Assembly: GCA_020628865.1 (NCBI GenBank)
Contig: JAHDEJ010000001.1
Location: forward strand, 298,395 to 362,394
DNA length: 64,000 nt
Direction of reading: 5' to 3'
Source: Acidimicrobiales bacterium
Lineage (GTDB): Bacteria; Actinomycetota; Acidimicrobiia; Acidimicrobiales; SHLQ01
The first letter of the stretch is position 1. The number at the start of each line of letters is the position of its first letter. The notes beneath the pieces were generated by a model. That model was not told where the DNA came from and did no database searches. It worked only from the letters and a program-made list of their open reading frames with translations. The translations under genes were made by a program, and so were the position numbers. Shown in pieces: positions 1 through 64,000 of this stretch.

Positions 1-1257
1 CGCTGCCACCCGGGCGAGGAGATGATGCAGCCGTGGGTCGCTGGACCAGGTCGGCCAGGCCTCGCTGACAACGGACGCACGCAACTCGTGGGCGTCCTCG
101 GCGGCGGCGTCCGCCAGCCAGCGGTCCAGGTCGATCAGCCGCGGGCCGGCATCGATCGACCGGCGAACCTCGTCGATTCGTCGGATGATCGCATCTGCCG
201 CACGGGCGTCGTCGTCGCCGCCAGCCGGGCCGAAGCACCACTCCGCCCAGCGTCGCCGTTCGACGGCGCGGTCCGGTCGCATGGCCGAGTGCAGGGCTGC
301 GCGAAGTTCCTGTGGTTCGTCGCAGAGCACGACGGCCGTCTCGATCCCGGCGAGCAGACCCTGGACATCGACCGGCCCGTCGGCGGAGAGGCCGACGACC
401 GGACGGTCGCCGAGCAGGGCTTCCGTGATGCCGCCGCTGCGCACATCGCCGATGACCACATCGGCGGCGATGATGAGCGGAACAAGCGTGTCGAGATCGT
501 CCAACACGAGGATCGAGGGATCGATGGCGGCGAGCCGAGTGCGTTCGAATCGAAGGTTGTTGTGGTGCGGCTTGGCCAAGACGAGGTGATCTGACGCCAG
601 GTCGGTCAACGCCGGCGCAAAGCGATCGAGGCTGGAGTTGTGTGCCCACGTCGGCAGCCAGGCAACCACCGGACGTCCATCGTCGGCAATGCCGAGCTCG
701 GCTCGCGCATCGGCCTTCGCCCGACCCGTTCGTCGCTCGGCCGCCCACTTGGGGAAGCCCACCATCTCGACCTTCGTCTGCGGGCATTCGGATCGAATCG
801 CCTGCTCGGACAGAGGACCGTGCGCAAGAACGAGATCCATCCCGTTGTTGACCGGGCCGTGCCCGTAGCTGTCGACCACCGCGCCAACGCCGTACATCGC
901 TCGGATGCGGAGGCCCTGATAGGCCGAGAACCAGCCAGGCCCGGAAGTGGTGAGCATGGCATCGGCGTCGAGCCGGGCGCACTCGAGCCAGCCCATGCCT
1001 CGGCGCTGTAGGGACGCGCACACCGTCTCGTACATGTTCTGATCCATGAGATCGTCGAGGCGGCCGCTCGTCTTGTCGTCTCGCCAACCGTTCCTGGGGT
1101 CGGGCACGCTGCCGCGAGCACGATTCATGCCGGGCGGTTCGACCACGATCTGGGCGTCGACGCCGCGTTGGCGCAGCCGCCACCAGATCGGCTCCCACAC
1201 GGCCACCTCATGCGCGGCGTAGATGTAGAGGTCGACGGTGAACGGCGACCGGATCAT
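1..1257 (-). CDS. CDP-glycerol glycerophosphotransferase-like transferase (partial, 3' end outside window)
   Basis: The reading frame is open from an ATG at 1257 to the left edge (419 codons, no stop), so the C-terminus is missing. It starts MIRSPFTVDLYIY. It has the GT-B-like half typical of CDP-glycerol glycerophosphotransferases: a VVAWLPTW segment where the family has APTW, then a stretch DLDTLVPLIIAADVVIGDVR in which the family has its D-x-S motif. Here the usual D-Y-S-S is D-V-R-S-G-G. Such enzymes add polyol-phosphate or sugar-phosphate units to surface polymers at the inner membrane face. The start overlaps the upstream nucleotidyltransferase stop by ATGA, so it is the last visible gene of a four-gene operon. 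The family call is moderate. A nucleotide-sugar GT-B enzyme is the alternative. Confidence 0.6.
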   Translation of the reverse strand, partial: MIRSPFTVDLYIYAAHEVAVWEPIWWRLRQRGVDAQIVVEPPGMNRARGSVPDPRNGWRDDKTSGRLDDLMDQNMYETVCASLQRRGMGWLECARLDADAMLTTSGPGWFSAYQGLRIRAMYGVGAVVDSYGHGPVNNGMDLVLAHGPLSEQAIRSECPQTKVEMVGFPKWAAERRTGRAKADARAELGIADDGRPVVAWLPTWAHNSSLDRFAPALTDLASDHLVLAKPHHNNLRFERTRLAAIDPSILVLDDLDTLVPLIIAADVVIGDVRSGGITEALLGDRPVVGLSADGPVDVQGLLAGIETAVVLCDEPQELRAALHSAMRPDRAVERRRWAEWCFGPAGGDDDARAADAIIRRIDEVRRSIDAGPRLIDLDRWLADAAAEDAHELRASVVSEAWPTWSSDPRLHHLLARVAA

Positions 1258-1973
1258 CGCACGGTCTCCCACAGATCGATCGTCGGTTCGATGGTGATCG
1301 ACCGCGCCGCGCGCTCCCAGTCGCGGACCACGCTCCGGGCGCGCTGGAGGTCCTGTGGCGTGTCCACCTCGGCCGCATCGATCACGGCGGCTCGCATCGG
1401 CAGCGAGTCCACCAGCGTTTCGAACACGAAACGGTCGCCCTCGGCGATGTGGTTCGAATGCAGGTGCGCCATACCCGACCACTCGTAACCGCTGCATCGC
1501 TCCCGACTGAACGAGGTGATGAGAAGATCACTGCCCACCGTTGCGGTCTGCACGAACACGCCGTCCTCCGTGCCGGACTCGCCAATGGCGAGAACCGGAT
1601 CCTCGGCGGTGGCCGCACACGTGGCGAGGAATGACCTGAACGACGTCGGCTCGATCACGAGGTCTCCGTCGAGCGCAAGGAACCAGCGGGAGGAGTGCTG
1701 CAGGGCGCGACGCAGGCTGTGAATCGTGTGGGTGTGGGCAAAGTCCGGGTTGCGGACGAACACCACATCGGGGCGGATGCTCGAGACCAGATCCATCACG
1801 TCCCGCTCTCGGAATCCGACGATGACGCGCACCTCGGGGACGTCCTGCAGCAGCTCGAGCTGACGTTCGATCAGGGTCACGCCATCGATCTTCACCAGAC
1901 ACTTCGGCGTGGCGGCACCCAGCCGCGACCCGAGTCCAGCGGCAGCGATCACAGCGAGTTCAACAGCTGGCAC
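1254..1973 (-). CDS. Nucleotidyltransferase (LicC/MobA-like NTP transferase)
   Basis: 239 residues with the nucleotidyltransferase signature AAAGLGSRLG near residues 10-19, followed by PKCLVKIDG (substrate and Mg binding region) and ALDGDLVI (metal-binding Asp). The family activates a phosphorylated small molecule or sugar with CTP, GTP or UTP. The GTG at 1973 is preferred because the alternative GTG at 1952, which overlaps the upstream stop as GTGA, would remove the first beta strand. It sits between a HAD phosphatase and a CDP-glycerol-type transferase, so a cytidylyltransferase making an activated head group for a surface polymer is a reasonable inference. The substrate cannot be read from sequence. 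Confidence 0.75.
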   Translation of the reverse strand: MPAVELAVIAAAGLGSRLGAATPKCLVKIDGVTLIERQLELLQDVPEVRVIVGFRERDVMDLVSSIRPDVVFVRNPDFAHTHTIHSLRRALQHSSRWFLALDGDLVIEPTSFRSFLATCAATAEDPVLAIGESGTEDGVFVQTATVGSDLLITSFSRERCSGYEWSGMAHLHSNHIAEGDRFVFETLVDSLPMRAAVIDAAEVDTPQDLQRARSVVRDWERAARSITIEPTIDLWETVR

Positions 1974-2554
1974 AGCCCGGCTCCATTCATGGCAACGAAG
2001 TCCGCCGCATCGAGTGCGGCTTCGGCGGGTGGATGCACTCCACCAAATGCGACCGCCACATCGGCGGCCTCGAACATGGGCACATCGTTCATGCCATCGC
2101 CCACGGCAACGACGAGCGTGTCGTCGTCCTGCAGCGCCTCGATAGCATCGGCCTTGTAGAGCGTGTCGGTGACGCCCCACAGCACGTCGTCTGCCGAAAG
2201 CGCCGTCGAGGTGAACGCTCGGCATCCCAGGCGATCGAGAATCGGCTGCACCCACAAGTCCAGGTTCCCGGTGGCGATCGCACAGTCGTCTGGCCGTTGC
2301 TGGATGAAGCGGACGATGTCGGCGTTGAGCGGCACGGTCGAGGTGATCTCGCGGACCCGCGAGACAGGCACCTCGGCAAGGAGCCGGCAGCGCAGACGGA
2401 ACGACGTGTCGAACGGGATCGCACCTTCGATGGTGGACTTGGTCAACGCGGTGATCTCGTCCTCGAGGTCGGTCTCGGCCGCGATGAGCGGAAGGATCTC
2501 GGCGTCGGTGATGGTGCCATCGAGATCGAAGCAGTACACGGTTCGACGGGTCAC
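1949..2554 (-). CDS. HAD-superfamily phosphatase (SerB-like)
   Basis: 201 residues. Motif I is CFDLDGTIT (nucleophile Asp near residue 10), motif II is the ATGN region, and motif III/IV is VAVGDGMNDVPMF. This is the arrangement of phosphoserine-phosphatase-like HAD hydrolases. The GTG start at 2554 overlaps the methyltransferase stop as GTGA. It is co-transcribed with a nucleotidyltransferase and a CDP-glycerol-type transferase, which suggests it dephosphorylates a precursor for polymer decoration rather than serving serine biosynthesis. The substrate is inferred only from context. Confidence 0.75.
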   Translation of the reverse strand: MTRRTVYCFDLDGTITDAEILPLIAAETDLEDEITALTKSTIEGAIPFDTSFRLRCRLLAEVPVSRVREITSTVPLNADIVRFIQQRPDDCAIATGNLDLWVQPILDRLGCRAFTSTALSADDVLWGVTDTLYKADAIEALQDDDTLVVAVGDGMNDVPMFEAADVAVAFGGVHPPAEAALDAADFVAMNGAGLCQLLNSL

Positions 2555-3315
2555 GCCGTACCTCGCTCGTGGATGGAGACGAACTGCGCCGTTTCGGCCC
2601 GGTTGGCCAGCTCCGGCGCAAGCTCGAACCCGTTGGTCCGGTTGAAGCCGACGAGGTGGTCCGCGAACAGCCGGTCGTAGGTGGCGACCGAGCGATACAC
2701 GGCGCTGTAGTCGGCGGCGAGCTCGTCGGACCAGTGACCGCAAAGGGTCAGACGTTCCGAACGGGCCATCGGCTCTCGAATGTAGACCTGGCCGCCGGGT
2801 GCAACCAGACGGGCCACGTTCCCGAGCATGGCGGCGCAATCCTCGTCGTTCAGGTAGACCATCACGCCGGACACGATCACCAGGTCGAATGCGTCGTCCG
2901 CAAGGTCGCCACGATCCAATTCGGTCGCCGAAAGCACCGTGGCCGTACCCGTACCACCGGGGTAGGCCACAGCGAGATCCTCGTTGGCGAGCCGGACGAG
3001 GCCCGGGCTGAAGTCCACCCCGAGATACCCGGCGACCCGACCGGCAAGATGGCCACCCCACCGAGCGACACCACAGCCGATGTCGAGCACTCGAGTTCGT
3101 TGTTCGTCGAGGTGCAGGTGCGGCATCACATCGCGCACCTCCCGCTCATCACGTGCGGCGGCAAGCGCGGCGCGCCCGTCCTGGTACATCGTGATCGTGC
3201 GCCGATCGAGGTCGTCGGCCCGATCGGCCCGACCTTCGAAGAAGGCCAACGTGTCGTCATAGTCCAGGGCTGCAACGTCACCGATGACCCTGGTCTCCCG
3301 CCTCAGTTCCGCCAT
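2551..3315 (-). CDS. SAM-dependent class I methyltransferase
   Basis: 254 residues. Motif I VLDIGCGVARWGG (about residues 77-89), motif II VDFSPG and a post-II aspartate region DAFDLVIVSGVMVYL identify a Rossmann-fold methyltransferase. It is the first gene of a minus-strand operon in which every junction is a stop/start overlap. The acceptor may be a sugar or lipid-linked intermediate of the polysaccharide made here, but this is inference. The ATG at 3315 is chosen because the frame upstream of it is arginine-rich and unlike protein, and because it leaves about 100 bp of divergent promoter space to the next gene. Confidence 0.75.
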   Translation of the reverse strand: MAELRRETRVIGDVAALDYDDTLAFFEGRADRADDLDRRTITMYQDGRAALAAARDEREVRDVMPHLHLDEQRTRVLDIGCGVARWGGHLAGRVAGYLGVDFSPGLVRLANEDLAVAYPGGTGTATVLSATELDRGDLADDAFDLVIVSGVMVYLNDEDCAAMLGNVARLVAPGGQVYIREPMARSERLTLCGHWSDELAADYSAVYRSVATYDRLFADHLVGFNRTNGFELAPELANRAETAQFVSIHERGTA

Positions 3316-3414
3316 GGCGTCCGATCGACCGCCTCGAAACGGAGTTGAGCGGCGGTGACATGACAGTCGTGTGTCCATCCTCAGCTTCGGTCTTCGAGCT
3401 CCGACGATTCGACT

Positions 3415-4365
3415 ATGGCGGAGACGGTGTGCAGTGTGGCGATCCCTACCTACAACCGACGGGATGTGCTCGTGCGCTGCCTCGATCACCTCGATGCGCA
3501 GACGGTCGGGCCCGAGGCTCTGCAGGTCATCGTGGTCGACGACGGGTCACCCGACGACACGGTTGCCGTCGCTCGGGAACGTGCGAGCCGGTTCGCCGAC
3601 TATCACGTGCTGACCCAGCAGAACTCGGGGCCGGGCGAGGCGAGGAACAAGGCGCTCGCCGTCGCATCTGCGCCGCTCACCCTCTTCATCAACGACGACA
3701 CCCTGCTCCACCCCGAGGCGATCGAGCATCACCTCCGCATTCACGCTGAATATCCGAAGTCGATGGTGCTCGGCACGTTCGAGTTCGTCGAGGAGTTTCG
3801 ACATGAGCCGCTCGGGCGCCTCCTGACGGAGGTGCCCTTGTTGTTCGCCTACCCGTTGGTGGAGGACGGTGATGAACTGTCCGCCGCCCTCGGGGCGACG
3901 TGCAACCTGAGCGTCGACACCAGTGCCGCGCGAGACGTCGGGTTCGACCCCTGGTTCGACTTTCCCGCGGTGGAGGACGTCGACTTCAGCATCCGACTGG
4001 AGGAGGCCGGGTATCAGCTCCGCTTCTGCGCAGCTGCACAAGCGAGACACGACCATCACCTGACGGTTCCGGGAATCATGCGCACCTCGCTCATTCGCGG
4101 ATTGGGTTCGGCCCGTCTGGAGCTGAAGCGTGGCCCGCAGCCCAAGTTCGTGGAGGACGTTCGCCGCTCTGCGGCTGACCGGGCGCACCTCGAGTCGCTC
4201 TTCGAAGAAGCAGGATCGGAGCTGACCGCGAGCCTGGATCTGGCCCACGGTGGCGGCCCGATTCCCGAGGGTGCCTACGACGCCGCCGGCCGGATCTTTC
4301 GGTTGGGCAACATGCTCGGCGCACTCGATGAACCGAAGATGGTGGCGTACGCCAAGGCCACCTGA
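3415..4365 (+). CDS. Family 2 glycosyltransferase
   Basis: 316 residues with a GT-A fold: CSVAIPTYNRRDVLVRCLDH at the start, VVDDGSPDDT near residue 42, an NDDT motif (the DxD equivalent that binds the metal and nucleotide sugar), and VEDVDFSIRL later, matching the ED motif of inverting GT2 enzymes. No membrane segment is visible, so it should be cytosolic or peripheral. It is divergent from the operon at 1-3315 and lies beside two more glycosyltransferases, which supports a surface glycan locus. Donor and acceptor are unknown. Confidence 0.85.
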   Translation: MAETVCSVAIPTYNRRDVLVRCLDHLDAQTVGPEALQVIVVDDGSPDDTVAVARERASRFADYHVLTQQNSGPGEARNKALAVASAPLTLFINDDTLLHPEAIEHHLRIHAEYPKSMVLGTFEFVEEFRHEPLGRLLTEVPLLFAYPLVEDGDELSAALGATCNLSVDTSAARDVGFDPWFDFPAVEDVDFSIRLEEAGYQLRFCAAAQARHDHHLTVPGIMRTSLIRGLGSARLELKRGPQPKFVEDVRRSAADRAHLESLFEEAGSELTASLDLAHGGGPIPEGAYDAAGRIFRLGNMLGALDEPKMVAYAKAT

Positions 4366-4396
4366 CTACAGGGACAACGTCCCCGCTCGTCACTGC

Positions 4397-5818
4397 CTAG
4401 GCCGCACGCAGGTCGACTCCGTCGAGCTCGTAGGCCGCTCGCAGAGCATCGAGCTCGATGGGCGGTACAACGTCGACCTCGACGTGGGCGAGACCGACCG
4501 CCGCCGCACGCTCGAGGGCCGCCGCATGCGCCGCCTCCACCACGTTGAGGTCCACGGACTCGTCGAGCAACAGTCGGGCCCGGACGTCCGGGCCGCCGAC
4601 TTCGACGAACCAAGACGTCAGCCATCCGGCCGGATCGAACGCACTGTCGCCGATGAGCGCAGCGACGTGATCGAACGCGTCCGGACACGGGTCGGTCCCG
4701 AGATCGAGCCCGACACGATCCGTGGTCCGGACGATTTCGGCGATCGCGGGCTCGGACCCCTCCCACACCCGGGGAAGGACGTGATCGAGTTCATCCGGCG
4801 ACGAGAGCAGGAATCGGGCCTCTCCCGAGCCTGCTTCGCCGGCGGATCGGAAGAGTGCGTTGGCAGCGGCAGGATCCCCGTCGCGCAATCGGCACATTCC
4901 GAGCCCGGCGAGCACTGCAGGATCGTCCGACCCGCGCAACGCCATTCGCCAGAAGTGCTCGGCCGTCTCCGGGGCATCGGCCGCCAAAAACTCCGCGGCG
5001 ATGAAGCTCGCCGCCCAGGAACGGGAACGAACGTCGTTGGCCAACGCCAGCTCGGGAACGAGACGATCGAGTCCGTAGCGGTCCGCCATCGCCACGGCAC
5101 ATTCCCGGTGCGTTCGTTCGATGGTCTCCCGTCGAGCGGTCGCCGTCGAGTGGCTTCCCTCATGCAACCGGTAGCGGATGAGGCGATCCGGCAGGCCAAG
5201 AAAGCGGCAGCCGTGCACGACCGCCTTGAACCAGAACTGGTGGTCGTGCATGTCGCCGACCTCCTGGAGGCCGATGCGTCGGAGGATGCCGCGGCGAAAC
5301 ATGGTCGTCGGGTTCGGAATCGGGTTGCCGACGATGAACTGCCATGGCCGGGGCGGCGCACTCGGATACGGAGAGTCGTAGCGTCGAAAGCCGCCGTGCA
5401 GCACCCGCCCAGCCGCATCGATGAACACCGCATCGTGCATGCAGACGTCGAGCTGCTCGTCGTCGGCGAAGGCCGCGACCTGGCGTTCCAGCTTGGTCGG
5501 ATGCCAAAGATCATCGGCGTTCGCCATGGCAATGAGCTCGTGGTTCGTCATCGCAATCCCGGCGTTCACGGTTTCGTGGAGCCGCTGGCGTCCGCGCGCC
5601 GCCTGATGTTGCACCCGAATTCGTGTGTCCTCCGCCGCCGCTGCGGCCAGCAGCCCGGGGGTGCCATCGGTGGATCCGTCGTCGACCACACAGAGCTCGA
5701 AGTGCTCGTGGGTTTGGACCTGGATCGCTTCGAGTGCCGCTGCAAGATACGGCTCGCCATTGTGCACGTACAGCACGATGCTCACCGGGGTGATCGATCC
5801 AGTTCGGGTTCCCGCCAT
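4397..5818 (-). CDS. Family 2 glycosyltransferase with C-terminal helical region
   Basis: 473 residues from the ATG at 5818. The frame continues 19 codons further upstream, but that part is less protein-like. The GT2 domain occupies about the first 240 residues: VSIVLYVHNGEPYL, then CVVDDGSTDGTPG, then an NADDLWHP metal-binding motif, and an acceptor-side GDMHDHQFW. The second half is alanine-rich and helical with a TPR-like stretch (GLGMCRLRDGDPAAANALFR) that could bind partners. It converges with the plus-strand GT2 gene ending at 4365. Role in a surface polysaccharide is inferred from the neighbours. Confidence 0.85.
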   Translation of the reverse strand: MAGTRTGSITPVSIVLYVHNGEPYLAAALEAIQVQTHEHFELCVVDDGSTDGTPGLLAAAAAEDTRIRVQHQAARGRQRLHETVNAGIAMTNHELIAMANADDLWHPTKLERQVAAFADDEQLDVCMHDAVFIDAAGRVLHGGFRRYDSPYPSAPPRPWQFIVGNPIPNPTTMFRRGILRRIGLQEVGDMHDHQFWFKAVVHGCRFLGLPDRLIRYRLHEGSHSTATARRETIERTHRECAVAMADRYGLDRLVPELALANDVRSRSWAASFIAAEFLAADAPETAEHFWRMALRGSDDPAVLAGLGMCRLRDGDPAAANALFRSAGEAGSGEARFLLSSPDELDHVLPRVWEGSEPAIAEIVRTTDRVGLDLGTDPCPDAFDHVAALIGDSAFDPAGWLTSWFVEVGGPDVRARLLLDESVDLNVVEAAHAAALERAAAVGLAHVEVDVVPPIELDALRAAYELDGVDLRAA

Positions 5819-5902
5819 TGCTCCCCATCGGCGTGGGCCGGCCAGAGTTGGGCCGTCCGAGGGCCCGACCGGCAAGTTGTCCGCAAACTGAAATAATCGG
5901 GT

Positions 5903-8575
5903 GTGGCGCGAAGCCGACAGGGTCTCATGGCGTCAACCCATCCGATTGAGCAGCTGTCGGCGGTCGTGCTGCTCGCCCACGGACCTGCAGCCGCCACGCT
6001 CACTGCTCTGCGCAACCTGGAGGCTCTCACGGCGGACACCGGGGCGGAGATCGTCGTCGTGGCCGGAACCGAGCCGGGCCTGACCGCTGTGGATCGGGCG
6101 ATCGATCGTGGAGTGACCGGCGTTGTCGACCACGGTCCGGCGGCACTCGCCGAAATCCTGGCCGACCGTACCGGCATGGTCCTCGTCGTACCCGACGACA
6201 CGGTCCTCACTCCGCAGGTGCTGCCGACCCTCGTTGCCGAGGCCACGAGGACCGGCCACATCGCCGTCGCACCCACCAAGGCAACATCGTCGGCGTCGAC
6301 GGCAGACGTTGCGAACTTGCTGTGTGCATCAGGCTCGGCGGAGCAACTCGAACGGCTTGCCCGCGAGTCGGCGTTCGGCCCCGGCGTGGAAGCGAACGGG
6401 CCGTTTGCGGTTCCGGCCGGTGTCGCTGTCTCTTCAACGGGAGAAGGTCGTCGGCGGCTGGTCGACCCGGCCCACCGAACCGATGGACCGCTCCTTGTCG
6501 CCGCGCTGATCGTCCGGGACGAAAGCGAGCAGATCGTCGAGTGTCTCGATTCGTTGCGAGGCATCGTCGACCGGGTCGAGGTCGCCGACACCGGTTCGCT
6601 CGACGACACCGTCGAGCTGGCCCGCGCCGCCGGTGCGAACGTCGAGGAAATCGGCTGGCAGGACGACTTTGCCTGGGCCCGAAACCAGGTGCTGCAGCGC
6701 TGCACCGACGCCGACTACATGTTGTGGATCGACGCCGACGAGCGCCTCGTGTGTGACGACCCGGCGCACTTCCGGTCGGTCCTCGCCACCTACGGTCGTC
6801 TGCATCCGGGCTACCGCTTCATGATCCACAACCAGGCCGCCTCCGGCGAGCGAACCCACTCGTTCATGGCCCGACGGATCGCGAATCCGAAGCTGGTCCG
6901 CTTCGAAGGCGCGCTCCACGAGCAGGCGGTCCGCCTCGACGGCGAGCCGTTGCGCGATGCCACCCTGGCCGGTGTGGCCATCGACCACTTCGGCTATGAA
7001 GACGCCCTCGTTGCGCAGCGGAACAAGGCCGACCGAAACCTGCAGATCGCCCGGGAAGGCCACACCAGGCAGGCCGATGCCACGAGCGCCCTCCACCTCG
7101 CCCGAGCGCTCGCGGCCGCATCCTCGGACGCCGATGCCTCGCTTCACGAGCTCGCCCCGTTGGCCGAGACCATCCTGTCCGGACCGGACGCGGGCCAGTC
7201 CCTCTTCCACAGCCTGCGCGGCCAGCTCCATCTCGCCGCCGACGACCTCGACGCCGCCATCGACTCCGCGACGGCGGCGCTCGAACTGGTCCCGGCCGAT
7301 GCCACCGCGGGTGCCGTGTTGGCGGAGGCCCTCGTGCAGGCGGGGCACATCGAAACCGTCCTGGAGACGGCGGCCGACTATGCGATGCGCCCCTCCCCCA
7401 CACCGCTCGTCGACGACCGCCTCGCCCACCAGACCCGGGCCCGCATCGTGTTCGAGTCCGCGGTTCATCTCGGCCGGTTCGAGACCGCGATCGCGCAGTG
7501 CCCCGACCTCCCGACCGACCTCGACCCGTGGGCGGCGTTGGCGAACCATGGCGGGCTGGAGGTTCTCCTCGCTGCAGCCGACACCGCCGCGACGTTGAAG
7601 GACGGACGCTACCTTCGAACACTCGCTTCGCTGCCCGACCTCACGCAGGCCCAGCTCACTCGCTGCCGGTCAGGGTTCGGCACTGGCCTGGAGAGCGACC
7701 TGGAGCGCCTGCTCGACGAGGTGGCCGACCACCTCGCAACGGTGGACGATGCCCCGGCCGCCCTTGCACGTTTCGAACAGACCGAAGCGATCGGCGACGC
7801 CGTGCGATACGCCGAACACCTCACCCATCAGCATCTCGACCTGGCGCTCGAACTGGAAGAGGTCGAACGTGGCCCCCAGCCGGCGGCGGCAGCCCTCGCC
7901 ATTGCGGCGGAGAGCCACCGACGGGCTCGCCGCACCGATGACGCACACGCCGTCGCAACCCTGGCGCTCTCGATCCACCCCGGCTCGCCTCGGGCAGCAG
8001 GCGTGCTGGCGGAACACCTCCTCCCCGACGACCCCGAGTCGGCGTTGCGGCACCTGGACGCTGCCGTTGCCGACGACCACTTCGTCCACACTCCGGCGCC
8101 GGTCCAACGAGACATCGCAACGAGCCGCATGAATGCGCTCCTCGAGGTCGAACAGCTCCGGCTGGCGATCTCCACCGCCGTCGACCTCCTCGATCTCGGG
8201 GGCGAGATCACAGACTGGGCTCCGTTCCTGGACCTCGCCGGCGAGGATCTCGAGGCGCTCAGTGTCACGCTCGGACTCGTCCTCTTGACCGATGGTGTGG
8301 CCTTCATCGACGCGTTGCCCCAGGCCGTGGGTCCCGAACGCACCGCCGTGATCTGTGCCACCTACCTCGGGATGGGGGGACAGAACCCGGAGGCCGTCAG
8401 CGTCGGCGTGCTCGCTGCGTCGATGACCGGCCAGATCGATCTCGGCTGTGTGATCGCCGGCTACGTCGGCCTGCTTCCGACCGAGCTCGTTGAACGACTC
8501 TGCACCCACCTGGATCGGACCGATGCTGCTCCGATCGCCGCCGCGCTGTCGGCTCCGCAGACCCTGTCGGCCTGA
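5903..8575 (+). CDS. Large two-domain glycosyltransferase with TPR-like repeats
   Basis: 890 residues. The first 180 or so look like a degenerate GT-A domain. A second, canonical GT2 domain begins near residue 195 with VAALIVRDESEQI, then DTGSLDDTVELA, WARNQ and WIDADERL (DxD). This is the SunS-like arrangement in which the glycosyltransferase is followed by repeats. From about residue 400 to the end it is helical, alanine- and leucine-rich, with TPR-like units. It starts at GTG 5903 or at ATG 5927; no ribosome-binding site clearly decides between them. It is divergent from the GT2 gene at 4397-5818. Confidence 0.75.
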   Translation: MARSRQGLMASTHPIEQLSAVVLLAHGPAAATLTALRNLEALTADTGAEIVVVAGTEPGLTAVDRAIDRGVTGVVDHGPAALAEILADRTGMVLVVPDDTVLTPQVLPTLVAEATRTGHIAVAPTKATSSASTADVANLLCASGSAEQLERLARESAFGPGVEANGPFAVPAGVAVSSTGEGRRRLVDPAHRTDGPLLVAALIVRDESEQIVECLDSLRGIVDRVEVADTGSLDDTVELARAAGANVEEIGWQDDFAWARNQVLQRCTDADYMLWIDADERLVCDDPAHFRSVLATYGRLHPGYRFMIHNQAASGERTHSFMARRIANPKLVRFEGALHEQAVRLDGEPLRDATLAGVAIDHFGYEDALVAQRNKADRNLQIAREGHTRQADATSALHLARALAAASSDADASLHELAPLAETILSGPDAGQSLFHSLRGQLHLAADDLDAAIDSATAALELVPADATAGAVLAEALVQAGHIETVLETAADYAMRPSPTPLVDDRLAHQTRARIVFESAVHLGRFETAIAQCPDLPTDLDPWAALANHGGLEVLLAAADTAATLKDGRYLRTLASLPDLTQAQLTRCRSGFGTGLESDLERLLDEVADHLATVDDAPAALARFEQTEAIGDAVRYAEHLTHQHLDLALELEEVERGPQPAAAALAIAAESHRRARRTDDAHAVATLALSIHPGSPRAAGVLAEHLLPDDPESALRHLDAAVADDHFVHTPAPVQRDIATSRMNALLEVEQLRLAISTAVDLLDLGGEITDWAPFLDLAGEDLEALSVTLGLVLLTDGVAFIDALPQAVGPERTAVICATYLGMGGQNPEAVSVGVLAASMTGQIDLGCVIAGYVGLLPTELVERLCTHLDRTDAAPIAAALSAPQTLSA

Positions 8576-8581
8576 CGCCGC

Positions 8582-9514
8582 TCAGACGTCGAAGACGAGT
8601 TTCGCTGCCGCCACGTCCTCGAGCGCGATGCCCGCAGACTTGTACATGGTGATCTCGACGTCGTCCCGACGGCCGGGAGCGGCCCCCGACACGAGTTCGT
8701 GCAGATCGCCCCGGAGGTCGTCCATCGTGAGCAGCCCCGACTCGAGCGGTTGGGCGATGTCGCCCGCGAGGATGCCGTCGGTCCGGGTGTCCACCCAGAC
8801 CGAGGCTCGGCGCACGACGTCGTCGTCTGTCTCGCGCATCGTCGGTGTGAACGAGCCGATCAGATCGACGTGGGCACCCTCCTTGAGGAGCGCCCCTTTC
8901 ACGACTGGCGTGGTCGCACCCGTGACGCAGGTGATCACGTCGGCGGCGGCCACCGACGCATCCAGGTCGTTGCTCACTTCGGCCGGGTAGCCAGCGTCCT
9001 TCAACTCCTCGACCACGCGAATCGCCTTGAAGGTGCTGCGGCCCCAAACCTCGATGGTGTCGTACCTGCGAACGGCAGCGTGGGCCTGCGCCGTCATCGG
9101 CGCGAGGGCTCCGGTCCCCACCACGAGCAGTCGGGAGGCGTCTCCGCGGGCAAGCCGTTTGGCGGCCACGGCCGACGCTGCGGCGGTACGCCGGGTCGTC
9201 AGTTCGTTGCCGTCGCAGGCGCCGAGCATCGTGCCATTCGCGCCATCGAACAGCAGCACGCCGGCGTTGATGGTCGGCAGTTCCAGCGCTCCGTTGTCCG
9301 GGAAGAAGGTCACGACCTTCACGGCGATGACGCCACCGACGACCCAACCGGGCTTCATCAACAGCGCGGCGTCGTTGCCCAACGTGTCCGGCAGCGTGTG
9401 CACCGTCCGCTCGGGCGCCACCGCATCCGGGTCGACCAGGATGCCCTCGATCGACTCGATCAGGGCGTCCCACGGCAGCGCCTCCGCCACCTCATCCGGT
9501 CCGAAGAACTTCAA
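8582..9514 (-). CDS. Ornithine cyclodeaminase / mu-crystallin family enzyme
   Basis: 310 residues. It has the family's substrate-side motif NELTTRRTAAAS (usual form TALRTAAAS), a Rossmann stretch LLVVGTGALAPMTAQAHA, VWGRS after beta 2, and an ITCVTGATTPVV segment. Members act as NAD(P)-dependent imine reductases, cyclodeaminases or amino-acid dehydrogenases, so the exact reaction is open. It ends just past the glycosyltransferase gene and lies 25 bp upstream of the end of livF on the same strand, so it is separate from, but close to, the amino-acid importer. A second member of the family is at 17282-18322. Confidence 0.8.
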   Translation of the reverse strand: MKFFGPDEVAEALPWDALIESIEGILVDPDAVAPERTVHTLPDTLGNDAALLMKPGWVVGGVIAVKVVTFFPDNGALELPTINAGVLLFDGANGTMLGACDGNELTTRRTAAASAVAAKRLARGDASRLLVVGTGALAPMTAQAHAAVRRYDTIEVWGRSTFKAIRVVEELKDAGYPAEVSNDLDASVAAADVITCVTGATTPVVKGALLKEGAHVDLIGSFTPTMRETDDDVVRRASVWVDTRTDGILAGDIAQPLESGLLTMDDLRGDLHELVSGAAPGRRDDVEITMYKSAGIALEDVAAAKLVFDV

Positions 9515-9539
9515 CGCTGCCTCCTTGATGATGGTCGGC

Positions 9540-10277
9540 TCAGGCCTCGCCCAGGTACGACTTTCGCAGCTCGGGGTTGGCGAGCAGATTCTCGGCGGTG
9601 TCGTCGAGGACGACCTTGCCAGTCTGCAGCACCCAACCGCGGTCGGCGATGGACAGCGCCATGTTGGCGTTCTGCTCCACCATGAAGATCGCGATGCCTT
9701 CCTGGTGGATCTGCTGGATCAGCTCGAAGTTGGTCTGTACCAGCATCGGTGCAAGGCCCATGGACGGTTCGTCCATCAGCAACACACGCGGCCGGGACAT
9801 GAGCGCACGACCCATGGCGACCATCTGCTGCTCACCACCGGAGAGCGTGCCGGACTTCTGGTTGGCCCGTTCCTTGACCCGAGGGAACATCGTGTAGATG
9901 CGTTCGAGGTCTTCGGCGATCCCGGCCTTGTCGTTGCGCAGGTAGGCACCGAGCTGCAGGTTCTCGAGCACCGAGAGGCGCTTGAAGAGGCGACGGTTCT
10001 CGGGAACCATCGTGATGCCGCGCTCGACCCGATAACTGGTCGGCTTGTCGTTGACGACCTCGCCGTCGAGCACGACCTCGCCGGTCGTCGGCGTGACCAT
10101 GCCGAGCAGGGTCTTGAGCGTGGTGGACTTGCCGGAGGCGTTGCCACCGAGCAGCGACACCATCTCGCCCGGGTAGATGGCGAGGTTCACGTCCTTGAGG
10201 ATGTGCACGGCGCCGTAGTGCGTGTTGATGTTGCGGAACTCGAGGATCGGCGTTCCCTTGTCGGTCGTGTCGCTCAC
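9540..10277 (-). CDS. livF: Branched-chain amino acid type ABC transporter ATPase
   Basis: 245 residues. Walker A is GGNASGKST, with Ala-Ser where most ATPases have GlyPro or GlyAla; the signature is LSGGEQQMV and Walker B is VLLMDEPSMGLAP. The phrase DEPSMGLAP and the length fit LivF. The GTG at 10277 overlaps the livG stop as GTGA. The open frame runs further upstream, but that part has no homologous look. It would energise import of an amino acid or related compound together with LivG, LivH and LivM. Confidence 0.9.
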   Translation of the reverse strand: MSDTTDKGTPILEFRNINTHYGAVHILKDVNLAIYPGEMVSLLGGNASGKSTTLKTLLGMVTPTTGEVVLDGEVVNDKPTSYRVERGITMVPENRRLFKRLSVLENLQLGAYLRNDKAGIAEDLERIYTMFPRVKERANQKSGTLSGGEQQMVAMGRALMSRPRVLLMDEPSMGLAPMLVQTNFELIQQIHQEGIAIFMVEQNANMALSIADRGWVLQTGKVVLDDTAENLLANPELRKSYLGEA

Positions 10278-11065
10278 TTCTGCTTCTCCAAGGGTCGTCC
10301 GAGGTAGGCCTCGATGACTTCGGGATCGTTCGACACCTCGTCGAAGCTGCCCTGAGCCAGCGTCTCGCCGTGATCGAGGCACACCACGCGGTCCGACACA
10401 TCGCGTACCACGTTCATGTCGTGCTCGATCATGACGATCGTGAAGCCCCATTCGCTGCGGAGCTTGCCGATGAGCCCGGTGAGCTCGGCCGACTCCTTCG
10501 GGTTCATGCCGGCAACCGGTTCGTCGAGCAGCAGGAGCCGAGGCGAAGTGGCCATGGCTCGGGCGATCTCGAGGCGGCGACGGTTTGCATAGCTGAGCAC
10601 CGATGCCGGCTGCTCGAGGCGGTAGCCGATGAGACGGGTACCGAAGAAGCCGAGCACCTTTTCGGCGTGCGCCCGGATCTCGGCCTCTTCCTTCTTGAAC
10701 GCCGGCGTGTTGAACAACGCTCCCCACACGCCCTGCTTGGTGCGGCAGTGCTGGCTGACCATGACGTTCTCGAGGATCGTCATGTTCGCGAACAGGCGCA
10801 CGTTCTGGAACGTACGGCTGATGCCGCGCTGGGTGACCTGGTTCGGGTCGAGCCCGATGAGCGACTCTCCTTCGAAGAGGATGTCGCCGGAGGTCGGCGT
10901 GACCATGCCGGAGATCATGTTGAAGAACGTGGTCTTGCCGGCACCGTTCGGCCCGATGACGCCGACGATCTCACCCTCGTCGACGTGGAAGTTGAGATCC
11001 TTCAATGCGTGCAGGCCGCCGAAGGTCACGCTCAGGTTCTGGATGTCGAGAATGCGCTCGCTCAT
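10274..11065 (-). CDS. livG: Branched-chain amino acid type ABC transporter ATPase
   Basis: 263 residues. Walker A is GPNGAGKTT, the Q-loop is RTFQNVRLF, and Walker B is LLLLDEPVAGMNP. The signature region is VLSYANRRRLEIARA, where the canonical LSGGQ is LSYAN; this deviation is typical of LivG. It forms the ATPase pair with LivF. The ATG at 11065 overlaps the livM stop as ATGA, and its own stop overlaps livF, so translation is probably coupled. Confidence 0.9.
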   Translation of the reverse strand: MSERILDIQNLSVTFGGLHALKDLNFHVDEGEIVGVIGPNGAGKTTFFNMISGMVTPTSGDILFEGESLIGLDPNQVTQRGISRTFQNVRLFANMTILENVMVSQHCRTKQGVWGALFNTPAFKKEEAEIRAHAEKVLGFFGTRLIGYRLEQPASVLSYANRRRLEIARAMATSPRLLLLDEPVAGMNPKESAELTGLIGKLRSEWGFTIVMIEHDMNVVRDVSDRVVCLDHGETLAQGSFDEVSNDPEVIEAYLGRPLEKQK

Positions 11066-13125
11066 GCGGGTGCCACCTCCGTGGCGACGTCGTCGCCCTC
11101 GTCGTCGGTATCGACCTCGCCCTTGAGCCAGGCGTCCTGGAGGAACTCCTCCTGATGGAGCTCGCGGCTCCGACGCACGTTCGGCACCAGGCCTTCCGGC
11201 CGTTGCAACATCATCCAGACCAGCAACACGCCGTAAATGAGCAGCTTGTATTCGCTGAACTCCTGGAGCAGACCCGGCTGCTTCGGGCCGCCCAGCACGC
11301 CGATCAGCACCAGCGAGCCGGCGATCACGCCCATGATGTTGCCCATACCGCCGACGATGACCACCACGAGGATGATGATCGACACGAGGATGAGGAACGA
11401 CGTCGGGAAGATCGAGCCGACCTTGGCCGAGAAGATCGCCCCGGCGAACGACGCCAGCACGGCGCCGACCACGAAGGCCATCAGCTTCATGTTCACCGTG
11501 TTGATGCCCATTGCCTCGGCGACGCTCTCGTCCTCACGAATCGCCATCCAGGCCCGACCGAGGCGACTGCGCTCCAGCCGCCACGACACATAGATGGCGA
11601 TCGCGGCGAACACCGCAACCAGGTAGAACACGGATCGAGGCTCGACACCGGTGACGGTGCCGATCGGGCCGAAGTCGGCACCCTCGATGTTCGTGATGCC
11701 CTGCGCACCACCGAAGTAGCCCTTGAGCCAGTCCGAGAGGAACAGCAGGCGAATGATCTCGCCGAAGCCGAGCGTCACGATGGCGAGGTAGTCGCCCCGC
11801 ATCCGGATCACCGGTGCGCCGATCAGCAGGCCGGTGAGGCCGGCGAACACCATGACGAGCACCAGCGCGATCAACCAACCACCGACGACGGGTTCGCCTT
11901 CGTCGACGAGCAGCGGCACCCAGCTCGGCCAGGACTCCCCTCGTCCGGCGGACGTCAGCACCGCGGTCGTGTAACCGCCAACAGCGAAGAACGCCACGTA
12001 GCCCAGATCGAGAATGCCGGCGAGGCCGACCACGATGTTCAGACCGAGGGCAAGCAGCAGGAAGATGCCGACGTTGGCAAGCAGCTCGTTGATGATGCTG
12101 CCCGTGAAGAACGGCACGATCAGCAACGCCAGCGCGACGCCGACCATCAACAGGGCGCTCGACCGGGTGCGCTCGGCGAGCGGACGGTCGAAGTACGCCT
12201 GCCGAGCCTGCTTGACCCGCCCTCGCACGAGGTAGGAAGCGACGAGCGAGAGTGCTGCGGCCACGACGGCGACGAGGATCACGCCTTCGAGCCTCAGACC
12301 GCCAGTCTTCGCATAGAGGAAGTCGATCAGTGGATCGAAGGCCGAATCGACCCGGGGTCGACCGAGCGACGGATCGCTCTCGAAGAAGTTCGAGATGCGG
12401 CCGGGATCGGCGATCGTCTCCCCAACGCCTTCGAGCAGATCGTCCACGAGGAACTGGAAGACCGACACGGACAGCACCGAGATCAACGCGGCCGTGATCG
12501 CCTTGCGAATGGGATCGGACATCACCCGGAAGCTGGCCCCCACCATGGCGAGGAGGCCGGCCAGCAGCGGCCAGGCCCACAGTGCGAAGGTCCAACCACG
12601 ATTGAACGTGAGCATGATGTAGAGCTGCTCGTTCCAGTTCACGAGCGGATCGCGTGCGCCGTAGGCGGGCACACCGTTCTCCGGGTTGATTTCACGGTCG
12701 ACGCTCATGAGGAACGTCAGGAACGAGATGCCGAGACCCCCAAGCGCACCGACGAGGAAGCCGGTGACCAGGTCGCTGACGCCACGAACCCGGGCCTGCA
12801 TGCCTTCGAGGACGACCTCGTTGGTGGCGGCCCAGCCGAGCAAAAGCGGCCACATCCACAGTGCAACGTCGCCGAGGGACAGGCCCTGCCCGTCGGGGTG
12901 GTTCACGTAGACGTCAGGGTTGATCCAGAAGAGGATCTGGCGGCCGTCGAGCCCGACGGCCATGCCGACCAGCGAGACGAACACGAGGGCCATGGCGAGG
13001 TAGCTGCCGTACCGGACGACCCGGTCCCTGTCGACGTCGTTGAACAGACCCGAGGCCGACTCGGCCAGGTCCTCGATCGTCTCTGCGGCCTCGGTGGCCA
13101 GAACGTTTGCGTTGATGTCACTCAT
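11062..13125 (-). CDS. livM: LivM permease with a long N-terminal membrane extension
   Basis: 687 residues, about twice the usual LivM length. The canonical LivM domain begins near residue 322 and includes NIVVGLAGILDLGYVAFFAV and the later GGMGNIMGVIAG coupling-loop region. The first 300 residues hold about five extra membrane segments (near 41-60, 88-101, 119-140, 175-195 and 206-228) with a repeated W-x-W/M-WPLL motif at residues 90-95 and 183-188, suggesting an internally duplicated module. An acidic tail follows the permease. Both ends overlap neighbours by ATGA, so the fusion is not an artefact of start choice. The role of the extension is unknown. Confidence 0.85.
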   Translation of the reverse strand: MSDINANVLATEAAETIEDLAESASGLFNDVDRDRVVRYGSYLAMALVFVSLVGMAVGLDGRQILFWINPDVYVNHPDGQGLSLGDVALWMWPLLLGWAATNEVVLEGMQARVRGVSDLVTGFLVGALGGLGISFLTFLMSVDREINPENGVPAYGARDPLVNWNEQLYIMLTFNRGWTFALWAWPLLAGLLAMVGASFRVMSDPIRKAITAALISVLSVSVFQFLVDDLLEGVGETIADPGRISNFFESDPSLGRPRVDSAFDPLIDFLYAKTGGLRLEGVILVAVVAAALSLVASYLVRGRVKQARQAYFDRPLAERTRSSALLMVGVALALLIVPFFTGSIINELLANVGIFLLLALGLNIVVGLAGILDLGYVAFFAVGGYTTAVLTSAGRGESWPSWVPLLVDEGEPVVGGWLIALVLVMVFAGLTGLLIGAPVIRMRGDYLAIVTLGFGEIIRLLFLSDWLKGYFGGAQGITNIEGADFGPIGTVTGVEPRSVFYLVAVFAAIAIYVSWRLERSRLGRAWMAIREDESVAEAMGINTVNMKLMAFVVGAVLASFAGAIFSAKVGSIFPTSFLILVSIIILVVVIVGGMGNIMGVIAGSLVLIGVLGGPKQPGLLQEFSEYKLLIYGVLLVWMMLQRPEGLVPNVRRSRELHQEEFLQDAWLKGEVDTDDEGDDVATEVAPA

Positions 13126-14294
13126 GCCCGATCCTCCGACGACAGACGCTCACCGAACAGGCCGGTGGGCTTCACCAACAACACCAGGATGAGCAGCGTG
13201 AACACCACGGCGTCACGCAGCTGCGACGGTCCTTCGATGCCCCAGGGGTCGAGCACCATCAGTGGTGCGAGCGCTTCTGCTCCGCCGAGCGAAACACCAC
13301 CCGCCATGGCGCCGCCCAGGTTGCCGACGCCGCCGACGACCGCGGCGGTGAAGGCTTTGATGCCCGGGAGGAAGCCGGTGGTGGCGATGACCGACTTGAA
13401 CAGGATTCCCCAGAGGATCCCGGCGATACCTGCCATTGCGCCGCCGACGGCGAACGTCGTCACGATCGTGCGATCGACGTCGATGCCCATCAGCGAGGCG
13501 ATCTCCTTGTCCTCTGCGACCGCTCGCATGGCCTTGCCGGTCTTCGTCCGCTCGACGAAGTACCACAGGCCGGCCATCGAGATGGCGGCGACGACGATCA
13601 CGAGGAGCTTCTTGTTCTCGACGCTCAAGAGGTACTCGGGCACTCCGGTGTCGGACTCGCCGATCTGCCAGATGTTGATGCGGTCCTTGTCGAGCCAGTC
13701 GGGGAACGGGGCGTAGCCCTTGGCGCCCGGGCCGAAGAGGAGGATGACGGCGTTCTGCAGGAAGAACGACACGCCGATCGACGTGATCAGCGGGATGAGT
13801 CGGGGGCTGCCCCGGAGGGGCCGGTAGGCGACCCGTTCCATCACGACGGCCACGATGGTGGCCACGATGGTGGCCACGACGATCGTGAAGAGCATTGCGG
13901 GGATGAACGCGCCGCTGTCCCACCAGCCGGCCTGGTCGAACTTGGTCGACATGATGAAGCCGGTGAACGCCGCGATCATGAATACTTCGCCGTGGGCGAA
14001 GTTGATGAAGCCGAGCACGCCGTAGACCATCGAGTAGCCGAGGGCGATGAGGCCGTACATGGCCCCCTGGCTGAGGCCGGTGACCACGAGCCCCTGGAAC
14101 TGGGCCCAGCTCAGGCGGGCGGCGCCCTCGTCGCCGTGCCGCCAGGTTGCCCAGGCATTTGTCGGGTCGATCTGTTGGGCGACGAAGCCCAGCAACCCGA
14201 TGACGATGAAAGCGATGAGCCCCACTCGCATCACGAGCAGAAACCAGTCCACACCGGTTCTTGGTGCACCCTTCGCACGTACAGCAGTCGTCAC
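13122..14294 (-). CDS. livH: Branched-chain amino acid type ABC transporter permease
   Basis: 390 residues, longer than typical LivH (about 300) because of an N-terminal segment with one extra membrane helix. It contains the LivH signature YGLIALGYSMVYGVLGFINFAHGE and GGVGNLGGAMAGG. The GTG at 14294 follows a good ribosome-binding site (GGAGGGAG, about 6 nt upstream), which decides the start. It is the first gene of livHMGF. The binding-protein gene lies upstream on the same strand beyond a terminator, so it can be expressed in excess over the membrane components. Confidence 0.9.
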   Translation of the reverse strand: MTTAVRAKGAPRTGVDWFLLVMRVGLIAFIVIGLLGFVAQQIDPTNAWATWRHGDEGAARLSWAQFQGLVVTGLSQGAMYGLIALGYSMVYGVLGFINFAHGEVFMIAAFTGFIMSTKFDQAGWWDSGAFIPAMLFTIVVATIVATIVAVVMERVAYRPLRGSPRLIPLITSIGVSFFLQNAVILLFGPGAKGYAPFPDWLDKDRINIWQIGESDTGVPEYLLSVENKKLLVIVVAAISMAGLWYFVERTKTGKAMRAVAEDKEIASLMGIDVDRTIVTTFAVGGAMAGIAGILWGILFKSVIATTGFLPGIKAFTAAVVGGVGNLGGAMAGGVSLGGAEALAPLMVLDPWGIEGPSQLRDAVVFTLLILVLLVKPTGLFGERLSSEDRA

Positions 14295-14441
14295 TGACTA
14301 CTCCCTCCGTCGGTTCGCATGGCGCGGGACTCTCCCGGCTGCGCCAGCACGCTGAAGAGCTTGGGGTCACCATCTCGTCAGCGCAAATCGCGGGCCCGAT
14401 CGTCGGGCCCCCGAAATCGTTGCGAAACACGCCAGGTCCGT

Positions 14442-14471
14442 CTTGTACGAATCCGTCGCGAATCGCGTCAA
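14442..14471 (-). promoter_or_regulatory. Possible promoter for livHMGF
   Basis: On the minus strand a TTGACG (14466-14471) and a TACAAG (14442-14447) are separated by 18 nt, a fair match to sigma-70-type -35 and -10 boxes. It lies between the terminator at 14479-14511 and livH, which would give livHMGF its own start. A perfect 8-bp hairpin (14392-14410) follows in the leader. No experimental support. Confidence 0.35.
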
Positions 14472-14478
14472 AATGAGC

Positions 14479-14511
14479 GATGGCCCCACCCCTCCTCGGG
14501 GTGGGGCCATC
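14479..14511 (-). terminator. Terminator after the Liv substrate-binding protein gene
   Basis: A perfect 14-bp inverted repeat (GATGGCCCCACCCC, loop GAGGA on the minus strand, GGGGTGGGGCCATC) lies 54 bp past the end of the binding-protein gene and is followed on the minus strand by GCTCATTTTG. It separates the binding-protein gene from livHMGF and probably sets the excess of binding protein. Confidence 0.7.
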
Positions 14512-14564
14512 TCACGAACTCACATGCCGGGGGCCGTTACCGGCTCCCGTCGTGTGGAACCCCT

Positions 14565-15998
14565 CTACTGCGGTGCGTACTCGAACACCACGTTCTCGAG
14601 CGAGCCCGGGATGTCGCCGGAATCGTTGTGCAGGATCACGGTGATCTTCTGCGAACCACAGTCGCCGAAGTCATCGCAGTTGATGGTGCCGATGAGGCCC
14701 GAGTAGCCCTGGATGCCGTTGAGGTGATCGCGGACGCCCTGACGGTCGATGTTCAGGTTGCCGTCACCGTCGACCCACGACGCAGCGTCGATGGCGTCGA
14801 GCAGCATCGCTGCGGCGTCGTAGCTGTGACCCCAGAACGGAGCGGCCGGAGCTTCACCGTTGTTGGCCTCGTACGTGGCGAGGAACTCCTCGGCGGAAAC
14901 GCCGGTGCTCTCGTTGGTGTTGGTGCCGAAGCGGGTGTCCGGACCCGAGAAGTGCATGCCCTCGGACTGGGCGAGGCCCATGAAGCCGTCGTTCAGCAGG
15001 CCGTCAGCGGCGAGGAGCGTGGTGTTCTCGAGGCCGGGGACGCTCGGGGCCTGGTCGGCGACGAAGTCACCGGCCGGCTGGAAGATCGGGAAGAACAGGG
15101 CTTCCGGCGAACCGGCGGCGATCTCGGTGAGGACCGGGACCATGTCGGTGTCTTCCTTGGCCACGCCGGTCACCGTGGTGACGGTGCCGCCGAGCTCTTC
15201 GAAGGCGTTGGCGAAGGCGTTGGCGAGACCCTCGGTGTAGGGGTCGCCGTCGTGGATCGCTGCTGCGGTGGTCAGACCGAGCGAGGTGAACACGAACTCG
15301 GCCATGGCAGCGCCCTGGAAGAGGTCGTTGTGGGCGGTGCGGTAGTAGCCGACGTGGTAGTCGGGACCGGCGTTGCCCTGCTGGTCGGAGGTGAGCGCCG
15401 GCGAGGTGTTCGAGCCGGAGATCATGACCATGCCGGCAGCGCTGATGAGCGGAGCGGCAGCGGTGGCAGCACCGGAGCACGAGGTACCGATGACACCGAC
15501 GATCTGCTCGTCGGCAACGATCTGCTGCGCAGCAGCCTGACCACCGTCGGCGGAGCAGAGGTCGTCAAGACCCTGGCCGGAGGTGACGTTGAAGCCCTTG
15601 ATGGGGCCGTAGTCGACGACAGCCTGCTCGACGCCACGCTGGTTCGGGACACCGAGGAAGGCCACGTCGCCCGAGATCGCGTTCAGCGAACGGATCTGGA
15701 CCTCGGCGCCGGCCTCGACGACCACGGTGCCGAGCGAGCCGTCACCGAGGTGCTCGGCCATCGCGTCGTCTTCCATGGCGTCTTCTTCCATGGCGTCGTC
15801 TTCTTCCATGGCGTCGTCTTCCATGGCGTCTTCTTCGTCGTCTTCCATTGCATCTTCGACGACTTCTTCAGCTGCGTCAGCGGCATCGCTGGCAGCGTCG
15901 GTTGCGGTATCAGCCGCATCTTCAATGGTGGATCCGCATGCTGCCGCCACAAGAGTGAACGACAGGAACATGCCAAGGATCATGAAGAGTTTCTTCAC
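14565..15998 (-). CDS. Liv-type substrate-binding lipoprotein with acidic repeat linker
   Basis: 477 residues. The GTG at 15998 is preceded by GGAGGGG at a good distance, which fixes the start ahead of a lipoprotein signal peptide ending LVAAAC (Cys 21). Residues 46-80 are an acidic low-complexity run of repeated A-M-E-D/E units. The periplasmic-binding type I fold follows, with QVRSLNAISG-like early strands, CSADGGQ, GTSCSGA and ISGSNTSP typical of branched-chain amino-acid receptors. The linker probably holds the receptor away from the membrane. The ligand is unknown. It is transcribed upstream of livHMGF, separated by a terminator. Confidence 0.9.
   Translation of the reverse strand: MKKLFMILGMFLSFTLVAAACGSTIEDAADTATDAASDAADAAEEVVEDAMEDDEEDAMEDDAMEEDDAMEEDAMEDDAMAEHLGDGSLGTVVVEAGAEVQIRSLNAISGDVAFLGVPNQRGVEQAVVDYGPIKGFNVTSGQGLDDLCSADGGQAAAQQIVADEQIVGVIGTSCSGAATAAAPLISAAGMVMISGSNTSPALTSDQQGNAGPDYHVGYYRTAHNDLFQGAAMAEFVFTSLGLTTAAAIHDGDPYTEGLANAFANAFEELGGTVTTVTGVAKEDTDMVPVLTEIAAGSPEALFFPIFQPAGDFVADQAPSVPGLENTTLLAADGLLNDGFMGLAQSEGMHFSGPDTRFGTNTNESTGVSAEEFLATYEANNGEAPAAPFWGHSYDAAAMLLDAIDAASWVDGDGNLNIDRQGVRDHLNGIQGYSGLIGTINCDDFGDCGSQKITVILHNDSGDIPGSLENVVFEYAPQ
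15759..15863 (-). repeat. Imperfect tandem repeat encoding acidic A-M-E-D/E units
   Basis: Within the binding-protein gene, the plus strand repeats CCATGGCGTC(T/G)TCTT units of about 12 to 15 bases roughly six times. They encode residues 46-80 of the lipoprotein. Direct repeats of this kind can change length by slippage while keeping the frame when units are multiples of three. Confidence 0.7.
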
Positions 15999-16159
15999 TT
16001 TGGCCCCTCCAAGGGTTTTGGTGACGGCACCCCAAATCGACATGCCGCTGGTTCAGCCCGACAAGTTAGCAGTGGTTCGCCGAATCCGGCAGTCGCGACA
16101 CACTTTGGTACTTTTCCGTTCACATCCGGGAAGCAATCCTGCAAACGAAGAGGTGGCTC

Positions 16160-17278
16160 GTGCTCGAGGTTGATGTCGCAATCATCGGTGGTGGCATTGC
16201 CGGCGCGACCGTCGCCGGTCATGTCGCACCGGAGCGCAGCGTGGTCCTGCTCGAACAGGAACAGGAACTCGCTCATCACACGACCTCACGATCGGCCGCC
16301 GTCTACATCGAGAACGAGGGCGGCCCCGTGTTCCATCGACTGTCGACCGCTTCTCGGTCGTTCTTCGAGGCCGACCACCCCGAGCTCGACGCTCCGCTGT
16401 TGACCCCGATGCCGGTCATGAAGGTCGGCATGGAGAAACATCGCGATGCCGTCGCGGCCGAGATCGCCGCAGCGAACGCCGTGACGTCGTCGATCCGTCT
16501 GATCGAAGGTGATGAGCTCACCGAGCTCTGTCCGGTGCTCCGACCGGAGATGATCGGCGTCGGCATGTTGGAGCCCACGGCCGCCTCGATCGATGTCATG
16601 GGCCTCCACCAGCTCTACGTGCGTCGGGCCCGCGCAGCCGGCGCCGAGGTCTGGCGCTCCGCCCGGGTGGAGGCGCTGCAGCGAACCGACGGACGCTGGC
16701 ACCTCGAAACGGCGAGCGGAACCGTTTCGGCGAAGACCGTGGTGAATGCCGCCGGAGCGTGGGGCGACCACGTTGCGACCATGGCCGGGGTCAAGCCGAT
16801 CGGGCTCACCCCCATGCGGCGAACCGCATTTACCGCACGCATCGACCACGACCCATCGGCGTGGCCGTTCATCTATGCCGACATTCCCGAGCTGCACTGC
16901 TACTTCAAACCCGAGGCCGGGAACCAGCTGTTGTGTTCCCTCTCGGACGAGACCCCGTCGGAGGCGTGCGATGCCCGGGCGGAAGAGATCGACGTCGCAA
17001 TGGCGATCGATCACATCAACCAACTCACGACGCTGAATCTGCGTTCGGTCTCCACCACATGGGCCGGGCTTCGGACCTTCGCCCCAGACCGCAACCCCGT
17101 CTTCGGTTGGGACGACGAGGCGGATGGATTCCTGTGGATGGTCGGTCAGGGTGGCTGCGGCATCGTCACGAGCCCGATCGCCGGACAGATCGCCGCAAAC
17201 CTCATCGCCGGACGACCGCTTCCGGACGCCGTCACCGAACTCGGGCTCGACCAGGCTGCGCTTGCGCCGAGGCGCTGA
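16160..17278 (+). CDS. FAD-dependent D-amino-acid dehydrogenase (DauA-like)
   Basis: 372 residues. The FAD-binding GGGIAGATVA lies at residues 10-19. The active-site loop region HHTTSRSAAVY, the VNAAGAWGDHVA segment, a TWAGLRTF motif and a C-terminal APRR resemble D-arginine dehydrogenase DauA of Pseudomonas closely, as I recall that sequence. DauA oxidises D-amino acids to imino and then keto acids. It uses a GTG start with GAAGAGG just upstream. It converges with an ornithine-cyclodeaminase-like gene that ends 4 bp away, mirroring the DauA/DauB pair (DauB is of that family). The substrate is not fixed; glycine-oxidase-type enzymes are the alternative. Confidence 0.75.
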   Translation: MLEVDVAIIGGGIAGATVAGHVAPERSVVLLEQEQELAHHTTSRSAAVYIENEGGPVFHRLSTASRSFFEADHPELDAPLLTPMPVMKVGMEKHRDAVAAEIAAANAVTSSIRLIEGDELTELCPVLRPEMIGVGMLEPTAASIDVMGLHQLYVRRARAAGAEVWRSARVEALQRTDGRWHLETASGTVSAKTVVNAAGAWGDHVATMAGVKPIGLTPMRRTAFTARIDHDPSAWPFIYADIPELHCYFKPEAGNQLLCSLSDETPSEACDARAEEIDVAMAIDHINQLTTLNLRSVSTTWAGLRTFAPDRNPVFGWDDEADGFLWMVGQGGCGIVTSPIAGQIAANLIAGRPLPDAVTELGLDQAALAPRR

Positions 17279-17281
17279 TCC

Positions 17282-18322
17282 TCAGCGAACCTCGCCGTAC
17301 GGGTCGTAGGGGTCGCGGGGGATCGATTCGAGCTGGAGCCGCCGGCCGACGTCGTGCTCGTCGGCGAGTTCGAGCATCACCCGCAGCGCCACGTCGTCCT
17401 CGACCGCCCATCCCGTCGAGTCGAACACGGTCACCTGCGCCTTCTCCTTCGTCGTCTCTTCGGCCTGGACGACCTCGAAGAGATCCGGGCCGATTCGGTG
17501 CGCGGGAACCTGTTGGCACTCACCTTCGAGGAGGCACTGTTCGAGTGTGTCGGGAATGACGAGTGCCGACTCGAGCAGCGAGGTGGGCAGCTCGAGTTTG
17601 CCGGGGAAGTCGGCGCCGACGGCGTTCACATGCAGCCAGGGTCGGGGTTCGAAGTCGCCCACCACCGGCCCCGCACCGATGTCGATCGACGTGCAGGTGA
17701 CGAGCACGTCGACTTCCGCCGCCATCGATTCGAGCCCCCCTTCCGGGCACGGGTCGAACGGAAGACCGAGGAAGGCGATGCGGTCGGCGAAGCTGTCTGC
17801 GGGTTCGGGAGACGGGTCGTACCCGACCACGCGCTGCACCGTCCGCACCCGGGAGATTGCGTGGAGTTGGGTGACCGCCTGCGCACCGAGGCCGATCATG
17901 CCGACGGTGATCGGCGTGTCGATCGCCATCAGGTCCGTGGCGAGGCCGGATGCCGCACCGGTCCGGAGTGCCGTGAGAAGCGTCGAGTCCGAGATGGCGA
18001 GCAGGTGTCCGGTTTCGGTGTCCCACATCGACGAGGTCGCCAGCACGCTCGGCAGGCTCCGCTGGGTCGGGTTGGTGGGGTGGTAGCCCACCATCTTGAT
18101 GACGACCGGGCCGCCGACTTCATGGGTCGGCATCCACTCGACCAGGCCGAGCGCCGGTTTGTCGTAGCGGAAGCCGGCTCGGGGACGCGCGTCGACGAGC
18201 TCGGCGTCGTGGCCGGCGAACCGCTCGCGCAGCGCTTCGATCATCCGGTCCATCAGCGCATCGCGGCCGACCCGGTCCACCAGGATCGCCAGGTCGCTCG
18301 CCCCAAGAATTCTCGTCTCCAT
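17282..18322 (-). CDS. Ornithine cyclodeaminase-family enzyme (DauB-like candidate)
   Basis: 346 residues from the ATG at 18322, which has AAGGG five bases upstream; a GTG at 18328 is too close to that site. It shows STLLTALRTGAASG (the family's substrate motif), a Rossmann GMIGLGAQAVTQLHA, VGYDPSP and TCTSIDIGAGPVV. In the family, DauB reduces the product of DauA to an L-amino acid, and others are cyclodeaminases or ketimine reductases. The convergent pairing with a DauA-like gene favours a D-to-L interconversion or a linked imine reduction. It is divergent from the PhyH gene. Confidence 0.8.
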   Translation of the reverse strand: METRILGASDLAILVDRVGRDALMDRMIEALRERFAGHDAELVDARPRAGFRYDKPALGLVEWMPTHEVGGPVVIKMVGYHPTNPTQRSLPSVLATSSMWDTETGHLLAISDSTLLTALRTGAASGLATDLMAIDTPITVGMIGLGAQAVTQLHAISRVRTVQRVVGYDPSPEPADSFADRIAFLGLPFDPCPEGGLESMAAEVDVLVTCTSIDIGAGPVVGDFEPRPWLHVNAVGADFPGKLELPTSLLESALVIPDTLEQCLLEGECQQVPAHRIGPDLFEVVQAEETTKEKAQVTVFDSTGWAVEDDVALRVMLELADEHDVGRRLQLESIPRDPYDPYGEVR

Positions 18323-18448
18323 GATCACCCTTCGTCGTCAAGGCGAAGAGTGGATGCACAGAGTGTGATTGTCGAATTCGTGCATCCTCTGCCATCAATG
18401 GTCGGTGGGCGCGCATCCGAAGTGACCGGTCGCGGCGAAGGAGTTGGT

Positions 18449-19426
18449 GTGGAGGCAGTGCAGAATCTCGAAACGGAGCTGCTGACGTTCAGCGGGCGGC
18501 CCTTCGTTGCCACGCCCGAGACACTCGGCGAGCTCGTCGACTCGGCCGACCTGCTCGGCGACGCCATGGCACTGCGAGCCAGATACGAGGCCGACGGGTA
18601 CCTCTATGTTCGGGGCTTTCACGACCCAGAACTCGTCTTGTCGACGAGACGCGAGCTGCTGCTCAAATATGCAACCGTCGGCGAGGTCGACGACCGCCAC
18701 CCGCTCATGGACGCGATCGAGGGCGACCGGGCCGGGCTGCGCCACGTCAACATGCGCACCTTCACGGAGTCGCTGCGAACCGGCGCCCGCTACGAGACGA
18801 TGATTCTGCATCCCCGGCTGATCGAGCTGGTCGGCCAACTGCTCGACGGCCCGGTTCGCCCCTACGACTTTCGATGGCCCCGCCTCGCCCGACCCGGCGA
18901 GGGGTGCGGCTATCACTGCGATGGCCCGTACATGAGCCGCGGCACCGATCGGCATCTTTCCGTGTGGACGCCGATCGCCGACGTGGCCCCCCACGAGGGC
19001 GGGCTGATGATTCTCGAAGACAGCCACATGAATCCGGAACTCCGTGATGGCTACCTGCAAATGGACGCGGATCGCGACGGGCTGGTGTGGCTCGACGACG
19101 ACCCGCAGAAGGTGCAGGCCCGCTATGGCTCGCGCTGGCTGACGACCACCTTCGCCCCTGGCGACATCCTCGTCTTCAGCATGAACACGCTGCACGGAGC
19201 GTTCGACAACCGCTCCCCCGAACGACGCTGCCGACTCTCGACCGACAGCCGCTATCTGGTGGCAGGCGAGACGCCCGATCCGCGGTGGAACACCGACACC
19301 GGCGAGGAACTCAACCCGCACGGACCCGGGCGTGTCTTCTACCCGGGGCTCGGAAGCTGGGCCAACGAAGACTTCCAGGACGAGTGGAAGTACGTGGACG
19401 AGGCCGGCCGCCTCAAGCTGAACTGA
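18449..19426 (+). CDS. Phytanoyl-CoA dioxygenase (PhyH) family Fe(II)/2-oxoglutarate enzyme
   Basis: 325 residues from the GTG at 18449, which follows AAGGAG by five bases. The Fe(II) facial triad is visible: the H-x-D of GYHCDGPYM near residues 156-158 and the distal His of NTLHGAFDN near residue 249, with an Arg (RRCRLS) to bind 2-oxoglutarate. The family hydroxylates small molecules; ectoine hydroxylase is a member. It sits between the DauA/DauB-like pair and a peptide-type importer, so an amino-acid-derived substrate is likely, but this is inference. Confidence 0.85.
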   Translation: MEAVQNLETELLTFSGRPFVATPETLGELVDSADLLGDAMALRARYEADGYLYVRGFHDPELVLSTRRELLLKYATVGEVDDRHPLMDAIEGDRAGLRHVNMRTFTESLRTGARYETMILHPRLIELVGQLLDGPVRPYDFRWPRLARPGEGCGYHCDGPYMSRGTDRHLSVWTPIADVAPHEGGLMILEDSHMNPELRDGYLQMDADRDGLVWLDDDPQKVQARYGSRWLTTTFAPGDILVFSMNTLHGAFDNRSPERRCRLSTDSRYLVAGETPDPRWNTDTGEELNPHGPGRVFYPGLGSWANEDFQDEWKYVDEAGRLKLN

Positions 19427-19443
19427 CCGCGAGCAACCCCCAC

Positions 19444-19492
19444 GATCTGTGCAGCGTGGTGTGCCGTATCGGCACACCGTCCTGCACAGATC
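19444..19492. terminator. Bidirectional terminator between convergent genes
   Basis: A long inverted repeat: outer arms GATCTGTGCAG and CTGCACAGATC (11 bp), inner arms GGTGTGCCG and CGGCACACC (9 bp) with a three-base loop, joined by a small internal loop. It fills the gap between the PhyH gene and the ATPase gene that ends two bases beyond it, so it can stop transcription from both sides. Confidence 0.7.
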
Positions 19493-19493
19493 C

Positions 19494-20486
19494 TCAGGAC
19501 AGGGTGACCGGAGTGCTCTGGGGGTGGTGGCAGGCGAGCCAGTGATCCGGGCCGTGCTGCGCGAACTCTGGCACCGTCGTCGTGCAGACCTCGGTGGCAT
19601 GGGGGCAGCGCGTATGGAACCGGCAGCCGGCGGGCGGGTTCGACGGCGACGGCAACTCACCGGAAAGTGAGCCGTCGTCCTCGATACCCGACCCGGGAAT
19701 CGCCGCGAGCAGCGCCTGGGTGTAGGGGTGGGCAGCGTTGCCGAAGATCGAATCGGCGTCACCGACCTCGGCCACGCGACCGAGGTACATGACCATCACC
19801 CGGTCGGAGATGTTGCGGACCACGGCGAGGTCGTGGCTGATGAAGAGCATCGTCAGCTGATGCTCCTGTTTCAGGTCTTCGAGCAGATTGAGGATCTGCG
19901 CCTGCACCGACACGTCGAGTGCCGACACCGGCTCGTCAGAGATGAGCACGTAGGGGTCGAGGGCAAGTGCCCGGGCGATGCTGATGCGTTGGCACTGGCC
20001 GCCCGAGAACTGGAAGGGCTTGCGATCGCCGTACTGCGGGTCGATCCCGACCGATTCCATCAGTTCGGTGATCCGGGCCTCGCCCCACGTTCCGCTCGTT
20101 CCCCAGACCTCGACGCCTTCGCTGATGATGTCGCGGATGCCGCGTCGTGGATTCAGGGAGGACACGGGGTCCTGGAAGATCATCTGGAGGTCGCTGCGGG
20201 TGCGGCGCAGGTCCTGCTTGGAGAGCGTCGTCAGTTCCTTGTCCCGGTACCGGACCGACCCGGAGGTCGGCTTCGGCATCTGGACCACGGCCTTCGCCGT
20301 GGTCGACTTTCCACATCCGGACTCGCCGACGATGCCGAGGGTTTCGCCCTGCACCACGTCGAACGACACGTCGGAGACCGCCTGCACCACCGCTCGGTTG
20401 GCGACGGGAAACTCCATGACGAGGTTGTTGACCTCGATGATCGGGTCTTCGTCGGTTCGAAGATGTGCACTACCGATGCCAACCAT
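19494..20486 (-). CDS. Oligopeptide-type ABC transporter ATPase (DppF/OppF family)
   Basis: 330 residues from the ATG at 20486. Walker A is GESGCGKST, the Q-loop IFQDPVSSLNPR, the signature FSGGQCQRISIARAL, Walker B YVLISDEPVSALD, and the C-terminal oligopeptide domain has a CRFHTRCPHA cysteine motif. Membrane-associated ATPase of the importer encoded at 19494-25078. The start overlaps the upstream ATPase stop as ATGA. Confidence 0.9.
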   Translation of the reverse strand: MVGIGSAHLRTDEDPIIEVNNLVMEFPVANRAVVQAVSDVSFDVVQGETLGIVGESGCGKSTTAKAVVQMPKPTSGSVRYRDKELTTLSKQDLRRTRSDLQMIFQDPVSSLNPRRGIRDIISEGVEVWGTSGTWGEARITELMESVGIDPQYGDRKPFQFSGGQCQRISIARALALDPYVLISDEPVSALDVSVQAQILNLLEDLKQEHQLTMLFISHDLAVVRNISDRVMVMYLGRVAEVGDADSIFGNAAHPYTQALLAAIPGSGIEDDGSLSGELPSPSNPPAGCRFHTRCPHATEVCTTTVPEFAQHGPDHWLACHHPQSTPVTLS

Positions 20487-21478
20487 CAGACGGTCGCCTC
20501 CTGTCCGAGCGGATGGAGACACGAGAACGTGTGCGAACCGTCGCCGACCGGCGTGGCAACCGGAAGTGTCGAGTGGCAGTCGTCCTGTGCGAAGGTGCAC
20601 CGCGGCGCGAATGGGCAGCCCGTGAGCGGCGAGCTCAGGTCTGGCGGGCTCCCGGGAATCGGGTCGAGCCGTTGACCGCGAGGCTTGCTGATGTCGGGGA
20701 TGGACAGCTGGAGGGCACGGGCGTACGGGTGGCGGGTGTCGGCGAACAGGTCTTCCGTCTGGGCGGACTCCATCACTCGGCCGCCGTACATCACGACGAC
20801 GTCGTCGGTCCGGTCCCGCACGACACCCAGGTCGTGGCTGATGAGGATCAGCGCCATGTTCAGGTCGGTTCGTAGGTTGTCGAGCAGGTTGAGGATGTCC
20901 CGCTGCACCGTCACGTCGAGTGCGGTGGTCGGTTCGTCGGCGATGAGCAGCGACGGGTCGTTGGCCAACGCCATGGCGATGACGACGCGCTGACGCATGC
21001 CGCCCGACAGCTCGTGCGGGTACTGCCGCATTCGACCGGGCGCGTCGGGAAGGCGGACCAGCTCGAGCAGTTCGATCGCGCGCTTCTTCGCATCGTTCTT
21101 GGAGAGGTCGCGGTGGTAGCGCATGCCCTCGGTCATCTGGGCATCGATGCGCTTGACCGGGTTCAACGATGTCATCGGGTTCTGGAACACCATGGCGACG
21201 TCGACACCGTAGAAATGCTTGCGTCGACTGGACGGCATCGTGAGGACATCGGTGCCGTCGAAGGTGGCCTGCCCGCCGATCGTCGCCGTGCTCGGCAGCA
21301 GATCCATCACCGCCTTCATCGTGACGGACTTGCCCGAACCGCTCTCACCCACGATGCCGAGCGCCTTGCCCCGCTCGACCGACAGGCTCACGTCGGACAC
21401 GGCGTAGACCGGACCGCCCGGCGTGGCGAACGTGATGGACAGGTTCTCGAGCTCGAGGAGTGGTGTGGCTTCGCTCAC
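20486..21478 (-). CDS. Oligopeptide-type ABC transporter ATPase (DppD/OppD family)
   Basis: 330 residues from the GTG at 21478, which overlaps the permease stop as GTGA. Walker A is GESGSGKSV, the Q-loop MVFQNPMTSLNPV, the signature LSGGMRQRVVIAMAL, Walker B LLIADEPTTALD, with the C-terminal GCPFAPRC motif. It pairs with the other ATPase to drive the importer. Confidence 0.9.
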   Translation of the reverse strand: MSEATPLLELENLSITFATPGGPVYAVSDVSLSVERGKALGIVGESGSGKSVTMKAVMDLLPSTATIGGQATFDGTDVLTMPSSRRKHFYGVDVAMVFQNPMTSLNPVKRIDAQMTEGMRYHRDLSKNDAKKRAIELLELVRLPDAPGRMRQYPHELSGGMRQRVVIAMALANDPSLLIADEPTTALDVTVQRDILNLLDNLRTDLNMALILISHDLGVVRDRTDDVVVMYGGRVMESAQTEDLFADTRHPYARALQLSIPDISKPRGQRLDPIPGSPPDLSSPLTGCPFAPRCTFAQDDCHSTLPVATPVGDGSHTFSCLHPLGQEATV

Positions 21479-22350
21479 AGCGACAGCTCCTTCGCATCGA
21501 AGACCTCGCGGAGGCGATCGCCCGCGTAGTTGAGTGCAAGCACCGTGATGGTCACGACACCGATCGGGAAGAGCGCCGCGTGCGGTCCCTCCCGCAGGAA
21601 CTGTTCTTCGCTGCCAGAGGCGAAGATCTGTTTGCCCCAGCTCAGGCCGCCGTTGACCGACACACCGAGGAAGGCGAGCGTGCCTTCCGCGACGATGGCG
21701 ATGCCCATGCCGAGCAGCGCAAGCGCCGACATCGGAATGACGACGTTCGGCACGATCTCGCGAATGAGGATGCGGAAGTCGGAGGCGCCGAGAATGCGCG
21801 ATGCGGTGACGAAGTCGCGCTCGGCGAACACCAGCGTCTGTGCCCGGGCCAGCCGGCCGACCGGAGCGATCGCCAGCACACCAAGGCTGATGGAGATCCA
21901 CAGCAGGGTTCGGCCGAGCAGCGTCGTCACGAAGATCGCAAGGAGCAGCGCCGGGAACGAGAGCAGCGTGGCGAACAGGAACGACAGCACCCGATCGAAC
22001 CAGCCCCGGAAGTACCCGGCGATGATTCCGGCAGTACCACCGACGATGAAGCCCACGAAGATCGCGATGAAGCCGACGAGCAACGACGTGCGCGCGCCCC
22101 AGATGGTCAACGACAACACGTCACGACCGGTGGCGTCGGAACCGAACCAGAGCCCGGCTCGAGGACCCTCGAAGCGGCCACCCACACGGGTCTCGGTCGG
22201 CTCGACGATCGGCAGGACCGGCGCGAGCAGGGCGATGATCACCACGAACACCAGCCAACCGACGCTCATCACGAAGCCGGGACCGAGGCGGGAAAGCAGG
22301 CTTTGGCCGCCTTCCGTGTCGTCGATCTCTTCCAGTGCCGCGTCAGCCAT
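21475..22350 (-). CDS. Oligopeptide-type ABC transporter permease (DppC family)
   Basis: 291 residues, N-terminal membrane helix near residues 27-48, FGSDATGRDVLS (typical of DppC), then membrane segments and the EAA-type coupling loop around ASRILGASDFRILIREIVPN. It overlaps the DppB-type gene by 8 bp. Integral inner-membrane subunit. Confidence 0.9.
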   Translation of the reverse strand: MADAALEEIDDTEGGQSLLSRLGPGFVMSVGWLVFVVIIALLAPVLPIVEPTETRVGGRFEGPRAGLWFGSDATGRDVLSLTIWGARTSLLVGFIAIFVGFIVGGTAGIIAGYFRGWFDRVLSFLFATLLSFPALLLAIFVTTLLGRTLLWISISLGVLAIAPVGRLARAQTLVFAERDFVTASRILGASDFRILIREIVPNVVIPMSALALLGMGIAIVAEGTLAFLGVSVNGGLSWGKQIFASGSEEQFLREGPHAALFPIGVVTITVLALNYAGDRLREVFDAKELSL

Positions 22351-23296
22351 TGAAGTCCACCCGCGGGTCCAGGAACGTGTAGATCAGGTCCACGAGCACG
22401 TTCACCGCTACGAACGCCACCGACACGACGACGACAACGGCGAGCACCACCGGGAAGTCGTCTCGGAAGATCGCCTCCACGACTTCGAAGCCGATGCCCG
22501 GGATCTGGAACTGCCGCTCGACGACGAGCGAACCGCCGATCAGCGACGCCACCTGAATACCGAAGACGGTGAGCAGCGAGAACAGCGAGGGCCGCAGCGC
22601 GTGCCGGAAGAGGATGTACCACTTCGGTAGACCCTTGGCCCGTGCGACCGAGATGAAGTCTTCCTGCAACGTGGAGATGAGGTCGGTCCGCAGCAACCGC
22701 TGGTACGTGGCGATGAGCGGTGTCGCCAACGCGACCGCCGGCAGGAACAACGACGTCAGCCGCTGACCGATGGTCTCGTCCTCATATCTGGTCGGGAAGA
22801 TCTGCCATCGGATCGCGAACAGCCAGAACAACAACACCGTGAGCGCGAACACCGGGATGCCCAGCATGGTGAACGAGACGACCGTCGATGCCTTGTCGCC
22901 GAAGCGATAGGCGCGCGACGCCGTCCAGAGCGCCCATGGCACCGAGACCGCGATGGCGATCACCTGCGCGTACACCATCAGCACAACCGTCACGGGCAGC
23001 TTGTCCGCAAGGATGCTGCGCACGGTCACCTGGTTCGAGTAGCTCCGACCGAAATCACCGGTGAGCATGTCGCCGACCCACCGTCCGTAGCGGACGGGGA
23101 ACGGGTCGTCGAGATGGAACTGGGCACGGGCCTCGGCCCGTACCTCGGCATATTCGGGGCCGGACTCCTCGAGCGCAATCGGACCGAGAATGTTGAACAG
23201 CGGATCACCCAGATAATTCAGCGCACCAAACGCCACGAACGTGACGGCAAACAGCACCAACACGAGTTGCAGCAGGCTTCGTACGACGAAACGCAT
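22343..23296 (-). CDS. Oligopeptide-type ABC transporter permease (DppB family)
   Basis: 317 residues with an N-terminal helix (RSLLQLVLVLFAVTFVAF), a GDFGRSYSNQVTV segment and the coupling loop ISVARAKGLPKWYILFRHAL, all typical of DppB. About six membrane segments. It pairs with the DppC-type subunit. The binding-protein gene ends 27 bp upstream. Confidence 0.9.
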   Translation of the reverse strand: MRFVVRSLLQLVLVLFAVTFVAFGALNYLGDPLFNILGPIALEESGPEYAEVRAEARAQFHLDDPFPVRYGRWVGDMLTGDFGRSYSNQVTVRSILADKLPVTVVLMVYAQVIAIAVSVPWALWTASRAYRFGDKASTVVSFTMLGIPVFALTVLLFWLFAIRWQIFPTRYEDETIGQRLTSLFLPAVALATPLIATYQRLLRTDLISTLQEDFISVARAKGLPKWYILFRHALRPSLFSLLTVFGIQVASLIGGSLVVERQFQIPGIGFEVVEAIFRDDFPVVLAVVVVVSVAFVAVNVLVDLIYTFLDPRVDFNG

Positions 23297-23323
23297 GATC
23301 CGGTCTCCCCCGTGGTTCCCGGA

Positions 23324-25078
23324 TCAGTTCTGCAGGAAGACCTGGTCCAGACGGGGAACCCCTCGGGTCTGACAGGGCAACGACGCACCTTCCGGCGAAA
23401 CGGCATCGCAGAGACCGCCGACGTTGGCGCCGGCACCCACGGTCCAGTTGGTGTGGGTGGCGAGCACGTACTGGTAGCTGTCTCGGAGGTTGGCCTGCAG
23501 CTCCTGCCAGATGGCGTAGCGCTCGTCGAAGTCCTGCGTCTGGCGCTGGGCGACGATCAGCGCATCACGCTCTTCGTTGCAGTTGCGGGACCAGTTGATC
23601 GACAGTGCACCGATCGTCGAGCAGGTCAGGAACGCCGTGTCGACGTCCGGATCCGAGAAGCCGTGGTAGCGCCAGCTGGCGAAGTTGTACTGGCCGAAGA
23701 TGACTTCCTGGATGTGGACGTCGTTCGGGATCGACTGCACGGTGATGTTGAAGTGGTCCGACATCGCGTCGCTGACCAGATCGAAGATCGTGTCGTTCGA
23801 CAGGTTCGTGTCGTACTGGTACTCCATGTTGACCTTGCCGTCGGTGCAGCTGTCGGGCACCTCGGCGCAGTACTCGGCGATGAGCGGCGCAGCGAGCTCC
23901 GGCATGTCGTGTTCCTGCTGGATGCTCGGGTCATGCCACGGGCTCTCGGGCGAGAACAGCGAATCGGCGAGCAGCGAGGCACCCTGGTTGACGAACTCTT
24001 CGTAGTCCTGCTTCGGGAACAGGTGGGTGGCGGCCTTGCGCACCCGGATGTCGTCGAACGGTGCGACCTGGGCGTTCATGGCGAAGAAGAACTCCTCACC
24101 GGAGTTGTCTTCCACCCGGAGGATGTCCTCGTCTGCGCCACGCAGCGGCAGGATCATGAGCGAAGCCGTGCCGTGGATGACGTCGAGGTCGCCGACGATC
24201 AGCTGGTTGGCCCGGGTACCCGGCTGCGGCACGGGGAAGAACTCGATGGCGTCGAGGTAGACCTCGACGTCGTCACGCCACCAGTTCTCGTTGCGCACGA
24301 GGATCGTCGACGAGTCCTGGCTGCGCTCCTGGAGGACGAACGGGCCGGCACCGATCGGCTCCTGGTCGAGCTCGGGGTTCTCGGCGGCAGCGTCGAGCCA
24401 TGCCGGCGAGCCGACCATGCCGAGCTGTTCGGCGAAGTACAACGGCATGGCGGCGTTCGGTCCCATGGCGTTGATGCGGAAGCTCATGTCGTCGATCTTC
24501 TCGATCGGGTTCTCCGGGTCGAAGGCCGGCTTGAAGACGAGCGAGGTGAGCGGGTCGGCGAGGAACGCCTCGATGGTCTTGATGACGGCATCGGCGTTGA
24601 AGGGCAGACCGTCGGAGAACTCGATGCCGTCGCGCAGCTTCACGTCCCACGAGCTGAAGTCGTCGCTCGGGGTCCAGCTCTCGGTCATGTTGTTGTGCCA
24701 CTGGCCTTCGGCGTCGACCACGACGAGCGTGTCGAAGATCGCCGTCGCCACCATGATCGGGCCACGGTTCAGGCCGGTGTTGGTCGGGTTGAGCGACCCG
24801 GCTTCGGTCTGCATGCCGAACCGGAGCGTTCCGCCCACGGGGATCTCGGTGACGGCGTCGGCGGACTCGATTTCGCTACCGTCGGCGCTGTCGTCGGCGC
24901 CGATGTCCTCGGCCTCCTCTTCGGAACCGGTGTCGGTGCCGGTCGACGTGTCTTCCGCCGAGGATCCACCGGAGTCGTCCGTTGCGGCGGAATCACCGTC
25001 GCCTCCGCCACATGCTGAAGCGATGATCGCAAGCGCAGCGAACAGCGCGACCAGTTTCCGAAAACGACCAGAAGCCAT
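23324..25078 (-). CDS. Family 5 extracellular solute-binding lipoprotein
   Basis: 584 residues. Lipoprotein signal: KLVALFAALAIIASAC, followed by an acidic Ser/Asp/Glu-rich linker (residues about 25-75) and the SBP family 5 fold (GGTLRFGMQTEAGSLNPTN, then ESWTPSDDFSSWDVKLRDG). These proteins bind peptides, nickel chelates, sugars or other small ligands. First gene of a five-gene importer operon. The ligand is unknown; nearby genes suggest an amino-acid derivative. Confidence 0.9.
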   Translation of the reverse strand: MASGRFRKLVALFAALAIIASACGGGDGDSAATDDSGGSSAEDTSTGTDTGSEEEAEDIGADDSADGSEIESADAVTEIPVGGTLRFGMQTEAGSLNPTNTGLNRGPIMVATAIFDTLVVVDAEGQWHNNMTESWTPSDDFSSWDVKLRDGIEFSDGLPFNADAVIKTIEAFLADPLTSLVFKPAFDPENPIEKIDDMSFRINAMGPNAAMPLYFAEQLGMVGSPAWLDAAAENPELDQEPIGAGPFVLQERSQDSSTILVRNENWWRDDVEVYLDAIEFFPVPQPGTRANQLIVGDLDVIHGTASLMILPLRGADEDILRVEDNSGEEFFFAMNAQVAPFDDIRVRKAATHLFPKQDYEEFVNQGASLLADSLFSPESPWHDPSIQQEHDMPELAAPLIAEYCAEVPDSCTDGKVNMEYQYDTNLSNDTIFDLVSDAMSDHFNITVQSIPNDVHIQEVIFGQYNFASWRYHGFSDPDVDTAFLTCSTIGALSINWSRNCNEERDALIVAQRQTQDFDERYAIWQELQANLRDSYQYVLATHTNWTVGAGANVGGLCDAVSPEGASLPCQTRGVPRLDQVFLQN

Positions 25079-25182
25079 TGGTTTCTTCCCCTTTGCGGCG
25101 CCCAGGGTGGATCTGGGGCAGCCCTATGGTTGACGAAGATACCAGCCGGTAGCAAACCGGCACCGGCACCCCATGACGACTG

Positions 25183-26028
25183 TCAGGTTCCGTGGGAGCG
25201 GTCGTAGGCGTTGGTTTCGAAGCGCGTCCACCCCGCCAGCTCGGCCTGTGGATCGAGGATTTCGACGAGCAACGGATGACATTGGGCGTCGTCGCTCGAG
25301 TGACTTGCGCTGCAGTCACCGCCCGGACAAGCGGAGAGCGCTCCGAGCAGGTCGACCTCGGCGAAGAACTCGATCGAGTCGCCGGGACGGACCGGGCTGG
25401 CCTTCATGAAGTACTGGTGGGTGTCCTTCGTGAAGCCGGTGCACATGAACACGTTGAGGACGTCGTGCACGTGCAGTTCGGCCTCGGTCACGGGCAGCCC
25501 GGTATGGGCGGCCACGGCCCGGGTCAGGTTCGAGTGGCAGCAGTGGTGGTAGTTCGTGTCGTGCAGAAGTCGCTGCGTGTAGGGGTCGCAGCGGGTGCCG
25601 ATCACATCGTGGACGCCGCCGCCATCGTCATCGAAGCCGTACCAGCCGAGCGAGTCGTGGGTGATCGTCGCAAGCGGACGCAACGTCGGGTGGCTGCTCC
25701 ACAAGCGGTCGCCTTCGGTGACGTGTGTGGCATGGAACTGGCGGGTCTTCCCGCTGTAGAAGCGTTCGGACAGGTCGTTGGCGTTCCAGAGGTTCAGATC
25801 GCCGACTTGTGGTCCGTCGACGCTGACGATCCGGAAGAACTGGCCAGCCTTGACCTCGAAGGTCTCTGCCGATCGTGGGCCGACAAGGACGGAGTCGACG
25901 AGGGTCGCGTCCGCTCGCGCGGCCGAGTACCAGCCGGCGTCATACGGCGGGAGCTCGTCGACGTCGTAGCAGACGATGGCTGGCGCGGCTCGACGTTGGG
26001 CGGCGTCAACAGGTTCGGGGCCGGGCAC
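25183..26028 (-). CDS. DUF1989 (urea carboxylase-associated family) protein
   Basis: 281 residues from the GTG at 26028, five bases past the stop of the upstream gene. It contains GDLNLWNANDLSERFYSGKT, TRCDPYTQRLL, HDVLNVFMCTGF and a C-terminal CPGGDCSA with a later Cys, which matches the DUF1989 pattern of conserved cysteines and histidines likely to bind a metal. In other bacteria such genes sit with urea carboxylase or guanidine genes; none of those is present here. It lies next to the peptide-type importer. Function unknown. Confidence 0.75.
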   Translation of the reverse strand: MPGPEPVDAAQRRAAPAIVCYDVDELPPYDAGWYSAARADATLVDSVLVGPRSAETFEVKAGQFFRIVSVDGPQVGDLNLWNANDLSERFYSGKTRQFHATHVTEGDRLWSSHPTLRPLATITHDSLGWYGFDDDGGGVHDVIGTRCDPYTQRLLHDTNYHHCCHSNLTRAVAAHTGLPVTEAELHVHDVLNVFMCTGFTKDTHQYFMKASPVRPGDSIEFFAEVDLLGALSACPGGDCSASHSSDDAQCHPLLVEILDPQAELAGWTRFETNAYDRSHGT

Positions 26029-26033
26029 GGCGA

Positions 26034-26594
26034 TCAGCCGGCGGGATTGCGGCCGATGGCACCGAGGTACCGGTCGCCGACCGAAGCATCTTCCGGGACG
26101 TCGACCGGCTGGCCGATCCGACCGGATTCGATCAGCATGTCCTGGCGTTCGAGGACCTGCGCCAGCGCGGACGATGCTGCAGCCTCGTCGAGTGGCGCTT
26201 CGAGCCCTCCGGCCTGGGCAAGATCCCAGGTGTGCCCGAGCAGATCCCACTGAACGAAGCCGATGAGTGCATCGACGTCGGGGGCATCGAACCAGAACGG
26301 TCCGGCCTGGCCCAGCACGCCGGCCTGGTCGAGCGTGGCGCTGACCTGTTCACGGCATGCGGTCCAGGTGGCGACGGGGTCGGACACGTCGTCGGGAGCG
26401 GACGGTGCGGCCATGGCCCCGGTTCGGGCGACGGCTTCCACGCCGTTGACGACAGCACACTGATGTTGGAGCACGTCGCGCCCGGTCCAGCCTTCGCATC
26501 CGCTGGGGTTGTCCCACGCATCGGCGGGCATTCGCTTGACGACGGCGTCGAAGCCGTAGAGGGCGCTGGTGAAGTTCCGAAGGTTCTCGCTCAT
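26034..26594 (-). CDS. TIGR03086-like DinB/mycothiol-type metal-binding protein
   Basis: 186 residues. It has the pattern of the actinobacterial DinB-like, maleylpyruvate-isomerase-like four-helix family: PSGCEGWTGRDVLQHQCAVVNG in the first third and a later DLLGHTWDLAQA with a His that would complete a metal site. Such proteins are thought to use mycothiol or bind a metal, but most have no assigned substrate. It is translated just ahead of the DUF1989 gene, so the two probably form a small operon. Confidence 0.65.
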   Translation of the reverse strand: MSENLRNFTSALYGFDAVVKRMPADAWDNPSGCEGWTGRDVLQHQCAVVNGVEAVARTGAMAAPSAPDDVSDPVATWTACREQVSATLDQAGVLGQAGPFWFDAPDVDALIGFVQWDLLGHTWDLAQAGGLEAPLDEAAASSALAQVLERQDMLIESGRIGQPVDVPEDASVGDRYLGAIGRNPAG

Positions 26595-26677
26595 CCCCCG
26601 AACCTACTCCGCCGGCAGCGCCCGTTCCTTCCTGGCGTGTCGCCGCAGGATCCTCTCCATGGCCTCGGAGGAAAAAT

Positions 26678-26716
26678 GGTGCCACGGCAGTCGCAACGAA
26701 CAACTGCCGTGGCACC
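26678..26716 (-). terminator. Rho-independent terminator of the lectin gene
   Basis: A perfect 14-bp stem (GGTGCCACGGCAGT and its complement) with an 11-base loop starts 6 bp past the stop at 26723. On the minus strand it is followed by ATTTTTCC, a clear U-tract. This is the best intrinsic terminator in the window. Confidence 0.85.
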
Positions 26717-26722
26717 GACCCG

Positions 26723-27073
26723 TCAGCTGAACTCGACTTCGAGAAGGCTCATCGCACCCTCGACGTTCGTGTACCACTGTCCCGTGAACGTCCCGCCATA
26801 GCTGGCTGCGATGTTCGGCCCGAGCGCCTGAGCGTCTTCATTGCTCCAGAGCGGTCCGGCCGGAACCATGCACTTGAATCCTGCGCCGTACCCTCCGGTC
26901 ATCTCGCCGGGGCGCTCGACCTCGACCACACTCATTTCGCCCTCGATCACCGTCCGCCACTGACCGGTGAACACGCCACCGTGAGCGGCCGCAATGCGCG
27001 GGCCCTTCTCGTTCGCGTCGTCATCACTCCAGAGCGGCCCTGCCGGAATGTCCACCTTCACTGTTGCTGCCAT
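26723..27073 (-). CDS. MVL-type mannan-binding lectin, two tandem domains
   Basis: 116 residues built of two near-identical repeats. Residues about 9-53 and 70-116 each have a PAGPLWS segment, an IAA then GG then FTGQW core, and an EG-x-MS-x-x-EVE end. This is the signature of the Microcystis viridis lectin (MVL) family, which binds the Man-GlcNAc core of high-mannose glycans through the loops of each repeat. There is no signal peptide, as in MVL itself. It is a single-gene unit with a strong ribosome-binding site (GAGGAG) and its own terminator. Lectins of this family are known from cyanobacteria and scattered bacteria. The family call rests on memory of the MVL sequence. Confidence 0.85.
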   Translation of the reverse strand: MAATVKVDIPAGPLWSDDDANEKGPRIAAAHGGVFTGQWRTVIEGEMSVVEVERPGEMTGGYGAGFKCMVPAGPLWSNEDAQALGPNIAASYGGTFTGQWYTNVEGAMSLLEVEFS

Positions 27074-27169
27074 GTCTCTCTCCTCATCTCACTGCACCAC
27101 TCGATGCGGTGCACGTTGAGAGAGTTTCCGGAGGAGCGGTTTCAGTTCGGTTTCGGATCGGTTCCAGGG

Positions 27170-28369
27170 TCAGGCGATGGTGCCGTTGTCCATGAGACGG
27201 CCGATTTCGGCGGTGGCGAGGCCGAGCTCGGAGAGGATGTCCTCGGTGTCGGCGCCGAGTGCGGGCGCGGGCGTCGGCTCGACCGAGAGCATGCCGTCGA
27301 ACGCAACCGGCGACCCGGGCGACAGGTAGGCGCCGATGCCCGGCTGGTCGACCGTGCGATACAGCTCGCTCTCCTCGGAGCAACGCGGGTCCTTCGCCAC
27401 CAATTCGAGGAAGCTCTGGTACCGGCCCCAGCACACGCCGAGGGCGTCGAACGCTTCCGCGACCTCGGCCAGTTGGTGCGACCCGACCCAGCCCTGGATG
27501 AGCGCCTTGATCTCCGTGCGAGCGGCGAATCGGTCGCCCTCGTCGGCGAAGTCCAACCCTGCCTCGAGGGCCAAAGCAGCGACGGCGTCGGCAGTTCCCG
27601 TCGCTTCCAGGAGCGACCGCCACTGCTTGTTGCTGATCCCGACTGCGTACAGCCGCTCGCCGTCGGCGGTGGTGAACATGGCGCCGAACGCCCCGTAGAG
27701 GTCGTTGCCGAATCGCTGTCGTTCGGTGCCCAGCACCTGCGCTTCAGCGACGTGCCCCAACGCGGACACTGCGGCGAGGGCCACATCGAACAGGGCGAGG
27801 CTCATGCTCGACCCCTCTCCCGTTCGAGACCGGTGACGCTCGGCCGCCAACATCGCCAGCGCCGCCGTCTGCCCGCACACGAGATCCCAGGCAGCCAGCA
27901 CGTTGTTCACCGGCTCCTCGTGTTCCACCGGCCCGGTGACGAACGGGAACCCGACCGCAGCGTTGACCGTGTAGTCCAACGCCGTCGACCCGTCGCGGTT
28001 GCCGGTGATCGCGAGCATGTTGAGGTCGCTTCGATGCGCCTGCAACGCGTCGTACGCCATCCAACCCCGCGCCGGGAAGTTGGTGAGGAAGTTGCCGGCC
28101 GAAGCGATGAGCTGGGTCAGCAGTTCCTGTGCTGTGGGGTCTCGAAGGTTCACGGCGATGGACCGCTTGTTCTTGTTGAGGCCAGCCCAGTAGAGCGAGT
28201 GTCCATCCGGAGTCAGCGGCCAGCGCTTGTGATCGATGCCGCCCCCGATCTGGTCGAACCGAATCACGTCGGCGCCGAGTTGGGCGAGCGTCATGCCGCC
28301 GGACGGAGCGGCAACGAAGGCCGACCCCTCGATCACCTGCATGCCCTCGAGCGGCGGAGCAGAGATCAT
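27170..28369 (-). CDS. Class III CoA-transferase, 2-methylfumaryl-CoA isomerase-like
   Basis: 399 residues of the CaiB/BaiF type. It begins with EGSAFVAAPSGGMTLAQLGADVIRFD and has RDPTAQELL, FDVALAAVSALGHVAEA (the catalytic Asp is in ALFD) and QPGIGAYLSPGSP. The EGSAFVAAP start and the QPGIG-Y-L-PGSP end resemble Mct of the 3-hydroxypropionate bi-cycle, which moves CoA between the C1 and C4 carboxyls of mesaconate, more than they resemble generic CaiB enzymes. No other gene of that cycle is in the window. It starts as ATGA over the ThDP enzyme stop. The exact substrate is not proved. Confidence 0.7.
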   Translation of the reverse strand: MISAPPLEGMQVIEGSAFVAAPSGGMTLAQLGADVIRFDQIGGGIDHKRWPLTPDGHSLYWAGLNKNKRSIAVNLRDPTAQELLTQLIASAGNFLTNFPARGWMAYDALQAHRSDLNMLAITGNRDGSTALDYTVNAAVGFPFVTGPVEHEEPVNNVLAAWDLVCGQTAALAMLAAERHRSRTGEGSSMSLALFDVALAAVSALGHVAEAQVLGTERQRFGNDLYGAFGAMFTTADGERLYAVGISNKQWRSLLEATGTADAVAALALEAGLDFADEGDRFAARTEIKALIQGWVGSHQLAEVAEAFDALGVCWGRYQSFLELVAKDPRCSEESELYRTVDQPGIGAYLSPGSPVAFDGMLSVEPTPAPALGADTEDILSELGLATAEIGRLMDNGTIA

Positions 28370-30021
28370 GACGTGGCTCCTCTCGCCTCATCGATGGACA
28401 GCGTTGGGGCCAGCATTTCGCTTGGCACCATGAGTTCGAGGAGCGCGCCGGTCGGCGAGGCCGCAGCCCGGTCGAAGGCCGCAGCGAACTCGTCGGTCGA
28501 CTCGACCCGCTCGGCGTGGAAGCCGTACGCCTTCGCCAAGGTCACGAAGTCCGGGTTGGTGATCTCAGTGCCACTCACACGGCCGGGGAAGGTCCGCTCC
28601 TGGTGCATGCGAATCGTGCCGTACATCCCGTTGTTCAGGACCAGCACGATGGGTTGCGCTCCCTCCTGCATCGCGGTGCCGAGCTCCTGCACGTTCATCT
28701 GCAGGTCTCCGTCGCCGGCCCAGCAGACCACCATCCGTTCCGGATCGGCGATCTTGGCGGCGATTGCGGCCGGGAGCCCGTACCCCATCGAGCCGGACTG
28801 CGGTGCCAGCAACCGCATTCCCCGGCCGAACGAGAAGTGCTTGTTCGGCCAGATCGAGAAGTTGCCGGCGCCGTTGGTGAAGATCACATCGTCCGGCACT
28901 CGATTCTGAAGCCAGGTCATGATCGCGGCCATGTCGAGCGGCCCGGGCTGTGTTGGGGCAGGCAACGACGCGAGGCGGGCGGATCGCAACCCGGTCCGCC
29001 ACTCGCTCCGGCCGTTCGATGGGCGGAGCGTTGCGCCGCCGAGCTCGGCAAGAAACGCCCCCGGCGACGCATGAATCGGGAGGTTCGCCTGGACGACCTT
29101 GCCGAGTTCGCGGTCCGATGCGTGGATGTGGACGATGGTCTGCGTCGGGTTCGGTAGGTCGAAGAGCGTCCATGCGTCGGTGACCATCTCGCCGAAGCGG
29201 ATGCCGACGGCCAGAATCACGTCGGCCTCGGTGATCGCCCGACGCACGTGCGGCAGCATGCCGACGCCCGCATCTCCGACGTAGCACGACGAGTCGTTGT
29301 CGATCAGATCGTGGAACCGGAAGGCGGTGGCGACCGGAACGTCGTTTCGTTCAGCGAAGGCAGCGAGTGCGCTTCGCGCCTCGGGCGTCCACCCACCACC
29401 ACCAACGAGAAGGAGCGGTTGCTCCGCCCGGTCGAGCAGATCGAGTGTCTCGTCGATGTCGAAGCGGGACGGCGACGGCTGCGGGATGCGAACCGGCCGG
29501 CCCGGTTCAGCAACGCTCCGTGCGCTCAGCACGTTCTCCGGCAACGCGATGACGACGGGGCCGGGGCGACCGGACTGCGCGGTCGCGAATGCCCGGCTGA
29601 TCAGCTCGGGGATCCGGTCCGCCGATTCGATCTGCGTCGCCCACTTCACGAGCGGCCCGAAGAACGCGCGGTAGTCGACCTCCTGGAAGGCCTCGCGCTC
29701 CAGGTGTTCCATCGCCGCTTGGCCGACGAAGAGGATCATCGCCGTGCTGTCCTGCATCGCGGTGTGCAGGCCGACCGAGGCGTTCGTGGCCCCGGGGCCC
29801 CGGGTCACGAAGCCGACGCCCGGGCGTCCGGTGAGCTTTCCCCAGGCTTCGGCGGCGTACGTGACACCGCCCTCCTGCCGGCACGATACGTATCGAACGC
29901 CGGAGTCGACCAGACCGTCGAGGACGGCGAGGTAGCTCTCGCCCGGCACGCCGAATGCGGTGGTGACACCTTGCGCTTCGAGACAGGCGACGAGGAGTTC
30001 GCCTCCACTTCGCTCAACCAT
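28366..30021 (-). CDS. Thiamine-diphosphate enzyme, acetolactate synthase-like large subunit
   Basis: 551 residues from the ATG at 30021, preceded by AAGGGA. Three ThDP-enzyme domains are present. FGVPGESYLAVL holds the ThDP-activating Glu, and the Pyr domain is followed by the RGPGATNAS region. The ThDP and Mg motif is GDGDLQMNVQELGTAMQEG ending in NN. Family members make acetolactate, decarboxylate 2-keto acids or oxalyl-CoA, or act as sulfoacetaldehyde acetyltransferases. No small regulatory subunit follows, so it is probably not the biosynthetic acetolactate synthase. It is co-translated with a CoA-transferase, so a shared degradative or CoA-ester pathway is possible. Confidence 0.75.
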   Translation of the reverse strand: MVERSGGELLVACLEAQGVTTAFGVPGESYLAVLDGLVDSGVRYVSCRQEGGVTYAAEAWGKLTGRPGVGFVTRGPGATNASVGLHTAMQDSTAMILFVGQAAMEHLEREAFQEVDYRAFFGPLVKWATQIESADRIPELISRAFATAQSGRPGPVVIALPENVLSARSVAEPGRPVRIPQPSPSRFDIDETLDLLDRAEQPLLLVGGGGWTPEARSALAAFAERNDVPVATAFRFHDLIDNDSSCYVGDAGVGMLPHVRRAITEADVILAVGIRFGEMVTDAWTLFDLPNPTQTIVHIHASDRELGKVVQANLPIHASPGAFLAELGGATLRPSNGRSEWRTGLRSARLASLPAPTQPGPLDMAAIMTWLQNRVPDDVIFTNGAGNFSIWPNKHFSFGRGMRLLAPQSGSMGYGLPAAIAAKIADPERMVVCWAGDGDLQMNVQELGTAMQEGAQPIVLVLNNGMYGTIRMHQERTFPGRVSGTEITNPDFVTLAKAYGFHAERVESTDEFAAAFDRAAASPTGALLELMVPSEMLAPTLSIDEARGATS

Positions 30022-30111
30022 CGGCGGGATCCCTTCGACTGCGGTCGGCCAGATCCTAGAGCGATCGGCAGCGACCGGGTTCACCCGACGATGGCGCCGG
30101 TTCGGGGCGGG

Positions 30112-32130
30112 TCAGCACTCGATGAGGTCGTCCGGATCCGACTCGATCGGGATGCCGCCCACCATCCGCATCACGAGCGATGCGAGAAGGCCGACGAACA
30201 ACGCCATGGCGCTCACCACGACGAGGTCAGAGAGCCGCGTGCGCCGATCGAACCCGAGGGCGGTGGCTGCAGTTTCGAGATTGATCGAGTCCAGTGCGAG
30301 CACTGGCGCGACCACTTCACCGTCTTCGATGAGCACTTCGGTGAGCACGGAGACGCCCACGGCCGATGCGGCCACGGTTGCGGTTCCGGGCTCGAGCGGT
30401 GCGTCGAGCGAGCCGACGACGCAGTAGGCCCCGGTCTGGTCGGTCCGCGTTTGCACCGTGTTTCCCGACGCGTCGGTCACGGCGACCTGCGCATCCGGGA
30501 GCTCCAGTCCGTCCGAGGTCACACGCCCGCAGACGCTGTGGGGCTGGTAGGCGAACGGCAGCAATTCGACCTCGCCATCGCGCACCCTGGCGGTGCCGAT
30601 CGGCTGGCGGGAGGATTCGGCGTCGGGCACCGCAACTCCGTCCGGCAGTGAGGACACCACGACCCGAACCTCGAACTCGCCCGCCCGGGCGGGAAGCTCG
30701 TAGCCCCCGTCGTGCACACCCGAGGAGACGAGGATGTCGTCGGCCGTGCGCCAGGTGTCGTCGTCTCCCGCGCCCCAGAGTTCGACGACGGCACCATCCA
30801 GATGTTCGGTGGCGTCCGTGATCTCGCCGTCGGCGTCGACGTCGAGGATCAACTCGCCGACGACTCGCATCGTGCTCACGCCGGCCACGGCCTGGTCGCC
30901 GGCCGCCGGCATCGATCCCGGCTCAGCCGCGCTCTGCGGAGACTCGACGAAGATCTCGAAGAGCTCCGGCGACGGTTCATTCAGCGCATCGTCAGTGTTG
31001 GATGGCTCCGCCGGAGCGTCCTCCTCTGAGGCAACCGCGCCGGCGGTTTCATCCGGCTCGGCCACGGTGGTCGTGGTCGGCGGTGTCGTGGTGGTCGTGG
31101 TCGGTGCCGGCACGGCAGTCGAGAAGTCGTCGGGATCGCCGGCTCCGACGCTGACGCCGTCGGCGTCGCAGTCGTTGTCGGTTCGTGGGGTCCATCCGGG
31201 TGCGGTCGGGTCGACGCACGGGTCGCCGGGGTCCGGGTCCACGGTGTCGGCGAGCCCGTCGCCGTCCGCGTCGAGGATCGGAATCGTTCGGTAGGCCGGC
31301 TCGCCGAACGACCCGGGGATGAGGTCGACCGACGGATCGTCGATCGTTCCGTCTGGATCGGCGTGGGTCGGGCCTGCCCCTCCGGACACAACTCCTTCGT
31401 CCGCGTCGGCGATGCCGTCTTCGTCGGCATCGGGGTCCCGGTAATCGGCCAGCGGATCGCCGTCGCTGCGGACCGGATCGACGAATGTGCCACCGTGGCC
31501 GGTCCGATCGTCGTGGGCCCACCACACGCCGTCGCCGTCCGCGTCATCGTCGGCGACGTTGCCGTCGTTGCTCCAGTTGAGCAGGTAGCCGCTGCTGGGA
31601 AGCGCCTCGACCGCATCGGGGATGCCGTCGTCGTCGCTGTCGAGATCCAGGTGGTCGGCCACGCCGTTGCGATCCGAGTCGACCGGGGTCGGCCCGGAGT
31701 CGTCACCGAAGGCTGCCTCCAACGCATCGTCGAGGCCGTCGCCGTCGTCGTCGACGAAATCGCTCGGGTCGACGACACCGTTCCGGTCGGTGTCGAAGAC
31801 GCCCCAGCTCAGGCCGGCTTCGATGAGGTCCGAGATGCCGTCGTTGTCGCTGTCGAGGTCGAGGTGATCGCACACGGCATCGCCATCCGTGTCCCGGCAC
31901 ACGGCCGGCGTCCATCCTTCGTCGACGTCGATGAGGCCGTCGTTGTCGTCGTCGAGGTCGAGCGAGTCGGCCACACCGTCGGCGTCGGTGTCTGGGCCGG
32001 CATCGGCCTGGAGCGCAACCGCCGATGCCGCGACCGGGGCCACGACGATGACGACGAGCGCGAGCGTGAGGACTGCTCTCGCCAACTCGACTTGAACGCT
32101 CCGTGTGGAGGAACCCCACCGTGGAACCAC
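30112..32130 (-). CDS. Secreted surface protein with thrombospondin-type-3 calcium repeats
   Basis: 672 residues. An N-terminal hydrophobic signal segment (residues about 17-40) is followed by at least six Asp-rich repeats of the D-x-D-x-D-G-x-x-D type through residue about 330, which would chelate calcium. A Thr/Pro-rich linker comes next, then a region with AVVELWGAGDDDTWRTADD and YELPARAGEFEVRV that looks like an SdrD-B or prealbumin-like beta-sandwich domain, and a C-terminal membrane segment followed by a short tail. The layout suggests a wall- or membrane-anchored adhesin or surface protein. It uses a GTG start. No sortase motif is seen. Confidence 0.7.
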   Translation of the reverse strand: MVPRWGSSTRSVQVELARAVLTLALVVIVVAPVAASAVALQADAGPDTDADGVADSLDLDDDNDGLIDVDEGWTPAVCRDTDGDAVCDHLDLDSDNDGISDLIEAGLSWGVFDTDRNGVVDPSDFVDDDGDGLDDALEAAFGDDSGPTPVDSDRNGVADHLDLDSDDDGIPDAVEALPSSGYLLNWSNDGNVADDDADGDGVWWAHDDRTGHGGTFVDPVRSDGDPLADYRDPDADEDGIADADEGVVSGGAGPTHADPDGTIDDPSVDLIPGSFGEPAYRTIPILDADGDGLADTVDPDPGDPCVDPTAPGWTPRTDNDCDADGVSVGAGDPDDFSTAVPAPTTTTTTPPTTTTVAEPDETAGAVASEEDAPAEPSNTDDALNEPSPELFEIFVESPQSAAEPGSMPAAGDQAVAGVSTMRVVGELILDVDADGEITDATEHLDGAVVELWGAGDDDTWRTADDILVSSGVHDGGYELPARAGEFEVRVVVSSLPDGVAVPDAESSRQPIGTARVRDGEVELLPFAYQPHSVCGRVTSDGLELPDAQVAVTDASGNTVQTRTDQTGAYCVVGSLDAPLEPGTATVAASAVGVSVLTEVLIEDGEVVAPVLALDSINLETAATALGFDRRTRLSDLVVVSAMALFVGLLASLVMRMVGGIPIESDPDDLIEC

Positions 32131-32222
32131 GCCGCCTTCTCCCGCCTTGCTCCATCATCGGGTCGGCGGTCTGAGCGCGCGAGTGAAGGGCTGCAATGCA
32201 GCTGCAACAGTTCCGTCACTGC

Positions 32223-32243
32223 GGGGGCGGCCGAACGGCCCCC
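32223..32243 (-). terminator. Possible hairpin after the CoxG-like gene
   Basis: GGGGG and CCCCC arms with an inner GGCC/GGCC-type stem and GAAC loop lie 18 bp past the end of the gene at 32261. There is no T-run on the minus strand, so this may be a weak or rho-dependent stop. Confidence 0.35.
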
Positions 32244-32260
32244 TCGGTGGGTAGGACGGA

Positions 32261-33064
32261 TCAGGCGAAGAGCAGCACGAGGATCACGATGAGGACGACC
32301 GCAGCGATCGCCACGGGGATGAAGCGCTTGAACACGGCGCCACCCGCCACGTCCAGAAGGTCGAGGACCTCGTCGTCTTCGTCGTCCTCGGCGTCGTCGC
32401 CACCCGTGAGCTTGGCTGCCGCTGCGCTCACCCCGGCGACTGCGGCACCGCCGACGGCGGCGGCCTTGCCGGCGACATCACCGACCGCGTCGGCCACGGC
32501 GTCGACTGCCGCCTCGGCCGCATCATCGGTCTTCTCGACGGCCGTTTCGCCGGCGTCGGCATCGTCGTCGACGGTCTCGGTCGCGGCGGCGCTTGCGGCA
32601 GCCACGGCATCGACCGTGTCCTCGTCGCCGATCTTCGTGGCGAGACACTCGGCGAACTGACCGAGGAGCTTCTCGCTGACGTCCTGCATCACACCACGAC
32701 CGAACTGCGCAACCTTCCCGGAGACCTTCAGGTCGGTCACGATGTCCACGCGGGTCTGGTCGCCGACCTGTTCCATCACGGCGGTGATCAGCGCCTGGGC
32801 GTTGCCGGCGCCGCGGGTGTCGCGCCCCTTGCCGTTGATCACGGCCTTGTGGTTCTCATCGTCCTTCTCGACGAACTCCGCCGAGCCCTTGTACTCGGCG
32901 GTGACCGGCCCGACCTTCACTTTCACGCCGCCGGAATAGACCCCGTCCTCCTCGCCGGTGAGCTTGGCGCCGGGGAGACAGGGAGCGATGGTCGGGATGT
33001 CGGTGAGGAGGTTCCACGCCTCGTCGACCGGCGCATCGACGGTGAATGAGTTTTCGATCTTCAT
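32261..33064 (-). CDS. CoxG/SRPBCC-type protein with C-terminal membrane anchor
   Basis: 267 residues from the ATG at 33064, which follows AGGAG. Residues 1-145 match the carbon-monoxide-dehydrogenase subunit G family: FTVDAPVDEAWNLLTDI, then PCLPGAKLTG and VKVKVGPVTAEYKG. An Ala/Asp/Glu-rich linker (about 150-240) leads to a single transmembrane helix at 247-266. CoxG is thought to help anchor or mature CO dehydrogenase at the membrane, but no CO dehydrogenase genes are in the window and many family members have unrelated roles as lipid-like ligand-binding folds. The linker and the TM tail are unusual for the family. Confidence 0.75.
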   Translation of the reverse strand: MKIENSFTVDAPVDEAWNLLTDIPTIAPCLPGAKLTGEEDGVYSGGVKVKVGPVTAEYKGSAEFVEKDDENHKAVINGKGRDTRGAGNAQALITAVMEQVGDQTRVDIVTDLKVSGKVAQFGRGVMQDVSEKLLGQFAECLATKIGDEDTVDAVAAASAAATETVDDDADAGETAVEKTDDAAEAAVDAVADAVGDVAGKAAAVGGAAVAGVSAAAAKLTGGDDAEDDEDDEVLDLLDVAGGAVFKRFIPVAIAAVVLIVILVLLFA

Positions 33065-33154
33065 GACCCGCTCCTGTGTCTGTCGGTGGGAGACCGAGTC
33101 ATTCTCCCCGTCGGCGCCGGGTTCCGACAAGTCTGCGGCCCGTGGGCCCATCGG

Positions 33155-34069
33155 TCAGTGGGAACGAAGGAACGCGGCGATCTCGGCGAGCGACTCCGAC
33201 GATTCCGGGTAGTCGTCGTAGAACTCGAACACGTGCCACAGTCCGTCCCAGACGCGCGTCTCGACCTCGACGCCGGCCCGGCGCATGCGGCGGTCGAGCC
33301 GAAGGCACATCGAGAGCAGCAGGTCGCGCGTCCCGGTCGTGACGAAGGTGGGCGGCAACCCCTCCATGCCGGCGAACAGCGGGGAGATCGACGGGTCGGC
33401 CGGATCCCGTCCGGCGACGTACACGGAATGCGCAGATTCCATCGTGTGGTGGGCCAAGGTCGGGTCGGCTTCGAGCGTGACACCGAACAGGCCACGGTCC
33501 GGGCGGAGGTCCACGGCCGGAGACAACAAGGCGAGGGCCGACGGCGACTGGCCACCGGCGTCTCGGGCGAGTTGGGCCGTTCGCAGGGCCAGATTGCCAC
33601 CCGCAGACTCGCCGCCGAGGTAGAGGGCAGCGTCGGTCGACTCGGCCAGCGCGGTCCACGCGGCGAAGCAGTCGTTACCGGCAGCGGGCGCCGGGTGCTC
33701 GGGGGCCAACCGATACCAGGGCGCCACGATCTCGAGCTCCGCCCATTCTGCGAGGGCACCGATGACCGGAAATTCCGAGAGCGGGTCGCCCAGAAAGAAG
33801 CCTCCGCCGAAGCAGTACAACATTGTGCCCCTCGGCTGGGCGGTGCGAGCCGATCGGAGCCGGGTGCAGCGCACTCCGCCCAGTTCGACTTCATCCCACT
33901 CGAGCGCATGCCGTTCGACCGCCCGATCGACGGCTGGCCGGAAGCCGTCGTGTGCCTCGCGCCGGATCGCATCGATCCGGTGGAAGTCGACGGGGTCGTC
34001 GACGACACGGCCGGCGAGGAACCGTCGGGCCTCGGAGCTCAGCGACGCATCGGGAAGCCGTTCGCTCAT
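33155..34069 (-). CDS. Alpha/beta hydrolase, hormone-sensitive-lipase family esterase
   Basis: 304 residues. Oxyanion motif FGGGFFLGD (usual HGGG), nucleophile elbow GESAGGN, then TRDLL and DGLWHVFEF for the acid and His. These mark an HSL-type (family IV) carboxylesterase, cytosolic. The start overlaps the SDR stop as ATGA, and the four genes from 36180 down to 33155 are tightly linked. Acts on short-chain esters; the natural substrate is unknown. Confidence 0.8.
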   Translation of the reverse strand: MSERLPDASLSSEARRFLAGRVVDDPVDFHRIDAIRREAHDGFRPAVDRAVERHALEWDEVELGGVRCTRLRSARTAQPRGTMLYCFGGGFFLGDPLSEFPVIGALAEWAELEIVAPWYRLAPEHPAPAAGNDCFAAWTALAESTDAALYLGGESAGGNLALRTAQLARDAGGQSPSALALLSPAVDLRPDRGLFGVTLEADPTLAHHTMESAHSVYVAGRDPADPSISPLFAGMEGLPPTFVTTGTRDLLLSMCLRLDRRMRRAGVEVETRVWDGLWHVFEFYDDYPESSESLAEIAAFLRSH

Positions 34070-34824
34070 CGCGCCGTGTACCCGGCGTCGACGTGGACGA
34101 TCTCGCCGGTCATGTAGCTCGCGTCATCCGATGCGAGGAACACGACGACTGCAGCGATTTCGTCGGGATCGGCGAGTCGCTTCATCGGGATGGTGGCGTC
34201 AGCGAGCGCTTGCAGGTCCTCGGCCGACGGTGGTGCCGCCCGCTCGGAGGCGAGCATCGGCGTGTTGACCTCGCCGGGCGCCACAGCGTTGACCCGGATG
34301 CCCTGTTCGACGTGGTCCAACGCGAGGGCTCGGGTGAGTTGGTGCACGGCACCCTTCGACACGCAGTAGGCGGTGGAACCGGCAGAGCCGACCCCACCCC
34401 AGATGGACCCGAAGTTCACGATCGCGCCCCGACCTGCTTCGATCATGTGCGGAAGCGCGGCCCGGCACAGCCAGAACATGCCGTCGACATTGACGCCCAT
34501 CACGCGACGCCAGTCGGCATCGTCGGTGCCGAGCGAGTCCGCTCGATGGATCGTCCCGGCCGCGTTGACGAGCACGTCGATCCGGCCGTGGCGTGCCACG
34601 GTTGCCTCCACGGCCTCGCCACAGAATGCGGAGTCGCTGACATCGCCGACGAGCGGCTCGGGTCCGCCGATCTCGGCTGCGACTGCGGCGGCACCATCGG
34701 CGTTTCGATCCAGCAGGACGACGGTCGCTCCGGCTGCGGCGAAGCGCCGGGCCGACGCCGCTCCCATTCCGGAGGCGCCGCCGGTGACGAGCACGACCCG
34801 GCCGGCGAAGTCAGTCGAGGTCAT
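34066..34824 (-). CDS. Short-chain dehydrogenase/reductase (SDR)
   Basis: 252 residues from the ATG at 34824. NAD(P)-binding TGGASGMGAASA, NAAG, a Ser before the catalytic YCVSKGA (Tyr-x-x-x-Lys) and a C-terminal GEIVHVDAGY typical of FabG-like SDRs. The start lies inside the last codons of the AhpD-like gene (14-bp overlap), so the two are translationally coupled. It belongs to a nitroreductase, AhpD, SDR, esterase operon. Substrate unknown. Confidence 0.85.
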   Translation of the reverse strand: MTSTDFAGRVVLVTGGASGMGAASARRFAAAGATVVLLDRNADGAAAVAAEIGGPEPLVGDVSDSAFCGEAVEATVARHGRIDVLVNAAGTIHRADSLGTDDADWRRVMGVNVDGMFWLCRAALPHMIEAGRGAIVNFGSIWGGVGSAGSTAYCVSKGAVHQLTRALALDHVEQGIRVNAVAPGEVNTPMLASERAAPPSAEDLQALADATIPMKRLADPDEIAAVVVFLASDDASYMTGEIVHVDAGYTAR

Positions 34825-35389
34825 CGGGGATCCAGCTTTCGGTTTGCACGCCGAGACCATCGGCAATGCGATTGACGTAGGCGTAGTACCCGACGACTTC
34901 GGCGATGTCGAGAATGTCCCGATCGCTGAAGCCGACCTCGGTGAGCCGAGCGGCGTCTTGCGCCGTCATGTCGCCGGGGGTGTGGGTGAGCTTGATCGCC
35001 CACTCGAGCATCGCCGCCCGGGGCGTCGACACGGGCGCCGTCCGCCAGTCGGCTTCGATGGCCGCGAAGAGTGCATCGTCCTTGAGGAGCCGGCGCAGAC
35101 CGCGCCCGTGATGCACCATTCAATAGTGACAGTGGTTCTCGAGTGAGACGACGTAGGCGATGAGCTCGCGCTCGACCTTGCGAAGCGTCTTCGTTCCGGA
35201 CATGGCGGAGACGTAGAGCGCGTTGTGGGCGGCGAGCCCTGCCGGGTTGAGCGAGTGGATCGCCATGATGTTGTCGACTCGCCCGTGGTCGCGGTCCACG
35301 ACCCCGTCGTACTGGTCGGCGAGCCCGGGCGTCTGCGCCCAGTCCTCGTCGGGGATGATCTCGATGAAGGCCCGGTCGTCGCTCGTCAT
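34811..35389 (-). CDS. AhpD-like peroxidase-related selenoprotein, in-frame UGA read as Sec
   Basis: 192 residues if the TGA at 35120-35122 is decoded as selenocysteine. Upstream and downstream parts are in the same frame and together make one full-length carboxymuconolactone-decarboxylase/AhpD-type protein (peroxidase-related family). Residues: Glu 75, Cys 87, Sec 90 and His 94, with spacing E-x11-C-x2-U-x3-H identical to the Glu118, Cys130, Cys133, His137 set of M. tuberculosis AhpD. So TGA replaces the second Cys of the CxxC disulfide. A hairpin right after it looks like a bacterial SECIS. In this family the couple reduces peroxides or alkyl substrates. ATG at 35389. Alternatives are a nonsense mutation or sequencing error. 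Confidence 0.8.
35092..35106 (-). promoter_or_regulatory. Candidate bacterial SECIS hairpin
   Basis: In the mRNA (minus strand) GGCGC, loop GGUCU, GCGCC forms a perfect 5-bp stem; the loop starts 18 nt after the UGA at 35122-35120. The GGUCU loop and the 18-nt spacing are the same as those I recall for the E. coli fdhF SECIS. An outer 7-bp complement (35110-35116 with 35071-35077) could lengthen the helix. It would recruit SelB. Confidence 0.75.
35120..35122 (-). other. Recoded UGA (selenocysteine) codon
   Basis: TGA between TAT (Tyr 89) and ATG (Met 91) of the AhpD-like gene. It occupies the second position of the C-x-x-C redox motif and is not followed by a frameshift. If translated as a stop, the protein would lose its catalytic His and the whole C-terminal half. 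Confidence 0.8.
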
Positions 35390-35430
35390 GGTCTCATTCA
35401 ACCCGGCGAGCGGATCGCGTGCGAAGCCCG

Positions 35431-36180
35431 CTACTCGAAGGTGAAACCCTGACCCTCGAGAAACCCGCGCATGTGCGGGCGGCTCTCCTTGCCCAACAGC
35501 GCAGACATGTCGGCGCTCCAGACTCGATCGACCTTCCCGCCGGTGCGGGCGAGGTAGTACTCGCGCATCTGCTCGTCGTAGGCCCGGATTCCGTCCTGGT
35601 CGGCGGACTCGTCGTAGCGCTCCTCCTTGAGCGTGACGGAGAGCGGCAGACGTGGCTTGAGCTCCGGGTCCTGATCCGGGTGGCCGAGGCAGAGGCCGAA
35701 CAGCGGAAACACCTGGTCCGGAAGCTCGAGGAGTTCGGCGACCTGCTGCGGGTCGTTTCGGATGCCACCGATGTAGCAGATGCCGAGGCCCTGGGCTTCC
35801 GCCGCAACGACCGCGTTCTGCGCCGCCAGCGCGCAGTCGACTGTTGCGATCACGAAGTGCTCGGTCATCCCGGCGTGGAAGTCGCCACCGCCCATCTCGC
35901 AGGCGACTGCGGAGCGGTGGAGATCGGCGCACCACACGAAGAACGCCGCCGCCGTCTCGACGTAGGTCTGACCGCCGGCGAGGGCGGCGATCGCTGCGCG
36001 GGTCTCCGGGTTGCGGACGCGGATGACGGTCGTGCCCTGCAGGTTGCTCGACGTGGCGGCGGCCATGCCGGCTCCGACGATCGCTTCGACCGTCTCGTCG
36101 TCGATCGGTTCGTCGGTGAACTTTCGAATGGAGCGGTGCCCCATGAGCAGGTCGAGTACGTCGGTTCCAAGCGTCGTCAT
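35431..36180 (-). CDS. NfsA-type FMN nitroreductase
   Basis: 249 residues. HRSIRKFTDEPIDDE binds FMN (Arg/Ser loop near residues 15-20), followed by ATSSNLQG, the central helix, CYIGGIRNDP and a C-terminal tail typical of the FRP/NfsA group. These are cytosolic NADPH-dependent flavoenzymes that reduce nitro groups, quinones or flavins by two electrons. It is the first gene of the operon leading to the AhpD-like selenoprotein (41-bp gap), the SDR and the esterase, which together look like a defence or detoxification unit. Confidence 0.85.
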   Translation of the reverse strand: MTTLGTDVLDLLMGHRSIRKFTDEPIDDETVEAIVGAGMAAATSSNLQGTTVIRVRNPETRAAIAALAGGQTYVETAAAFFVWCADLHRSAVACEMGGGDFHAGMTEHFVIATVDCALAAQNAVVAAEAQGLGICYIGGIRNDPQQVAELLELPDQVFPLFGLCLGHPDQDPELKPRLPLSVTLKEERYDESADQDGIRAYDEQMREYYLARTGGKVDRVWSADMSALLGKESRPHMRGFLEGQGFTFE

Positions 36181-36239
36181 GACCGGATCCTACGGCTCGG
36201 GCTGGGCCGGAGCGCCGCCATGCGGCAGACTGGCCGAGC

Positions 36240-37112
36240 ATGGCACTCACGAAATTCGAAGCGGTCGACGGATACGGAATGGTGGACGTTGCGAACGCTC
36301 CGCTCGCGATCGGCCCGATTCGGAGCGCGAAGAAAGTGCTGCAGCGGACCACCGGCGACATGATCCGCCACGTGACGTACGCCCTCGCCGTTCACGGGAT
36401 CGATGGCGCCGGCGCGGCCGCGGCCCTGAACCACGATCGGAGTGGGGCCGACCCGGCCGAGTTCGGGACGTTCGCAGCCGAGCTCGAGACCTGGGCGGCC
36501 ACCGCCAACTTCCGCCCCACCCATGGCATCGGCTTGTCGCCCGAGGAGATCGGCCCGGCCCTGCATCAGACGGCGGCACCGGCCCGGGCGTTGATGGCCG
36601 CAACCGCGGCGGCATGCGTCGGGTCCGCCACGGCAGCGATCGTGGCAAGTTCCGAGGATGAACGAGAGTTGCTGGACGAACTCGCCGGCCGTGGCGTCGA
36701 CGCCACCGTCACCGACGACCTTGCCGCAGCGCTGGCCTCGGATCACGCCGTGGTCTTCGTGCGGAGTAGCGCCGGTGCCCTTCACCACGAAGCGCTGACC
36801 GAGAGCACCCCCGGTCGCGTCATCGGGTTGCAGCCGCTCACGACGACGGCCAGAGGCCTGGCCTTCGCCGGACGCAACAGCACCATCATCGTGCCGGACT
36901 TCATCTCCGCCGGCGGCCTCACCCTTGCTGCCGCCGGCGACGATGCTTCGGCCGAGGACACACTCGATCGCGTTCGAACTGCGACGGCCGCGCTCGTCTC
37001 CGAACTCGAGGGCGAAGGCACCGACATGTTCGTCACCGCGTGCGAGCGCGCCGAAGCCCACCTGCGCACCTGGACGGACGAGCTTCCGTTCGGTCGGCCG
37101 CTGGCCCCCTGA
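36240..37112 (+). CDS. Degenerate Glu/Leu/Phe/Val dehydrogenase-like protein
   Basis: 290 residues, not clearly assigned. It contains a NAPLAIGPIRSAKKVLQR segment and, near the end, TARGLAFAGRNSTIIVPDFI then SAGGL, which resembles the C-terminal NAD domain of glutamate/leucine dehydrogenases (VPDFIANAGG). The catalytic Lys pattern of the active enzymes is not visible, so it may have lost activity. ATG at 36240. Followed after 17 bp by the FrhB-like gene on the same strand, so the pair is probably an operon. Confidence is moderate. Confidence 0.5.
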   Translation: MALTKFEAVDGYGMVDVANAPLAIGPIRSAKKVLQRTTGDMIRHVTYALAVHGIDGAGAAAALNHDRSGADPAEFGTFAAELETWAATANFRPTHGIGLSPEEIGPALHQTAAPARALMAATAAACVGSATAAIVASSEDERELLDELAGRGVDATVTDDLAAALASDHAVVFVRSSAGALHHEALTESTPGRVIGLQPLTTTARGLAFAGRNSTIIVPDFISAGGLTLAAAGDDASAEDTLDRVRTATAALVSELEGEGTDMFVTACERAEAHLRTWTDELPFGRPLAP

Positions 37113-37129
37113 CCCACCGAGAGGAATCC

Positions 37130-38290
37130 ATGACCGACACGGCTCCCGCTGCTCCGCCCAAGAAGGAACGCTGGCGTTTCCAGTGGAAGGAGCTCTACGA
37201 GGAGGTGATCACGAGCGGGCTGTGCACCGGGTGCGCTGGCTGCGTGATCGCGTGTCCCCACGATGTGATCGGGTACAAGCATGAGCCCGGCGCGTACACA
37301 CCGTTCCATCTCGAGGAGGAACTCGGCGAAGCGAACTGTGGTCACGGGGAGAAGGGCTGCACGAGCTGCACCCGCGCCTGCCCCCGGTTCGGCTCATGGG
37401 AGACCGAGGCAGACATGCATCTGCATGGGCGAACCCGGGAGGCCGACGAGATGTCCGGCATCTACTCGGACATCCTGTTGGTCCGGGCCAGCGAGGACTA
37501 CGTCTACGACATCGGCCAGGACGGCGGCCTCGTGTCGGCCATGTTGATCTGGCTTCTCGAGAACGACGTGATCGATGGTGCGTTGACCAGCGGCGTCGAG
37601 AGCCTCCCCGATGGATCGCCGGGCTGGAAGGCCACACCGATGGTGGCGACCAACCGCGAGGAGGTGCTGCGCGGTGCCGGAAGCCGGTACACGTACAGCG
37701 CGAACACGATCGCCTACGACGAAGCCAAGGACAAGGGGCTCGATCGACTCGCCCTCGTCGGCATGAGCTGTCAGACCTCGATCGCCCCGGTCATGTGGCA
37801 TCGACGGGTCGGCAAGGTGTCGAAACCGATCAAGCTGAACATCGGCCTGCTGTGTTCCAAGAGCTTCGACGATTCGATGTTCGACGAGCTGTTCGGCGTG
37901 AAGTACGGCCTCCGCAAGGAGGACATCGCAAAGATGAACATCAAGGGCGTCTTCCAGATCTGGATGAAGAACGGCGACTACCACGAGATCAATCTCAAGG
38001 AGTGCCACGCCTGGACCCGCACCGGCTGCAATCACTGTCCGGACTTCGCAGCCGAGCATGCCGACATCAGCACCGGCGGTATCGGGAACGTGACCGACTG
38101 GACCCTGACCATCGTTCGCACCGAGCTCGGCCGTGCCGTGATCAAGGCCATGATCGACGACGGCATGATTGAAACCCGACCCGGCGATGACGATCCGGCA
38201 GCGATCGCGCTGATGCACCGGCTTGCGGCGAACAGCCGCAAGCGGTGGCCCGGCTGGGCGAACGGCGAGGCCGCAGTCGGCGTTTCCTGA
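37130..38290 (+). CDS. FrhB-family coenzyme F420 hydrogenase/dehydrogenase beta subunit-like protein
   Basis: 386 residues. Ferredoxin-type motif CTGCAGCVIACP near residues 29-40, a second Cys set CGHGEKGCTSCTRACPR (about 66-82), then the FrhB N- and C-terminal domains with DGGLVSAMLIWLLE, NIGLLCSKSF and CNHCPDFAAEHADIS. The family carries FAD and [4Fe-4S] clusters and oxidises or reduces F420 or ferredoxin. ATG at 37130 with GAGAGGAAT upstream. It follows the dehydrogenase-like gene in one operon. Actinobacteria make F420, so an F420-linked redox role is plausible. Partner unknown. Confidence 0.75.
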   Translation: MTDTAPAAPPKKERWRFQWKELYEEVITSGLCTGCAGCVIACPHDVIGYKHEPGAYTPFHLEEELGEANCGHGEKGCTSCTRACPRFGSWETEADMHLHGRTREADEMSGIYSDILLVRASEDYVYDIGQDGGLVSAMLIWLLENDVIDGALTSGVESLPDGSPGWKATPMVATNREEVLRGAGSRYTYSANTIAYDEAKDKGLDRLALVGMSCQTSIAPVMWHRRVGKVSKPIKLNIGLLCSKSFDDSMFDELFGVKYGLRKEDIAKMNIKGVFQIWMKNGDYHEINLKECHAWTRTGCNHCPDFAAEHADISTGGIGNVTDWTLTIVRTELGRAVIKAMIDDGMIETRPGDDDPAAIALMHRLAANSRKRWPGWANGEAAVGVS

Positions 38291-38318
38291 CACCGACGAT
38301 CCCGGCAAAAACGATGAT

Positions 38319-38346
38319 GGCCCCCGCATCCGAAGATGCGGGGGCC
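38319..38346 (-). terminator. Terminator of groEL
   Basis: A perfect 12-bp stem (GGCCCCCGCATC, loop TTCG, GATGCGGGGGCC, read on the minus strand) lies 14 bp past the groEL stop, followed on the minus strand by ATCATCGTTTTTG. It also faces the end of the plus-strand FrhB-like gene. Confidence 0.8.
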
Positions 38347-38360
38347 GTCGACGTTCTGGG

Positions 38361-40013
<1,653 letters not shown>

Positions 40014-41000
40014 CTAGCGAGCGGAGAGGTGATCGGCGACTGCCTCAGCGATGCAGGCCACGGTGTCGTCGAGGGCACGGTCGAGGCCGAACCGTTCCTT
40101 CAGGCTGATGGTCTCGATGCGGACGTCGGCGCCGTCGAACACCTGCCCGGCCACGGCCACGACCGGGACACCCGCGGCCTCGGCCATTCCGAGCACACCG
40201 CCGACGACTTTGCCGTCGAACGATTCTGCATCCACGAAGCCCTCGCCGGTGATCACGAGATCGGTGCCCTCGATCGCGTTGGCGAGGCCGAGCGTTTCCG
40301 CAACGACATCGAAGCCGTCGACGAGTTGCGCACCGACCGTGGCGAGGCCGCCGGCGAGCCCGCCGGCGGCGCCGGAGCGCTCCAATGTGCGAACGTCGAC
40401 GCCTCGCTCGGCCACCCACGTTTCGGCGAGCACGTCGAGGCGGCGGGTGAGCATCTTCACCTGGGCCGGCGAGGCTCCCTTCTGCGGACCGAAGACCTCG
40501 GCGGCGTCGACGAAACTCGTTCGCACGTCGCAGGCCACCCGCAGGTCGATGCCTCGAAGACGTTGCACCGAGCCGATGGCTTCGAGTGCGCCGAGGCCGC
40601 CGTCGGTCGTGGCCGATCCGCCCACCCCGACGATGATCGATTCCGCGCCGGCGTCGATCGCTTCGGCGATGAGTTCCCCGACGCCGCGGGTCGTGGCGGC
40701 GAGTGGGTCGTTGCCGTCGCGCCCGCCGGCGATGACGAGCCCAGAGGCCTGGGCCATCTCGATGACGGCGCGGTCCTGGTCGAGCCGCCACTCCGCCTCG
40801 ACCGGTTCGCCCAGCGGGCCGGTCACGGTCGAGGTGCGATTTGCCCCGCCGAGCGCAGCGAGCGTGCCTTCGCCGCCATCGGCCATCGGCACGGTTGCCG
40901 CCGTGTGCCCGAGCGACTCGGCGGCATCGGCGATGGCGCTGGCCACCTCATGCGCGGTCGCGGTGCCTTTGAACTTGTCGGGTGCCGCGAGGATGCGCAT
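40014..41000 (-). CDS. Glycerate kinase (GlxK/GarK type)
   Basis: 328 residues. MRILAAPDKFKGTATAHEVA at the N-terminus matches glycerate kinase family 1, with DGGEGTLAAL, GVGGSATTDGG and TGEGFVDAESFDGKVVGGV conserved. It phosphorylates D-glycerate, making 2- or 3-phosphoglycerate. Start at ATG 41000 (GlxK-type start). It lies between groEL and otsA, divergent from otsA by 80 bp; no glyoxylate genes are nearby. Confidence 0.85.
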   Translation of the reverse strand: MRILAAPDKFKGTATAHEVASAIADAAESLGHTAATVPMADGGEGTLAALGGANRTSTVTGPLGEPVEAEWRLDQDRAVIEMAQASGLVIAGGRDGNDPLAATTRGVGELIAEAIDAGAESIIVGVGGSATTDGGLGALEAIGSVQRLRGIDLRVACDVRTSFVDAAEVFGPQKGASPAQVKMLTRRLDVLAETWVAERGVDVRTLERSGAAGGLAGGLATVGAQLVDGFDVVAETLGLANAIEGTDLVITGEGFVDAESFDGKVVGGVLGMAEAAGVPVVAVAGQVFDGADVRIETISLKERFGLDRALDDTVACIAEAVADHLSAR

Positions 41001-41080
41001 TCCCCATTCTGTGCACATTCCCGGTCCGCCCACACGTCTGTCGTCGAGGTCAGTTCCGTGACGCCGATAGGCTCGGCCCC

Positions 41081-42460
41081 ATGGCGAGACCCTTCGTGCT
41101 GGCGTCCAACCGGGGGCCGGTGTCCTTCTCCTTGGACGACGGCCTTCTCACGAGCCGACGTGGAGCGGGAGGCCTGGTGAGCGGACTCGGCCCGCTCGTG
41201 CGCAACACGGACACGACATGGATCGCCGCAGCGTTGAGCGAAGGTGACCGCCGTGCGGCCGCCGACGGGATGATCGAAGCCGAGGGCTACCGGGTGCGGA
41301 CGCTCGCCATCGACGAGGACGATCTCGAGCTGGCGTACAACACGATTGCGAACGCGACCCTCTGGTACGTGCACCACGGCCTCTACGAGCTCAGCCGCAG
41401 CCCGTCGATCGACATCGACTGGTACGACGCGTGGGCCGCCTATCGGCGCTACAACCGCGCCTTTGCCGAAGCGATCGTGGAAGAGGCGGCAAAGGACGCA
41501 ATCGTCCTGTTGCAGGATCACCACCTCGTTCTTGCTGCGCCGATAATCCGAGACGAACGACCCGACGTGGACGTCGTCCACTTCACGCACACACCGTTCG
41601 CGACGGTGGATCAGCTTCGGGTGCTCCCCGAGCTCGCTCGGACCGAACTCCTGCTCGGATACGCGGCCGCGGGCGCAGCCGGATTCCATGCCGCCCGATG
41701 GTCCGAGGACTACACGAACGCCGGCCGCACGTTCCTCGGGGTTCGCACACAGGGATTCGTCTCTCCCCTCGGGCCCGACCCGGAGGCCATCCGCGCCCTC
41801 GCCCACTCCCCGGAGTGCGACGCCGAACTGGCCGCATTGAACGAGGTCGTCGGCGACCGGATGCTCATCGCCCGGGCGGAACGGCTCGAGCTGTCGAAGA
41901 ACCTGATCCGCGGATTCGAGGCGTACGACCAGCTTCTGGCCATGCGGCCGGATCTGCACGGCCGGGTGGTCTTCGCGGCTGCACTCAACCCGAGCCGCGA
42001 ATCGGTCCCGGACTACATCCGCTATCGGATGGACATGGAAGCGACCATCGACGAGATCAACGCACGTTGGGGAACCGCCGACTGGACCCCCATCCACTAT
42101 CGGGCAGAGAACAACATCCACTTCTCGATGGCGTGCCTGCGTCGGTACGACGCATTGCTCGTGAACCCGATCCGCGACGGCATGAACCTCGTGGCGAAGG
42201 AGGGTCCGCTCGTCAACGAGCGCAACGGGGTCGTGTTGTTGTCACGGGAGGCGGGTGCGTGGGACGAGCTCGCCGGCCTCGTCATCGAGGTCCATCCGTA
42301 CGACATCACCCAAACTGCACAGGCGGCAGCCGACGCGCTCGACATGGATCCAGAACAGCGCTCCGAGATGGCCGCCGACCTCGTCGACGTCGTCGAGAGC
42401 CGGACCCCGCGGGAGTGGCTGAACGATCAGCTGGCAGCCGCAAACGAGCTGCGGGCCTGA
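41081..42460 (+). CDS. otsA: Trehalose-6-phosphate synthase-like GT20 glycosyltransferase
   Basis: 459 residues. LASNRGPVSF and GAGGLVSGLGPL at the N-terminus, then HHGLYE, HFTHTPFATVDQLRVL, GFHAARW, then RAERLELSKNLI (usual RLDYSKGL) and NPIRDGMNLVAKEG. This is the GT20 fold that joins UDP- or GDP-glucose to glucose-6-phosphate. Some motifs depart from E. coli OtsA, so related products such as glucosylglycerol phosphate cannot be ruled out. It converges with a trehalose-phosphatase gene ending 5 bp away, which supports trehalose synthesis for osmotic or stress protection. Confidence 0.8.
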   Translation: MARPFVLASNRGPVSFSLDDGLLTSRRGAGGLVSGLGPLVRNTDTTWIAAALSEGDRRAAADGMIEAEGYRVRTLAIDEDDLELAYNTIANATLWYVHHGLYELSRSPSIDIDWYDAWAAYRRYNRAFAEAIVEEAAKDAIVLLQDHHLVLAAPIIRDERPDVDVVHFTHTPFATVDQLRVLPELARTELLLGYAAAGAAGFHAARWSEDYTNAGRTFLGVRTQGFVSPLGPDPEAIRALAHSPECDAELAALNEVVGDRMLIARAERLELSKNLIRGFEAYDQLLAMRPDLHGRVVFAAALNPSRESVPDYIRYRMDMEATIDEINARWGTADWTPIHYRAENNIHFSMACLRRYDALLVNPIRDGMNLVAKEGPLVNERNGVVLLSREAGAWDELAGLVIEVHPYDITQTAQAAADALDMDPEQRSEMAADLVDVVESRTPREWLNDQLAAANELRA

Positions 42461-42464
42461 CCGG

Positions 42465-43250
42465 TCACTCGGATCCGATCGTCTCCAGAATCCGATCGAG
42501 CAGAGCGGGGACCGCCTCGGGACCATCGATGGCGTCGGTGGTGACCCGCTCGAGCGAGGGGTCGGTCTCGTCGGATCGCACGAGGATGGCGGCACCCGAC
42601 GTGAGCGCCCCTTCGTCCAACAGTGCCGAGATCAGTTGGAAGGCCGGCCGGTCGCCGACGTCGTCGCCGATGTAGATCGCAGACTCGATGCCTTGCAGCA
42701 TGTCGGCGACGGCGTCGGCCTTACTGCGATGGATCGGCGGGTGCAGCTCGAACGACATCCGGGCGACGCGGGCTTCGAGGCCGATCAGGTCGGCTCGCTC
42801 GAGCACCCACTCCTCCATGCGCTTGGGCAGCTCGGGGTCGGTGCTCCCCCGATGATGGAGCGTGAGCGAGTACTTCTTGTTTTCGACCGCCGCTTCGCCG
42901 AACTCATCGACCGCACGACTGACGGTTGTTCGGATGGCGGGCAGCCAGTCGATCGCCGTGTGATCGACGAGGAGCCGCTTGTGCGCCCAATGCTCGATGC
43001 CGTAGAGGCCGGAGAGTTCGACGCGTTCGGAGAAGAAGCCCTGAAGGAACGAGACGGGCCGCCCCGACACCACGGCCACGCGCCCGAGGCGCTCGGCGAG
43101 CCGGTCGATCCGCTCGGCGATGCCGGGTATGGGAACGACGGAAGCGGGGTCGGGTTGGATCGCCGAGAGTGTGCCGTCGAAGTCGGAGAAGACGGCGACG
43201 GTGGACGGATCCCAGCCGATCTCCGTCAGGAAACGCTCGAAGTTGTGCAC
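42465..43250 (-). CDS. otsB: Trehalose-6-phosphate phosphatase
   Basis: 261 residues. HAD motif I SDFDGTLS (nucleophile Asp near residue 23), VSGRPVSFLQGFF, GLYGIEHWAH (typical trehalose phosphatase), NKKYSLTLHHR, and GDDVGDRPAF motif IV. It removes phosphate from trehalose-6-phosphate. Its end faces the end of otsA, so the two pathway genes are convergent, not an operon. Confidence 0.85.
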   Translation of the reverse strand: MHNFERFLTEIGWDPSTVAVFSDFDGTLSAIQPDPASVVPIPGIAERIDRLAERLGRVAVVSGRPVSFLQGFFSERVELSGLYGIEHWAHKRLLVDHTAIDWLPAIRTTVSRAVDEFGEAAVENKKYSLTLHHRGSTDPELPKRMEEWVLERADLIGLEARVARMSFELHPPIHRSKADAVADMLQGIESAIYIGDDVGDRPAFQLISALLDEGALTSGAAILVRSDETDPSLERVTTDAIDGPEAVPALLDRILETIGSE

Positions 43251-43265
43251 GCCGCCGGGTTGGGC

Positions 43266-43937
43266 TCAGCCCACCGGGATGCGGCCGTCGTTGCCAATGA
43301 TGACGACCACATTTGCGGCGGCCAGGCGGCCGTCGTCGATGGCGTTCTGTGCAACCGGGATGTCGGCCGGTGCCGGGAGGACGATTTCGGGAGTGGCGCC
43401 GACGATTCCTGCGATGGCGATGGCGTCAGCCGAGTAGCCCTCTCGGTAGTAGATGACCGAGTCCTGGGTCACGGTGGCGTTGGAGGCTTCGCCGATGTAG
43501 CCGCGGGCCTTCACCTTGTCGGAGATGGCGCCGGCCACACCGCTGCCGCCCGTGCCGTTGGCGGAGAGCACGTTGACCTCTGCCGGCACCCGGGTGTCGC
43601 CGGGATCCGCGGGAACCACTTCGTCCTCGATGTTGGTCACGTCGTCGTCTTCGGTGATGACGGCGTCTTCGGTGCCTTCGGTGCCCTCCGGTTCCTGAAC
43701 GTTGACGGTTCCTTCTCCGGCGTCCTCGGCCTCCGCTTCGCTGTCGTCCGCGCCGGCTTCCTGCTCGGTTCCGTCCGGAGCGGTGACCACCGTGGCCGGA
43801 TCGTCAAGCACGAATGCGAGGAGGACGAGGCCGATGACCACGGCAAGCGCGATCAGCATGGCGCCGCGCGCGGCAGCTCCGCCAGTGGAGCGGGCGAGCG
43901 AGCCGTCGTCGGCTGCGTGGTGTCGACTGCCGGTCAC
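43266..43937 (-). CDS. LytR_C domain membrane protein
   Basis: 223 residues. One N-terminal membrane helix (residues about 27-45), an acidic Asp/Glu/Thr-rich linker, then a VNVLSANGTGGSGVAGAISDKVKARGY region typical of the LytR C-terminal domain, which is found at the end of LCP cell-wall polymer ligases or as a solo domain. It is a solo form here, so probably a wall-associated accessory protein. It starts as ATGA over the DUF3263 stop. Confidence 0.8.
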   Translation of the reverse strand: MTGSRHHAADDGSLARSTGGAAARGAMLIALAVVIGLVLLAFVLDDPATVVTAPDGTEQEAGADDSEAEAEDAGEGTVNVQEPEGTEGTEDAVITEDDDVTNIEDEVVPADPGDTRVPAEVNVLSANGTGGSGVAGAISDKVKARGYIGEASNATVTQDSVIYYREGYSADAIAIAGIVGATPEIVLPAPADIPVAQNAIDDGRLAAANVVVIIGNDGRIPVG

Positions 43938-44191
43938 CGTGCGGGCGGCTGTTCGATCTGGCGCTCGAAACGAGCACGACGGCGGCGGTCACGGAGACGA
44001 CGGAGGCGACGGATCACGAGAGGATCGTAGGCGTACGCCTCGTCCGAGTCGATCAGATCGGCAAGAAGTTCGTAATAACGCGTGGTCGAGAGTTCGAACC
44101 GCTCGCGGATGATGGATTCCTTCGAAACGCCCTCGGACCACCAGGTGCGCTCGAACTCGATGATTGCTCTGTCTCGATCTGTCAGTGCCAC
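43934..44191 (-). CDS. DUF3263 small helical protein
   Basis: 85 residues from the GTG at 44191 (a TTG-like upstream frame is less convincing). LTDRDRAIIEFERTWW, then IIRERFELSTTRYYELLADLID and an Arg-rich RRLRRLRDRRRRAR tail match DUF3263, an actinobacterial family with an HTH-like, probably DNA-binding fold. It precedes the LytR_C gene in a two-gene operon, as in many actinobacteria. It is divergent from the tRNA gene. Confidence 0.8.
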   Translation of the reverse strand: MALTDRDRAIIEFERTWWSEGVSKESIIRERFELSTTRYYELLADLIDSDEAYAYDPLVIRRLRRLRDRRRRARFERQIEQPPAR

Positions 44192-44287
44192 GGCGCCCAG
44201 TGTTGTAGCTGCAAAGACCCAGAGCAAGGACCCCCGCGAGCAATCCGCGGTCGTGATGACGAAGGTCGATGCGGCGCCCGCGCTTCC

Positions 44288-44293
44288 TATACT
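44288..44293 (+). promoter_or_regulatory. -10 box for tRNA-Thr
   Basis: TATACT lies 9 nt upstream of the tRNA 5' end, which allows a start only a few bases before the mature tRNA. The -35 region is weak and not clearly defined. Confidence 0.5.
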
Positions 44294-44302
44294 GAGCGCT
44301 GC

Positions 44303-44375
44303 GCCGCCTTAGCTCAGCTGGTAGAGCAACGCTCTTGTAAAGCGTAGGTCATCGGTTCGACTCCGATAGGCGGCT
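44303..44375 (+). tRNA. tRNA-Thr (anticodon TGT)
   Basis: Cloverleaf folds fully: acceptor GCCGCCT with AGGCGGC, anticodon stem ACGCT/AGCGT around the loop CTTGTAA (anticodon TGT, reading ACA), T stem ATCGG/CCGAT with TTCGACT loop. 73 nt including the discriminator U; no CCA is encoded. Confidence 0.95.
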
Positions 44376-44390
44376 CTGATCGCGAGGACT

Positions 44391-44939
44391 TCAGCTCTGG
44401 AGGAGTCCGTCCACGCTGGCCTCGCCCGTGCGGTAGCGGCGGGTGACTTCGGCCTGCAGCGTGTCGATGGCGCCATGCATGTCCCGACGGGACTGCGACA
44501 CCGCATCTTCGAGTTCGTTCAGCGCGATCACGGCGCCGGCGAGATCTTCGTCGGAGAGGTCGGCGACCTGACCGAGCTGATCGGCGCTGATCGCGGCGTC
44601 GAGGCGAGCTTCGAGCTGGCTGGTGACGGCCTGGTCCGGCTCCATGGCCTGCGGCGGTCGCACGTTTCCGGGGCCGCTGTCGGAACGGCTGCCATCGCTG
44701 AGGATGTCGGGCAGCCGGCCGATGAGATCCGACGTGTCGCCGGATGCGCCGCCGTCACGTCGACGCTGCGCTTCGCCGCCCACGATGTCGAGGCGTCCCT
44801 GGATGAGACGGCGGACGTACGAGAGGCTGTTTTCGATCGACTGGCAGCGCGTCCGCATGGCGCGAAGCTCGTCCATGTCACGCTCGCCGAGGTCGGCGGT
44901 GAAGGTCGGGTTGGTGACGAGGTCGATTTCTGGAGTCAC
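44391..44939 (-). CDS. RsiG-like anti-sigma factor with two c-di-GMP-binding signatures
   Basis: 182 residues, two coiled helices joined by a polar linker. The first helix holds E36-x3-S40-x2-R43-x3-Q47-x3-D51, the exact E(X)3S(X)2R(X)3Q(X)3D signature of the c-di-GMP-binding anti-sigma factor RsiG. The second helix has a near copy: E144, S148, R151, His in place of Gln at 155, D159. In Streptomyces, RsiG needs c-di-GMP to bind and inhibit the sporulation sigma factor WhiG. No WhiG gene is in the window. It follows the tRNA convergently. Function assignment is by motif. Confidence 0.75.
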   Translation of the reverse strand: MTPEIDLVTNPTFTADLGERDMDELRAMRTRCQSIENSLSYVRRLIQGRLDIVGGEAQRRRDGGASGDTSDLIGRLPDILSDGSRSDSGPGNVRPPQAMEPDQAVTSQLEARLDAAISADQLGQVADLSDEDLAGAVIALNELEDAVSQSRRDMHGAIDTLQAEVTRRYRTGEASVDGLLQS

Positions 44940-45098
44940 TGGCAGTCCTTGAAAGTCGTGGCCCGTCGGGCCGTTCCGCGCGGTTGGACCGGCGGCGTGT
45001 TCGGCAACCTAGTCGGTTGCCGTTGGTGTCGGACGTTCGCCCGACCGTGCCCCTATCGGCAGCGGCAGGCCGGAACGTAGAACTCGCCGTGAGTGGTT

Positions 45099-45335
45099 TC
45101 AGCCACCCGAAACCGGAGGGAGCAGCGCAACTTCGTCCCGGTCGTCCACCGCCATGTCCGGTTCGGCGGCCTCACCGTTCACCCACACCCGACAGATCGG
45201 AACGAGCTCGGCAAAAGCGTCGCCGTACCGTTCCGTGGCGTTCGCGACGACCTCGGCCACAGTCGCCCCCTCGACGGTGTCCCGACCCGTTCCAGCGGCG
45301 ACGCGGACGGTTGCGAACATGCGAAGTGTTGCCAT
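45099..45335 (-). CDS. MoaD/ThiS-family sulfur carrier protein
   Basis: 78 residues from the ATG at 45335. Beta-grasp fold with LRMFATVRVAAG, VNGEAAEPD and the C-terminal LLPPVSGG. The C-terminal Gly-Gly is the site adenylated and then thiocarboxylated. MoaD gives sulfur to molybdopterin; it is about MoaD size, though ThiS or other beta-grasp carriers cannot be excluded. A sulfite-oxidase-like molybdoenzyme at 59542 gives it a possible user. It is divergent from a phosphatase gene. Confidence 0.75.
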   Translation of the reverse strand: MATLRMFATVRVAAGTGRDTVEGATVAEVVANATERYGDAFAELVPICRVWVNGEAAEPDMAVDDRDEVALLPPVSGG

Positions 45336-45357
45336 GGGGGCAGTGTAGTTTGAGGTC

Positions 45358-45960
45358 ATGGTTCGCATACTTCTGGTTCGGCACGGTCAATCGGAGTGGA
45401 ATGCCGAGGGCCGGTGGCAGGGACAGGCGGACATTCCGTTGAGCGAGCTCGGTCGCAAGCAGGCAGCTGCTGCAGCCAGCCGGCTCGGCGCCTTCGACTT
45501 CATCGCTGCGTCGACGCTGCTGCGGGCCTCGGAGACTGCGGCGATTATCGCCGGCTCGCTCGGGATCGGTCCGGTCATCCCGATTCCGAGCCTCGTCGAA
45601 CGCAGCGCCGGCGAATGGTCCGGCCTGACCCGGACTGACATCGAGCGCGAATGGCCCGGCTATCTCGAAGCCGACAAGCGGCCTCCCGGCTATGAGGGCG
45701 ACGACGAGTTGGCCGTCCGCATGGACGCCGGATTCAAGGAAGTGGCCGAGCTCCTCGCCGATGGCGAGGGTCTCGTCGTCGCTCACGGCGGGCTCATCTA
45801 CCTCCTCGAAGACCGGGCCGGGAAGCGCCGGGGGCGAATCGGCAACCTCGGGGCGGTCTGGGTCGAGGTCGACAAGGACGGTTCGATCACCGTCGGCGAC
45901 CGGGTCGAGCTGATCGACGAGGGCGAACTGCAGAGTGCGCAGTCGTCCGACATTCTCTGA
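45358..45960 (+). CDS. Histidine phosphatase (phosphoglycerate mutase-like)
   Basis: 200 residues. Catalytic LVRHGQSEWN (His 9), then ASTLLRASETA with the second substrate-binding Arg, ERSAGEWSGL and VVAHGGL with the second His. This is the branch 1 histidine phosphatase fold (acid phosphatase, GpmB-like or cobalamin phosphatase). Cytosolic; substrate open. Followed at 45965 by a YgjP-like gene. Confidence 0.85.
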   Translation: MVRILLVRHGQSEWNAEGRWQGQADIPLSELGRKQAAAAASRLGAFDFIAASTLLRASETAAIIAGSLGIGPVIPIPSLVERSAGEWSGLTRTDIEREWPGYLEADKRPPGYEGDDELAVRMDAGFKEVAELLADGEGLVVAHGGLIYLLEDRAGKRRGRIGNLGAVWVEVDKDGSITVGDRVELIDEGELQSAQSSDIL

Positions 45961-45964
45961 CCAC

Positions 45965-46513
45965 ATGCCGCTCCACCCTCTGCCGGTGCGGGTCATCGAA
46001 AGCAGCCGTCGCAAGAAGACGGTGGCGGCCCGCATCGTCGACGGCACGATCGAAGTTCGGGTTCCGGCCAGCATGCGGGCGACGGAGCGGGAGCGCCATG
46101 TCGCCGATCTCGTGCAGCGTCTCGAGAAGAAGCGCGCGAAGGGGGCCGTCGACCTCGCCGACCGGGCGCGTGCACTTGCTCGCCGCCACGACCTTCCCGC
46201 CCCCCGATCCATCGTGTGGTCGGACCGGCAGAACCGGCGATGGGGATCCTGCACACCGGCGACCGGGTCGGTGCGGATCTCTCACCGGCTCGCCGACGTT
46301 CCCCACTGGGTTCTCGACTACGTGATCGTGCACGAGCTGGCCCACCTCGTCGTTCCCGACCACTCCCCCCGTTTCCACGAACTGGTGGCCCGCTACCCGA
46401 AGGCCGAACGGGCGGAGGGGTTCCTCATCGCCGTTTCGCTCGGCCACGCGGGCACGATCGGCACCTTCGATGCTGCCGCTCCGGACAGCTGCGTGGACGA
46501 ACCCTCCAGCTAG
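45965..46513 (+). CDS. YgjP/SprT-like metal-dependent hydrolase
   Basis: 182 residues. The zinc site is VIVHELAHL (HExxH) with a third ligand in HSPRFHEL. The family (DUF45, YgjP-like) is related to zinc metallopeptidases and has RWGSCTPATGSVRISHRL before the zinc site. It starts at ATG 45965, four bases after the upstream stop. Cytosolic. Substrate unknown. Confidence 0.8.
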   Translation: MPLHPLPVRVIESSRRKKTVAARIVDGTIEVRVPASMRATERERHVADLVQRLEKKRAKGAVDLADRARALARRHDLPAPRSIVWSDRQNRRWGSCTPATGSVRISHRLADVPHWVLDYVIVHELAHLVVPDHSPRFHELVARYPKAERAEGFLIAVSLGHAGTIGTFDAAAPDSCVDEPSS

Positions 46514-46523
46514 CGTCGAAGCC

Positions 46524-47504
46524 ATGACCGAGCCGCTGTCGCTGTCCCTCTCCGACATCGAAGCGGCGGCCGAGCGCATCGCACCGCACGCCCGCGTGAC
46601 CCCCGTGCTCGAGTCGGAGACGCTCAACGCACAGCTCGGTGCCCAGGTCTTCTGCAAGGCCGAGATGTTGCAGCGAACCGGCGCCTTCAAGTTTCGGGGT
46701 GCGTGCAATGCGATCGCGCAACTGTCCGACGAGGAGCGCCAACGCGGCGTTCTCACCTACTCGTCCGGCAACCACGGCCAGGCGATCAGCCGGGCGGCGG
46801 CCCTCTTCGGCGTCGAGGCCACGGTGATCATGCCCACCGACGCTCCGACCATCAAGATGAACGCCACCCGCCATTGGGGGGCGACGATCGTCGAGTACGA
46901 CCGCTACAACGAGACCCGCCCCGAAGTCGCCGAGCGGGTGATGGCGGAGAGTGAGGGCCCACCGCCCCTCCTCATTCCGCCTTACGACCATCCGGGCGTG
47001 ATGGCCGGGCAGGGCACCGTCGGCTTGGAACTCGCGCGCCAGGTTCCCGACCTCGACATGGTGTTCGTGTGCCTCGGAGGCGGTGGGCTGCTGTCTGGTG
47101 TCGCCACGGCCGTGAAGGCGATGAACCCGGACGTGCACGTCGTCGGGGTCGAACCGGAAACCGGCGACGACCACCGTCAGAGCCGGGCTGCCGGGCAACG
47201 GGTGTCGCTTCCCGCCGTGCCGAGGACCATCGCCGACGGTCAGCAGACGTTGGCACCAGGCGAACACACCTGGCCGATCACCGACCGTCTCACCGATACG
47301 TTCACCGCGGCCACGGACGACGAGCTCATCAGCACGATGCGACTGATCTTCGACCAGTTCAAGGTGGTTGCCGAGCCGAGCGGCGCGTGTGCGCTCGCCG
47401 GCGCGATCCATCGCGGACTGATCGAGCCGGGCATGCGCGTCGGCGTCACGCTGTCGGGCGGCAACGTCGATCCGACGGCGTTCGCAGACTGGATCAACCG
47501 CTGA
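46524..47504 (+). CDS. PLP-dependent threonine/serine dehydratase family enzyme
   Basis: 326 residues. PLP Lys in GAFKFRGACN, phosphate loop SSGNHGQA, GGGGLLSGVA, and the C-terminal TLSGGNVDP. No ACT regulatory domain, so it resembles serine racemase, threo-3-hydroxyaspartate dehydratase or catabolic threonine dehydratase. It starts at ATG 46524, 11 bp after the YgjP-like gene. The natural substrate is not fixed. Confidence 0.85.
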   Translation: MTEPLSLSLSDIEAAAERIAPHARVTPVLESETLNAQLGAQVFCKAEMLQRTGAFKFRGACNAIAQLSDEERQRGVLTYSSGNHGQAISRAAALFGVEATVIMPTDAPTIKMNATRHWGATIVEYDRYNETRPEVAERVMAESEGPPPLLIPPYDHPGVMAGQGTVGLELARQVPDLDMVFVCLGGGGLLSGVATAVKAMNPDVHVVGVEPETGDDHRQSRAAGQRVSLPAVPRTIADGQQTLAPGEHTWPITDRLTDTFTAATDDELISTMRLIFDQFKVVAEPSGACALAGAIHRGLIEPGMRVGVTLSGGNVDPTAFADWINR

Positions 47505-47610
47505 CACCTGCCTTCCCGCCGTTCCCGGCGGTGATTCGAGACGGAAGAGACAGCGCCGACGCGTTCCCGTCGGCCAGACTGCTCCGCAGGCCCCGATCCG
47601 GGAGATTCGC

Positions 47611-49170
47611 ATGAGCATCACCGTCACCGCACCGAATGGGCTCGTCACATCGGTGCACCATCTCGCTTCGAACGCGGGCGTGTCGATGTTGCAAGCGGGC
47701 GGCACCGCAGTGGATGCGGCCATCGCCACGAATGCCGTCCTCACGGTCGTGTGCCAGAACATGTGCGGCATGGGCGGCGATCTCTTTGCGCTCGTGCACG
47801 AGACCGACGGTCCCCCGGCCGTGCTCGTCTCATCCGGCCGTGCAGGTTCGGGCGCCGACCCCGATGCGCTGCGGGCCGCCGGACACACGCACATCCCGTT
47901 CCACGACTCGGTTGCCGCGGTCCCGGTACCCGGTTGTGTCGACGGCTGGTTGATGCTCCACGAGCGGTTCGGCCGGCTGGACCTCAAGGACGTGTTGGGC
48001 CCGGCGATCCTCTACGCCGAGACCGGCTTCGCTGCGCCGAAGGAACTCGTCGCATCCGCCGCCCGCATCGCACACGTCGAAAATCACGACTTCGCCGGCC
48101 TGTCGGTTGGCCAACGCGTCCGTCGACCGGGAATCGGTCGGGCACTCCGGGCGGTCGCCACCCAGGGTCGGGACGGCTTCTACGGCGGAGAGTTCGGTGA
48201 GGCGTTGATCGAATTGGGTGCCGGCGAGTACACCGAGGACGACCTCGCAGCGAATCAGGCTCGCTGGGAAACCCCGCTCGTCCAACGCGTGTGGGACCAC
48301 GACCTGTGGACCACGGCCCCGAGCACGCAGGGGTACCTGTCGCTCGCCGGCACCGCCATCGCCGAACAACTCGAACTGCCGGACGACCCGCGCGACCCAC
48401 TCTGGGCACACTTCATGATCGAGGCCGCCCGAGCCGCAGCCTTCGACCGGGTCGAGGTTCTCTCCGACCGAGCCGACGGGATGGCGCTCCTCGCCCCCGA
48501 TCGGCTCGAGGAACGCTGGTCTCGCATCACCCCCGACGCCGCTGCCGAATGGGGCGGCAGTTTCGGCGACGGCGGAACGATCCACCTCACGGCGATCGAC
48601 AGCGAGGGTCGGGGCGTGTCCCTGATCCAGTCGAACGCCATGGGCTTCGGCAGCAACCTCGTGGCCGGCAGCACCGGCATCTTCCTGCAGAACCGCGGCA
48701 TCGGGTTCTCGCTCGAACCCGGACACCCGGCCGAATACGGCCCCGGCCGCATCCCGCCGCACACGCTTTCTGCGGCGCTGCTCACCCGGTCCGATGGTTC
48801 GCTGCGCTCCGTGCTCGGCACGATGGGTGGCGATGCGCAGCCGCACATCGTCCAACAGATGGCGGTTCGGCTGCTGAAGCACGGTCAGGCCCCCGGCTCC
48901 GTCGTGGGCTCCGGCCGCTTCGTGTTGAACTCGGTCGACCCGGCGTCGATGTTCGAGATCTGGGCCGCTCGCGGTCCGGTACGTGTGGTGGTGGAGCCGT
49001 GGATGGAATCGGCATGGCGCAGCGGACTCGAGTCCCGCGGCCACATCGTGGAGGTCGGAACCAACCCGCACACGTTCGGGCACGCCCACTGCATCGAGGT
49101 CCTGCCCAACGGGATGTTCGCCGGTGCGGCCGATCCCCGTCCGAGCACGAGCGCCGCCCAGGGCTACTGA
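47611..49170 (+). CDS. Gamma-glutamyltransferase family (Ntn-hydrolase) protein
   Basis: 519 residues. N-terminal NAGVSMLQAGGTAVDAAIA and GMGGDLF resemble GGT. The nucleophile Thr lies in GDGGTIHLTAID, where autocleavage would occur, and the gamma-glutamyl pocket sequence GTMGGDAQPHIVQQM follows. No signal peptide is seen, so it would be cytosolic, unlike most GGTs; related acylases are also possible. Follows the PLP enzyme gene by 106 bp. Confidence 0.8.
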   Translation: MSITVTAPNGLVTSVHHLASNAGVSMLQAGGTAVDAAIATNAVLTVVCQNMCGMGGDLFALVHETDGPPAVLVSSGRAGSGADPDALRAAGHTHIPFHDSVAAVPVPGCVDGWLMLHERFGRLDLKDVLGPAILYAETGFAAPKELVASAARIAHVENHDFAGLSVGQRVRRPGIGRALRAVATQGRDGFYGGEFGEALIELGAGEYTEDDLAANQARWETPLVQRVWDHDLWTTAPSTQGYLSLAGTAIAEQLELPDDPRDPLWAHFMIEAARAAAFDRVEVLSDRADGMALLAPDRLEERWSRITPDAAAEWGGSFGDGGTIHLTAIDSEGRGVSLIQSNAMGFGSNLVAGSTGIFLQNRGIGFSLEPGHPAEYGPGRIPPHTLSAALLTRSDGSLRSVLGTMGGDAQPHIVQQMAVRLLKHGQAPGSVVGSGRFVLNSVDPASMFEIWAARGPVRVVVEPWMESAWRSGLESRGHIVEVGTNPHTFGHAHCIEVLPNGMFAGAADPRPSTSAAQGY

Positions 49171-52100
49171 TCAGAGGTTGCGCAGGGCGGCCCGAATCCG
49201 CTTCTCGCTCACCTTTTCCTTCGCCCCGATCTGCTGTGCGAACGTGGCGATGCGGAACTCTTCGAGCTGCCAGTTGAGGTCCTCGAGCTCCGCCGATGGT
49301 GTCAGCTGTTCGGCGTAGGCATCGAAGTCCGCCTCGAGCGTCCGGCACTTGGTCATCAGCTGACTGTCCTGCACCACCCGATCGGGGAGCTTGTCGAGCC
49401 GCACCCGAATCCCCTTGAGGTATCGGGCAACGTCGGCCAGCCGATGCGCCCCCACCCCGGACAGATGGTTCGGGTAGACGAGACGGGCCAGCTGCGCCTG
49501 CATGTCCAGGTACGCCGGGTGGAGCCGCTCGGGGACCGGAGCGGCGAGGTCGCGTATCAGTGCACTGGACACGATCAGGATCTCGACGGCGTCGCGGCCA
49601 TAGGTGTCGACGGCGTCTGGCAATGCAGTTCGCACGCGTTCGGCGAGCGCCGAGAAGTCGGCCTCGTTCCACACGATGCCGCCGCACTCGGCGATCAGGT
49701 GCGAGAAGATCGCGTCCGCTGCGTCATTCACCCACGCAAGCTTCGAACCCTGCGGACTCGAGGCGAGCGCAAGCGCGGCTCGATTGTCGAGCAGGTCGTT
49801 CAGCATGCGAGCCGAGCCGCCGACGTTCATGCGCAGCAGCCGGCGAGTGCCCAGCCACATCGATTCGTACTGCTGGTGGGCGTCGGGCAAGAGCTGCACA
49901 CCGACGGTCGTGCCCTCGTCGACGATCGACGGGAACGCGTCCACCTGCTGCCCGGCGGCGGAGGTTCTGACCTTCTGCGGCAGCGTGCCGAAGGTCCACG
50001 CCGTCGCCCCGGTCTGGGCCAGCTCATGCTCGCCACCGGCCAGCACCTCGCTGACCTCGGCGGCGAGCTGGTTGCGAATGGCGTCGAGGTCGCGGCTCTG
50101 CGCAAGCAGATCACCATCGTCCGTCACCACTCGATAGATGGGCCGGAGGTGGTTGGGCAGACGATCCATCACCAACGCGTCCGCCGGGAGCAGCTCGCCG
50201 GAGAGGGCGCGCAGCTCGCGCCGGACGGCGTCGACCAGATCTCCTCCGCCCTCGCTCAGGGCCGGCATGATCTTCGCAACCGTGTCGGGAATCGGCACGA
50301 AGGGTTTGCGCACCTGCTTGGGCATCGACCGCAGCAGCGCGGTGACCAGTTCCTCGCGCAGGCCGGGTACGTTCCAATCGAAGACCGAGGCGTCGACCCG
50401 GTTGAGAACGGCGACTGGCACGGTCACGGTCACGCCGTCGTTCGCCGACGCGCTGTCGAATTCGTAGTCGACCGGGAGCTCCAGCTCGCCGGCCTGCCAC
50501 ACCTCGGGAAAGGCGTCGTCGTCGAATTCGCTTTGATCCGACTCGAAGATGTCGTCGAGCTTGAGGTCGAGCAGGCGCGGGTCCTTCTTGCGGCGTTTGT
50601 TCCACCAACGATCGAAGTCGGCGCCGGAGGTGACCCGCTCCCCCACCCGCTTGTCGTAGAAGTCGAACAGCACGTCGTACTCGACGAAGAGGTCTCGCCG
50701 CTGGCGTGCACCCATCCGTCGGACCTCATCGAGCACACCTTCGTTCTGGGTGAAGAAGGCGTGATGGGTGGTCCAGTCGCCTTCGATGAGCGCATGGTGG
50801 ATGAAGAGGTCGCGGGCCACGTCCGGGTCCACGCGGCGGTAGTGCACCCGCCGGCCGGCCACCAACGGCACGCCGTACAAGGTGGCCCGTTCGATGGTCA
50901 TCGCCGAGCCCTTCTCGGCGTCCCACTCCGGATCCTCGTAGGTGCGCTTAATCAGGTGCTCGCCGGCTCGCTCCGCCCACTCCGGCTGGATGCGAGCCGC
51001 GCTGTGTGCCCACAGCCGGTTCGTCTCGACGAGTTCGCCGGCCATCACCCAGTTGGGCGGCTTCTTGCCGAGGACGGAGCTTCGGCTGAGCACGAAGCGG
51101 GCGTTGCGTCCGCCGGTGAACTCGGTTCCGACCGAGTCCTTCAGGCCGATCTGGCTGAGGAGTCCGGTGAGCAGGCATTGATGGATCTCGTCGCCCTTGG
51201 CGGGTTCGGCGTTGACCGTCCACCGCAACGACTTCGCCGTTCGTTCGAGCTGGCGGACGATGTCCCACCACTCGCGAATGCGGTTGTGGTTGAGGAACTC
51301 CTTCTTGCACATCCGCCGGAACGCACTGTTCGAACGTGCCTTGCGTTCGGTTTCCAGGTGGTTCCACAGGTTGAGCCAGGTGAGGAAGTCCGAGCCGGGC
51401 TCGTTGAAGCGGGCGTGCCACTGCCCGGCTTCCTCCCGTTTGTCGGTGGGTCGTTCCCTCGGGTCCTGCACACTCATGGCGGCCGTGATGACCATGACCT
51501 CGTGGAGGCAGTTGCGTTCGGCCGCCTCGATCACCATGCGGCCGAACCGGGGATCGATCGGCATGCGGGCCAGCTGGCGGCCGATCGGGGTGAGCCACTT
51601 CTTCGAGCCTTCCCGACCGGGTTGCACGGCGTCGAGCTCTTCGAGCAGGGCGATGCCGTCTCGGATGTTGCGCAGCTCGGGAGGTTCGACGAACGGGAAG
51701 GACTCGATGCTTCCCAACCCGAGCGAGGCCATCTGCAGGATGACCGATGCAAGGTTCGTGCGGGTGATCTCGGGTTCGGTGAACTCGGCGCGGTTGGCGA
51801 AGTTCTCCTCGGAGTACAGACGGATCGCGATGCCGGGTGCGACGCGACCGCATCGGCCGGACCGCTGGTTGGCGCTCGCTTGCGACACGTCCTCGATCGG
51901 GAGGCGCTGCACCTTGGTGCGGTTGCTGTAGCGGCTGATCCGGGCGGTCCCGGGATCGACGACGTAGCGGATGCCGGGGACGGTGAGCGAGGTCTCGGCG
52001 ACGTTGGTGGCCACCACGATGCGCCGAGCATCCCGACGGGATCGATCGAACACCCGGTGCTGTTCCGCCGCCGACAGGCGCCCGAACAGCGGGACGACCT

Positions 52101-52896
52101 CGGTGTTGCGCAGACGGGCTTCGGCGAGCGCGTCGGACGCTTCTCGGATTTCGCGCTCACCGCTGCAGAAGACGAGGACATCGCCGTCGCCCTCGCGCCC
52201 GAGTTCGTTGACAGCGTCGACGATGGCCTCGGGTTGGGTGAGCGCCTCGCCGGTCGCCTCGTCCTCTGGCGGGCGATACCGAACCTCGACCGGATACGTG
52301 CGGCCGGACACTTCGATGATGGGCGCCGGATCGCCGGCGGTGTTGGCGAAGTGCGTCGCGAATCGTTCGGTGTCGATGGTTGCCGAGGTGACGATGACTT
52401 TCAGGTCCGGCCGTTTGGGAAGGAGTTGGCGCAGGTAGCCGAGGAGGAAGTCGATGTTCAGGCTTCGCTCGTGTGCCTCGTCCACGATGATCGTGGAGTA
52501 GGCGGACAGATCGCGGTCGTGCTGCATCTCGGCGAGGAGGATGCCGTCGGTCATCGCCTTGATGGCCGTCTTCTTGGAGACCTTGTCGGTGAACCGCACC
52601 TTGTAACCGACGAGGCCGCCGACTTCGTCGTTCAGCTCCTCCGCCACCCGTTCGGCGATGGAGCGGGCGGCGATACGCCGGGGCTGGGTGTGGCCGATCC
52701 AACCGCGCTCGTGCAGCCCGAGTTCGATGCACATCTTGGGGAGCTGCGTGCTCTTGCCGGAACCGGTTTCGCCCGCCACGACCACGACCTGATGGTCGCG
52801 GATGGCGGCCATGAGTTCGTCCCGCCGTTCGGCGATGGGAAGGTCACTCGGATACGTGACCGAGATCGGCGCAGCGCCGGCCGAAGCGGATTCCAT
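49171..52896 (-). CDS. hrpA: ATP-dependent DEAH-box RNA helicase HrpA
   Basis: 1241 residues, the usual size for bacterial HrpA. Walker A is GETGSGKST, the DEAH motif VDEAHERS, then SATID, and motif VI QRSGRCGR. The HA2/OB-fold half and a C-terminal DUF3418-like region follow. HrpA rescues stalled ribosomes or remodels mRNA. It overlaps nothing and faces the GGT-like gene's end one base away. Long reads on the opposite strand across this gene are artefacts of high GC. Confidence 0.95.
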   Translation of the reverse strand: MESASAGAAPISVTYPSDLPIAERRDELMAAIRDHQVVVVAGETGSGKSTQLPKMCIELGLHERGWIGHTQPRRIAARSIAERVAEELNDEVGGLVGYKVRFTDKVSKKTAIKAMTDGILLAEMQHDRDLSAYSTIIVDEAHERSLNIDFLLGYLRQLLPKRPDLKVIVTSATIDTERFATHFANTAGDPAPIIEVSGRTYPVEVRYRPPEDEATGEALTQPEAIVDAVNELGREGDGDVLVFCSGEREIREASDALAEARLRNTEVVPLFGRLSAAEQHRVFDRSRRDARRIVVATNVAETSLTVPGIRYVVDPGTARISRYSNRTKVQRLPIEDVSQASANQRSGRCGRVAPGIAIRLYSEENFANRAEFTEPEITRTNLASVILQMASLGLGSIESFPFVEPPELRNIRDGIALLEELDAVQPGREGSKKWLTPIGRQLARMPIDPRFGRMVIEAAERNCLHEVMVITAAMSVQDPRERPTDKREEAGQWHARFNEPGSDFLTWLNLWNHLETERKARSNSAFRRMCKKEFLNHNRIREWWDIVRQLERTAKSLRWTVNAEPAKGDEIHQCLLTGLLSQIGLKDSVGTEFTGGRNARFVLSRSSVLGKKPPNWVMAGELVETNRLWAHSAARIQPEWAERAGEHLIKRTYEDPEWDAEKGSAMTIERATLYGVPLVAGRRVHYRRVDPDVARDLFIHHALIEGDWTTHHAFFTQNEGVLDEVRRMGARQRRDLFVEYDVLFDFYDKRVGERVTSGADFDRWWNKRRKKDPRLLDLKLDDIFESDQSEFDDDAFPEVWQAGELELPVDYEFDSASANDGVTVTVPVAVLNRVDASVFDWNVPGLREELVTALLRSMPKQVRKPFVPIPDTVAKIMPALSEGGGDLVDAVRRELRALSGELLPADALVMDRLPNHLRPIYRVVTDDGDLLAQSRDLDAIRNQLAAEVSEVLAGGEHELAQTGATAWTFGTLPQKVRTSAAGQQVDAFPSIVDEGTTVGVQLLPDAHQQYESMWLGTRRLLRMNVGGSARMLNDLLDNRAALALASSPQGSKLAWVNDAADAIFSHLIAECGGIVWNEADFSALAERVRTALPDAVDTYGRDAVEILIVSSALIRDLAAPVPERLHPAYLDMQAQLARLVYPNHLSGVGAHRLADVARYLKGIRVRLDKLPDRVVQDSQLMTKCRTLEADFDAYAEQLTPSAELEDLNWQLEEFRIATFAQQIGAKEKVSEKRIRAALRNL

Positions 52897-52973
52897 CCCC
52901 TCAGTCTGGGCGGCAGAACAGCGGTCGCCACGTCAGCCGCGGAACAACGCCTGCAGAAACAGTGGGCCGGGGG

Positions 52974-53894
52974 CTACACGCACCCGCTTTCCCGCTCCGG
53001 GATGGCCCACCACTCGAGATCGCCGTTGTCCCGCAGAACGAAGAGTGCATCAGGGATCGAAGCCGCCTGGTGAAGCGCCCCGGACTCGATCGAAAGACCC
53101 ATCGCCTCGAGATCATCCGGTGGCTCCCGAAGGATCCGGACCGCACGAGACGAGTTGTGCTGCCACCGCAAAAACTGACGATCCTCGTCGATCAGTGCGA
53201 TGCCGGGCGGCCATCCAGCGCAGTGAAATTCGGGATGCAGTGCGCCGAGATTCAGAGAGGCGAGCAACGTTGGACATCCAGCAGGGTCCCGCACGCCGGT
53301 GACCTCGATGTTGCGACTTGGCGCCGCGCACGTGTCGCCGGCTGCGACGACCTCCAACCAAACGTTGTGCCGAAAGCGATTTTCGAAGCCCAGCTCGTTC
53401 TTCACCGACCCAAGCGCTTGGACGTGGTACAAACCCGGCTCGTCGAGTCGCACCTTCTGGTCGAACTCGCCTTCACGCACGAAGGAGAGTTCGGAGGTCA
53501 GGCGCAGCGGCACGACGGCGAACGTGACGTGCGGATGTTCGAAGCCCAGTTCGGACCCTGCTTCGAGCACAAGGTCGACGGCAGATGAGTAGGAGACAGA
53601 CTCCTGACACTCATCGTTGACGCATTCGAGGGCGACCGGTAGTTCGCCCATCGCGCTGCCGTCCACCACCAACGTGGTCATGCCCGCCCACGCTTCGAAG
53701 ACTCGCCAGGGTTCCCCTGACGGCGGATCCACGTAGACGAACTCCGGTTCCACGCTCGACGTCGTGGTTTCTTCGCCAGAGACCTCCTCAGCGGACTCCG
53801 CTGTGCCGGACGTACAGGCGGTCGCCAAAATGACGAGCGCGGCCAAGAGGCACACCTCGACCACTCCGCCAGCCCTTCCTCGCCGTGGCTCCAT
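52974..53894 (-). CDS. Lipoprotein of unknown function
   Basis: 306 residues. Signal peptide with lipobox VILATAC, then a Ser/Thr/Glu-rich linker, then a beta-rich domain with CVNDECQ and scattered Cys pairs (GDTCAAPS, GCPTLLAS). No family recognised. It lies between hrpA and a membrane methyltransferase gene, same strand as both. Confidence 0.6.
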   Translation of the reverse strand: MEPRRGRAGGVVEVCLLAALVILATACTSGTAESAEEVSGEETTTSSVEPEFVYVDPPSGEPWRVFEAWAGMTTLVVDGSAMGELPVALECVNDECQESVSYSSAVDLVLEAGSELGFEHPHVTFAVVPLRLTSELSFVREGEFDQKVRLDEPGLYHVQALGSVKNELGFENRFRHNVWLEVVAAGDTCAAPSRNIEVTGVRDPAGCPTLLASLNLGALHPEFHCAGWPPGIALIDEDRQFLRWQHNSSRAVRILREPPDDLEAMGLSIESGALHQAASIPDALFVLRDNGDLEWWAIPERESGCV

Positions 53895-53951
53895 GGAGGG
53901 ACCTTACCTTCGCGACCACCCGCCATCCGGCGAAGAGTCACTGGTTGAATG

Positions 53952-54413
53952 TCAGATCCAGCGGCGGGTCTGTTGGATGAAGGCTTCGTAGTCGGTGCCG
54001 AACTTGTCGGTGAGCATGCGCTCCTCCGGATGGATCTGCAGCCGAGTGATCACCGCGATGAACGCGATCGCTCCGATGATGGCGCCGGCGAGCGTGCCCC
54101 GCCAGAAGCCCCAACCGATGAGGACGAGGAGGAGCCCGAGGTACATCGGGTTGCGGGTGAATCGATAGATGCCGTCCGTGACCAGCGACGAGGCCTTGTC
54201 GATGCCATGCGGATCGACTGTCGTCTTCGCCTTCGAGAACCCGGACAGCGCCGACACGGCGATGCCGAAACCGACCACGGCCAGGATCACGGCGACGACA
54301 CGCCCCCACCCGGCAAGGAGATCGTCACCGAACGAGTTGTCGACCAGCAGGACGACGAGCGCCGCCCAGGCCCACCAGATCACCGGCGGAACCCGGGTTT
54401 CGAAACGGCTCAT
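53952..54413 (-). CDS. Isoprenylcysteine carboxyl methyltransferase-like membrane protein
   Basis: 153 residues from the ATG at 54413, which overlaps the aldolase stop as ATGA. Four hydrophobic segments, with DGIYRFTRNPMYLGLLL and a C-terminal HPEERMLTDKFGTDY then Y-E-A-F, the hallmark of the ICMT/PEMT-like fold that methylates lipids, isoprenoid cysteine or other membrane substrates using SAM. Bacterial members have varied or unknown roles. Confidence 0.8.
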   Translation of the reverse strand: MSRFETRVPPVIWWAWAALVVLLVDNSFGDDLLAGWGRVVAVILAVVGFGIAVSALSGFSKAKTTVDPHGIDKASSLVTDGIYRFTRNPMYLGLLLVLIGWGFWRGTLAGAIIGAIAFIAVITRLQIHPEERMLTDKFGTDYEAFIQQTRRWI

Positions 54414-55207
54414 GCGAGGCCGAGGTCCTGCTTCACGGTCTGGAACTGGAACCAGCCCGCAAACGGGTAGCCAGACTGGTCGTAGGTCAGCTGGGCGTAC
54501 TCGTCGGGCACGATCAGCGGGTCGCCGGCGGCCTCCGCCATCAGCTGCGCCTGGCAGGCTCGTTCCAGCGCAATGAACCACCAGGCGGCCTCATCGACCG
54601 TCTCTCCGGTCGTGATGATGCCGTGATTCTGATGGATGACGGCCTTGTTCCCCTCGAGCGAACGAGCGAGACCCATACCGGCTTCGACGTCGGTGACGAT
54701 CGCTCCGCCACTGTCGGCGTGCATGGCGACGTCGTTGTAGAACATGCAGTGATCCTGGCTGATCATCTTCAACGGCACGCCGAGCGAAGAGAACGTCTTC
54801 GCATGAATGGCATGCGTGTGGCACGCGGCGTGCACGTTCGGATGCATGTGGTGGATGGCCGAGTGAATGGCGAACGCCGCGTTGTTGAGCGGCAGCGTGC
54901 CCTCGAGCACCTCGCCGTCGTGGTTGACCCGCAGGAGCATGTCGACCTCGACGCGGGTGAAGGCCGTGCCGAACGGATTCACCCAGAAGCTGTCCAGGTG
55001 CTCCGGGTCCCGAACCGTGATATGGCCGGCCGATCCCTCGGCAAATCCGAGCTTGCCGATCGCATGCAGAGCATCGACGAGCATGGCCTTGCGGTACGTG
55101 CGTTCGGCGTCGGTGTCGTTGCCGAAGTCGGGCGGCATCGGGAAAGTGGTGTTGGCTCCGACCGTCATCGTCTCGGAGTCGGCCAGTTCATTCTCGATGG
55201 TGCTCAT
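54410..55207 (-). CDS. Class II aldolase/adducin family protein
   Basis: 265 residues. Metal-binding HTHAIH and later HQNHGIIT, plus NPFGTAFT in the N-terminal part. Class II aldolases cleave sugar phosphates such as fuculose or ribulose phosphate, and some family members decarboxylate or hydroxylate other substrates. It is translated just before the ICMT-like gene. No sugar kinase nearby. Confidence 0.8.
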   Translation of the reverse strand: MSTIENELADSETMTVGANTTFPMPPDFGNDTDAERTYRKAMLVDALHAIGKLGFAEGSAGHITVRDPEHLDSFWVNPFGTAFTRVEVDMLLRVNHDGEVLEGTLPLNNAAFAIHSAIHHMHPNVHAACHTHAIHAKTFSSLGVPLKMISQDHCMFYNDVAMHADSGGAIVTDVEAGMGLARSLEGNKAVIHQNHGIITTGETVDEAAWWFIALERACQAQLMAEAAGDPLIVPDEYAQLTYDQSGYPFAGWFQFQTVKQDLGLA

Positions 55208-55246
55208 CAGTCTCCTCGGTGCGGTGCCCTGATGGCTTCCACGATT

Positions 55247-55552
55247 TCAGTCTGACGCGCTGCCGATCCGCTGGTCAAGAGCGGCAATCGATGCCTCCGC
55301 CTCGTCGAGCTGACCCGATTGGATCTGGGCCATGGCCTGCTCCACATCTCCCAGCCGGCCCTCGAGTTCGTCGACCGACGGGCCGTCCAACTCGTCCTCG
55401 GCAACGTCGCTGACGTCTGGTGCATCAACCTCGGCTACAACATCGACGTCGGGAGCGGGTTCGGCGTCCTCGGCGGGTGGCGCATCGTGGGCGACGACCG
55501 TCGGCGTCGGATCGGTGGGCTCGTCGTCGGGGGAAACGTGTTCGGATTCCAT
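55247..55552 (-). CDS. Acidic hypothetical protein
   Basis: 101 residues from the ATG at 55552; the frame continues upstream but is Arg-rich there. Very acidic and low-complexity, ending in a helix with ELEGRLGDVEQAMAQIQ that could form a coiled coil. No family recognised. It is divergent from a lipoprotein gene. A real but weakly supported gene. Confidence 0.45.
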   Translation of the reverse strand: MESEHVSPDDEPTDPTPTVVAHDAPPAEDAEPAPDVDVVAEVDAPDVSDVAEDELDGPSVDELEGRLGDVEQAMAQIQSGQLDEAEASIAALDQRIGSASD

Positions 55553-55651
55553 GGCGTCGCCGAGCCTATCGGCGGTCCGCCGGGCAGCCAGCGTCGGGTC
55601 CGGGCCCGCTCCGACCGGCCCCACACTGCGCCCATCGTTACGCTCACAGAG

Positions 55652-56377
55652 GTGCGCCCAATCCTCCTTCTCCTGGGCTTGATGCTGCTCGGATGCGCGT
55701 CCGACGCGGCCGACAACGGGGCGGCTGCTCAGGAGACGACCTCGAGCACGGCCGCCTTAGCGCCGCCCACCACGACGGTTCCCGTCACCGCGTCGACCAC
55801 GACCAGCGCGACGTCCACAACCATCGCCACGAGCACGACACTGCCGGCGACGACCACCACGATCGGCACCGAACCGACCTGTGTCACCTTGACGGACTTC
55901 TCCGAGTCCAATGAGGCCTGGCGGGCGGTGAACGACGGCGTGATGGGCGGACGATCGGAGGGTGGGCCGAGCTTCACCGATGGGTCGATGACGTTCGCTG
56001 GAGAGATCAACACGAACGGCGGCGGCTACTCTTCGGTTCGGGCCCTACTTGCGCCCGGCACCCTCGCAGGGGCGACCGCGATCCGCGTGGTCGGCGTGCC
56101 CGACGACCGCACCTACCGGTTGATCCTCAGCGATGCAGCGGATGGCCGCGACCGGCGTGTTTCCCACCAGGCAGACCTCGTCTTCGAATCCGCCGACGAG
56201 ACCGAAGGGGTGGCAACCGTTTCGCTCGATTCGCTGGAGACCAGCATCTTCGGCCAGTTGGTCTTCACCGAGCCCTTCGAACCGGATCTGGCGGTGGAGC
56301 TCGGCATTCAGATCGCCGACGGCATCGATGGACCCTTCGAACTCACCGTGGGTCGGATCGACCGCTGCTCGGGCTGA
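55652..56377 (+). CDS. CIA30-domain lipoprotein
   Basis: 241 residues from the GTG at 55652. Signal with lipobox LGLMLLGC, then a Thr-rich linker, then a beta-sandwich beginning TLTDFSESNEAWRAVNDGVMGG, with SSVRALL and later LEIA-like strands, which is the CIA30 (complex I assembly factor 30, NADH ubiquinone oxidoreductase intermediate-associated) fold. In bacteria such domains are carbohydrate-binding-like and secreted. Ends 24 bp before the convergent GH26 gene. Confidence 0.75.
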   Translation: MRPILLLLGLMLLGCASDAADNGAAAQETTSSTAALAPPTTTVPVTASTTTSATSTTIATSTTLPATTTTIGTEPTCVTLTDFSESNEAWRAVNDGVMGGRSEGGPSFTDGSMTFAGEINTNGGGYSSVRALLAPGTLAGATAIRVVGVPDDRTYRLILSDAADGRDRRVSHQADLVFESADETEGVATVSLDSLETSIFGQLVFTEPFEPDLAVELGIQIADGIDGPFELTVGRIDRCSG

Positions 56378-56401
56378 CCCGTCGGCAGGGCCGGGCGTTG
56401 A

Positions 56402-58051
56402 TCAACTTCCGAACGGGGCCGAGCCCAGCACGTCCAACATCGCCTGCCAGGCGTCCGGCTCGGTGCGGAGTCGCCAATCCCACGGCTGCTCACTTCGCTT
56501 GTCGTAGTCGAAGTAGACGACGGCCCGAATGTTGGGTGATGCGTTGACCCAGCTCGGGATGCCCTGCACCCAGGCGGCGCGGTCACCCGGGTCTCGCTCG
56601 GTGGCCCCGAACTCGGCGATGAGGATCGGCTTGGTCGGGTGTTGATCGGCCCACGCCTGGAAGGCGGTGAACTCGTCGGCGATCGGGTCGAGGGGCTTGC
56701 TCAGGTTCATGCCGGAGTAGCCGTCGGCGCAGATCCAGTCGACGTTGTCGTCTCCGGGATAGAACAGGGCGCCCTGCTGCTCCCAGTTCCAGGCGGTCGG
56801 ACACCACACCCATTCGATGTTGTCGACGGCGCCCTCTTCGACGAAGATGCCGCGGACGTACATCCATGCGTCGATGTAGTTCTGGGGGTCGCCGTCGATC
56901 CAGCTGACCTTGTAGGACACATCCGGTTCGTGCCAGAAGCGGAGCTTGACGGTGCCGGGCAGCGTCTGGAGCTCCTGTGCGTGATGGCGAATCCAGGCAT
57001 CGTGTGTGCCGTCGAGGATCGAGGACGCGTTGGTGCCGTTCCACGTGAGGAGCAGGTCGCGGCCCTCGTTCATGTGCCATTCGTAGACGGACATGTTCAG
57101 GTTCTTGGTGAACGACTTGAACTCGTGGGCGATCAGACGGCCGTTCCCCGGGGTTGCCTCGAGGTCGTCCCAGTAGTTGGTCCTGTCGGTTCCCCAAAGA
57201 TCGACGTTGAAACCCATCTGGACCGGGCCGCCGGGGATGGCGATCGGATCGGGCAGTTCGGTGAAGGCGAGGCCTTCCGGAACCGTCGTGGTGGTCGTTG
57301 AGGTCGTGGTGGTGGTCGGCGCCGTCGTTGTCGCTGGGGCGGCAACTTCGGTTGCGGCGGCAACGAAGGTGCAGGGGACATCGTCGGTTCCGCCGTTCCA
57401 GAGTCGAAGGATGTACTCGTCGTCGGTGTCGACCGAGTCCGGGATGAGAATCGCGACCGCGGCCTCGTCGGGCGTGTGGTACCAGGCGTCGTTCTTTCGG
57501 AACACGGCGGTGCGGCCGGCATCCTCCCACCGGATCACCCCGTCGTCGGCCCGCACCTCGATCTCGCACCAGACTTCCGGGTCGGCCGCAGGTGCGCCGG
57601 TGCCATCCGGAGAGGCGACGACGCCATCGATGCCGGGGGTGGACACAACCGGAGCGGACGACTCGGCCGCCGGGGCGGCGCTCGCATCCGCGATCGGCGT
57701 GTCGGCTTCGGGCGTGATGCCGATGTTCCCGCTGGCAACGGCAGATGCCGGAGCCGCCGGCTCCACGTCTTCGTCGTCGTTGGAGACGGCCGCTGAATCG
57801 GAAACGGATGTCGCCGCTCCCGGTTCGCCTGCTCCGGCCGGGGTCGACGCTTGCGCAACGGTCGTTTCGGGCGATGCTGCGGCGGGCTCCACGACGGCAA
57901 CCTCCGCTGCGGCACCGAGATCGTCGGTGTAGAGATCCACCGGGGCTTCGTCGCCCAAGCCGATGAATCCGATCAGGGCGAGTACGGGGGCGAGCAGCGC
58001 CACCGGCAGCCACCACGGCAGGCGCGGTCGAGAGCGGGTGTCAGGGTCCAC
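56402..58051 (-). CDS. Membrane-anchored GH26-like endo-beta-mannanase
   Basis: 549 residues. An N-terminal helix (residues about 13-32) anchors it. An Ala/Pro/Glu/Ser-rich stretch follows, then a small beta domain (about 160-230), a Thr-rich linker, and a GH26-like (beta/alpha)8 catalytic domain from about 265. Acid/base Glu 375 is in RFWHEPD and nucleophile Glu 480 in ILIAEFGATE; both fit GH26, which cuts beta-mannan or mixed glucans. It would act outside the cell. GH5 or GH53 clan relatives are alternatives. An MVL-type lectin 30 kb away also binds mannan. Confidence 0.75.
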   Translation of the reverse strand: MDPDTRSRPRLPWWLPVALLAPVLALIGFIGLGDEAPVDLYTDDLGAAAEVAVVEPAAASPETTVAQASTPAGAGEPGAATSVSDSAAVSNDDEDVEPAAPASAVASGNIGITPEADTPIADASAAPAAESSAPVVSTPGIDGVVASPDGTGAPAADPEVWCEIEVRADDGVIRWEDAGRTAVFRKNDAWYHTPDEAAVAILIPDSVDTDDEYILRLWNGGTDDVPCTFVAAATEVAAPATTTAPTTTTTSTTTTTVPEGLAFTELPDPIAIPGGPVQMGFNVDLWGTDRTNYWDDLEATPGNGRLIAHEFKSFTKNLNMSVYEWHMNEGRDLLLTWNGTNASSILDGTHDAWIRHHAQELQTLPGTVKLRFWHEPDVSYKVSWIDGDPQNYIDAWMYVRGIFVEEGAVDNIEWVWCPTAWNWEQQGALFYPGDDNVDWICADGYSGMNLSKPLDPIADEFTAFQAWADQHPTKPILIAEFGATERDPGDRAAWVQGIPSWVNASPNIRAVVYFDYDKRSEQPWDWRLRTEPDAWQAMLDVLGSAPFGS

Positions 58052-58141
58052 AACCGGATGGTCGGTGTGGTCCGCCGTGAACTGGAGTGAATTGGGTCAT
58101 TCCGCCTGTCGCCGCTGAAGGGCCCCGGCTACGTTCGGCAG

Positions 58142-59524
58142 GTGAACGACGCCAAGCTCGGACAACGCACGCTGCTCATCACTTCGGCCGCGGTGTTCAT
58201 GGTGAGCTTGGAGATCACGATCATTGCGTTGGCGTTCCCGCAGATCCAGGAGGCGTTCCCCGACACGTCGGAGGCGACGCTGTCGTGGGTGATCACGGCG
58301 TACAACATCGGCGTGGCCTCCCTGCTGTTGCTGTCCGGTTGGTGGGCCGACAACGCGGGCCGCAAGAAGGTCTTCCTCATCGGGCTCATCGCCTTTGCCG
58401 TCGGGTCGATGCTCGCCGGCGTGGCGGGGTCCGCCCCGGTGCTCATCGGATCACGGGTGTTGCAGTCGATCGGTGGCGCCATCCAGTATCCGGCCGGGCT
58501 CGCGCTGCTCCTGTCGGCCTTCCCTCCCGAGAAGCGCCCGTCTGCGATCGGGGTCTGGGGTGCGATGGGAGCGCTGGCCGCAGCGCTCGGTCCGTCGCTC
58601 GGCGGATTGCTCGTCGAGGCGCTTGGCTGGCGTTCGATCTTCGTCATCAATGTGCCGGTCGCCGTGGTTGCCGCGATCGTCGGTGCACGTTGGCTGGAGG
58701 AGAGCCGGCTTCCCGACGTGCCGGCCCGGGTGGACGTGATCGGCGTGCCGCTGGCCTCGCTCGGTATCGGCGCCGTGCTGCTCGGGGTGGTGCAGGCGGA
58801 GTCGTTTGGTGTCGGGTCGCCGCTGATGATCGGCTCGATCGTCGTCGGCGTCGGCATGGTTGTTGCGTTCCTTGTCCGGTCCCGACGCCATCCTCACCCG
58901 CTGTTCGACCTCGACCTGTTCTCGATTCGGACGTACGCGATCGCGAACGCGCTGACCGTTCTCTTCGTGATGGCGTTCTTCAGTTGGTTGGTGACCATGC
59001 CCACCTTCATTCAGGAGGAGTGGGGCTGGTCGGTGCTTCGCACCGGCTTCGCAATTGCCCCCGGTCCGCTGGTGGCGATGTTCTTCTCGATGCGGGCCGG
59101 CCATGTGGCGGAACGGATCGGTGCGGCCCCCATTCTTGCGATCGGCGGGTTCGCCGGAATGATCGGGCTGCTGCTCCAACGGATGGTGTTCGATGGGACA
59201 CCCGACTACGTCGTCGAGCTTCTCATCCCGAACCTGCTCATCGGGGTGGCCGCCGGTTGCAGCTTCTCGATGCTGGTGGCGGCGGCGATGAGCGAGGTTC
59301 CGCCGGCACAGTTCGGCATGGCTGGGGCCGGACGGACGACCATCTTCCAGCTCGGCGTTGCCGCTGGTGTGGCGATGGGCTTCGCCCTGACCGCAGGTGC
59401 CGAAACTTCGGGCGAGGCACTGAGCTCGATGCACACACTCTTCCTCGTGGGTGCGGCACTCTACGCGACGCAATTCGTCGTGTTCACCTGGTTCTTCCCC
59501 CGTGGGGCATCATCGTCTCACTGA
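58142..59524 (+). CDS. MFS transporter, DHA2/EmrB type
   Basis: 460 residues, about 14 membrane segments. Motif A WWADNAGRKKVF after TM2 and the GPSLGG motif C-like region are present. DHA2 drug exporters use the proton gradient. GTG start at 58142, divergent from the mannanase gene. Substrate unknown. A sulfite-oxidase gene follows on the same strand by 17 bp. Confidence 0.85.
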   Translation: MNDAKLGQRTLLITSAAVFMVSLEITIIALAFPQIQEAFPDTSEATLSWVITAYNIGVASLLLLSGWWADNAGRKKVFLIGLIAFAVGSMLAGVAGSAPVLIGSRVLQSIGGAIQYPAGLALLLSAFPPEKRPSAIGVWGAMGALAAALGPSLGGLLVEALGWRSIFVINVPVAVVAAIVGARWLEESRLPDVPARVDVIGVPLASLGIGAVLLGVVQAESFGVGSPLMIGSIVVGVGMVVAFLVRSRRHPHPLFDLDLFSIRTYAIANALTVLFVMAFFSWLVTMPTFIQEEWGWSVLRTGFAIAPGPLVAMFFSMRAGHVAERIGAAPILAIGGFAGMIGLLLQRMVFDGTPDYVVELLIPNLLIGVAAGCSFSMLVAAAMSEVPPAQFGMAGAGRTTIFQLGVAAGVAMGFALTAGAETSGEALSSMHTLFLVGAALYATQFVVFTWFFPRGASSSH

Positions 59525-59541
59525 GCGAACGGAGCCAGCCC

Positions 59542-60591
59542 ATGTCGAACGTGAAGAACCCGGCAGAGTTCACCGCACTGAAGCGGAGCCTCGAGCCGAA
59601 GACGATGGATCTCGGCCTCGACCAGACCGGCATCGACCGCTTCTTCGTCTGCAGCGTGGCCGATGCGCCCGAGTTCGATGCGGCGACATGGTCGATGACA
59701 ATCGACGGCCCGGCGGCGGCATCACCGACCGTGGTGTCCCTCGACGACCTTCGGACGCTCCCGCAACACGACCTCGGCGCATGGCTCGAGTGCGCCGGCA
59801 ACGGCCGGCGACTCTTCGAGCTCGTGGACGGGCACACCGCACCGCCGGTCGATGCCGACACCCAGTGGACCCTCGGCGCCATGGGAATGGCGAGCTGGCG
59901 GGGACCTCGGCTGCGCGACGTGCTCGCCCTGGCGTCCCCAACGGCGGCGATGGCGTGGGTGGCGCCGAGCGGCGTGGACGACGACAACATCGAAGACGAG
60001 GCACCGAAGATGTGCATGCCGGCTGACAAGGCGCTGCACCCGGACACGATCGTCGCACTCGAGATGAACGGTGAGCCGCTGACTGCTGAACATGGCGCGC
60101 CGGCCCGGGTGGTCGTGCCGGGGTGGATCGGCGCCTACTCGGTGAAGTGGCTCGGCCGGATCGAGCTCAGCGATGTGTGGGTGCCGTCGTGGCGCGCCGA
60201 TGTCTATTACCAGCACCGGCTACCCGATGGCACCGCCCTTGGCCCGGCGACGGCGCATCCGGTGAAGAGCTGCCTTGCCCTCGACTGGGACGCGCCGCTG
60301 CGATCCGGCACGCAGGAGATCGTCGGCTACGCCCGGGTGCCCGGCCAGCCGATCGGGTTGGTGGAGTGGTCGATCGATGGGGGTGACTGGCAGCCGGCCG
60401 AGCTGGTCGGCCCGAACGACGACTGGTCGTGGAGTCCGTTCCGGTTCGAATGGGCGGCAACGCCGGGTCGCCACGAGATCCGCACGCGGGCCACCGCGGC
60501 CGACGGCACGACGCAGCCCGAGTCCATGCCATACCACCCGAACACGATCCTCTGGAACGCGGTCACCCCACACCCGGTGATCGTCGACTGA
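59542..60591 (+). CDS. Sulfite-oxidase-like molybdopterin enzyme
   Basis: 349 residues from the ATG at 59542. The Mo-coordinating Cys is in WLECAGNGR (Cys 84), with GAYSVKWLGRIEL, HPVKSCLA and a C-terminal dimerisation domain (WSIDGGDWQPA). It belongs to the sulfite-oxidase/nitrate-reductase family. No Tat signal or membrane helix is visible, so it would be cytosolic, and the physiological substrate may not be sulfite. It needs a molybdopterin sulfur carrier such as the MoaD at 45099. Confidence 0.85.
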   Translation: MSNVKNPAEFTALKRSLEPKTMDLGLDQTGIDRFFVCSVADAPEFDAATWSMTIDGPAAASPTVVSLDDLRTLPQHDLGAWLECAGNGRRLFELVDGHTAPPVDADTQWTLGAMGMASWRGPRLRDVLALASPTAAMAWVAPSGVDDDNIEDEAPKMCMPADKALHPDTIVALEMNGEPLTAEHGAPARVVVPGWIGAYSVKWLGRIELSDVWVPSWRADVYYQHRLPDGTALGPATAHPVKSCLALDWDAPLRSGTQEIVGYARVPGQPIGLVEWSIDGGDWQPAELVGPNDDWSWSPFRFEWAATPGRHEIRTRATAADGTTQPESMPYHPNTILWNAVTPHPVIVD

Positions 60592-60607
60592 CTCGGGCTG
60601 TCAGCGC

Positions 60608-61942
60608 TCAGAGCCCGGCGATGGCGGCCGGCACCAGGTCGGGGAGGTCGCCGGCCACGAGCCCGACGGCAGGACCGAGCGTGCTGGCGCGTCCATGCAG
60701 ATGCGCGCCCGTCGCTGCGGCTTCGAGCGGCTCGAGTCCCTGCGCGAGCAGCGCCCCGATCATCCCGGCGAGGACGTCCCCCGTGCCGGCGGTGGCGAGC
60801 CGCTCGTCGCCGGCGGTGCACAGCAACACACGACCATCGGGTGCGGCGACGACGGTGGTCGGCCCCTTGAGGAGGATCGTGGCCTGAAGGTCTTCAGCGA
60901 GCCGACGGGTTGCACCGATTCGGTCGTCGCCGACCGGTTCGCCGGCGAGTCGTTCGAACTCGCCGTCATGCGGCGTCAGCACGGTGGCGTGGGCACGATC
61001 GCGGACGACCTCGAGTGCACCGGCCACCGCGGAGAGGCCGTCGCCATCGAGTACGACCGGGGCCTCGACGGCGCCGAGCACTGCTCGAACCAACTCGACT
61101 GCACCGATGGACCGGCCCAAGCCCGGGCCGACGACGGCCGCCGCGAACCGGCTGTGGTCGGCTCGGACACCGCTGCCGGCCAAGGATGCGACCACTTCGG
61201 TGGGCACGTTGGGGTCGCTGCGGGCGGCAGAGTCCAGGTGAACGTACCCCGCCCCCATTCTCATCGCCCCCCGACAGGCGAGGTGCGACGCGCCGGTCAT
61301 GCCGGGCGAACCGGCCACGACGAGGAGCGCATGCTTCCACTTGTGGGCGTCGGCCGCACGCGTCGGGAGCCAACCGGCGACGTCCTGATCTTCCACGTGT
61401 CGGATGCCGGCCTCGCCCGGGCCGAGGGCGATGTCGAGCACCTGGATGCGGCCGGCGTGCGCTGGCCCATCGCCCAGCAACAGCCCGGGTTTGAGCGCCA
61501 TGAGCGCAAGTGTGTGGTCGGCGACGAACGGGCGCCCGTTGGCCCGACCCGTGTCTGCGTCGATGCCTGAGGGGAGGTCGATTGCGACCACTGGCGCATC
61601 CCCGGGATCGGGGGCTTCGAACGGGCGACTCAGACCGATGCCGAACAGCCCATCGAGCGTGAGGTCGGCCGGCGGGAGGACGTCGGGAAGTTCGCCGAGG
61701 ACGATGCGACGCACCCGCACGCCCCGACGTTCGAGCCGTCGGGCGGCAGACGCTGCGTCGGCACCGTTCAGGCCGGGACCGATGAGGACGTTGACCCGGC
61801 GCCCGTAGGTGCCGCCGAGCAGCCGGATGACGGCCCGACAAATGGCGTCGCCGACGCGAGCCAGGATGTCGTCGAGCTCCTCCCGGGCAAGGGCGGCCTC
61901 GTCGATCGCCTTGACCTCTGCCGGGGTGACGATGGGCTGCAT
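60608..61942 (-). CDS. nnr: Bifunctional NAD(P)HX epimerase/dehydratase
   Basis: 444 residues. N-terminal YjeF epimerase part (the usual NNGGDG motif is LNGADA here) and C-terminal ADP-dependent dehydratase with KGPTTVV, ATAGTGDVLAGMIGA (catalytic Asp) and a LTPHDGEFERL segment. It repairs hydrated NADH and NADPH. The N-terminal half is rather short, and the variant loop could weaken the epimerase. It starts at ATG 61942, just past the AcpS stop at 61953 on the same strand. Confidence 0.9.
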   Translation of the reverse strand: MQPIVTPAEVKAIDEAALAREELDDILARVGDAICRAVIRLLGGTYGRRVNVLIGPGLNGADAASAARRLERRGVRVRRIVLGELPDVLPPADLTLDGLFGIGLSRPFEAPDPGDAPVVAIDLPSGIDADTGRANGRPFVADHTLALMALKPGLLLGDGPAHAGRIQVLDIALGPGEAGIRHVEDQDVAGWLPTRAADAHKWKHALLVVAGSPGMTGASHLACRGAMRMGAGYVHLDSAARSDPNVPTEVVASLAGSGVRADHSRFAAAVVGPGLGRSIGAVELVRAVLGAVEAPVVLDGDGLSAVAGALEVVRDRAHATVLTPHDGEFERLAGEPVGDDRIGATRRLAEDLQATILLKGPTTVVAAPDGRVLLCTAGDERLATAGTGDVLAGMIGALLAQGLEPLEAAATGAHLHGRASTLGPAVGLVAGDLPDLVPAAIAGL

Positions 61943-61952
61943 CGATCCGACC

Positions 61953-62318
61953 CTAGAGCGCGACGGCGATGGCCTGAGCCGTGCTGACCGAATGCGTGAG
62001 GGTGAGCTTCCATTCGGTGATGCCGAGCTCGTCGGACTTCTCGGCTGCGCCGCCGTGCAGGACGACCGACGGTGCCCCGGACTCGGCCCGTACGACCTCG
62101 ATGTCTCGCATGGCAACCGCACCTAGGCCGACGCCCATGGCCTTCATCACCGCCTCCTTTGCGGCCCACCGAACGGCGTATCGCTCGGTGGGATCGTTCT
62201 TCGAATCGGCGTACTCGCACTCTGCGTCGGTGAACGATCGTGTGCGGATTCCGGGCGTCCGTTCGAGCACGGTACGAAACCGCTCGATGTCCACCAGGTC
62301 TGTACCGATGCCGATCAC
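61953..62318 (-). CDS. acpS: Holo-[acyl-carrier-protein] synthase
   Basis: 121 residues from the GTG at 62318. IGIGTDLVDIERF at the N-terminus and RWAAKEAVMKAMG with the Mg-binding Glu define AcpS. It transfers 4'-phosphopantetheine from CoA to acyl carrier protein. It precedes nnr on the minus strand, an arrangement seen in many bacteria. Divergent from metY. Confidence 0.9.
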   Translation of the reverse strand: MIGIGTDLVDIERFRTVLERTPGIRTRSFTDAECEYADSKNDPTERYAVRWAAKEAVMKAMGVGLGAVAMRDIEVVRAESGAPSVVLHGGAAEKSDELGITEWKLTLTHSVSTAQAIAVAL

Positions 62319-62400
62319 ATCCGCCAGCGTAGGGCGCACGGTGCGGTCGCTGGAACTCCCGAACGGGAATGCACAACGCCTCAGGGGTAGTTTCGGAGCC

Positions 62401-63687
62401 ATGACCGATCATGAGTGGGGCTTTCGAACCCGCGCACTGCACGCCGGGGCCCAGCCCGATCCGTACTCCGGGGCCCGGGCCGTTCCCATCTATCAGTCGA
62501 CCAGCTTCGTCTTCGAAGACACGCAGGATGCCGCCGACCTGTTCGCCCTGCAGAAGTACGGGACGATCTACACACGGATCTCGAACCCAACGCTCGCCGC
62601 GTTCGAAGAGCGGGTGGCGAGCTTGGAGGGCGGCATTGGTGCGGTGGCGACGTCGAGCGGGCAGGCGGCCGAGTTCCTGGCGATGACGGCGCTTGCCGAG
62701 GCCGGCGACAACATCGTCGCCAACAGTTCGCTCTACGGCGGCACCGTCACCCAGTTCGATGTGACGCTGCGACGGTTGGGCATCGACACCCGATTCGTGA
62801 ACACGAACGACCCGGCGGCGGTCGAGGCTTCGATCGACGATCGGACGAAGGCGGTCTTCACGGAGATCATCGCCAACCCGTCCGGCGAGGTCGCCGATCT
62901 GGAGACGCTGTCCACCGTGACCCGGGCGCATGGCGTACCGCTGGTCGTCGACAACACCTTCGCCACGGCGTTCCTGTGTCGACCGCTGGAGTTCGGTGCC
63001 GACATCGTCGTGCAGTCCGCCACGAAGTTCTTGGGCGGCCACGGCACGTCCATTGGCGGCGTGGTCGTCGACAGCGGTCGCTTCGACTGGGGCAATGGCC
63101 GCTTCCCGGTGATGACCGAGCCGGTGCCGAGCTACAACGGACTCCGCTGGTGGGACAACTTTGGCGAGTATGCCTTCGCCACCCGCCTGCGCAGCGAGCA
63201 GCTGCGCGATGTCGGCGCGTCGATGTCGCCGTTCAACGCCTTCATGCTGCTGCAGGGCATCGAGACGCTGCCGCAGCGGATGACGGAGCACGTGGCCAAC
63301 GCCCAGCGGGTGGCGGAATGGCTCGATGCCGATGATCGAGTCGGATGGGTCAAGTACGCCGGCCTTCCCGACTCGCCCCACCACGCGATGGCGAAGAAGT
63401 ACCTGCCGATGGGGCCCGGCGCCATCTTCACCTTCGGCGTGAATGGTGGCCGTGAGGCGGGCTCGCAGTTCATCAACTCGCTCCAGATGATCAGCCACCT
63501 CGCCAACGTCGGCGATGCGAAGACGCTGATCCTGCATCCGGCCACGACCACCCATCAGCAGCTCAGCGATGAACAGCTGGCGGCCGGTGGGGTGAGTGGC
63601 GACATGGTCCGCATCAGCGTGGGCCTCGAAGATGTCGAGGACATCCTGTGGGATCTCGACCAGGCATTGGAGGCCGCAAATGGCTGA
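62401..63687 (+). CDS. metY: O-acetylhomoserine sulfhydrylase
   Basis: 428 residues. PLP Lys in SATKFLGGHGTSIGG, RISNPTLAAFEERVASLEGG, and NPSGEVADLE identify the Cys/Met-metabolism PLP family, with a length and the IYQSTSFVFEDT start typical of MetY. It makes homocysteine from O-acetylhomoserine and sulfide. ATG at 62401. It overlaps the CoA-binding gene by 8 bases. Confidence 0.9.
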   Translation: MTDHEWGFRTRALHAGAQPDPYSGARAVPIYQSTSFVFEDTQDAADLFALQKYGTIYTRISNPTLAAFEERVASLEGGIGAVATSSGQAAEFLAMTALAEAGDNIVANSSLYGGTVTQFDVTLRRLGIDTRFVNTNDPAAVEASIDDRTKAVFTEIIANPSGEVADLETLSTVTRAHGVPLVVDNTFATAFLCRPLEFGADIVVQSATKFLGGHGTSIGGVVVDSGRFDWGNGRFPVMTEPVPSYNGLRWWDNFGEYAFATRLRSEQLRDVGASMSPFNAFMLLQGIETLPQRMTEHVANAQRVAEWLDADDRVGWVKYAGLPDSPHHAMAKKYLPMGPGAIFTFGVNGGREAGSQFINSLQMISHLANVGDAKTLILHPATTTHQQLSDEQLAAGGVSGDMVRISVGLEDVEDILWDLDQALEAANG

Positions 63688-64000
63688 GGACGATCGTGGA
63701 CCCATCGACGGCTGGGAGCCGCCGTCGGCGACCGAGCGCAAGCGCATTCTCGACGAGACTCGCAGCATTGCGATCGTCGGCGCGTCGGCGAACCCGGCGC
63801 GGGCGTCGAACTTCGTGGCGACGTATCTGTTGTCGAGCTCGGCCGACTTTCAGGTGTACCTGGTGAATCCGAGGGAGACCGAGATCCTGGGCCAACCCGT
63901 GTATGCGTCGCTGGCGGATCTGCCGGAGGTGCCGGACATGGTCGACGTGTTTCGCAAGAGCGACGATCTTCCGGGAGTGGCGGAGGAGGCCATCGCCGTG
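63680..64000 (+). CDS. YccU-like CoA-binding domain protein (partial)
   Basis: 107 codons visible to the right edge. SIAIVGASANPARASNFVATYL is a CoA-binding Rossmann motif, followed by VYLVNPRE and DMVDVFR. YccU-like proteins have an unclear role, and many sit beside MetY or MetX, as here (an 8-bp overlap with metY). The C-terminus is outside the window. Confidence 0.8.
   Translation, partial: MAEDDRGPIDGWEPPSATERKRILDETRSIAIVGASANPARASNFVATYLLSSSADFQVYLVNPRETEILGQPVYASLADLPEVPDMVDVFRKSDDLPGVAEEAIAV

Follow-up and report, generated by a model that had tools for sequence, protein, structure and literature searches.

The frame examined here, in the genome of an Acidimicrobiales bacterium, is interrupted by one TGA, and the question it raises is whether that codon ends a broken gene or is read as selenocysteine (Sec). 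It lies in the window, by which we mean the whole 64,000-nucleotide stretch that was analysed (G000:C44:298395-362394, from a genome of 5.36 Mb in 113 contigs). The UGA at codon 90 is very probably read as Sec and the gene very probably encodes a selenoprotein, because the TGA is retained in relatives, a GGUCU hairpin follows it at a fixed distance, and the genome encodes SelA, SelB, SelD and a tRNA-Sec with the anticodon UCA. The presence of this machinery, together with a TGA and hairpin kept in relatives, supports the original prediction, which had proposed a candidate selenoprotein here.

The split gene and its surroundings

The candidate frame had been placed at 34811-35389 with no strand given. 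The coordinates were right; they belong to a minus-strand gene, and the plus-strand frame across the same positions was rejected. Read from 35389 to 34811 with TGA translated as U, the sequence gives one frame of 192 codons in which codon 90 is the sole internal TGA, and an ordinary TGA stop closes it at 34813-34811 (Table 1). A single TGA splits this frame without a frameshift, as had been claimed, and minus-strand translation puts E75, C87, H88, Y89, U90 and H94 of the read-through protein exactly where the original prediction had them, including the C87-H-Y-U90 motif. When open reading frames are called with the standard table 11, each half appears as a separate ORF.

Table 1. Features at the split frame, in window coordinates
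Feature	Position	Strand	Remarks
Alpha/beta-hydrolase-like gene	33155..34069	-	Downstream of the SDR gene; label from sequence
SDR-family oxidoreductase	34066..34824	-	Starts (ATG) inside the putative Sec gene, overlapping its 3' end by 14 nt
Putative Sec-containing AhpD-like gene (peroxidase-related, TIGR01926/CMD)	34811..35389	-	192 aa; ATG start, TGA stop; matches to TIGR01926 and PF02627
SECIS-like hairpin GGCGC-GGUCU-GCGCC, inside the coding sequence	35092..35106	-	Stem GGCGC 35106-35102, loop GGUCU 35101-35097, stem GCGCC 35096-35092; invariant loop, compensatory stem changes, GGT bias
In-frame UGA, predicted Sec codon U90 of C87-H-Y-U90	35120..35122	-	TGA in all 56 distinct orthologues; distant Cys homologues have TGC/TGT at the aligned codon
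Nitroreductase-family gene (PRK10765 / NF008033)	35431..36180	-	41 nt upstream of the putative Sec gene, same strand

Most genus-level relatives also have the nitroreductase gene upstream and co-oriented, an arrangement that does not extend across the order, and the SDR neighbour is kept in some genus-level relatives only. We asked whether the neighbouring genes point to a substrate and rejected them as a guide: the neighbourhood is conserved only near the genus, so it says little on this point.

Family, fold and proposed role

Translated through the TGA, the protein scores 128 bits with TIGR01926 (peroxidase-related enzyme; cut-off 81.8). This match covers residues 32-183 and runs across the TGA, in agreement with the earlier view that both halves belong to one AhpD/peroxidase-related protein. 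The Pfam CMD family PF02627 is also matched (36.1 bits, cut-off 23). The AhpD active-site residues Glu, CxxC/U and His are present as E75, C87, U90 and H94, and these residues are invariant in 56/56 orthologues. Their spacing, Glu-12-Cys-3-Cys-4-His, is what we take to be the catalytic spacing of Mycobacterium tuberculosis AhpD (1gu9, 1knc), a protein to which the global match is weak (Foldseek E about 0.25, 7% identity).

An AlphaFold model built from 27 orthologues, with Sec modelled as Cys, has a pLDDT of 93.6 and a pTM of 0.89. It shows the all-helical AhpD fold, and Foldseek matched it at a TM of about 0.8 to the peroxidase-related AhpD structures 3c1l (Mlr4105), 2pfx, 2oyo, 2prr and 6k40. 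These proteins are 26-37% identical to the window protein and differ from it in having Cys, aligned with U90, in place of Sec. A paralogue in the same genome (L002 on G000:C17, with the motif CLYC) has the family core in common with the predicted Sec protein but is only 27.5% identical to it, carries Cys at the redox position and lacks the GGUCU loop.

AhpD-like selenoproteins were described in 2005, when a study of the Sargasso Sea reported 27 of them (COG2128, CXXU; PMC1088965). The GOS study contained 299 AhpD-like 1 proteins (PMC2398784), and a 2026 review lists an AhpD-like protein, TIGR01926, with CxxU (PMC13188914); MCB9421940.1 is a listed example. The window protein shares with these TIGR01926 membership and a CxxU motif whose second redox residue is Sec, and in both cases the hairpin lies just downstream of the UGA; those sequences came from marine metagenomes, whereas the window gene is from an Acidimicrobiales genome. 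Since TIGR01926/COG2128 CxxU proteins have already been published, the window gene belongs to a known kind of selenoprotein and adds to a family recognized since 2005. The kind itself is not new, a point that the original prediction had conceded. In the literature searched we found no selenoprotein study on this order of environmental actinobacteria, for which the gene provides a secure selenoprotein call.

Three NCBIfam (seleno)protein equivalogs, NF041238, NF053654 and NF041047, likewise have the CMD/AhpD core, and CxxU is given for NF041238 and NF041047. The window protein differs from them, scoring 38.9 bits against a cut-off of 175 for NF041238 (AhpD_rel_CFYUT (seleno)protein) and giving no match to NF053654 or NF041047 at E 0.001. 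Since none of the NCBIfam selenoprotein models scores above its cut-off here, the gene has probably been annotated as two separate fragments.

On the strength of the AhpD fold and of the conserved E75, C87, U90 and H94 we favour, with some reserve, a selenol-based peroxidase or disulfide-reductase role. If the gene follows the established bacterial Sec pathway, SelB on the hairpin would deliver Sec-tRNA to the UGA, allowing synthesis of the full 192-aa protein. U90, activated through E75 and H94, would be the attacking selenolate and would reduce peroxide or a similar oxidised substrate. A selenenyl-sulfide would form between U90 and C87, the resolving thiol, and a cellular thiol system would re-reduce the enzyme.

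A selenoprotein of this fold could also have a job other than peroxide reduction, for example as a selenol-based reductive dehalogenase. The model for such an activity is Bmp8, a CMD-fold enzyme that takes off bromine using an active-site Cys; its structures 6ohi and 6ohj also match the predicted fold (TM about 0.75, 16-18% identity), and a small same-strand cluster with nitroreductase, SDR and hydrolase genes would also fit the turnover of an organic substrate. However, the closest solved relatives are the peroxidase-related proteins 3c1l, 2pfx and 6k40, with Bmp8 far off, and the cluster is conserved no further than around the genus. We consider a role of this sort unlikely.

Conservation of the TGA and of the downstream hairpin

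Nine other genomes of the same family have an orthologue at 72-95% identity, with TGA in all. Of 297 genomes sampled from the order, 45 have an orthologue with 61% identity or higher and two more have one at 38-39%, again all with TGA; a contig scan of further genomes yielded more copies, including one from the Chloroflexia at 51%, also with TGA. Codon 90 is TGA in each of the 56 distinct full orthologues read and Cys in none. Homologues with Cys in these genomes share no more than 36% identity with the window protein and group as a single clade on a long branch. Cys stands at the U90-equivalent position in the distant homologues L036, L101, L107-L112 and L002, as it does in the alignment with 3c1l and 2pfx, and the distant Cys homologues are without the GGUCU motif. 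The original prediction had suggested aligning orthologues from related genomes; close and distant relatives alike turned out to keep the TGA and the hairpin, and none had a plain Cys codon.

Sec at the AhpD-like site therefore appears fixed in this clade, with 56 orthologues and no Cys reversion. The lack of a Cys form among the orthologues could be taken further, to mean that Cys cannot replace Sec and that the orthologues are a branch of the AhpD fold confined to Sec and dedicated to some task other than peroxide reduction, for instance selenol-based reductive dehalogenation of an organic compound; this seems to us quite improbable.

Compared with a relative at 95% identity, dN/dS is 0.12 before the TGA and 0.08 after it. 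Other informative pairs gave about 0.03-0.29 on either side, nearly identical pairs being too close for the measure. Judged by these ratios, purifying selection is similar before and after the TGA. If the gene were a pseudogene or the product of a sequencing error, the TGA would be a true stop and the halves would be decay products, a reading that agrees with the one ORF per half obtained with table 11. It is at odds with the TGA shared by all 56 distinct orthologues, which come from many genera, with the similar purifying selection past the TGA, and with active-site residues that are invariant on both sides of it. Base-calling error in particular is excluded, since genomes from many genera, assembled independently, have this same TGA, and we give decay or error as a whole next to no weight.

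A hairpin with a 5-bp stem and a GGUCU loop had been predicted after the TGA, starting 18 nt downstream. The stem and loop are as described, but 18 nt is the distance from the TGA to the loop, and the stem itself starts 13 nt downstream of the TGA. Both the loop and its distance from the UGA are, we presume, those of the Escherichia coli fdhF SECIS. GGUCU follows after 18 nt in 56/56 orthologues, so that a hairpin with a conserved G in its apical loop is found just 3' of the UGA by comparison. Among these orthologues 97% of the core stem pairs are standard, compared with 20-59% when the pairing partner is slid by 1-3 positions. The covariation score, computed on an 18-sequence subset picked for variety, is 0.224, against 0.118 in shuffles (1 of 500 as high) and at most 0.115 in slid controls. 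Pair 18-30 is seen as GC, AU, GU and CG, and in two distant copies the stem is entirely different, GGAGAA pairing with UUCUCC or UUUUCC. The Gly codon that overlaps the loop is GGT in 56/56 orthologues; elsewhere in these genes 16% of Gly codons are GGT.

Folding of the window sequence by itself did not give a significant hairpin (z = 0.35), the lowest-energy structure being a different one, and an Rfam search of the region returned no meaningful match. Given comparative signals well beyond chance and a folding result that is not significant, support for the hairpin is comparative and not thermodynamic.

Some distant relatives in the phylum that have the TGA lack the GGUCU loop or have a changed first Cys (L098 with CHCU and L100 with AHYU are examples), and the pattern is therefore looser outside the orthologue group. 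Other phylum groups of TGA-containing AhpD-like genes (L096, L097, L098, L099, L100 and L102-L105) have different downstream sequences, and several Sec-bearing AhpD groups seem, from their sequences, to exist in the phylum. Two genomes of a single genus carry, beside the Sec gene, a tandem paralogue of about 39% identity (L048, G153:C239:3442-3897; L051, G122:C289:5131-5574). Its active site reads SGYW instead of CHYU, and it is apparently an inactive partner. A further CMD homologue, L106 (G218:C39), has Ala (GCC) at the Sec position, in the motif CDYA.

Selenocysteine machinery and the use of TGA

The original prediction had proposed a search for selA, selB, selC and selD, and selA, selB, selD and a tRNA-Sec were all found in the same genome. 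In profile searches selA scored 380 bits (cut-off 267.9) and selB, directly after it, 298 bits (cut-off 242); selD scored 359 bits (cut-off 125), and the tRNA-Sec, with the anticodon UCA, scored 65 bits, above the Rfam cut-off. The selD gene (L024, G000:C106:117069-117992) has an in-frame TGA of its own before Gly-Cys-Lys and is likely to encode a selenoprotein itself. On the contig that carries the tRNA-Sec (G000:C13, L021 around 4350), a run of N fuses two unrelated genes into one apparent ORF, which is an assembly gap.

Among carriers of the TGA gene, selA is present in 47/47, as against 178/297 genomes of the order sample overall (hypergeometric 2e-12, a value that overstates independence since the genomes are related, and with the selA match in G087 being partial).

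TGA is the terminal stop of most neighbouring genes and of selA and selB, which have no internal TGA and use TGG for Trp, so TGA is a normal stop in this genome. This usage, the UCA anticodon of the tRNA-Sec and the Cys found at the aligned residue in homologues all speak against decoding of the UGA as another amino acid (e.g. Trp) through a variant code or suppressor tRNA, a reading for which we found no support and whose probability we regard as negligible.

The same genome contains a second gene with the CMD/AhpD core (L022:8089-8554, minus strand, G000:C76), in which an in-frame TGA falls in the motif CPTU and is followed by a hairpin. This gene adjoins a xanthine-dehydrogenase-like gene and probably encodes a second, different selenoprotein.
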